Below, piece after piece: positions 1 through 28,030 of a stretch of 28,030 nt of DNA. Source of the DNA: a virus. The translations under genes were made by a program, and so were the position numbers. The notes below the pieces were generated by a model. It was not told where the DNA came from. It saw only the letters and a list, made by a program, of their open reading frames with translations, and searched no databases. Location of the stretch: positions 1 to 28,030 of IMG/VR virus record IMGVR_UViG_3300042691_025327; one strand, 5' to 3'. Position 1 is the first letter of the stretch; each line of letters opens with the position of its first letter.

Positions 1-2
1 CA

Positions 3-491
3 GAAGAACTCACCGAAAAGGATTTTGATGGATTTGATTATTGGTTGGCGAATGTAAGTTGTCCATTCTTCTATGATGGTGTTAGGTATATTCCTAAGAT
101 CAAAGAGTTTGCAGAACGAGCACAATCTTTTGGGATTGATGTTCAGATTGCAATTATTGTGAGAGAACCAAACATTAATGCTCAGCAGCAACTCCGTGTA
201 AGAAAAGAGATTACAACTCCTATTGCTCAGGATTACTATTATAATACTCTTATTCCTTCTGGATTTAAAATACACTTCTTAGATAATGAAGCATTCTTTT
301 TGCATCGCCAACATTATCTAAAGTGGGTGAGCGAACTTTTAGACTTCCCAGTTGATTATGATAATCCTGATATCTTTAAGTTTATTGTGGATGATCCAAA
401 TAAAAAATATGTTAAGTATATTGATGAATATTGGTTGGACAAAGAGGTGTTGGATGGTGTAAGATCGAAGAAAGAGAGAGGAGTTTCCTAA
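3..491 (+). CDS. 5'-truncated hypothetical protein, possibly P-loop/sulfotransferase-like C-terminal part
   Basis: The frame is open from the window edge, so the true start lies upstream and 162 residues are visible. The visible part contains a strand-like IAIIVREP stretch followed by an Arg-rich helix (LRVRKE), then a C-terminal segment with HYLKWVSELLDFPVDYD and DPNKKYVKYIDEYWLD. A strand ending in R-x-P followed by an amphipathic helix would fit the back half of a sulfotransferase or kinase P-loop fold, but no P-loop is visible and the assignment is a guess. The stop overlaps the next start (TAATG), which suggests co-translation. It sits just upstream of the carbamoyltransferase region. 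Confidence 0.75.
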   Translation, partial: EELTEKDFDGFDYWLANVSCPFFYDGVRYIPKIKEFAERAQSFGIDVQIAIIVREPNINAQQQLRVRKEITTPIAQDYYYNTLIPSGFKIHFLDNEAFFLHRQHYLKWVSELLDFPVDYDNPDIFKFIVDDPNKKYVKYIDEYWLDKEVLDGVRSKKERGVS

Positions 492-670
492 TGAACACTA
501 GTCCACAATTTCCTTATCCTGGATTTCCTTATAAATTACAACATTTGGATAAAAAAGATAAGAAAGTTTGTTACTTTGAATGCAAAGAACACCTGGATAA
601 ATATCTACTGAGAAATAATCTGAAGAAAAAGGACGTTAACATTGAAATTAATAAAAAAACTAATAAGTGA
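491..670 (+). CDS. Small conserved-type hypothetical protein, 59 aa
   Basis: The ATG overlaps the previous stop (TAATG) and is preceded by a strong purine-rich ribosome site (AGAGGAG, about 6 bases upstream), so this start is preferred over an upstream alternative start at 431. The product is small and very basic in its C-terminal half (LKKKDVNIEINKKTNK). It has two Cys residues in the segment KVCYFECKEHLDKYLL. It resembles small proteins I associate with marine T4-like cyanophages, but I know no function for it. Confidence 0.7.
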   Translation: MNTSPQFPYPGFPYKLQHLDKKDKKVCYFECKEHLDKYLLRNNLKKKDVNIEINKKTNK

Positions 671-742
671 TATTAAAGATTATTATTACTTGATTAGATT
701 GAAAAAAAGATTAAAAGGAAAAAAAGATCCGTTTATTTACAA

Positions 743-2167
743 ATGATTACTTGGGGAATTTCATCCGAAAGTCATAATGCTGCACTTTCTGTTTTTATGA
801 ATGATACTCTCATTTTTGCGAGTGAAAGTGAGAGATTTAGTGGTATCAAGAATGATCCTCAATTGAATGATGGCATAATTAACTATGCATTATCATTTGG
901 AAAACCAGAATTGGTCTGTTGGTATGAAAACCCATATAAAAAAACACTTAGACAACTTCTTGCTGGTCAAGGATGGATCCAAAACGTCAAGAAGTATGTT
1001 GATGCTCCGATCAAGTATTATGATCACCATTATACTCATGCTTGTGCTGGTTATTTCACCAGCAAGTTTGACGAGTGTTGCGTGGTGGTTATTGATGCTA
1101 TAGGAGAATTTCAAACACTTACAATTTGGGAAGCAAAGGGTAATAAACTAAAACTTAAATTTCAACGTAGATATCCACACAGCGTCGGACTTTGGTACTC
1201 TGCAATGACCCAAAGGTGTGGATTGAAACCAAATGAAGAAGAATATATCCTCATGGGCATGTCTGCTTATGGGGATAAACTGCGTTATGAAAATGATATT
1301 TACCGAGATTTTATAGGATTTAGAACTGCGGCATTTAAAAAAAACTTACATAAAGGATGTAAGGATTGGAGACCAGATATTAATAATACTTTTGATATTG
1401 CTGCTGCAACTCAAGACATTTATGAAACAATATTTAGAGATATACTGCAGAAGGCATCTAATATTGTTAAAAGTAATAATTTAGTTTTGATGGGTGGGTG
1501 TGCGTTGAATTGTGTTGCAAATCCAATTGCGTATTATTATTATGATAATGTGTGGATTATGCCTGCACCTGGAGATAATGGATCTGCAATTGGTGCTGTG
1601 CTTGCACACAAAAAGAAACATATTGATTGGCATGGACCTTATCTTGGATATCATATTAAATCAGTTGCATCAAACGAAGAAATTGTTAATCACTTGATGG
1701 ATCATGGTCTTTGTGGAGTTGCAAGGGGTCGTGCAGAGTTTGGTCCCAGGGCATTAGGTAATCGTAGTTTGCTTGCTGATCCTAGAGATCCTCAGATTAA
1801 GTCAATGGTTAATAATATCAAACAAAGACAACAGTTCAGACCATTTGCTCCTGTGATTATGGAGGAATATGTACATGATTATTTTAGGATGCCTACGAAT
1901 TCTTCACCATATATGCAGTATGCAGTAAAATGTAGATATTCTAAAAAGTTTCCTGCGATTGTTCATGTAGATAAGACAAGTAGAGTTCAAACTGTAAATA
2001 GACAGCAGAATGCAGAACTTTATGATCTTTTGAAATTGTGGTATGAAAAAACTGGTTGTCCTATGTTACTGAATACCAGTTTAAATATTAAAGGAAAACC
2101 AATGGTGAATGACGAAAAAGATTGTAAAGAGTGGGAAGATATGTATAAGGTTAAAGTTTTTATATGA
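743..2167 (+). CDS. NodU/CmcH/TobZ-family carbamoyltransferase
   Basis: A 474-residue member of the family that transfers carbamoyl from carbamoyl phosphate, via carbamoyl-adenylate, to hydroxyls on sugars or natural products. The N-terminal Kae1-like domain opens with ITWGISSESHNAALS. It carries the metal-site motif DHHYTHA (residues 94-100, HxxxH at 95 and 99) and VVVIDAIGE near 118. GGCALNCVAN (251-260) and PAPGDNGSAIGA (274-285) follow. The C-terminal YrdC-like domain has RGRAEFGPRALGNRS (328-342), RPFAPVI and LLNTSLNIKGKP. Many family members are 500-600 residues, so this one is compact; after residue 455 it departs from the usual ending. It overlaps the next gene by ATGA. The acceptor is unknown; a phage- or host-made surface sugar is an inference. 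Confidence 0.95.
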   Translation: MITWGISSESHNAALSVFMNDTLIFASESERFSGIKNDPQLNDGIINYALSFGKPELVCWYENPYKKTLRQLLAGQGWIQNVKKYVDAPIKYYDHHYTHACAGYFTSKFDECCVVVIDAIGEFQTLTIWEAKGNKLKLKFQRRYPHSVGLWYSAMTQRCGLKPNEEEYILMGMSAYGDKLRYENDIYRDFIGFRTAAFKKNLHKGCKDWRPDINNTFDIAAATQDIYETIFRDILQKASNIVKSNNLVLMGGCALNCVANPIAYYYYDNVWIMPAPGDNGSAIGAVLAHKKKHIDWHGPYLGYHIKSVASNEEIVNHLMDHGLCGVARGRAEFGPRALGNRSLLADPRDPQIKSMVNNIKQRQQFRPFAPVIMEEYVHDYFRMPTNSSPYMQYAVKCRYSKKFPAIVHVDKTSRVQTVNRQQNAELYDLLKLWYEKTGCPMLLNTSLNIKGKPMVNDEKDCKEWEDMYKVKVFI

Positions 2168-3531
2168 ATTATACTACAAATTTAGATGAATATTATGAAA
2201 TAAAAACTAGTTTTGATGGAGTAACTTATCATAAAGTTAATGAGAAAAATAATATAGATGATGGAATTTATATTAATAAAAACTATGATAAAGTTGTTTT
2301 AGTTGCCTATGAATATAGTTCTGGGGGAAATTTTTTAATAAATTCTTTATCTCTTAGTGATGATGTTTGTTCTTCTTTTAATTCTATTAAAGAAAAGGAG
2401 GAATATTTTAATAAAAGTTTAAATGATATAAATTTGTATTGGTCAGACTTTACTATTTGTGATAAATTTTTTACTTATGAAGATATTAAAAATAATAATA
2501 AAGAAAAGTATTTTTTCATATTTACACATATTGTTGATAAAGAAGAAACTAAGTCTCAAATAAATTATCATTTAAAACGTTTAAAAAATTGTAAAGTAAT
2601 ATATTTCGTAAACTCACATCTTTTTGTTAAATTAAGAAGGTGTGTTCATAATTATAAAGGATCATATAATTTTTCTAAATTTAAATCTTTGGATAATATT
2701 AAATTTTCTGATTATTTTACATTATCAGAAAAAGATAAAACAGCACTGAAAAATAAGTATACTGATGTAAAAAAATATTCTTATTGTGATCTAAGCACAA
2801 AACAAGAAATTTATATATGGGATGTAAATTCATTTTTATCTGAAGAAGATTATTTAAATGATATAAAACAATTTTATATTGGTTTTAATTTATCCAAATT
2901 TGATGAAAAGTCTTTGAGAAAAATTTATAGATCATGGATTAAAAAACTATCTGATTTATCAGAAATTCCTATACCAAAAAAATATAAACCATGGACAGCA
3001 CTTATATCAAAGTTGTATAATGATGATATGGATTTTCTTGATGTTAGAACTAGTACATTATACCAAAATTTTGATTTCGACCTTGATAACGAAAAAGCAA
3101 TATTATTTTTGACGGAATCAAAATATGATTTTAATCTTGTTGTTAATTGTCTATCTTTTAGTAAATATGTTTCATGTTCAAAAACATTAAGATATGATTT
3201 TCTAATTGAAAACATAAATGATAGATATTTCTTTTTAAATGATTGTACCGCTGAAGGTAAATACTTTTTTATTGTTGATCATTTGTGGACTAAAAGAACA
3301 TTAAGTTTTCATAAATCACATTGGAAAAATTCAACTGTTATAGTTTGTAGTGAAAATGAATATTATAATGATTTGGCATATAAATGGGACCCTAATTTCT
3401 ATCTAAAATTGAAAGACTTTTTAATTAATATTAAAAAATTATATAATTTTCTTGGTTTTGATGATTATGATGAGGATTTAATAAAAAAATACTATATTGC
3501 ATGGATGAGTAATAAAAAAATTGACAATTAA
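2164..3531 (+). CDS. Two-repeat AT-rich protein, possible sulfotransferase-like fold
   Basis: 455 residues, coupled to the carbamoyltransferase by an ATGA overlap. It consists of two related halves. Residues about 42-60 (YDKVVLVAYEYSSGGNFL) align with about 312-330 (NEKAILFLTESKYDFNLV). KYFFIFTHIV aligns with KYFFIVDHLW, and WDVNSFLSEEDYLNDIKQFY with WDPNFYLKLKDFLINIKKLY, each followed by a Y-x-x-W helix. The first half has a strand-loop-helix with SSGG that could bind phosphate, as in sulfotransferases; the second half lacks it. The gene is extremely AT-rich (11 of 60 bases G+C in the line starting at 2161). The repeat structure is seen directly; the sulfotransferase idea is inference at perhaps one in three. 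Confidence 0.88.
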   Translation: MNYTTNLDEYYEIKTSFDGVTYHKVNEKNNIDDGIYINKNYDKVVLVAYEYSSGGNFLINSLSLSDDVCSSFNSIKEKEEYFNKSLNDINLYWSDFTICDKFFTYEDIKNNNKEKYFFIFTHIVDKEETKSQINYHLKRLKNCKVIYFVNSHLFVKLRRCVHNYKGSYNFSKFKSLDNIKFSDYFTLSEKDKTALKNKYTDVKKYSYCDLSTKQEIYIWDVNSFLSEEDYLNDIKQFYIGFNLSKFDEKSLRKIYRSWIKKLSDLSEIPIPKKYKPWTALISKLYNDDMDFLDVRTSTLYQNFDFDLDNEKAILFLTESKYDFNLVVNCLSFSKYVSCSKTLRYDFLIENINDRYFFLNDCTAEGKYFFIVDHLWTKRTLSFHKSHWKNSTVIVCSENEYYNDLAYKWDPNFYLKLKDFLINIKKLYNFLGFDDYDEDLIKKYYIAWMSNKKIDN

Positions 3532-3554
3532 AAATACTTCTGATAAATTGGATA

Positions 3555-3716
3555 ATGTCTTTTCTAAAAACTATGACCACTAAAACGCACGTACAAAAAG
3601 ATGGAACTATTTGGGAATGGATTGAAACCCCAGAACTCAAAGAATGGATTTCTGTACAAGTAGCAAAAAAGACGCTTCTTCAACTTGACGATCCTAAAGT
3701 AAAAAATAATAACTGA
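3555..3716 (+). CDS. Small hypothetical protein, 53 aa
   Basis: An open frame starting MSFLKTMTTKTHVQKDG with a Trp-rich middle (TIWEWIETPELKEWIS). It fills the gap between the two-repeat protein and the next gene, whose start lies two bases after this stop. A second in-frame ATG at 3573 is an alternative start. No family recognised. Confidence 0.6.
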   Translation: MSFLKTMTTKTHVQKDGTIWEWIETPELKEWISVQVAKKTLLQLDDPKVKNNN

Positions 3717-3718
3717 AT

Positions 3719-3925
3719 ATGGAAAAAACATTTATTGATGATGCTTTTTATGTTGAACAAAAAAGATGGGGAACATGGCAATCATATGATAAAGAAGGTA
3801 ACGGGTTATTAACATCATTAACTGAAACACAATGTATTTCTGCTACTAGATGGTATCTGAAGAAAAAACAAGAAGGATTTGATGATGTGCAGGTTTATGA
3901 AGGTGTTGTAGGTGGAAAACTCTAA
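3719..3925 (+). CDS. Small conserved-type hypothetical protein, 68 aa
   Basis: Begins MEKTFIDDAFYVEQKRWGTW and contains SLTETQCISATRWYLKKKQE. The mix of aromatic and charged residues suggests a small globular domain. It begins two bases after the upstream stop, in a run of tightly packed small genes. It resembles short proteins of T4-like cyanophages; function unknown. Confidence 0.72.
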   Translation: MEKTFIDDAFYVEQKRWGTWQSYDKEGNGLLTSLTETQCISATRWYLKKKQEGFDDVQVYEGVVGGKL

Positions 3926-4073
3926 TAATTATCCATATCATGTTTTAGATCCTACGACACCATGGTTTGAGTGGTTATCATACTGTGAATGTTGTCTTAG
4001 TTTAGGTGTTGAACCACGACTTGGTAGGTTTATGCGTTATAGAGAATATCTTAAAGAAGTTGGACTTTTATGA
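3912..4073 (+). CDS. Small hypothetical protein with GTG start, 53 aa
   Basis: Reads from a GTG at 3912, overlapping the previous gene by 14 bases, and ends in an ATGA overlap with the next gene. The product has an aromatic start (TPWFEWLSYCECCLSLG) and ends RFMRYREYLKEVGLL. The frame has no other start upstream of the conserved-looking part, so GTG is favoured. It was found by reading the gap between neighbours. Function unknown. Confidence 0.6.
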   Translation: MENSNNYPYHVLDPTTPWFEWLSYCECCLSLGVEPRLGRFMRYREYLKEVGLL

Positions 4074-4288
4074 AAGTAAGAACCAAAAAAATTATCTTTT
4101 TTTGTATTATTGCATGGGCATTTTTTACAACAATAATTAGTCTCAATTTAATGAATAGAATTACTAAATTGGAAATTAATCAAGCGTTTAATGATGAAAA
4201 TGTTAAATCTTCAATTCAAAGATTATCATATGACATACATCAACTTCGGATAAATACCACACAGTATGATGGTGAAAATTTTGAATGA
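4070..4288 (+). CDS. Small single-pass membrane protein, 72 aa
   Basis: A basic N-terminus (MKVRTKK) is followed by a hydrophobic segment at about residues 8-27 (IIFFCIIAWAFFTTIISLNL), then a hydrophilic tail predicted to be helical. By the positive-inside rule the tail would lie outside the cytoplasm. Start and stop both overlap neighbours by ATGA, so it belongs to a translationally coupled run leading to ferredoxin. Function unknown. Confidence 0.68.
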   Translation: MKVRTKKIIFFCIIAWAFFTTIISLNLMNRITKLEINQAFNDENVKSSIQRLSYDIHQLRINTTQYDGENFE

Positions 4289-4545
4289 ATAATATCATTT
4301 CTTGGATTTTTGGACCAAAAAAAGAACAAAAATACGTGATCAATTGTATTGATCATAATGAAGGTAAAAAAACTTCTTTGATGGAATTGATTTCTAATTT
4401 GGAAGAGAGAATTGAAAAATTAGAAAAAGAGAACATTGAACTTACTAATTCATTATATGAGGTTGAAAATACTTTACAATCTCAAATTGATGAGATAAAA
4501 TTGCCTATATATAACTTACAAATGTATACCTTAGGAGAAAAATAA
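4285..4545 (+). CDS. Small coiled-coil protein, 86 aa
   Basis: After an N-terminal stretch with Trp and Phe (IISWIFGPKKEQKYV), residues about 33-75 carry a clear heptad pattern (LISNLEERIEKLEKENIEL and following), predicting an oligomeric coiled coil. The ATGA overlap couples it to the membrane protein before it. It ends directly before the ferredoxin start. A partner role with the upstream membrane protein is possible but unproven. Confidence 0.66.
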   Translation: MNNIISWIFGPKKEQKYVINCIDHNEGKKTSLMELISNLEERIEKLEKENIELTNSLYEVENTLQSQIDEIKLPIYNLQMYTLGEK

Positions 4546-4836
4546 ATGTCTTTTGATATTACGTTCGTAAATGCTGATGGGGTAGAAACTGTAGTACCTT
4601 GTGAAGCAGATCAATATATTCTTGAAGCAGCAGATGAAGCAGGTGTAGATCTTCCTTATTCTTGTCGTGCTGGTGCATGTTCTTCTTGTGCTGGTAAAGT
4701 CATTGAAGGTGAAGTTGACAATTCTGAACAAACTTTTCTTGATGACGATCAGATGAATGAAGGATTTACTCTTTTGTGTGTTGCATATCCACTTTCTGAT
4801 TGTAAAATTCTTACTGAACAAGAGGAAAATCTATAA
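4546..4836 (+). CDS. petF: Plant/cyanobacterial-type 2Fe-2S ferredoxin
   Basis: 96 residues, the normal length for a photosynthetic-type ferredoxin. All four cluster ligands are present: Cys40, Cys45 and Cys48 in [13 protein letters not shown], and Cys78 in TLLCVAYP. The acidic composition also fits. In cyanobacteria such ferredoxins carry electrons from photosystem I to FNR, bilin reductases, nitrogen assimilation and thioredoxin reductase. Marine T4-like cyanophages are known to carry petF as an auxiliary metabolic gene, for example with the phage bilin reductase PebS. No bilin reductase is visible here, so the partner may be encoded elsewhere or be a host enzyme. It overlaps the next gene by TAATG. 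Confidence 0.96.
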
Positions 4837-5018
4837 TGTATGAAGAGTTAAACACATTTGAAACTGCTCTTTCTCATTTTGGGACTAGAGTTGATATTAT
4901 ATGTGCTTTAGAAATGGGAGGAAAAATTGATGCTGAAACTGCTTACAAAAATATTAAATTTGAACTTAAAGAACTCAAAAAAATTAGAAAACGTTCAAAA
5001 AAAGACCAGGATATGTGA
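4836..5018 (+). CDS. Small helical hypothetical protein, 60 aa
   Basis: Starts in a TAATG overlap with ferredoxin. The sequence is mostly helical, with a very basic end (ELKELKKIRKRSKKDQ). The contiguous position suggests co-expression with ferredoxin. It resembles a small cyanophage protein of unknown function. The run of seven A residues at 4997-5003 lies near its end (see the zinc-ribbon frame below). Confidence 0.7.
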   Translation: MYEELNTFETALSHFGTRVDIICALEMGGKIDAETAYKNIKFELKELKKIRKRSKKDQDM

Positions 5019-5136
5019 CAAATGTGGAGTTGAAAAACCCCTAACTATTGAAAATTTTCAAACTGTGAAATATTTCAGAGATGGGTTTTCTTATTACTGT
5101 AATGAGTGTTCTACCGTAAATGGTAAGTCTAAATAA
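4930..5136 (+). CDS. Zinc-ribbon-like small protein (start uncertain)
   Basis: The convincing part is the last 40 or so residues, which contain RICDKCGVEKPLTIENFQ and then YYCNECS: two CxxC pairs about 26 residues apart, the pattern of a small zinc ribbon common in phage proteins. The frame runs in +1 relative to the upstream gene and overlaps it by about 90 bases. No ATG or GTG lies just before the Cys pair, so the start could be ATG 4930, TTG 4960, or expression could need a frameshift at the A-run. The coding evidence is the Cys pattern only. Confidence 0.5.
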   Translation: MLKLLTKILNLNLKNSKKLENVQKKTRICDKCGVEKPLTIENFQTVKYFRDGFSYYCNECSTVNGKSK

Positions 5137-5153
5137 CAATAAATAAGTAAATA
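5128..5153 (+). promoter_or_regulatory. Late-promoter-like triple TAAATA element
   Basis: Three TAAATA copies lie at 5130, 5140 and 5148, just upstream of the first fibre-tip gene at 5175. T4 late promoters centre on TATAAATA and related cyanophages use CTAAATA-like motifs; the first copy here reads CTAAATA. Structural genes downstream fit late expression. AT-richness makes chance copies likely, so confidence is moderate. Confidence 0.45.
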
Positions 5154-5174
5154 ACAAAGAAATCTTGAGATACG

Positions 5175-5735
5175 ATGGCAGTATTAACCGCAACTGGTGT
5201 CACTTTTAGTGATGCTACATCATTAACATCTAAGTATGGAGTGTTACCGCAATCCACAGTATCTGTATTTTTTCAAGCAGCAGCACCTACTGGTTGGACA
5301 AAAAGTACAACCCACGATGATAAAGCATTGAGAGTTGTAAGTGGAACTGGTGGTGGATTTGGATCTGGTGGTACTGCAGGTGCTGGAGGTATTTCATTTA
5401 CTTCTGCTTTTCCCGCTACAGCAAAACCGATTGCAGTTCCTATTTCAGTAACTGCGCCTGTGACTGCTACTGTTGGCAATACAACTCTTACTACAGCACA
5501 AATACCTCAGCATACTCATAATAGTTTAACTGGATCTGATGCTGCTGCAGCATCAGGATCTTCACAATTTAGAACTCCTGGAAATACTGCTACTGGTGGT
5601 GTAGATAGTCCTTTGGGTACTGGAGGAGCACACACTCACCCATGGACAGGAAACGTGGCACTATCTACGACAGGTAATACTACAATGGACTTGAGAGTTC
5701 AATATGTAGACGTAATTCTTTGCTCATTTAACTAA
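5175..5735 (+). CDS. Fibre-tip / collar-type adhesin, copy 1
   Basis: 186 residues, Gly/Ser/Thr-rich and beta-structured. A collar-like segment (QAAAPTGWTKSTTHDDKALR, 34-53) is followed by VVSGTGGG, then two HxH motifs: PQHTH (His113/115) and GAHTHP (His153/155). It closes with MDLRVQYVDVILC. In T4, HxH motifs in the gp37 receptor-binding tip bind iron in a trimer, and similar motifs occur in collar domains, so a virion host-recognition or tip role is likely. It is a paralogue of the next gene, one base downstream, with the same start (MAVLT) and almost the same C-terminus. A late-type motif lies upstream. Confidence 0.85.
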   Translation: MAVLTATGVTFSDATSLTSKYGVLPQSTVSVFFQAAAPTGWTKSTTHDDKALRVVSGTGGGFGSGGTAGAGGISFTSAFPATAKPIAVPISVTAPVTATVGNTTLTTAQIPQHTHNSLTGSDAAAASGSSQFRTPGNTATGGVDSPLGTGGAHTHPWTGNVALSTTGNTTMDLRVQYVDVILCSFN

Positions 5736-5736
5736 G

Positions 5737-6306
5737 ATGGCGGTTTTAACAAATACTGGAATACAATTTGCTGTTGGTAATGAAATAAATTCAAAGTATT
5801 GGATGTATCCTGTTGGAACAAAAAAATTGTTTGTCCAATCTGCTGCTCCAACTGGATGGACTAAAGATACTACCCATGATAATAAAGCACTGAGAGTTGT
5901 ATCTGGAAATGGTGGTGGAAGTGGTGGTACAAATAGTTTTACTACAACTTTTCCAGCATCTACTATACCAATTTCAGTACCATTTAGTTCAACACCTCAA
6001 GTAACTTCTCCAACTGGGCAAACAACATATACAGTTGGACAAACAACACTTTCAATTACACAAATTCCACAACATACTCACAGTAGTCTTCAAGGAGTAT
6101 CTGGTGGATCTGGTGCAAACCCATTCAGTAATGCTGGAACATTTAGGGTTGCTGGAAGCACTTCAACTCCAGGAATGGTAGAATCGACTGGTGGTGGTGC
6201 TCACGATCATAGTTTTAGTGGAACTGCATCAGTAACAACTACTGGAAACACTGCAATGGACTTGAGAGTTCAATATGTTGATGCTATAATTTGCACATTA
6301 AACTAA
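5737..6306 (+). CDS. Fibre-tip / collar-type adhesin, copy 2
   Basis: 189 residues, paralogous to the preceding gene. It shares AAPTGWTK, THD-KALRVVSG, QIPQHTH (His113/115) and the C-terminal TTGNTAMDLRVQYVDAIIC. The second HxH is HDH (156-158) instead of HTH. The middle (residues about 60-105 and 118-150) is diverged, as expected for a receptor-facing surface. The pair implies a tandem duplication giving two related tips or a hetero-oligomeric tip. Exact virion location cannot be told from sequence. Confidence 0.85.
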   Translation: MAVLTNTGIQFAVGNEINSKYWMYPVGTKKLFVQSAAPTGWTKDTTHDNKALRVVSGNGGGSGGTNSFTTTFPASTIPISVPFSSTPQVTSPTGQTTYTVGQTTLSITQIPQHTHSSLQGVSGGSGANPFSNAGTFRVAGSTSTPGMVESTGGGAHDHSFSGTASVTTTGNTAMDLRVQYVDAIICTLN

Positions 6307-6318
6307 ATATGTTATAAT
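6303..6318 (+). promoter_or_regulatory. CTAAATA motif abutting an extended -10 (TGTTATAAT)
   Basis: Between the second adhesin and the next gene, CTAAATA (6303-6309) runs directly into TGTTATAAT (6310-6318). The latter is a perfect TGn-TATAAT extended -10 about 25 bases before the next start. The first motif resembles a cyanophage late promoter and the second a sigma-70 promoter, so the site could be used at two stages of infection. Confidence 0.5.
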
Positions 6319-6342
6319 TTTTATTAATAGGTTGAAATTATT

Positions 6343-6681
6343 ATGCAAGTAAAACCAGGTAATTATTGTCCACTAATTAAAAAAGATTGTATTGGTCTCA
6401 AATGTGCTTGGTACACGCACGTTAGAGGTATGAACCCAAATACTGGGCAAGAAGTTGATGAATGGTCTTGTGCTATTAATTGGTTGCCAATGATGCTTAT
6501 TGAAAATTCTCAACAACAAAGATCTACTGGCGCTGCTGTAGAATCTTTCAGAAATGAGATGGTCAAAGCAAATGAAACTAATATTAATGTTTTATCTGCA
6601 GCAGCACAAATGTTGCAGGCATCCAGAGATGAGCGTGAAACAAAAATTCTTCCAACTGAAGTAAGAGAGGTAAACGAATGA
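6343..6681 (+). CDS. Cys-motif hypothetical protein, 112 aa
   Basis: The N-terminal part contains CPLIKKDCIGLKCAWYTHV and later EWSC: Cys residues at about 9, 15, 20 and 47, a possible zinc or Fe-S site. The rest is helical and polar. It lies between the fibre-tip genes and a fibre-assembly-like gene, overlapping the latter by ATGA. I associate this type of protein with T4-like cyanophages but know no function. Confidence 0.78.
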   Translation: MQVKPGNYCPLIKKDCIGLKCAWYTHVRGMNPNTGQEVDEWSCAINWLPMMLIENSQQQRSTGAAVESFRNEMVKANETNINVLSAAAQMLQASRDERETKILPTEVREVNE

Positions 6682-7463
6682 GAGTAACTGTTATTTACGA
6701 TGATCATTATATTTCTGTAGATGGTCAAGGAATTCATTTTGTTGATAATTGGCCATTTGATGAAGAAAATATTCATGCTATTCAATGGTATGCTGATCAT
6801 GGTGAATTGGAGTACAAAGACACTTCTCCAAATTTAGAATTTACCGATTATCCAATTATTGCAAAATACATAAGTCACTTTACTAAAGAAAAAGAACGTA
6901 TTGAAGAAGAAAGAAGAAGAATTGAGGAAGAAGAGCGTAAAAGGCATGAAATGTGGCAGTTAGCAATGCAAGAACTGCAAAAAGAATTGAATGAAACCAA
7001 AATGAATTATGAAAATACTATCCGAAATTTTGAGGAAGTCAAAACTAATTTGGATATTATGAGTAAGAGTTACATGGAAACTCAAGAGCAGTTGTCAATT
7101 GCAAATCAAGTTAATTATGAAATTCAAAAGATTAATGAACAAATAAGTTATGTTAATCCAGACACTGAAATTATGAATATAATTCAACCAAATGTTATTG
7201 ATAATATTGCTGAGTTCAGTGATGGTGTTGATATGTCCTTATTTGAAGATGATGAATCTATTATACAACAATTGGAAGAACTTCAATCTTTAGAAACTGA
7301 AAGAACTGAATTTGATGTAAAAGCATTTGAAGAGAATTTTGATATTGATCTATTGGATGAAGTTAATCTTGCCAATCCTCAAGAAAACGATGGTGAGGAG
7401 GATTATATTCTTTCTATCGAATCTTTATTAGATGAACTTGATTTAGAAGAAGAAACCAATTAA
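6678..7463 (+). CDS. Fibre-assembly-like head domain fused to coiled coil and acidic tail
   Basis: 261 residues in three parts. Residues 1-65 (VTVIYDDHYISVDGQGIHF, HAIQWYADHGELEY, NLEFTDY) match the pattern of a small domain encoded downstream of tail-fibre genes in many phages, often as an assembly or chaperone protein. Residues about 70-150 form a Glu/Lys/Arg-rich coiled coil (EKERIEEERRRIEEEERKRH). The remainder is highly acidic (DLLDEVNLANPQENDGEEDY). The position behind two adhesins supports a fibre trimerisation or attachment role. It could instead be a virion protein. The ATGA overlap couples it to the previous gene. Confidence 0.82.
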   Translation: MRVTVIYDDHYISVDGQGIHFVDNWPFDEENIHAIQWYADHGELEYKDTSPNLEFTDYPIIAKYISHFTKEKERIEEERRRIEEEERKRHEMWQLAMQELQKELNETKMNYENTIRNFEEVKTNLDIMSKSYMETQEQLSIANQVNYEIQKINEQISYVNPDTEIMNIIQPNVIDNIAEFSDGVDMSLFEDDESIIQQLEELQSLETERTEFDVKAFEENFDIDLLDEVNLANPQENDGEEDYILSIESLLDELDLEEETN

Positions 7464-7483
7464 AGTAAAAAATATATGTTGTT

Positions 7484-8689
7484 ATGATTAAAGAATTAAC
7501 TGAAAATAACTACTTAGTAGTTCCTAGTTTCGTAATTAAAGAAAAAGCAAATCAATTAGCAAACGATTTTAAAAACTATTCCGAAAAAAATAATCTTTTA
7601 GGTGATAGTCAAGTACAAAATTCATACTCAAAATATGATTATATTTCATTCCTAGAACTTTTGTGTGAAAAAACACCAGAAGTTTCTAGGATTATTGGTG
7701 AAACGGTTCTTCCGACATATTCTTATGCACGAATTTATAAGAATGGAAATACCTTACCACATCATGTAGATAGAAAGGCATGTGAAATTTCTATTACTGT
7801 TAATTTAGATTGTGACATTCCTTGGGATATTTGGATCGTCACTCCATCAGGAGAAAAAAGGTCTGTAACTCTTCTTCCTGGTGATGCTATGATTTATTTG
7901 GGGTGTGCTGCAACTCATTGGAGGGAAGAATACTCTGGTAATTATTGCTCACAAGTATTTTTACACTATGTAAGAAGTCGTGGTCCTTACTCAAATGTGT
8001 ATTTTGATAAGAAGGAATATAAAGAAAATAACGACATCTTGGAAGAAACCATTGAAGAAAAAGTTTCTTCTCCTACATTGATTGTAAAAGAACCACAAAA
8101 AGATGAAGCGGTTATTATTCATAACAGTAAAACACCATTAGATGAATACATTAAGATTTTTTATAATGTAATTCCTAATGATACTTGCGATCTAATTCTT
8201 AATGAATATGTTTCATCTAATGACTGGACTGAAAGTAGAACTGGTGATGGGAATGTTAACAAGCACATTAGAAATTGTGATATTATAAGTATTTCTCAAG
8301 CAAATGTTATTAATAAAAATCCAGAAACAAGACAAAAAATAGATCATTTACTTTTTAGTGCATCTGGTGAAGCACTAAAAAGATACATTGAATTAATTCC
8401 AATGTGTGAAGTTAATACTGATAGTGGGTATGATCTATTAAGATATAATGAAGGTGGATATTATTCACTACATACAGATTCTTTCAAAGATATTCCTCGT
8501 TCTGTGTCATGTTCATTTAATTTAAATGATGACTATGAAGGTGGAGAATTTGCTTTCTTCAATAAAGAATATGTCATCCGAGCACCTAAAGGTTCTGCAA
8601 TAGTATTTCCATCGAATTTTATGTATCCTCATGAAATTATGGAAGTTAAAAAAGGATCTAGATATTCTATAGTTACTTGGTTTATTTGA
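7484..8689 (+). CDS. Two-domain 2-oxoglutarate/Fe(II) oxygenase
   Basis: 401 residues with two jelly-roll oxygenase domains in tandem. The N-terminal domain has HHVDRKACEISITVNL (His94, Asp96) and distal His145 in CAATHWRE. The C-terminal prolyl-4-hydroxylase-like domain has YSLHTDSF (His330, Asp332), YEGGEFAFF, distal His383 in YPHEIM and Arg393, the likely 2-oxoglutarate contact. A charged linker (about 178-215) joins them. Such enzymes hydroxylate proteins, sugars or small molecules and are common in T4-like cyanophages with unknown substrates. Both domains keep their iron ligands, so both could be active. The next oxygenase overlaps it by TGATG. Confidence 0.9.
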   Translation: MIKELTENNYLVVPSFVIKEKANQLANDFKNYSEKNNLLGDSQVQNSYSKYDYISFLELLCEKTPEVSRIIGETVLPTYSYARIYKNGNTLPHHVDRKACEISITVNLDCDIPWDIWIVTPSGEKRSVTLLPGDAMIYLGCAATHWREEYSGNYCSQVFLHYVRSRGPYSNVYFDKKEYKENNDILEETIEEKVSSPTLIVKEPQKDEAVIIHNSKTPLDEYIKIFYNVIPNDTCDLILNEYVSSNDWTESRTGDGNVNKHIRNCDIISISQANVINKNPETRQKIDHLLFSASGEALKRYIELIPMCEVNTDSGYDLLRYNEGGYYSLHTDSFKDIPRSVSCSFNLNDDYEGGEFAFFNKEYVIRAPKGSAIVFPSNFMYPHEIMEVKKGSRYSIVTWFI

Positions 8690-9267
8690 TGCAGGAAGAA
8701 TATCAAGATTTTATTGGGATATACCGTAATGTAATTCCTAAGGAAGAATGTGTAGAGTTTGTATCAACTATAGAAAATTATTTTCAGAATGCAGATCAAA
8801 CTACTATTCTTCCTGGTGTAACTCAATTTCAAAATACTGAATTGGGTAGAAATGATTACTCTACCAATGGATTTGTAAATCTTCCTTACGAATCGATGGC
8901 AATTCAAAATAAATTGAATGAATGTATGTTTAAATACGCTCACAAGTATTTTATTGTTAAACAGTTGACTGCTTCTTCAAAAGAGGTTAAAATACAAAAA
9001 ACACCCCCTAGAGGTGGTTACCATCAATGGCATTGTGAGCAATGTAATATTGAAACTTCAACTAGAGTTTTAGGATGGATGGTTTATCTTAATGATATTC
9101 CAGATGGAGAGGGTGAAACTGAATTCATATGGCAAAAATTAAGAGTAAAACCAGAAGCAGGTAAGTTTTTAATTTGGCCTGCTTCCTTTACTCACACCCA
9201 TAGGGGAAATCCTGTTTATTCTTGTAGTAAATATATTGCTACAGGTTGGTATACATTGGATACTTAA
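8689..9267 (+). CDS. 2OG/Fe(II) oxygenase with HxE iron-ligand variant
   Basis: The ATG overlaps the preceding stop (TGATG), giving 192 residues; TTG 8677 is a less likely start. The prolyl-4-hydroxylase-like fold is shown by GYHQWHCE (His115, Glu117), the strand MVYLNDIPDGEGETEFI, then LIWPASFTHTHRGNP (distal His169 or 171) and KYIATGWY (Lys181, possible 2-oxoglutarate contact). Glu takes the place of the usual Asp, a substitution known in active members such as AsnO. It pairs with the two-domain oxygenase before it. Substrate unknown; the adjacent fibre genes are one possibility. Confidence 0.88.
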   Translation: MQEEYQDFIGIYRNVIPKEECVEFVSTIENYFQNADQTTILPGVTQFQNTELGRNDYSTNGFVNLPYESMAIQNKLNECMFKYAHKYFIVKQLTASSKEVKIQKTPPRGGYHQWHCEQCNIETSTRVLGWMVYLNDIPDGEGETEFIWQKLRVKPEAGKFLIWPASFTHTHRGNPVYSCSKYIATGWYTLDT

Positions 9268-9296
9268 TTATATTCTAACATTGGATTGAAAATTAA

Positions 9297-9518
9297 ATGG
9301 CACTATCTAAATCGGTTGAAGAATCTTTAAAAGAAGCAGAAGCATCTCTTCGTAATGCTCTTTCTTATGCTGCTCGTCAAGAAAAACCATTCATTGGTAA
9401 ACATATTGCAGATATGATTTTAGAAATTGATAATCTCATTAAAACTGATGAACTTATTGATAAACTTGAAAATCGTATGAACGGTGATAGTGGTAAATGG
9501 GGACCTTTTGGTGAGTAA
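9297..9518 (+). CDS. Small helical protein, 73 aa, next to radical SAM gene
   Basis: The sequence is almost entirely amphipathic helix (SVEESLKEAEASLRNALSYA, then LIKTDELIDKLENRMN) with a Gly-rich end, GDSGKWGPFGE. It ends two bases before the radical SAM start. It resembles a small protein I associate with T4-like cyanophages in general, which argues against a dedicated peptide substrate, but the position and the glycine-rich tail keep that possibility open. Confidence 0.75.
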   Translation: MALSKSVEESLKEAEASLRNALSYAARQEKPFIGKHIADMILEIDNLIKTDELIDKLENRMNGDSGKWGPFGE

Positions 9519-9520
9519 AT

Positions 9521-10807
9521 ATGAATAAAAAACCTTTATGCATAATGCCATGGACATATCTAGAAATATTAACTACTGGTGATGTTACGCCATGCTGTGC
9601 TAGTTATTATTTGTATGGAAATGTAAAGGAAAAAAGTATAGAGGAAATATGGAATGATGATCCAATAAAAAAACTTCGTCTTGACATGTTCAGTGATAAA
9701 CTTCCTGAAGCATGTCATACTTGTAGAGAAATAGAAGAAACTGGTAGTGAATGTAGTTTAAGGATTATTAACAATGATAAGTTTAAATCTACTTTCGATG
9801 ACATAGAACAAATTACAAATCCTGATGGTTCTATTTCTCAACTTAAATTTAGGGGTTGGGACTTTAAATTAAAAAATAAATGCAACTTTAAGTGTAGAAC
9901 ATGCACTCCTTGGGAGAGTGAATTAATTGCAAAAGAAAATAAAGAAATTGTAGATCATAAGAGTAATTTAAGTTCGGTTAAAGGATCTTTTGATACTGAT
10001 GATGTTCCAACATTAGAAAATACTTGCCAATCAGTAACTGATGATTTTGATTTTCGTCAATTTGCATTAGATCAAATTGATAATTTAGAAATGATTGAAT
10101 TTGCTGGTGGTGAAACATTAATCATGGATGAACATTATGAATTGTTAGACATATTATTGAAAAATAATAAGACTGATATACATCTCTCTTATAACACTAA
10201 TATGTCTATCATGAAGTATAAGTCTTATCATATACTAGACTATTGGCGTAAATGGAACCCAGATAAATTAACTGTTATTGCTAGTATTGATGAAATCGGT
10301 GAACGTGCTGAACACATTAGAAAAGGGACTGTTTGGAAAGTAGTAGAAAAAAATTTAAAGACAATAGTTTCTGAAGGTTTCAACAGAAGAACAAATGATG
10401 TTATAGGATGTCATAATGTCTTTAGATTACCTGAAATAATAACTTATTTGACAGAAATTGATTACATTTCACCAAAATTTGATTGTTTAAATTTTGATTT
10501 GTCAGTTGAAATTTCTAACTATGATTTAAGAGCATTGTCTGATGAGTTTAAAAGTGATATAATTATTAAGTTAAACAATTTTATAGAAATTTATAACAAA
10601 AAATATAATACGGACATTTCTGCTAAATTTATCCATGTGATTGAAACTTTAAAAGAACCCCATCATATCAAATATGCAATGAGATATTTTAAAGAAACTA
10701 TCAAAAGAGATAAATTTAGAAATGAAAACACTTTTGAAGTAATTCCAGAAATGAAAGATATTAAAAAAAGTATTAAAAAGTATCTGAAAGAAAATTCTGT
10801 AAAGTAA
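9521..10807 (+). CDS. Radical SAM protein with N-terminal SPASM/twitch-like Cys region
   Basis: 428 residues. The N-terminus has CIMPWTYLEILTTGDVTPCC (Cys7, 25, 26) and then ACHTCRE (Cys65, 68), the pattern of a SPASM or twitch auxiliary Fe-S region placed ahead of the core. The radical SAM motif is NKCNFKCRTCTPW (Cys121, 125, 128), followed by FAGGETLIM (GGE at 196-198), which contacts SAM in this superfamily. Relatives with this order are usually called twitch-domain radical SAM proteins and have unknown substrates. The neighbours are two oxygenase genes and a small helical protein, all tightly spaced. Peptide or sugar modification is inferred, not shown. Confidence 0.9.
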   Translation: MNKKPLCIMPWTYLEILTTGDVTPCCASYYLYGNVKEKSIEEIWNDDPIKKLRLDMFSDKLPEACHTCREIEETGSECSLRIINNDKFKSTFDDIEQITNPDGSISQLKFRGWDFKLKNKCNFKCRTCTPWESELIAKENKEIVDHKSNLSSVKGSFDTDDVPTLENTCQSVTDDFDFRQFALDQIDNLEMIEFAGGETLIMDEHYELLDILLKNNKTDIHLSYNTNMSIMKYKSYHILDYWRKWNPDKLTVIASIDEIGERAEHIRKGTVWKVVEKNLKTIVSEGFNRRTNDVIGCHNVFRLPEIITYLTEIDYISPKFDCLNFDLSVEISNYDLRALSDEFKSDIIIKLNNFIEIYNKKYNTDISAKFIHVIETLKEPHHIKYAMRYFKETIKRDKFRNENTFEVIPEMKDIKKSIKKYLKENSVK

Positions 10808-10860
10808 TATTGCAGAAATCCGAATAAAACATTAAGAATTTAATAATTAAATTGATATCC

Positions 10861-10869
10861 TGTTAGAAT
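10861..10869 (+). promoter_or_regulatory. Extended -10 promoter candidate (TGTTAGAAT)
   Basis: TG-T-TAGAAT lies about 26 bases before the start at 10895, in the 87-base gap after the radical SAM gene. No good -35 is seen at 17 bases (TAATAA), but an extended -10 can work without one. A shift to a different gene set downstream supports a new transcription start. Confidence 0.4.
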
Positions 10870-10894
10870 ATCCTCACAAATTCACGAGGCGCTT

Positions 10895-11101
10895 ATGTCC
10901 CTTCCTTCCAATCGAACAAAAGAACTCACCAATGATGAGTGGAATGAATTAGTTGCACTGAAGGATGCAATTAATAGTAATCCAGCATCAGTTCATCCTG
11001 AAAAGATGGAGTTGTTTACTGAATTACTTGTTCGGTCACTTGATGGGAAGTGTGATCCTCCGACGCCAAAAAATTGGAGAGGTGGATCTTTATCTGAATA
11101 A
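10895..11101 (+). CDS. Small hypothetical protein, 68 aa
   Basis: Begins MSLPSNRTKELTNDEWNELV, is helical in the middle (KMELFTELLVRSL) and ends with a Pro/Gly-rich segment (CDPPTPKNWRGGSLSE). A GAGG ribosome site lies about 9 bases before the ATG and a candidate promoter upstream. No family name known. Confidence 0.72.
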   Translation: MSLPSNRTKELTNDEWNELVALKDAINSNPASVHPEKMELFTELLVRSLDGKCDPPTPKNWRGGSLSE

Positions 11102-11135
11102 TTTAATACATAATAGTATTAGCACCTTAAGATAA

Positions 11136-11558
11136 ATGGACGAAAATTATTATTCACTGTTTCCAGAAAAAAGAGTTTTAGAATTACAAAGAATTCAAAA
11201 TATCATTGATAATACTCAGAAATTATGTGATCATTTGAATAAGGATTATTGTAATGAAACTCTAAGAATAAGTTCAAGATTAATTAGTTCTGGTGTTGAT
11301 ATTGAAAAAAATGAAACAATTATTGAAAATATAAATTCTGGAAACTTTCCAAAGTTCAGATATGAGGAAGGAAAAAAATATTATAAAGTAATACAAGATA
11401 TTTCCACTGATAAAACACAGACCTATTGTTTTATTGATATGGAAACTGGAGAACTTTATAAACCAGCAACTTCATCCTCCCCTTATAAAAATAAAGTTTA
11501 TGATTTAGAAGAAACTATTTCACTTGCAGATTGGAGAGGGAATTATTTTAAATCATAA
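11136..11558 (+). CDS. Hypothetical protein, paralogue of the gene at 14843
   Basis: 140 residues, with helices in the N-terminal half. The C-terminal half reads FRYEEGKKYYKVIQ, TYCFIDMETGELYKPA and ADWRGNYFKS. The same pattern recurs in the gene at 14843 (GRKYHKVIM, VHCFIDKKTGEVYKSA, ADWAGGYLYK), so the two are diverged paralogues with a shared C-terminal beta-rich domain. It is more AT-rich than the copy at 14843. I recognise the domain as frequent in cyanophages but know no function. Confidence 0.82.
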   Translation: MDENYYSLFPEKRVLELQRIQNIIDNTQKLCDHLNKDYCNETLRISSRLISSGVDIEKNETIIENINSGNFPKFRYEEGKKYYKVIQDISTDKTQTYCFIDMETGELYKPATSSSPYKNKVYDLEETISLADWRGNYFKS

Positions 11559-11584
11559 CGTGTACCAGTTGCTTAACTGTCCAC

Positions 11585-11607
11585 TGCCTCTTGACGGGGC
11601 ATTTTTT
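11585..11607 (+). terminator. Rho-independent terminator
   Basis: The stem TGCCTC / GGGGCA (one G-T wobble) with loop TTGAC is followed by six T residues. It lies 27 bases after the stop of the gene at 11136. The loop also contributes the -35 box of the promoter described next. Confidence 0.62.
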
Positions 11608-11619
11608 ATGCGTTATATT
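11591..11619 (+). promoter_or_regulatory. Sigma-70 promoter nested in the terminator
   Basis: The -35 is TTGACG (11591-11596, five of six to consensus) and the -10 is TATATT (11614-11619), separated by exactly 17 bases. This is the best-formed bacterial-type promoter in the window. The -35 begins in the terminator loop. A GGAGG ribosome site follows at 11622, then the start at 11643. Confidence 0.65.
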
Positions 11620-11642
11620 ATGGAGGTAAATCAAACACAGAC

Positions 11643-11942
11643 ATGATTTCCCTTCCAAACTTCTCTGAGTATGCTGAAAGCGTTAATTCTGATGAAGAAT
11701 TAAACGAGACTAACTACTGCGATCAGAAAGCAGTTACAATGGAATTTACTTTTGAAGAGCATGATCTTTTGAATGATATTTTAAATCATTCTCTTGAAAC
11801 AATTGATTTTGCTATTGGGTCTACTTTGATTTTTGATGCTTATGAACTTGATAAAGCGTCAGAAATTCGTAAGCGTTATGAAATGCTTGAGGGAATGAAA
11901 AAACGCTCATATGAACTTTGGTCAAAACGATTTGGTAACTGA
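11643..11942 (+). CDS. Small hypothetical protein, 99 aa
   Basis: Acidic N-terminal half (SDEELNETNYCD), followed by helical FTFEEHDLLNDILNHSLETI and KASEIRKRYEMLEGMKKRSY. It is the first gene after the nested terminator-promoter, so probably leads a cassette that continues into the small membrane proteins. No family recognised. Confidence 0.7.
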   Translation: MISLPNFSEYAESVNSDEELNETNYCDQKAVTMEFTFEEHDLLNDILNHSLETIDFAIGSTLIFDAYELDKASEIRKRYEMLEGMKKRSYELWSKRFGN

Positions 11943-11944
11943 TT

Positions 11945-12070
11945 ATGATTACAACTATTATGGCAGCGTTTGCCTTTGGTTATTGTGTTGCTGATATTGT
12001 TATCTGCATCAATAACAAAAAACGCGACAAAGAACTTTTGGAACAAATTCTTGGAGAATCTAAACGATGA
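11945..12070 (+). CDS. Very small membrane protein, 41 aa
   Basis: Starts two bases after the previous stop and ends in an ATGA overlap. A hydrophobic stretch at about residues 2-22 (ITTIMAAFAFGYCVADIVICI) is followed by a charged tail (NNKKRDKELLEQILGESKR). A single-pass protein with a cytoplasmic tail is likely. Found by reading the gap between neighbours. Confidence 0.6.
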   Translation: MITTIMAAFAFGYCVADIVICINNKKRDKELLEQILGESKR

Positions 12071-12255
12071 AAACTTCTACTGCTCTTGGTGCTGCCTTTT
12101 TTCTAATTGTTCTTGCAACTGCTGGTCTCTTCTTTGAAGCATGGTTGCTTGGTCTCATTCTGTCTTGGTTTGGTGTATCCCTTTCCTTCTGGCAGAACTT
12201 TGCTATCATCTTCCTTGCTAACGCTATCTTTAAAACTAACGTATCTTCTAAATGA
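12067..12255 (+). CDS. Small two-TM membrane protein, 62 aa
   Basis: Two hydrophobic segments are visible: about 6-36 (one long or two short helices, ALGAAFFLIVLATAGLFFEA onward) and about 42-56 (FWQNFAIIFLANAIF). It overlaps both neighbours by ATGA. No family recognised; it belongs to the envelope-protein run. Confidence 0.65.
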   Translation: MKTSTALGAAFFLIVLATAGLFFEAWLLGLILSWFGVSLSFWQNFAIIFLANAIFKTNVSSK

Positions 12256-12443
12256 AAAACGGATACACTCTCGTTGAACTGATGATTGTTGTTGCTATTG
12301 CTGGTATTGGATGTGCTATTTTGTTTGGCATTGCTACTGGCAATTCTGTAGTCCCAGGAAAACAAGCGTGTTTGAATGCTGGTGGAAAATGGTCTGAAGG
12401 TATTCAATACGGTCGTATTACTCAACTTTGTACTTATAATTGA
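12252..12443 (+). CDS. Prepilin-like small protein with type IV pilin N-terminus
   Basis: 63 residues. The N-terminus MKNGYTLVELMIVVAIAGI has the features of a class III prepilin: a short basic leader ending in Gly4, a bulky first mature residue, TLVEL with Glu at mature position 5, and a hydrophobic helix of about 20 residues. Such signals are cut and N-methylated by PilD-type peptidases. The mature domain is only about 40 residues and ends with two Cys (KQACLNAGGKWSEGI and LCTYN) that could form a disulfide loop as in many pilins. It overlaps the previous gene by ATGA. Much shorter than ordinary pilins (about 150), so a minor-pilin mimic or inhibitor is plausible. A fortuitous TM resemblance cannot be excluded. 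Confidence 0.72.
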   Translation: MKNGYTLVELMIVVAIAGIGCAILFGIATGNSVVPGKQACLNAGGKWSEGIQYGRITQLCTYN

Positions 12444-12444
12444 T

Positions 12445-12762
12445 ATGAAACCTATTCTTGCTATTGTCGGCGGTGTCGTTGGTGTTGGTGCCCTTGCCTG
12501 GGGCCTTACCTATCACGAACTGATTTTTACGTCATTCTTTGCTCCTAAGTTTGAGAATGTTCGTAGGAACACTTTTGAACAGTCAAAGTCCTTCCGAACT
12601 GGTGCTGTTCAAGAACTGCAAAATATGCAGTTTGAATACATCAAAGCATCACCTGAACATAAGAAAGCACTTGCAGATATTATTCGGCATCGTGCTGTAG
12701 AAGTTCCTGCCGATGCTATGCCTTCTGACCTCCAATCCTTTATCTCTAATCTTCCTCAATGA
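12445..12762 (+). CDS. N-terminally anchored hypothetical protein, 105 aa
   Basis: ATG 12445 is chosen because it lies two bases after the prepilin-like stop; the open frame continues upstream but would overlap that gene. Residues about 3-21 (PILAIVGGVVGVGALAWGL) form a TM helix or uncleaved signal. The rest is helical and ends SDLQSFISNLPQ. It overlaps the lipoprotein gene by ATGA. No function known. Confidence 0.72.
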   Translation: MKPILAIVGGVVGVGALAWGLTYHELIFTSFFAPKFENVRRNTFEQSKSFRTGAVQELQNMQFEYIKASPEHKKALADIIRHRAVEVPADAMPSDLQSFISNLPQ

Positions 12763-13244
12763 AAACCATCGTTTCTGTTGCTGCACTTGCTGTTCTTGGT
12801 CTTACTCTGACTGGTTGTGAAATTGAACAAAATTCTGATGATACTCAGCGTTCCCAACAAGAGCGAATTCTGAAGGAAGGTACTGCTCAAAGTGGTATGC
12901 CTGCCATCAAGAACTTCCGTGAACGTAAGTTGCTGAAGCAGATTATTGAAATGCGTGACCAAGATGGTCTGGTGACTTATACTTATACTGTTCCTGAAAC
13001 TACTGGTCGTCCTGTGTTTCTGTGTAATTCTATTGGGTATGGTCTTCCTGCTGCCACTCAATACACTAATCCAGAGAAGTATGAATACACTGGCACAACT
13101 CTTCCACAGGCAGATCCTAATGGTCTCTTCTCTCCTGACAGTGCCGAAGGTACTTGGGTGATGTGTTCTGATCCTGATGGTAGTGGCAAAACCCGTCCTG
13201 TTTATGTTGAACCTCGCATTATTGTTTCACCTTTCAAACTTTGA
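12759..13244 (+). CDS. Putative lipoprotein, 161 aa
   Basis: The signal peptide KTIVSVAALAVLGLTLTGC ends in a lipobox (LTGC, Cys20), so export and lipid attachment by Lgt/Lsp are predicted. The mature part begins with a charged stretch (DDTQRSQQERILKEG) and has a folded-looking domain with several Gly/Pro turns and three further Cys. It sits in a run of membrane proteins. Possible roles include superinfection exclusion, or outer-membrane disruption at lysis as a spanin partner, but nothing in the sequence decides. Confidence 0.8.
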   Translation: MKTIVSVAALAVLGLTLTGCEIEQNSDDTQRSQQERILKEGTAQSGMPAIKNFRERKLLKQIIEMRDQDGLVTYTYTVPETTGRPVFLCNSIGYGLPAATQYTNPEKYEYTGTTLPQADPNGLFSPDSAEGTWVMCSDPDGSGKTRPVYVEPRIIVSPFKL

Positions 13245-13246
13245 TT

Positions 13247-13669
13247 ATGACTAAAGTAGTATATAACGCCAAATACGGTGGGTTCAGTCTGTCCCGTGAG
13301 GCGTGTCAACGTTACTGGGAACTTAAAGGTCAACAAGTTTGGATTGAAGATGGTGACTTCCTGGATATGTTCACTGTTTGGTTGGTTCCGCCTGAAGAAC
13401 GAGTAGTCAAATCAGAAAACTGGTATGATATTCCTACAGATGAACGTATTGCTTACAACCGAAAGTATAACGAACAAACTTGGTATGACCGTAATGTTTC
13501 CCGTCACGACCCTATTCTTGTTCAAGTTGTAGAAGAACTGGGTGAGAAAGCAGACGGAATGTGTGCTAAACTTGCTATTGCTGAGGTCTCTGGTCCTTAT
13601 CGTATTGATGAATATGATGGATATGAGACTGTCAAACAACCTGATGGTTACGATTGGATTACTCCCTGA
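13247..13669 (+). CDS. Conserved-type phage hypothetical protein, 140 aa
   Basis: ATG 13247 is preferred to an upstream TTG because it follows the lipoprotein stop by two bases. It begins TKVVYNAKYGGFSLSREAC and has RHDPILVQVVEELGEKADG, then AIAEVSGPYRIDEYDGYE. I recognise this as a widespread phage protein whose biochemical role is not known to me. It is compact, soluble-looking and acidic. Local G+C is the highest sampled here (31 of 60 bases at 13261). Confidence 0.82.
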   Translation: MTKVVYNAKYGGFSLSREACQRYWELKGQQVWIEDGDFLDMFTVWLVPPEERVVKSENWYDIPTDERIAYNRKYNEQTWYDRNVSRHDPILVQVVEELGEKADGMCAKLAIAEVSGPYRIDEYDGYETVKQPDGYDWITP

Positions 13670-13688
13670 ACTTTATTTGAGGTAAATT

Positions 13689-14096
13689 ATGACTCGTTAC
13701 AATGACCCCAACACCCCTGTTGCTATCGTATTTGGTGCTGGATTTGTAGTTGTTGTTGCTCTACTATTCTTTGGTGGGCCACTCTACAATGTTTGGCAAC
13801 AATCTCTTGCTGGTAAAGCAGAACTACAGAAGGCAGAGTATACTCGTCAGGTGGCAGTTCTTGAAGCACAAGCAAAGAAAGATAGTGCTCAACAACTTGC
13901 TGATGCTGAAATCATTCGTGCTACTGGTGTTGCTAAAGCAAACCAAATCATCGGTGATAGTCTGAAAGACAATCGTGAGTACCTCCAGTATCTGTATATC
14001 ACTGGTCTTGAAGATGGTAGCAAGAATGGTAACGTGACCATCTATGTTCCTACTGAAGGTGGTATGCCCGTTCCTACTCTTCAAATGAACAAATGA
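13689..14096 (+). CDS. Band-7/prohibitin-like membrane protein fragment
   Basis: 135 residues. A TM helix at about 11-30 (VAIVFGAGFVVVVALLFFGG) is followed by a long Ala/Gln/Lys-rich helix (KAELQKAEYTRQVAVLEAQA) and ADAEIIRATGVAKANQIIG. It closes with YLQYLYITGLE and VTIYVPTEGGMPVP. The latter half matches the C-terminal part of SPFH/Band-7 proteins (prohibitin, HflC/HflK), while the globular SPFH domain is missing. In bacteria HflKC-type proteins surround the FtsH protease. A phage mimic that competes for FtsH or membrane microdomains is an inference. GAGG ribosome site upstream; overlaps next gene by ATGA. Confidence 0.82.
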   Translation: MTRYNDPNTPVAIVFGAGFVVVVALLFFGGPLYNVWQQSLAGKAELQKAEYTRQVAVLEAQAKKDSAQQLADAEIIRATGVAKANQIIGDSLKDNREYLQYLYITGLEDGSKNGNVTIYVPTEGGMPVPTLQMNK

Positions 14097-14257
14097 TTGA
14101 ATTTCTAATTGCAGCAGCGGTGTCTACTGCTCCCATGGACCGTTCGGAACAGATTAATCGGTTCTGTGCTTATGTAGTGGGTATTCCATATGCTAGTGAT
14201 AACTTCACAGACGAGGAATGGGAACGGTTCAAATATTGTAGAGAAAATCTTCAGTAA
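14093..14257 (+). CDS. Small protein with signal-like start, 54 aa
   Basis: Starts inside the previous stop (ATGA). The N-terminal IEFLIAAAVSTAPM could be a short signal or membrane anchor. The remainder has two Cys (RFCAYVVG and FKYCREN) that may pair outside the cytoplasm. It is the last gene of the envelope-type run. No homologue known to me. Confidence 0.6.
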   Translation: MIEFLIAAAVSTAPMDRSEQINRFCAYVVGIPYASDNFTDEEWERFKYCRENLQ

Positions 14258-14283
14258 TTCATTATCTTAATTTAAATCTAATT

Positions 14284-14763
14284 ATGGCAACCTGGAAAGC
14301 AGACGTATTTGTTAATTCTCAAGTTGGTAGGATTACTACAGAAGTTGAAGCATCAACTTTTCAAGGAGCACAGCAACAAATCTATGCTAAACATGGTGAT
14401 GTCCAACAAATCACAAATCTTCGTCAAGTAAGAAATTCAAATTCATCTAGTTCATCTTCTAGTTCTGATGTTGGAGGAACTGTTGCTCTTGTTGGATTAA
14501 TTGCTGTTGGATGGGCATTTGTTTCTTTTACTCCATGGATTTTAATGGGAGTTGGTGGAGCATTTGGTACTTGGATTGGTCAACTTGCAACTGGTCAAAC
14601 AGTAGAAGAATATGCGGAAAGTAATTCTGATACTGGGCATACTAAAGCAGCAATTACTTTGGCACTAGCACTTCTTCTTGGTGGAATTGGGTTTGTTCAG
14701 GGAAATGAAATCAAAAAAGGATTTGATGTTCCTGATGCTCCTCAAACTCAACAGGTGAAGTGA
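14284..14763 (+). CDS. Membrane protein with N-terminal soluble domain, 159 aa
   Basis: Residues 1-48 form a small alpha/beta domain (WKADVFVNSQVGRITTEVEA, QQIYAKHGDVQQITNLRQV) of a type I associate with T4-like cyanophages. A serine-only linker (about 53-61) leads to hydrophobic segments at about 63-100 and 122-141. The protein ends with a Gln/Lys-rich tail. The linker suggests the soluble domain is tethered loosely to the membrane. Function unknown. Confidence 0.75.
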   Translation: MATWKADVFVNSQVGRITTEVEASTFQGAQQQIYAKHGDVQQITNLRQVRNSNSSSSSSSSDVGGTVALVGLIAVGWAFVSFTPWILMGVGGAFGTWIGQLATGQTVEEYAESNSDTGHTKAAITLALALLLGGIGFVQGNEIKKGFDVPDAPQTQQVK

Positions 14764-14786
14764 CAGTTTAGATAGTGGCACACTTT

Positions 14787-14810
14787 GGGTTCTCAGTGCC
14801 CTGAGAACCC
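14787..14810 (+). terminator. Perfect 10-bp hairpin, terminator-like
   Basis: The stem GGGTTCTCAG / CTGAGAACCC is perfect with loop TGCC, 23 bases after the stop of the gene at 14284. The T-tract after it is weak (TTTATAATAT) and doubles as the -10 of the next promoter. Confidence 0.5.
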
Positions 14811-14818
14811 TTTATAAT
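14790..14818 (+). promoter_or_regulatory. Promoter interleaved with the hairpin
   Basis: A consensus -10 TATAAT (14813-14818) has TTCTCA (14790-14795, four of six to TTGACA) exactly 17 bases upstream. The -35 lies wholly inside the left arm of the hairpin. The next start is 25 bases downstream of the -10. Confidence 0.52.
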
Positions 14819-14842
14819 ATCAAAGTAATCAACGGATCACTC

Positions 14843-15280
14843 ATGACCACCACCTTCGCTGAATACGCCGCTGCTGCTGAGGCACAGAAGAACATTGCAG
14901 AAGCAGTTCTAGGGCATACCTATGCTCTTTGTGAGGCACTGAGGCAGAATTACATTGATTATTCTATTCGCAGTCATCAAAAGTTCATTGCTGATGCTGA
15001 TACTCACAACTATCACAAAGAACAGATTGCTAAACTGAAGCAAGGTATTAGTGATTATGAGTTCTATCCTGAGACTGGTAGAAAGTATCACAAAGTTATT
15101 ATGAGCGCAAATGGTTCGCGCAGTGTGCATTGCTTCATCGACAAGAAGACTGGTGAAGTTTACAAGTCTGCATCTTGGAAAGCACCTGCTAAAGGTGTTC
15201 GCTTTGACCTTCGCATCATCAATCAACGTGAATGGTTGCTTCAACACGCCGATTGGGCAGGTGGTTATCTTTATAAGTGA
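14843..15280 (+). CDS. Hypothetical protein, paralogue of the gene at 11136
   Basis: 145 residues. An Ala-rich helical N-terminus (MTTTFAEYAAAAEAQKNIAE) leads into the shared C-terminal domain GRKYHKVIM, SVHCFIDKKTGEVYKSA, KGVRFDLR and ADWAGGYLYK. The domain is a frequent cyanophage protein with unknown role. This copy is less AT-rich and closer to the form I associate with other cyanophages. It is first in a cassette behind a promoter and overlaps the next gene by ATGA-type spacing. Confidence 0.85.
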   Translation: MTTTFAEYAAAAEAQKNIAEAVLGHTYALCEALRQNYIDYSIRSHQKFIADADTHNYHKEQIAKLKQGISDYEFYPETGRKYHKVIMSANGSRSVHCFIDKKTGEVYKSASWKAPAKGVRFDLRIINQREWLLQHADWAGGYLYK

Positions 15281-15441
15281 TGAATGAATTTACTTTTCGC
15301 CAAATCATGTTTCTTTTACATAAAGATTCTTCAGATCAAGCATATGATGCAATGGAATATTTTTTCTATGAGTATCTTCCAGATGATGTAGATCCTGATG
15401 TTACACTAATTGATTATCTTGATTCTATGATGTATGTATGA
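15280..15441 (+). CDS. Small acidic protein, 53 aa
   Basis: Begins at the last base of the preceding stop (TGATG). Aromatic and acidic: FRQIMFLLHKDSSDQAYDAM, then FFYEYLPDDVDPDVTLIDYL. It ends in an overlap with the next gene. Found by reading between neighbours; no function known. Confidence 0.65.
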   Translation: MNEFTFRQIMFLLHKDSSDQAYDAMEYFFYEYLPDDVDPDVTLIDYLDSMMYV

Positions 15442-15611
15442 CTAATCAACAACTAAGAAGTGAGCTTGATTTTATTCTGTATGCATTGGGCGAAACTCTT
15501 TGCTATGCTGAAGCAGATCCAGATTGTGATGTGGATGAAATTCCAGAACTTGTGTTTGATGCACAAAAAAGACTTTTGAATCTTCGTTCTTTTTTCAATG
15601 ACAAAGACTGA
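15438..15611 (+). CDS. Small acidic helical protein, 57 aa
   Basis: The ATGA overlap with the previous gene sets the start. The sequence TNQQLRSELDFILYALGETL followed by DCDVDEIPELVFDAQKRLLN suggests a helical bundle or a dimerising helix pair. It overlaps the following 29-residue gene. No family known. Confidence 0.65.
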   Translation: MTNQQLRSELDFILYALGETLCYAEADPDCDVDEIPELVFDAQKRLLNLRSFFNDKD

Positions 15612-15687
15612 CAAACTGATCTTTATGGGATCATTCATTTGGTTAATGCATTGGGGTGTACGGGTTGTTGAAGAGTTGTTAAAATAA
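15598..15687 (+). CDS. 29-residue single-TM peptide
   Basis: Reads MTKTDKLIFMGSFIWLMHWG and ends VRVVEELLK. Charged ends flank a hydrophobic core, so a small membrane peptide is likely. It overlaps the previous gene by 14 bases. Very short, so the call rests on the clean TM pattern, the close spacing and similarity to tiny cyanophage proteins as I remember them. Confidence 0.55.
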   Translation: MTKTDKLIFMGSFIWLMHWGVRVVEELLK

Positions 15688-15690
15688 ATA
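15684..15690 (+). promoter_or_regulatory. ATAAATA late-promoter-like motif
   Basis: ATAAATA overlaps the stop of the 29-residue gene and lies 12 bases before the start of the glycosyltransferase gene at 15703. This is close to the T4-like late core, but in so AT-rich a region chance is a real alternative. Confidence 0.35.
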
Positions 15691-15702
15691 AAAGTAAAAA
15701 AT

Positions 15703-16749
15703 ATGAACACCCTAAGAGTAAAAGTTCCGAGGAGTGATAAAAATTATGGAATATCTTTAGGTGATTCATTACAAAGATGGTATCAGGCATATTATTTGGT
15801 ACAAAAATCTGGTTTAAATTGCAAGATAATTCTTCAAGAACAAGATTGGCCAGAATTAAATTTTATATCTTTACCGATTACTGAAACAAGAAAAACCGAT
15901 ATTACTAAAAATGCACAAAAGATTGATCTTGACTGTGTAATAAAATTATTAGTAGATAATGATTATAGTGTATTAAAAGATTATGATAATTGGTATATTG
16001 AAGATTGGTTTTTCTTTAATAATATATTTGAATATTATATTGATGATAATTTAATTAACGAAAAACTTTATTTTTACAAAGATATTCAAAAAGATTATTT
16101 AAATTTAGTTAGATTTAACGATAATGAAATCAATGACTTTTTTGATGAACAATTTAGTGATATTATTTCACTTCATTTTGAAAGAGATTTTGATATTAGG
16201 ATAACACAATATGATGTAATGTCATTTCCTGATGATGTTAGAATGAAATTTTATAAAGATTATCTTACTAAAAGAGTGCAGTATAGAGGGGTTAAAGAGA
16301 ACATATACTATCCAAATTTTATATCTGATATAGAATATTATGGTATAATAGAAGAATGTTTAGAATATGAAATTAATCAAAATTTTTATATAAGCACATC
16401 TTCACAAATAGAATTTTTTCAAAATTATAAAGAAAGATACAGAAACATAAAAAATAAATTTGATTATATTGACATATTTTTAAAACTATTGGTTGAAAAA
16501 TATGGGAAAAATTCTATAAAGGATTTAACTGTAATTTATAGGTTATTTGATCTGTTTGTCTTATTGAAAAGTAAACTTGTAGTACAACCTCATTCATCAC
16601 CATTTGCTAAATTTTCTACACAAAATGAGAATGCGAGAGAATTAATTTTACCAGTTAAATACGGTAAATATAAGTCTAAGTCTATAAGAAAAGTTTATAA
16701 TGGGAAATTTAAGTATGCTGAATTAAATATATTAGAAAATTTCACTTAA
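15703..16749 (+). CDS. Fucosyltransferase-fold protein with altered active-site motifs
   Basis: 348 residues, paralogous to the next gene and to the gene at 23838. Shared features are an N-terminal SLGDSLQRWYQAYYL segment, WPELNFISLP, a central strand FSDIISLHFERD, FYISTSS, and LFDLFVLLKSKLVVQPHSSP near the end. This pattern matches GT-B fucosyltransferases (NodZ, FUT8, O-fucosyltransferases). There the central strand carries HxRR and the third motif a conserved Asp. Here HxRR has become HFER (158-161) and STD has become STSS (231-234), so GDP-sugar binding or catalysis may be lost or changed. Extremely AT-rich (7 of 60 bases G+C at 16021). Adjacent to its paralogue with no gap. Confidence 0.8.
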   Translation: MNTLRVKVPRSDKNYGISLGDSLQRWYQAYYLVQKSGLNCKIILQEQDWPELNFISLPITETRKTDITKNAQKIDLDCVIKLLVDNDYSVLKDYDNWYIEDWFFFNNIFEYYIDDNLINEKLYFYKDIQKDYLNLVRFNDNEINDFFDEQFSDIISLHFERDFDIRITQYDVMSFPDDVRMKFYKDYLTKRVQYRGVKENIYYPNFISDIEYYGIIEECLEYEINQNFYISTSSQIEFFQNYKERYRNIKNKFDYIDIFLKLLVEKYGKNSIKDLTVIYRLFDLFVLLKSKLVVQPHSSPFAKFSTQNENARELILPVKYGKYKSKSIRKVYNGKFKYAELNILENFT

Positions 16750-17799
16750 ATGAAAACTATTACAGTCATTACACCAAAATCAAATAATCTGGATGGATCT
16801 ATAGGTAATAGTATATTCATGTGGGCGCAAGCATATTACTTAAATTATAAATGCAATTTTGAATACAAAATAATATTAGATTATTCTACATGGTCTGAAT
16901 TGAATTTGGTTGAATTTCCATATACAGAACTAGGAAACATTGAAATTTCGGCAAATTATCATATAATTGATTGTAATTTGATAAAAGAAGTTTTATTGAA
17001 TAATAATATAAAAAATTTCATAAAACATGATCATTTAGTTATCGATAAATGGTATATTTTTGATAATAATGTGATATTAGATGATGATCAAAAAAAGATT
17101 AATTTTACTTATGATGATATAGATCCAATAAGTTTAATTAAATTCAAAGATGTTGCTTTGGAAGATTTTTTTAGAAAAGAATTTTCTGACTTCATATCAA
17201 TTCATATCAGAAGATATCACGGTGTAATAATTTCTGAATCAAATTTAACAACATTACCAGAAGAAATACAGTATGATTTTTATTGTCAGTATCTAAATGA
17301 TTGTAAAATATATTACAATAATTGGCCAACTGCTTCATATAAACATCCTTTTATTGATGATAAACAGTTTTATAAAGTAATTGACACTGCATTAGGGTTT
17401 AATAAAAACCAAAAATTTTATATTAGTACAGATATACCAAAAACTTATTATAGATACTATTTTGATAAATATCAAAACATATTTGACAAATACTCTTATC
17501 TTAAAACATTTGAAAACTTAATTAAAGAAAGTTATGATGAAAATATTTTAAATTTTGATGAAAATGTAACAAATATAAAATATTACTATAATAAAAAATC
17601 TCATTTAGTTCTTGGAAATTTATTAGATCTTTTTGCTCTATCTAATTCTAAATTACTTGTTAGATCATATATGTCTTCGTGGAGTATTGTTGCAAAACGA
17701 TTAAGAAATACCCCTAGTATAATACTTCCTTTATCTGACAAATATAATTTGTCAACAAAGACACAGCATCTCAATTCAATTATAAAGAGTGTTATGTGA
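16750..17799 (+). CDS. Fucosyltransferase-like glycosyltransferase, copy 2
   Basis: 349 residues, starting on the base after the previous stop. Motifs in order: SIGNSIFMWAQAYYLNYK (17-34), WSELNLVEFP, ISIHIRRYHG with HIRR intact at 152-155, a PFIDDKQFYKVID segment, FYISTDIP with Asp228, and LLDLFALSNSKLLVRSYMSS. The intact HxRR and STD motifs are those that hold GDP-fucose and the acceptor site in NodZ/FUT8-type enzymes. Likely adds a deoxyhexose or related sugar to a surface glycan or virion protein, though the donor is not proven by sequence. A palindromic hairpin overlaps its stop. Confidence 0.82.
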   Translation: MKTITVITPKSNNLDGSIGNSIFMWAQAYYLNYKCNFEYKIILDYSTWSELNLVEFPYTELGNIEISANYHIIDCNLIKEVLLNNNIKNFIKHDHLVIDKWYIFDNNVILDDDQKKINFTYDDIDPISLIKFKDVALEDFFRKEFSDFISIHIRRYHGVIISESNLTTLPEEIQYDFYCQYLNDCKIYYNNWPTASYKHPFIDDKQFYKVIDTALGFNKNQKFYISTDIPKTYYRYYFDKYQNIFDKYSYLKTFENLIKESYDENILNFDENVTNIKYYYNKKSHLVLGNLLDLFALSNSKLLVRSYMSSWSIVAKRLRNTPSIILPLSDKYNLSTKTQHLNSIIKSVM

Positions 17800-17815
17800 C
17801 ACTTTTAAAAGTGTC
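17798..17815 (+). terminator. Perfect 18-base palindrome, hairpin
   Basis: GACACTTTTAAAAGTGTC is a perfect inverted repeat that overlaps the stop codon of the glycosyltransferase. No T-tract follows at once; a TTTTT run lies at 17827. It may be a weak terminator, an mRNA 3' stabiliser or a protein-binding operator. Confidence 0.42.
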
Positions 17816-17846
17816 TACTGATGTGGTTTTTAGAAAATTCTGACCT

Positions 17847-17852
17847 TATACT
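17847..17852 (+). promoter_or_regulatory. -10 element TATACT
   Basis: Lies 24 bases before the start at 17876, after the palindrome. No convincing -35 is seen. The position parallels the other hairpin-plus--10 junctions in this window. Confidence 0.38.
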
Positions 17853-17875
17853 AGTGGGGTAGTCAACCAAACTTC

Positions 17876-18340
17876 ATGTACTACCTGGACATCAGCGGTT
17901 ACGGATACCGTAAAAGGGTCTGTGAGAGCGTTGTAGACTGGTTTATGAACCGATACCTGCCACGACATCACGTTGGTATTCGTCTGGTTCATCGTGGTCT
18001 AAAGCGCGAATTGGTTTATGGATGGTGTGACTTTGAAGACGACTACAAGCGTCCTCGTTCATTCTTGATTGAACTCCAATCACACATGGAGCAAGAAAAT
18101 TACATTAAAACCTTGATCCATGAGTTAGTTCATCTTCGTCAATGGGTTCTTGGTGATCTCCGCCAAAAACGGGGTAAAACTTATTATGGATCAACTGATG
18201 TTGATGAACTCGATTATGAGGACCAACCTCATGAAATCGAAGCAAGAGAGCAAGAAGAAACTCTCTACATCACTTATCTGATCGAAACTGGTCAGATGTT
18301 CCCCCAAACAAAATCGTTCCCACCATCTTCTCTGAGGTAA
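17876..18340 (+). CDS. HExxH metalloprotease-like protein
   Basis: 154 residues. The helix KTLIHELVHLRQW carries the zincin motif HExxH (His82, Glu83, His86). About 35 residues on, PHEIEAREQE offers a Glu that could be the third zinc ligand. The fold resembles small SprT-like or conserved phage metallopeptidases. The N-terminus (YYLDISGYGYRKRVCESVVD) is beta/alpha. It could process phage or host proteins; substrate unknown. First gene of the cassette that continues into the nuclease-methyltransferase pair; G+C clearly higher than the upstream glycosyltransferases. Confidence 0.8.
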   Translation: MYYLDISGYGYRKRVCESVVDWFMNRYLPRHHVGIRLVHRGLKRELVYGWCDFEDDYKRPRSFLIELQSHMEQENYIKTLIHELVHLRQWVLGDLRQKRGKTYYGSTDVDELDYEDQPHEIEAREQEETLYITYLIETGQMFPQTKSFPPSSLR

Positions 18341-18346
18341 TTAACA

Positions 18347-18946
18347 ATGAAAAAATATGACCCAAATGAATATCTTCTTGAAAATCTTCTTCCTCGTATT
18401 CTTGCTATAAAACCTGTTACTGATGAAAGTGATATTTTTGAATGTCTTGGTGGAGATCCTGAACTGACTTCACAAGCATCTTGTCGAATTCAATTTGGAA
18501 ATCAAATTGAAAGTTTTGGTAATAAAGTAATTTCTGACGTTACTACAAATTTGCTTGAGGAATCTAATTATGTTATTATTGGTGGTAAAAAGCGACAAGT
18601 AGATCATCTTTTTATTACTAAAGGTGGTGTTATTTGCTATCTTGAAAGTAAATGTAATCTTAATTTTGACAGCGAAAAAGTAATAATGAGTAATGAAAAA
18701 GTTAAAATTCTTGCAGAAAAGTTTGGAAATATAGTACCATATTACTTTGTTCCTGTCAGGAGACAACCAAGAAGGAAACATGTGGTAAAATATAAAAAAG
18801 AAGGTATTGAGGTTGTTGGTATGGAATGGTTATCAAATCAAATTGATCTTCCATTTGAAGTTGATCATTATTTTACCTTTCTTAAAGATGTTTGTGGTCC
18901 AATTATGGAGGAAAAGGGTATGATTCTTAAGGATTTGAGGAAATGA
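18347..18946 (+). CDS. PD-(D/E)XK nuclease candidate, possible type II restriction enzyme
   Basis: 199 residues. The centre has KKRQVDHLFITKGGVICYLE followed by SKCNLNFDSEK: Asp86, Glu100 and Lys102 arranged as D-x13-E-x-K on neighbouring strands. This is the hallmark of PD-(D/E)XK nucleases, and an upstream helix offers Glu55 (GNQIESFGNK). The length and gene order (nuclease then methyltransferase, ATGA overlap) suit a type II restriction enzyme paired with the adjacent Dam-type enzyme. It could instead be a repair or host-DNA-degrading nuclease. Recognition site cannot be read from sequence. Confidence 0.72.
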   Translation: MKKYDPNEYLLENLLPRILAIKPVTDESDIFECLGGDPELTSQASCRIQFGNQIESFGNKVISDVTTNLLEESNYVIIGGKKRQVDHLFITKGGVICYLESKCNLNFDSEKVIMSNEKVKILAEKFGNIVPYYFVPVRRQPRRKHVVKYKKEGIEVVGMEWLSNQIDLPFEVDHYFTFLKDVCGPIMEEKGMILKDLRK

Positions 18947-19797
18947 AACCTATAATTAAATATCAAGGTGGCAAATCTCGTGAAATTAAATTCATCAAGG
19001 AGATTATGCCACCCTCTTACAATCGAATTATCGAACCTTTCTGTGGAGGGGCAGCAGTGTCCTTCCATTTTGGTGTTCCAGCAATCCTTTCCGATGTCAA
19101 TTGGCAAGTAATTAACCTTTATGGTCTTGTTGCAAGTCCAGTTTACGAAGATCTTCAACGATTTGTAGATCAAGTGAAGACATTTGATCATGATCAGTTA
19201 GAAAAACTGTTTTATCATTCACGAAGCGTGATCAACGATCAAAAGTCCCACAGTCCATTTGAAAATGCAACCGCATACATTATTGTAAGGCAACTGTGCT
19301 TCAGTGGCATGGAACGTTATAGTAGCAAGGGTGAATTCAATGTTCCCTTTGGACATTACAAGACATTTTCTTGCAATCTATCAAAAGAGCATCATGACTT
19401 CTTACTAAAATGTAAGATTTCTCATGCTTCTTTTGAGCAGTGTTTCAAATACGATACTGAGAATGACTTTATCTTCATTGATCCACCTTATCTTGACCGC
19501 CTTGGTTATACCACTGGTGATGGTGGTTTAAACCTACACGAAGAACTTCTAGGTTGCCTCAAGACAACATCTGCAAAGTGGATGATCGTTCATTCCGATC
19601 ATGAATTCTATCGTGATAGTTATAAGGATTATAATGTCATGACAAAGGATTTCTTATATTCTCAACGCTTTGGTAGAGGTAAGGATCATAGTGGTGCAAG
19701 TGTGCAGCATTTGTATATCACAAACTACGATGCTGTGCCAGGTAACAAACTGGTACAACAGGTTGCCAATCCACTAGCAGATGTCCTATACTCATAG
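18943..19797 (+). CDS. dam: Dam-type (D12 class) adenine-N6 DNA methyltransferase
   Basis: 284 residues, full length for the class (E. coli Dam 278). The motif order is that of alpha-class enzymes: motif X KYQGGKSREI (6-15), motif I EPFCGGAAVSF (31-41) for SAM binding, acidic Asp51-Asn53, the Dam signature RYSSKGEFNVPFGHYK (125-140), and catalytic DPPY (180-183). Dam enzymes methylate adenine, classically in GATC; that this one does so is inferred from the signature only. It overlaps the nuclease candidate by ATGA, so the two are made together. It may protect phage DNA from the neighbour or from host restriction. Confidence 0.93.
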   Translation: MKPIIKYQGGKSREIKFIKEIMPPSYNRIIEPFCGGAAVSFHFGVPAILSDVNWQVINLYGLVASPVYEDLQRFVDQVKTFDHDQLEKLFYHSRSVINDQKSHSPFENATAYIIVRQLCFSGMERYSSKGEFNVPFGHYKTFSCNLSKEHHDFLLKCKISHASFEQCFKYDTENDFIFIDPPYLDRLGYTTGDGGLNLHEELLGCLKTTSAKWMIVHSDHEFYRDSYKDYNVMTKDFLYSQRFGRGKDHSGASVQHLYITNYDAVPGNKLVQQVANPLADVLYS

Positions 19798-19813
19798 TAG
19801 TTAATCATTCATC

Positions 19814-20659
19814 ATGTATCAAGGTTCCGTAAAGTTCATTTACAAAAGCAAAGAAATTATACCGACATATAGTTCTACGTTTCCAGAACTTATTCCTGAT
19901 GAAACAGTGACTGTTCAAAGTGATTGTTATGATCTTAACATTCACCAGTATTTTGAACTATTCAAGAAATTTGTTAGTGCTCTTGGTTTCGATGAGAAAA
20001 ACATTGTAAAAGGTGCTTGCCACCTTGCTTTCAATGAATCTAATAAAGAAGATGTGATGCGAGAAATCGCAGAAGAATATGATCTGATCATGTCTGAAGA
20101 TCTTCCTGGCATCATGGAGGATCGTTTAAAGCAAGAGAAAGAATGGTTAGAACAGAATAAATCAGAACCAGATGTTTGGGAAAAACGTTATTGGCAATTG
20201 TACAATCGTTTTTGTAAGTTTGCACGGTTTACTGATGATGAATTGGATCAGATGGTAAAGGATACTATGCCTCCTTGGGGTCATAGTGATATGGAAGCAC
20301 TTAAGTATACTGATGCAGAGATGAACGCCATGTGCGACAAAGCAGCATCTGATGAAGAGAAACGAAAATGTCAAGAGTATAATCTACGTGAGGCAGAATA
20401 TTACAATAATGACAAAGTTGCATCAAATAGTATGACTTGGGATCAAGCAATTGCTGACGGATGGGAAATGACTGCAGATGGATTTTGGATCAAAGAATCT
20501 AAGAAACCACTAAATCCTTGGAATGGTTTAATTCCTGGTTCTTCTGAAGCAAGAGATGCTGGATGTTTGTGTCCAGTGATGGATAATGAAGAAATGCCTG
20601 TAGATAAAAAATGGGTTGATGTTGAATGTCCCATTCATGGTAGAAAGAAGAATGACTAA
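19814..20659 (+). CDS. Hypothetical protein with C-terminal Cys/His motif, 281 aa
   Basis: The N-terminal part (VKFIYKSKEIIPTYSS through about residue 100) looks like a small domain: DLNIHQYFELFKKFVSALGF, then a helix. A charged helical middle (about 95-215) follows. The end, NPWNGLIPGSSEARDAGCLC through VECPIHG, has CxC and CPxHG, which could bind zinc. The ending is one I recognise from other phage proteins, always as hypothetical. Starts 16 bases after the methyltransferase stop. Confidence 0.8.
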   Translation: MYQGSVKFIYKSKEIIPTYSSTFPELIPDETVTVQSDCYDLNIHQYFELFKKFVSALGFDEKNIVKGACHLAFNESNKEDVMREIAEEYDLIMSEDLPGIMEDRLKQEKEWLEQNKSEPDVWEKRYWQLYNRFCKFARFTDDELDQMVKDTMPPWGHSDMEALKYTDAEMNAMCDKAASDEEKRKCQEYNLREAEYYNNDKVASNSMTWDQAIADGWEMTADGFWIKESKKPLNPWNGLIPGSSEARDAGCLCPVMDNEEMPVDKKWVDVECPIHGRKKND

Positions 20660-20795
20660 TTATGACATGATGATTGATGCAGTGGTAAATCAAATTTACT
20701 TGCTGTATAATCAAACAGATAGTTGGAATGAACAACTATCTAAGGAAACTGCCCATCGTATTCTTCAAATTATAGAAGAATACAAAAGTAAATAA
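20652..20795 (+). CDS. Small hypothetical protein, 47 aa
   Basis: Overlaps the previous gene by 8 bases. Reads MTNYDMMIDAVVNQIYLLYN, then helical LSKETAHRILQIIEEYKSK. Found by reading the gap; no function known. Confidence 0.6.
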   Translation: MTNYDMMIDAVVNQIYLLYNQTDSWNEQLSKETAHRILQIIEEYKSK

Positions 20796-20822
20796 ATTAT
20801 TAATGTAATTTGCAAAAAACAA

Positions 20823-21005
20823 ATGAAATGGATCTGTAAAGCAATGACCTCAGACACATATCTTGCTGCTGATGGTGGTTGGGTTCCTCTGCAATCCGAT
20901 GCAAAACTTTTCACAACAGAGGAAAAGGATGAACTCAATCAAACAAAATACAAAATCCTTGAAAGATTTTGGGATAATATGTGGATCCCTATGGGGGATG
21001 AATGA
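20823..21005 (+). CDS. Small hypothetical protein, 60 aa
   Basis: Trp-rich (KWICKAM, GGWVPLQS, RFWDNMWIPMGDE) with a central charged helix. ATG start 27 bases after the previous gene; ATGA-type overlap with the next. No family recognised. Confidence 0.65.
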   Translation: MKWICKAMTSDTYLAADGGWVPLQSDAKLFTTEEKDELNQTKYKILERFWDNMWIPMGDE

Positions 21006-21172
21006 AAGAAAACACTAAGTTTATTCTTGCCCTGATGCAGGTTGAAAACATTAGCAACCTTGTAAAGGATAATGAATATGAACAATTTTTCATTTCTCAT
21101 TTAATTCCAATTAAAGTTGAACTTGAAAGACAATTGACAAACCTGAACCATTCACTTAAAATCAAGGAGTAA
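21002..21172 (+). CDS. Small helical protein, 56 aa
   Basis: Coupled to the gene before by overlap (AATGA). Helical throughout: NTKFILALMQVENISNLVKD, then FISHLIPIKVELERQLTNLN. Found by reading between neighbours. No function known. Confidence 0.6.
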   Translation: MKENTKFILALMQVENISNLVKDNEYEQFFISHLIPIKVELERQLTNLNHSLKIKE

Positions 21173-21185
21173 TTTAAAACAAGAA

Positions 21186-21419
21186 ATGAAGTATCTCTAC
21201 ATTGTTGACTACTGGGTTCCTTTTCCTTCTTCCGAATACGGTGGTGTTGTAACCGTAATCGCTCAAGATGATAATGAGTGTCATGATCTTCTCTTGGATT
21301 GGCGAGATGAATATGAAAATACCCATGATTCTCGTATTATGGAGCGTGTAGTCAACGCTAACAAATTTGCTCTTCTTGATGAAGAGGAATCCCGAATTGT
21401 TGATTCTTTTACTACCTGA
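21186..21419 (+). CDS. Small acidic hypothetical protein, 77 aa
   Basis: Alpha/beta pattern: a strand at YLYIVDYWVPF, a second at GGVVTVIAQDD, then helix CHDLLLDWRDEYEN. A GGAG-containing ribosome site overlaps the end of the preceding gene. No family recognised. Confidence 0.68.
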   Translation: MKYLYIVDYWVPFPSSEYGGVVTVIAQDDNECHDLLLDWRDEYENTHDSRIMERVVNANKFALLDEEESRIVDSFTT

Positions 21420-21420
21420 T

Positions 21421-21618
21421 ATGGGACTTAATACTGAAATCATGCGCGAAGCATGTATTAATCACATCGAAGAGTTTTTTTGTAATCAAGTTCTTAATCA
21501 AATGGATCGGGGAAACCTTCTTAATGCCCAGTCTCTCCATGAAGAATTTGTTGTTAATGGTGAAGATGTTGCTAAGGAATGGATGTTTCTTAATGATCTG
21601 ACTGAGTATGAACTTTGA
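21421..21618 (+). CDS. Small hypothetical protein, 65 aa
   Basis: ATG 21421 is chosen because it lies just after the previous stop; an upstream start would overlap it deeply. Helical: NTEIMREACINHIEEFFCNQ, ending KEWMFLNDLTEYEL. Overlaps the next gene by 11 bases. Confidence 0.62.
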   Translation: MGLNTEIMREACINHIEEFFCNQVLNQMDRGNLLNAQSLHEEFVVNGEDVAKEWMFLNDLTEYEL

Positions 21619-21787
21619 GGAGGGTAAATTTGTAGAGTACAAGGGTTTTGTTGGTGAAATCTCTTTTGTAGATAGTAATTATCTATCAATTGCTAGACCA
21701 TCTGTAATTGGAAACCCTTGGCCAATAACTGTTGTTGTCCATCGTAGCGAATTTTATCTTATCAATGAAGTATCAAGTGATCTATAA
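21608..21787 (+). CDS. Small beta-rich protein, 59 aa
   Basis: Reads MNFEEGKFVEYKGFVGEISF, then NYLSIARPSV, ITVVVHRSEFYLINEV: short strands with a Gly turn like a small SH3-like barrel, of a kind I associate with cyanophage small proteins. It overlaps both neighbours. Found by reading the gap. Confidence 0.6.
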   Translation: MNFEEGKFVEYKGFVGEISFVDSNYLSIARPSVIGNPWPITVVVHRSEFYLINEVSSDL

Positions 21788-21923
21788 AGAACCTAAGTCT
21801 AAAAAAGGTTTCTATTATGAACAAAAAGCAACCTTTTTAGATATTAGTGATGCCATGTTTTGGCACGAACATATTAAAAAACAAGGTGCTATAGATATAG
21901 AAGTAATCCCTGTATTTTCATGA
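21765..21923 (+). CDS. Small hypothetical protein, 52 aa
   Basis: ATG 21765 lies inside the end of the previous gene. Reads MKYQVIYKEPKSKKGFYYEQ with FLDISDAMFWHEHIKKQGAI after it, a beta-hairpin plus helix. Ends in ATGA overlap with the next gene. Confidence 0.6.
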   Translation: MKYQVIYKEPKSKKGFYYEQKATFLDISDAMFWHEHIKKQGAIDIEVIPVFS

Positions 21924-22339
21924 CTGTACCATTAACAATGAAACCCTTTGATTATTATGATATTTCAAAGGTAGTTCAACCAGATATCAAAGATTACATG
22001 ACAACTTATGTTTATGATAAAGGTCAACTGTTAGCAACGATTACTCCAGGTACTACTATTGAACAGGTTTTGACTGATAATAACATAAAACTTTCTACTA
22101 CTGCAATAAAGCAGCAAATTTTGGATACTGAAAAGTATGAACTTGACATGAAAAATTATAAAGATCAAATTTCAACCATGGCAAAAGAACTTGGTTTTGA
22201 TTTGTTCAAAGAGTTCGGTGTTGAAGATAATCCAAAAAAAGATAGGTGCTATAGTCTTGCTTATAAATTTGGTGGTCAATATGGTCCTCAAGGAGTTTAT
22301 GATTGTTTTGAAAAGTTGGTGACTTTAATTAAAGATTGA
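21920..22339 (+). CDS. Hypothetical protein, 139 aa
   Basis: Begins with an extended region (PFDYYDISKVVQPDIKDYMT), then a small domain with VYDKGQLLATITPGTTIEQV, a polar helix, and an aromatic end with RCYSLAYKFGGQYGPQGVYD. No known motif. Coupled on both sides (ATGA before; TGATG into the oxygenase candidate after), so it may work with that enzyme. Confidence 0.72.
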   Translation: MTVPLTMKPFDYYDISKVVQPDIKDYMTTYVYDKGQLLATITPGTTIEQVLTDNNIKLSTTAIKQQILDTEKYELDMKNYKDQISTMAKELGFDLFKEFGVEDNPKKDRCYSLAYKFGGQYGPQGVYDCFEKLVTLIKD

Positions 22340-22863
22340 TGCATAAAATTAATGTAAGATCAGATAATACTGAAATCTTTATATTTAATCATCCCTGTCC
22401 AGAAGAACTTAATGTTCAACTGGAGAGGGACATTCGTATTTGTGGTGATCAACAAAATAAAAGCACTAATGTAAAAGCACTAATGACACATTGGGATATG
22501 TTCAATCATAGTGATGCATTTAATAATCTTCTTGATTGGATTACGGAATGTTTTGGGCAATGTGATTTACTATCTTTTAAGCGTCAGACAGAATATAAAT
22601 TAAATTCATTGTGGGGGATGATCTATAAAAAAGGTGAACATGCAAGACCTCATGATCATCTACCATCTTATTTCAGTTTTGTATATTTTGTTAAAGTTGA
22701 TGAGACATCATCACCACTTATATTTGAAGCAAGTAGTACCTACATTAAACCAGAACCTGGAAAGATTGTATTATTCCCATCACATTTAAAACACTATGTA
22801 CCAGAACAAACTAGTGATTGTGAGCGTATAACTATTGCAGGAAACATAATTGCGACAGAATAA
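22339..22863 (+). CDS. Putative 2OG/Fe(II) oxygenase (single-domain, cupin-like)
   Basis: ATG 22339 overlaps the upstream stop (TGATG); the TTG at 22336 is less likely. 174 residues. The core RPHDHLPSYFSFVYFVKV provides His105 and His107, followed by SPLIFEASSTYIKPEPGKIV and LFPSHLKHYVPEQ with distal His152, then Arg163. This matches the pattern of small putative 2OG-Fe(II) oxygenases found in cyanophages. The first ligand pair is H-x-H, not H-x-D. Substrate unknown. Confidence 0.82.
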   Translation: MHKINVRSDNTEIFIFNHPCPEELNVQLERDIRICGDQQNKSTNVKALMTHWDMFNHSDAFNNLLDWITECFGQCDLLSFKRQTEYKLNSLWGMIYKKGEHARPHDHLPSYFSFVYFVKVDETSSPLIFEASSTYIKPEPGKIVLFPSHLKHYVPEQTSDCERITIAGNIIATE

Positions 22864-22864
22864 T

Positions 22865-23038
22865 ATGGACAGTACTATTCAAACAGCAGGAACTTTTGAT
22901 GGGGAATATTATTCTCTTATCATTGGATTTAGAAAAAGTGATCATGCAATTACTTTAGATGGACTTTCTAAAGGTGACATGTTAGAATTAAAATCTTGTA
23001 TTGATTGTATGCTACTTGGGGAGGAAGATTGTGAGTAA
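22865..23038 (+). CDS. Small hypothetical protein, 57 aa
   Basis: ATG 22865 lies just after the previous stop. Reads MDSTIQTAGTFDGEYYSLII, then LDGLSKGDMLELKSCIDCML. The SKGDMLELKSCID pattern looks like a small phage helix domain. Overlaps the GTG start of the next gene by 8 bases. Confidence 0.62.
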   Translation: MDSTIQTAGTFDGEYYSLIIGFRKSDHAITLDGLSKGDMLELKSCIDCMLLGEEDCE

Positions 23039-23834
23039 TATATTGAAATATGGATTTATTGATACTTTAACTAAAGAAGAAGTTGAAAAGGTAAGTGGAC
23101 TAGTTGATTTGTTCCATGAATACTGGGTTCACCGTGGTTTCTATTGTCCAGAAACTGGATTTGCAGTCAATGTAGATACTCCAATAGATTTTTATACTAT
23201 TGGTGGAGTTACATATATTGATGGACTTGCTGGACTAGATGGGTATTATAATTATTCAAAAGCAGTCAATCCAACCTTAAAGGAGTACTTTGGTTGGTTA
23301 TACGATATTGTTTTTGATAAATTAGAAAAAGAAATAGGTCCATGTGAGTTAATTGATGAATTGGCACATCCTGGATTTCATATATTTGGTCATCAACCAG
23401 GACGACACACATATTCTCATACGATACAATATGTAACACGTCCTTTAGCAACAATTCATTATGATCTACAACAAAATAAACATTTAAAAATTTGGGAACA
23501 ATTTAAAGAATGTGATCTTGAAAATTGTTTGTCATTTACATTGTGCATTGAAATTCCTACTTCTGGTGGTGGATTGAATACTTGGTATGAACCATCTTTG
23601 AAACAGTATGAACCAAGAAATCCTTATACCCTTGAAGTAAGAAACATGGATTATGAGGATTTGGGGTCACCCACTGCAGTAGTTCAATATCAACAAGGAA
23701 AAATGTTTTATTTTATTGGGAAACTTTTACATCAGATGGCACCAGCAGCACAATCTTTGTCCAGTAAAGAACGTAGGATTACATTGCAAGGTCATGGTGT
23801 GAAATGTGATGGTGTGTGGAAAATATATTTTTAA
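23031..23834 (+). CDS. Putative 2OG/Fe(II)-oxygenase-fold protein (GTG start)
   Basis: GTG 23031 is favoured over earlier starts because GAGGAAG lies just before it, about 4 bases away. 267 residues. The C-terminal half has ATIHYDLQ (His143, Asp145), FTLCIEIPTSGGGLNTW, QQGKMFYFIGKLLHQMAP (distal His234) and RRITLQGHG (Arg249). This H-x-D...H...R order on beta strands is that of 2OG oxygenases. The unusually long insert between strands and the extra His cluster GHQPGRHTYSH (120-130) make this a divergent member. Follows another oxygenase candidate and precedes a glycosyltransferase, so sugar modification is an attractive guess. Confidence 0.78.
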   Translation: MSNILKYGFIDTLTKEEVEKVSGLVDLFHEYWVHRGFYCPETGFAVNVDTPIDFYTIGGVTYIDGLAGLDGYYNYSKAVNPTLKEYFGWLYDIVFDKLEKEIGPCELIDELAHPGFHIFGHQPGRHTYSHTIQYVTRPLATIHYDLQQNKHLKIWEQFKECDLENCLSFTLCIEIPTSGGGLNTWYEPSLKQYEPRNPYTLEVRNMDYEDLGSPTAVVQYQQGKMFYFIGKLLHQMAPAAQSLSSKERRITLQGHGVKCDGVWKIYF

Positions 23835-23837
23835 AAT

Positions 23838-24809
23838 ATGAACAAAAGTATAAGATTTATTGATAATTTTTATTACTATGATGATGGTGGATGGGGACAA
23901 AGAATTTATTCTTTAGAACAAGCGTATTATATTGGATATAAAATGAATTTTGAATATAATATACTTGTACAAACTCCTCATTGGCCAGAGTTACATTTTT
24001 TGGATATTCCAAAAGTAACTGGTATAGAATGTGATGATATTCAAGAGTTTATAAAAACATCAAATGGTGAAAAAGCATCATACTTGAACTCTGAATTGAT
24101 GAATGATGTCTTAATGAATGGTAAACATAATATTTTAAGACAAAGTAATCATTGGTATTTTGACGAGTGGATAGAAGAAACTAAAGATCTTGTAAAAGAA
24201 ACATTCTTCATTAAGAAAGTAAAGTTTAAAGATCCAAAAATTGAAGAATATCTAAAAAACAACTTTAAAGATGTAGTTGGGTTTCATTTAAGAAGAAAAT
24301 ACTGGGTAAAAGTTGAAGAAAAGGATCTTGAAACTTTACCAGAACATTTAAGAGAAAAATACTGGAAAGAAACCGAGAAGTATAGAGATACACCTGTTGA
24401 TCAATACTTGTTTATACCAGATCATCAATACTTTAAAGTTTTAGACAAAATCGTTGAGAGAAACAAAAAGCAAAAAATTTTTATCTCTTCTGATATTTCT
24501 CCTGAATTCTATGCTCATTATTATGAAAAATATGACATAATCACTTATGAAAATTTTAAAAAAGAATTTAAAGAATTATTGAGTGAAACTGTTGACAAAG
24601 AAGTTGTTAATCGCTATCCTGATACTATAAATGCTTTATTTGATGCATTTGCGTTATCTTATTGTAAACTAATAGTTAATTCTCCTTCATGCTTTTCAAT
24701 GTTTTCTTCTGATAGAAATGAAGTTCCAACTATTACAATAAAAAGAACTAATAAAAAATTTATAGTTTTTAATTATCCACATCACAAAGGTTTTTTACAT
24801 AATAATTGA
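23838..24809 (+). CDS. Fucosyltransferase-like glycosyltransferase, copy 3
   Basis: 323 residues. The N-terminal signature WGQRIYSLEQAYYIGYKMNF leads to HWPELHFLDIP. Then come VVGFHLRRKYW with HLRR (150-153), IFISSDIS with Asp219, and DAFALSYCKLIVNSPSCFSM. All three motifs typical of the NodZ/FUT8/O-fucosyltransferase fold are intact, and this is the most canonical of the three paralogues. It is shorter at the C-terminus than the other two. Located four bases after an oxygenase candidate, about 6 kb from its paralogues. Donor sugar not proven. Confidence 0.84.
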   Translation: MNKSIRFIDNFYYYDDGGWGQRIYSLEQAYYIGYKMNFEYNILVQTPHWPELHFLDIPKVTGIECDDIQEFIKTSNGEKASYLNSELMNDVLMNGKHNILRQSNHWYFDEWIEETKDLVKETFFIKKVKFKDPKIEEYLKNNFKDVVGFHLRRKYWVKVEEKDLETLPEHLREKYWKETEKYRDTPVDQYLFIPDHQYFKVLDKIVERNKKQKIFISSDISPEFYAHYYEKYDIITYENFKKEFKELLSETVDKEVVNRYPDTINALFDAFALSYCKLIVNSPSCFSMFSSDRNEVPTITIKRTNKKFIVFNYPHHKGFLHNN

Positions 24810-24810
24810 C

Positions 24811-25038
24811 ATGAAACAGAAGAATTTATGGCGTTGGTGGGCAAAGGCGATTGGTGAAAAGGCAAGTAAGTGTGACAAGGAAAGTGACACTGTTGCAGTT
24901 ATTAGAACAATTATATTTTTAACATACTTGATTACTAACTGTTTTATTGTTGCTGGGGTAGTACGGCATTGGAACGATGACAATAAAATCGAAATTTTTA
25001 TTGAAAATGTTCCAGTAAAAGAACAATCAATGATATGA
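24811..25038 (+). CDS. Small single-TM protein, 75 aa
   Basis: Starts one base after the glycosyltransferase stop. A basic, Trp-rich start (MKQKNLWRWWAKAIGEKASK) precedes a TM helix at about 31-50 (IRTIIFLTYLITNCFIVAGV) and a short polar tail. I recognise it as a common small membrane protein of T4-like cyanophages, role unknown. Overlaps the next gene by ATGA. Confidence 0.78.
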   Translation: MKQKNLWRWWAKAIGEKASKCDKESDTVAVIRTIIFLTYLITNCFIVAGVVRHWNDDNKIEIFIENVPVKEQSMI

Positions 25039-25277
25039 AAGTTAAACTAATACATCCATTAATTGGTCAATGTGTTATAGTTAATAATGTAATGTTTAGA
25101 AGGATATGGTCTGAATACAATGATATTATTTTGTGGGATAGATATGATGAAAAAAATGATGAATGGAAAAAAGTAAAAACTGATCATCAAAATAAATTAG
25201 AATTAATTTATAATAAAAGTATTGAAGATAATTTAGAAGTTGAAATCAATAAAATCATAGAGTTTTTAGAAAATTGA
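25035..25277 (+). CDS. Small hypothetical protein, 80 aa
   Basis: A beta-rich start (KVKLIHPLIGQCVIVNNVMF) with WDRYDEKNDEWKKVKT, then a helix (NLEVEINKIIEFLEN). Stop is followed by a hairpin. No family recognised. Confidence 0.65.
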   Translation: MKVKLIHPLIGQCVIVNNVMFRRIWSEYNDIILWDRYDEKNDEWKKVKTDHQNKLELIYNKSIEDNLEVEINKIIEFLEN

Positions 25278-25284
25278 GTGAGAA

Positions 25285-25308
25285 GTGGACGGATTTTAAA
25301 CTGTCCAC
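25285..25308 (+). terminator. Hairpin after the gene at 25035
   Basis: GTGGACGG pairs with CTGTCCAC (one G-T wobble) across an 8-base loop. No T-tract follows, so termination is uncertain. The right arm lies in AACTGTCCAC (25299-25308), which also occurs just before the terminator at 11585. Confidence 0.42.
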
Positions 25309-25336
25309 CACAGGATCTCATTGCTCCCACATGCCT

Positions 25337-25342
25337 TATACT
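25337..25342 (+). promoter_or_regulatory. -10 element TATACT
   Basis: Identical to the -10 at 17847 and 25 bases before the start at 25367. The -35 region (GATCTC at 17 bases) is weak. Same arrangement as the other hairpin-plus--10 junctions. Confidence 0.4.
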
Positions 25343-25366
25343 AATTAAGTAATCGGAAACAACCCA

Positions 25367-25555
25367 ATGATTTCCTTCCCATCACGAGCACATCACGTTG
25401 CCTCTTTGTATGATGCTTGCAAGTTGATTGTTGACACTTATTGCAACACCGATTTGCTTGATGTTTATGAAGATCATAAACTTGGTGATGCCTACCAACT
25501 ACAAGCAACATGTCGTGAAATCGTGAACCTGATTGCTGAGGGAGAAATCAAATGA
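25367..25555 (+). CDS. Small hypothetical protein, 62 aa
   Basis: First gene behind the promoter candidate. Helical: ISFPSRAHHVASLYDACKLI, then YQLQATCREIVNLIAEGEIK. ATGA overlap with the next gene. Clearly higher G+C than the gene upstream of the promoter. Confidence 0.68.
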   Translation: MISFPSRAHHVASLYDACKLIVDTYCNTDLLDVYEDHKLGDAYQLQATCREIVNLIAEGEIK

Positions 25556-25728
25556 AACCTTACCCTCTTGGACTTGACAATCCCTATGTAATCCGTGGTA
25601 TCATTGGATCATCTCGTTGGGGATTGTATGATCGTGAAACCTATCAAAAAATTGCAGAATTTCCAAATGAATACGCTGCATATGATGCTCGTCGTGCAAT
25701 TCTAAAATCTCAAGGTTATAATGCATGA
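25552..25728 (+). CDS. Small hypothetical protein, 58 aa
   Basis: Coupled by ATGA on both sides. Reads MKPYPLGLDNPYVIRGIIGS and later FPNEYAAYDARRAILKSQGY. Basic, compact, no family recognised. Found by reading between neighbours. Confidence 0.62.
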   Translation: MKPYPLGLDNPYVIRGIIGSSRWGLYDRETYQKIAEFPNEYAAYDARRAILKSQGYNA

Positions 25729-25865
25729 AAAAATATATTATAATTTCTTTAAGTGTAATTGTTGCATTGAATGCTTTTATCATTTATCGTGATAAACAAT
25801 TGTTTAAAGCATATGATGCATGTAATCAATCTATTAATCATCCAGATTGCCCATACAAAAAATGA
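25725..25865 (+). CDS. Small membrane-anchored protein, 46 aa
   Basis: A KKYIIISLSVIVALNAFIIY TM segment or signal anchor is followed by a polar tail with two Cys (YDACNQSINHPDCPYKK), possibly a disulfide outside the cytoplasm. ATGA overlap on both sides. Found by reading between neighbours. Confidence 0.62.
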   Translation: MKKYIIISLSVIVALNAFIIYRDKQLFKAYDACNQSINHPDCPYKK

Positions 25866-26452
25866 CTATTTCACAAGGACTAGTTGAAACTGAACACGAA
25901 GATCCTGGATTTGAGATTATTCATCTGTCATTCAGGAGACGAGAATCTTCCCACCTCTATGGTGGTCCCGTGTATTACTACATTGGCAACATCGTATTCC
26001 GTTTGACTAACGAGGATGCCAAAGGTCGCATGGAATATATCATGCAAGAGAACGAAAGAGTTCGTGTAGCACCAGACGAAGAACTTCATGACAAGTATTA
26101 TGATGGTCTTCACTTCAAGTTCAATACTGAAGAACGAGAAGAGGATGCTGTAGAAGATGAGGATGGACAGAAGTTCTATCCATTAGATATTATCAACAAA
26201 CATGGTATCAAAGATGAAGATGTATTCATCTGGGGATACCGTCGTAACATGGATCCTCTTCATGACTTCATTGAATACAATGAGAAGTTTGATTGTTACA
26301 GAATGCACGAATACTTCCAAGACACCCCAGTAGTTCGTGGTATAATCCAGTATCTCCAAGACATGAAAGATGGTAAACCTAATCCAAGTCGCACGGTCTA
26401 TCATGAGCAGTTCCTCGCAACGCTCACAAACCTCTGCTGGTGGTGGGATTGA
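25862..26452 (+). CDS. Hypothetical protein, 196 aa
   Basis: ATG 25862 is in an ATGA overlap; an upstream TTG is rejected. It has an N-terminal beta region (FEIIHLSFRRRESSHLYGGP, VYYYIGNIVFRL), an acidic middle (EEREEDAVEDEDGQKFYPL) and an aromatic C-terminus (ATLTNLCWWWD). No motif that gives a function. It is the longest gene of the last cassette. Confidence 0.78.
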   Translation: MTISQGLVETEHEDPGFEIIHLSFRRRESSHLYGGPVYYYIGNIVFRLTNEDAKGRMEYIMQENERVRVAPDEELHDKYYDGLHFKFNTEEREEDAVEDEDGQKFYPLDIINKHGIKDEDVFIWGYRRNMDPLHDFIEYNEKFDCYRMHEYFQDTPVVRGIIQYLQDMKDGKPNPSRTVYHEQFLATLTNLCWWWD

Positions 26453-26634
26453 TGAAACCTAAAATCCGTGTCATCTTAGAAATGGCAATCGAAGAAGGTG
26501 TGCGTCGTGGTTATGCTCGGGCACACAAACATGTTGAAAATCCTAATGAAGGGTCAATCATTGCTCACATTGAGGAGCATGTGATGTCTTCTATCTACGA
26601 ATACTTTACTTTTGATGAGGAAAATTATCAATGA
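26452..26634 (+). CDS. Small hypothetical protein, 60 aa
   Basis: ATG at 26452 overlaps the preceding stop (TGATG). Helical: IRVILEMAIEEGVRRGYARA, His-rich middle (HKHVENP, HIEEHV). ATGA overlap with the next gene. No family recognised. Confidence 0.65.
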   Translation: MKPKIRVILEMAIEEGVRRGYARAHKHVENPNEGSIIAHIEEHVMSSIYEYFTFDEENYQ

Positions 26635-26906
26635 GTTTTTCTAAGACTGTTTCTGTATTTGCTGCTCTCGCAAGTATTTTTGCTGCTGGTGCTGCTGGTT
26701 GGAAACTGGCAAATGAAAATCAACCACAACCAGTAGATCAACAGAAACAAGATGTTTCTGTTTTTGAGGAGAAAATCAATGAACTTGAAGAACAACTGAA
26801 AGAAGTTAAGGAGCAACCTAAACCTGAAACTGTAGTTGTTAAACAACCTGCTATTCTTCCTCCACTTCCTCCAGTTCCAGAACCTAAACCAGGAGAATTT
26901 GAATAA
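26631..26906 (+). CDS. Anchored coiled-coil and proline-rich protein, 91 aa
   Basis: Residues 5-22 (KTVSVFAALASIFAAGAA) form a signal anchor. Residues about 43-62 (SVFEEKINELEEQLKEVKEQ) are a heptad coiled coil. The rest is proline-rich (AILPPLPPVPEPKPGEFE). Anchor plus periplasmic coiled coil plus Pro-rich tail is an arrangement seen in inner-membrane spanins and TonB-like linkers. It lacks a TonB motif. Lysis or envelope role is a guess. Confidence 0.72.
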   Translation: MSFSKTVSVFAALASIFAAGAAGWKLANENQPQPVDQQKQDVSVFEEKINELEEQLKEVKEQPKPETVVVKQPAILPPLPPVPEPKPGEFE

Positions 26907-27112
26907 TGTCTCTGATTGATACTCTTGAATATTTTATTGATGATGTTGGGCAACATTTAGAAGATCTTGCATGGGAAATTAGTGAAGAAACCAACTATGA
27001 TGATGAAGGACACCAAGAACGAATGGATGACTTCTGTGAGCAGTATGATGAACACAAAGAACGATTAGAAGATCTTAAAACCATTAAATCTATTATTGAG
27101 GCACAACAATGA
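26906..27112 (+). CDS. Small acidic helical protein, 68 aa
   Basis: TAATG overlap with the gene before. Highly acidic helices (LIDTLEYFIDDVGQHLEDLA, DDFCEQYDEHKERLEDLK). No family recognised. ATGA overlap with the next. Confidence 0.66.
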   Translation: MSLIDTLEYFIDDVGQHLEDLAWEISEETNYDDEGHQERMDDFCEQYDEHKERLEDLKTIKSIIEAQQ

Positions 27113-27306
27113 CTTACGACCAACTCTACGAGCATATTACCTTTTATGTTTCTCAAAAACTTGATGATAAGCGTAAAGCATGTTTGATTCTAGGTGCATT
27201 TATGGAATTTAACCTTGATTGTCTTGATGAAGGTGTAGACCCTCGCACACTTGATTTGACTGGTTTTGTGAATGAAAAACTTGATGAATTGGAGGAAGTA
27301 AAATGA
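27109..27306 (+). CDS. Small helical protein, 65 aa
   Basis: Reads TYDQLYEHITFYVSQKLDDK, then ACLILGAFMEFNLDCLDEG and a helix FVNEKLDELEEVK. ATGA overlaps on both sides. No family recognised. Confidence 0.66.
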   Translation: MTYDQLYEHITFYVSQKLDDKRKACLILGAFMEFNLDCLDEGVDPRTLDLTGFVNEKLDELEEVK

Positions 27307-27692
27307 GCGGCGGGCACTTTGGAGATTGTGGTTACGATTACTATAAGGTAGCACAGTTTGCTGATGAGTTGGAAGTAGAGATTGAGAATAATGGTAAGGA
27401 AAAGAATGAAGATCGTACTTATGGTTATGAATGGTATCCTAATCACGAACCAGAAGTAATTGAGTATCTAAAGAAACAAATTCCTATTCTCAATAAGATG
27501 TCAGAAATTATGCGTCATATTGATTATCTGTATTCAGGTGATCTTGGTGATGATACTTTTATGGAACGGGTTAAAGAAACAGAAGCAAAGTATAATGACC
27601 CTATTCAGCAGATCTTAGATGATCCTGATGATAATTTGAATGAAAGGATCGCTGCTGCCCTTCAAGAAGCAATAGTAGAATATGACACTTGA
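27303..27692 (+). CDS. MSGGHF-type conserved hypothetical protein, 129 aa
   Basis: The opening MSGGHFGDCGYDYYKVAQFA and the HIDYLYSGDLGDDTFMERV segment match a hypothetical family found in phages and bacteria (often starting MSGGHFDY and carrying a WLLSGDDGEE-like motif). It is helical and acidic. No biochemical function is known to me. The downstream terminator begins 12 bases after the stop. Confidence 0.8.
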   Translation: MSGGHFGDCGYDYYKVAQFADELEVEIENNGKEKNEDRTYGYEWYPNHEPEVIEYLKKQIPILNKMSEIMRHIDYLYSGDLGDDTFMERVKETEAKYNDPIQQILDDPDDNLNERIAAALQEAIVEYDT

Positions 27693-27703
27693 ATAACTGG
27701 CAC

Positions 27704-27729
27704 AGGGCATCTCCACAGGTGCTCTTTTT
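27704..27729 (+). terminator. Rho-independent terminator
   Basis: AGGGCATCT pairs with AGGTGCTCT (two wobbles) around loop CCAC and is followed by a T-run. It lies 12 bases after the stop at 27692 and is the most typical terminator here along with 11585. Confidence 0.65.
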
Positions 27730-27733
27730 GCTG

Positions 27734-27739
27734 TATAAT
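27734..27739 (+). promoter_or_regulatory. Consensus -10 TATAAT directly after terminator
   Basis: Five bases after the terminator T-run and 22 bases before ATG 27761. The 17-base -35 position (CTCCAC) is poor. Same hairpin-then--10 arrangement as at the other cassette borders. Confidence 0.5.
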
Positions 27740-27760
27740 GACTTCAGTTCAAACAAAGGG

Positions 27761-27919
27761 ATGACCACCATCACTCAAGAGCACTGGAACACACTCTACA
27801 CCAAACTCTATGAGGCGTATGAAGAGTGCAGCAAAAACTATGATGAGACTTACCGACAAATGATCGGTCAAGTTCTGGATCACATGATCTACAACAAACC
27901 TTATCTGAACATTAAATGA
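27761..27919 (+). CDS. Small hypothetical protein, 52 aa
   Basis: ATG 27761 is chosen because the terminator and -10 lie upstream inside the longer open frame from 27689, which would read through both. Reads MTTITQEHWNTLYTKLYEAY with a C-terminal GQVLDHMIYNKPYLNIK. AAAGGG precedes the ATG. Overlaps the next gene by ATGA. Confidence 0.68.
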   Translation: MTTITQEHWNTLYTKLYEAYEECSKNYDETYRQMIGQVLDHMIYNKPYLNIK

Positions 27920-28030
27920 TCAGAACAATTCTCAATCAGTTTCCTGCTCGCTATGGATCTTATTCTGCTGAAGGTAACAAGATCCGTAGGACATTCTCCA
28001 ACGGTTTTAGTTACATCGTAGAAGAATGTA
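27916..28030 (+). CDS. 3'-truncated protein, start visible
   Basis: Begins in an ATGA overlap and runs to the window edge: MIRTILNQFPARYGSYSAEG, then NKIRRTFSNGFSYIVEE. Basic and beta-like so far; too short to place. Confidence 0.6.
   Translation, partial: MIRTILNQFPARYGSYSAEGNKIRRTFSNGFSYIVEEC

Follow-up and report, generated by a model that had tools for sequence, protein, structure and literature searches.

The window, i.e. the whole stretch of DNA analysed here, is a 28-kb fragment from IMG/VR; T4-like cyanophages are its relatives, and it is taken to come from a virus of marine cyanobacteria. A sequence-only reading of it had proposed that two of its genes may form a complete restriction-modification (R-M) pair, and both open reading frames, each of which starts with ATG, were recovered where that reading had placed them, together with their four-base overlap at 18943-18946. 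The features of the locus are as follows.

18347..18946, + strand: putative restriction endonuclease, 199 aa, predicted PD-(D/E)XK fold, phrog_26553, referred to here as family A (phrog_26553 match 1.5e-53, alignment, predicted structure)
18509..18511, + strand: codon of Glu55, an acid that does not vary and lies in the long helix preceding the core (37/37)
18602..18604, + strand: codon of Asp86, catalytic candidate (37/37)
18644..18652, + strand: codons of Glu100-Ser101-Lys102, the ExK motif (37/37)
18943..18946, + strand: ATGA, in which the stop codon of the nuclease overlaps the start codon of the methylase
18943..19797, + strand: N6-adenine DNA methyltransferase of the D12 class (Dam family), 284 aa, member of the cassette clade
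19288..19362, + strand: target-recognition stretch of the methylase, RQLCFSGMERYSSKGEFNVPFGHYK (residues that align with T4 Dam are conserved; the stretch hardly varies within the clade)
19480..19491, + strand: DPPY catalytic motif of the methyltransferase

A gene for a SprT-like putative metallopeptidase (phrog_10499) lies immediately upstream of the two (17876-18340), and a homologue of it also precedes the pair in locus L047.

The family to which the 199-residue protein belongs, phrog_26553, has no known function. Asp86, Glu100 and Lys102, which had been picked out as candidate PD-(D/E)XK residues, do lie at the positions claimed for them, in QVDHLFI...YLESK, and to these can be added a fourth conserved acid, Glu55, that had not been recognised; all four are invariant in an alignment of 22 relatives, and all are kept in every member of a wider set (37 of 37). 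Structure prediction, which had been suggested as a check, yields an AlphaFold model (pLDDT 83.5, pTM 0.81) in which a PD-(D/E)XK core is present, and which matches the solved structures of the PD-(D/E)XK enzymes Card1/Can2, EndoMS, EcoO109I, PspGI, EcoRII and FokI. By Z the best of these is EcoO109I, a type II enzyme (Z 7.0 over 179 aligned residues, rmsd 4.8), which shares 10% identity; matches within 1 Z of one another (EcoO109I, EndoMS and Card1) count as tied, and a Z under 8 is evidence for a shared fold only. On the strength of the model and of the invariant E55, D86, E100 and K102, nuclease A qualifies as a predicted member of the PD-(D/E)XK nuclease superfamily.

Comparison with profiles of restriction-enzyme families, another check that had been suggested, was less favourable, in that no curated model reached its cut-off. 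Pfam gave no family above cut-off for nuclease A (NERD, 0.0033) and the HinfI profile match was weak (0.012); the HinfI family NF045831 gave a weak match in the region of the catalytic core for 10 of the 22 members (best E 8.8e-4), and the 15 bits scored by nuclease A fall far short of the 175 that membership of that family requires. Nuclease A is also smaller than HinfI, the methylase of which is of another class. A PDB search using the nuclease A sequence and profile returned nothing convincing, while BFVD gave a match to A0A6G6XMY6 (TM 0.53, 24% identity). Further relatives were not found by permissive tblastn, nor were family A homologues found when sought on bacterial chromosomes and plasmids; among annotated phages nuclease A occurs in S-CAM8 and S-WAM2 only, with 46-47% identity to the window protein. 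At one locus (L011:1349-2752) two diverged copies stand in tandem, the catalytic residues being intact in both, and at another (L028:1407-1895) a solitary nuclease A has a further PD-(D/E)XK gene (PDDEXK_11, 1.5e-8) in its vicinity.

The second gene had been described as encoding an intact Dam-signature methyltransferase, a description borne out by a TIGR00571 (Dam) score of 171 bits (cut-off 114.85), a MethyltransfD12 match of 9.6e-41 and the presence of DPPY; judged by its sequence, it is a bona fide Dam-family D12 methyltransferase. Among annotated phages, its closest relatives are the proteins labelled “DNA adenine methylase” in S-CAM8 and S-WAM2 (57-58% identity). In a maximum-likelihood tree these “cassette” Dams group together, well apart from the distinct core Dam carried by most cyanophages, and both types are present in S-CAM8, S-WAM2 and the contigs G011, G016 and G017. 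T4 Dam is a distant homologue; it and the other orphan phage Dams, for which we know of no partner nuclease, belong to the same D12 family and share the same conserved recognition residues. The core “Dam” of S-WAM2, S-CAM8 and G011 (L032, L033, L041) reads KCSFSGL.E.SSFS.QAS.SNFS, and because it is without the RY..G.FNVPFG recognition stretch of true Dams it may, despite its annotation, not be GATC-specific. One clade of cassette Dams (L093-L115), known from short contigs, has no adjacent nuclease; in its neighbourhood are a helicase and a gene resembling a halogenase or an oxygenase, and GATC (0.49) is depleted there as well as GANTC.

The adjacency of nuclease and methylase noticed in the window is not due to chance, since dN/dS between the window and locus L005 is 0.07 for the nuclease and for the methylase alike, and since the same order, nuclease A followed by methylase, recurs in S-CAM8, in S-WAM2 and in many IMG/VR contigs. 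When loci were sought through the nuclease, the methylase lay directly downstream of nuclease A in 19 of 27 informative cases. A consistent lack of a methylase beside the homologues would have counted against the R-M interpretation, as would a predicted structure without the PD-(D/E)XK core, and neither was seen. Two further nuclease-like families, B and C, each searched for in its own right, lay only beside a cassette methylase, in 12/12 and 8/8 loci respectively. When the search started instead from the methylase, 62 of the 77 loci with upstream sequence adjoined a nuclease or nuclease-like gene. The 80 IMG/VR loci so collected, not all of them independent, comprise 49 with an adjacent A-type nuclease (upstream, except in L120, where it is downstream), 3 with family B, 7 with family C, 2 with an HNH gene, 1 with another PD-(D/E)XK-like gene, 15 with no adjacent nuclease and 3 that are cut off. 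Linked REase and MTase genes are a criterion for a Type II R-M system, and this criterion is met.

Eight nuclease A loci are seemingly solitary (L007, L008, L010, L011, L012, L017, L018 and L028), and solitary copies are also under purifying selection. Among the contigs with a solitary nuclease only G008 reaches far enough to be informative, and on it a cassette-type Dam (1.3e-128) is found at a distance of 8.4 kb; on the corresponding side of the nuclease G005 extends for a further 5.1 kb and G006 for 1.3 kb, and the remaining solitary loci are on contigs of 6-15 kb. These loci were accordingly dropped as a refutation of the pairing. On the 177-kb contig G017, nuclease A (169963-170523) and a seemingly orphan cassette Dam (3338-4150) would be some 9.5 kb apart across the ends of the record, if those ends join. 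Nuclease A is absent from the long contigs G015 and G016, in which the partner is an HNH gene of a type common in phages. The usual view of phage Dam genes is that they are orphan shields; for the window methylase this reading was rejected in view of the adjacent PD-(D/E)XK gene and of co-occurrence even when the two are unlinked.

On the tree of cassette Dams the type of partner changes between close relatives, so that unrelated nuclease-like genes are seen in one slot beside near-identical methylases: L044 and L045 have A, L046 has HNH and L047 has B, and A and B are exchanged between L082 and L084, B and A between L086 and L088, and C and A between L053 and L056. Family B is a distant relative of A (the A profile finds L058-type members at 1e-12 to 1e-17), while family C has no sequence relation to A. 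Family C can be called nuclease-like only from a VDILV...NSK motif and weak matches to BanI, UpaP162 and MTES_1575, since its AlphaFold model (pLDDT 58.7) is too poor for a fold search. Family B gave one match (L271, NHGE01000051.1) on a contig binned as the Euryarchaeota MAG TMED129; this contig carries nuclease B with a cassette Dam, resembles a cyanophage fragment and has probably been mis-binned as archaeal. Across the clade, hardly any variation is seen in the recognition stretch of the cassette Dam, from which it follows that the swapped nucleases should all share one target, if the pairs are cognate.

The nearest methylases outside cyanophages (44%) are those of the Tevenvirinae STML-198, KP179, KP182 and AShe-2020a, where the gene lies directly behind a different PD-(D/E)XK-like ORF that is restricted to those phages; this nuclease and its MTase are found in the same six phage records. 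When Salmonella phage STML-198 is compared with Melville, a 1.57-kb segment comprising nuclease and MTase is seen as a clean insertion between flanks that are 99% identical, adjoining a DenB-like gene, and on this alignment evidence the two genes were gained together as one unit. The pair of Klebsiella phage KP179 is followed immediately by a second Dam, which is of the T4 type (L043:3394-4185).

The target of the pair remains unresolved, as the methylase residues point to GATC and genomic avoidance points to GANTC. Residues of the window methylase aligned to Ser112, Met114, Arg116 and Pro126 of T4 Dam are conserved, and since we take these to be pointers to GATC in T4 Dam, they suggest that site. 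In most carriers GATC itself occurs at 0.72-1.09 of expectation, as would be expected of a protected site, but this is not diagnostic; avoidance of GATC as a signature of the pair was tried in carriers and abandoned, there being neither special avoidance nor special sparing. Among 648 words (512 of five bases and 136 of four), the two halves of GANTC, which is the site of HinfI, the family weakly matched by nuclease A, are the most depleted in cassette loci. A comparison of nine phages looked confounded and was therefore repeated with 55 environmental controls and with same-sample controls. The 55 cassette loci differed from 55 control cyanophage loci with a combined AUC of 0.05 (mean log2 -1.84 vs -0.22), and in the seven metagenomes containing both kinds GANTC stood at 0.19 of expectation in cassette loci as against 0.97 in core-Dam controls; the p-values of this depletion ignore phylogeny. 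The T-even phages were left out because the STML-198 insertion is recent. The depletion is genome-wide in carriers, the ratio in S-WAM2 being 0.14-0.40 in every chunk, with the exceptions of G003, G020, G021 and G022 (0.77-1.03). It is found also in loci whose neighbouring gene is C or HNH and in loci without a neighbouring partner, and may for that reason reflect the hosts. GANTC depletion may thus imply either a cassette directed at GANTC or restriction of this site by the hosts.

Should it be the hosts that impose the avoidance, the pair itself could be GATC-specific, a possibility compatible with an R-M module and one to which we would give slightly less than an even chance. It is favoured by the T4 Dam equivalents just described and by a pattern that looks host-driven, in that most of these phages avoid CCGG, AGCT and GGCC to an extreme degree, but it must contend with the core-Dam cyanophages of the same metagenomes, in which GANTC is not avoided, and with several references isolated on Synechococcus WH7803, in which it stands at 0.81-1.01. 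Avoidance of other words varies: T4-like cyanophages strongly avoid CCGG (often with 0 sites), AGCT and GGCC, GTAC is sometimes avoided (ratio 0.00 in S-SM1), as is CATG in G021, G015 and G016, and this suggests host restriction that differs from case to case.

With a probability of about 0.68, we interpret the pair as a compact Type II R-M module of a lytic T4-like cyanophage. The Dam-type enzyme would methylate adenine at one short site on the phage DNA, and the PD-(D/E)XK enzyme would cut the same site wherever it is unmethylated, be it on the chromosome of the host, on the DNA of phages infecting the same cell, or on both; within the family the methylase is the constant part, and the adjacent nuclease has been replaced repeatedly by others. 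Cleavage, the shared target and the biological use are inferred; the predicted fold, catalytic residues, linkage, co-occurrence when unlinked, swapping, movement as a unit in T-even phages and purifying selection were observed. The R-M interpretation of the sequence-only reading is to this extent supported, while its suggestions that the two enzymes are cognate and that the phage is protected as host or rival DNA is cut remain inference. A more specific version, in which a methylase of fixed specificity (perhaps GANTC) is the common antidote to exchangeable, unrelated nucleases, the whole being a weapon turned on the DNA of the host and on competing phages that has shaped the entire phage genome through site avoidance, is no more than a tentative possibility.

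There are also points that tell against an R-M module: no curated restriction-enzyme profile is matched above its cut-off, carriers neither avoid nor spare GATC specially, GANTC depletion extends to loci with C, HNH or no partner, and nuclease A is missing from G015 and G016. In addition, the tandem nucleases of L011, the HNH gene in the slot and the nuclease-less Dam clade (albeit on short contigs) would fit a mobile nuclease. Homing endonucleases are abundant in T4-like phages, and the nuclease could be a free-standing one that sits beside the dam gene and spreads into sister phages, the methylase being an unrelated neighbour; the HNH gene filling the same slot in L046 and L048, the swapping of partners between near-identical Dams and the existence of unlinked and tandem copies would all be consistent with this. 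We nevertheless think it unlikely, given that families B and C stand beside the methylase only (20/20), that unlinked A nucleases on long contigs are still accompanied by a cassette-type Dam, that the STML-198 genes were gained together, and that no link to introns or intronless targets was seen. Marginally less likely again is that the nuclease degrades host DNA in the manner of T4 endonucleases II/IV, unmatched to the methylase, with the phage shielded by site avoidance or some other modification and Dam having a role of its own. The DenB-like neighbour in STML-198 and the genome-wide avoidance of GANTC in carriers are in keeping with such a role; however, the 119 GANTC sites left in G011 would not be protected by avoidance alone, and linkage with one specific Dam clade would go unexplained when most cyanophages have the different core Dam.

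An R-M module is the preferred reading, and such a module has known counterparts in the Chlorella viruses, in phage NrS-3 and in nine R-M systems among 831 phages. The Chlorella virus systems CviAI (GATC) and CviBI (GANTC) combine a site-specific nuclease with an adenine methylase in a lytic virus, as here, and are thought to destroy host DNA, but the hosts are eukaryotic algae. Complete R-M systems are rare in phages, 9 having been found in 831 genomes (PMC4176335). The temperate Nitratiruptor phage NrS-3 has a verified Type II system (M.Nph3I/R.Nph3I, site RGATCY) in which, as in the window, adenine MTase and REase genes are adjacent, and its REase is blocked by m6A; unlike the window pair, its enzymes have been tested in vitro, the phage is temperate, and the part of the source available describes no partner swapping (PMC10734518). 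A literature search, from whose scope most subscription journals were excluded, found no account of such a pair in cyanophages. Matched nuclease-methylase modules, under “hypothetical protein” labels, appear to be carried by numerous cyanophages of the T4-like group and by a small number of T-even phages. If this is confirmed, several uncharacterised restriction enzymes would be on offer, and restriction-based attack on host DNA or phage-phage exclusion would become directly testable in the cultured phages S-CAM8, S-WAM2 and STML-198.
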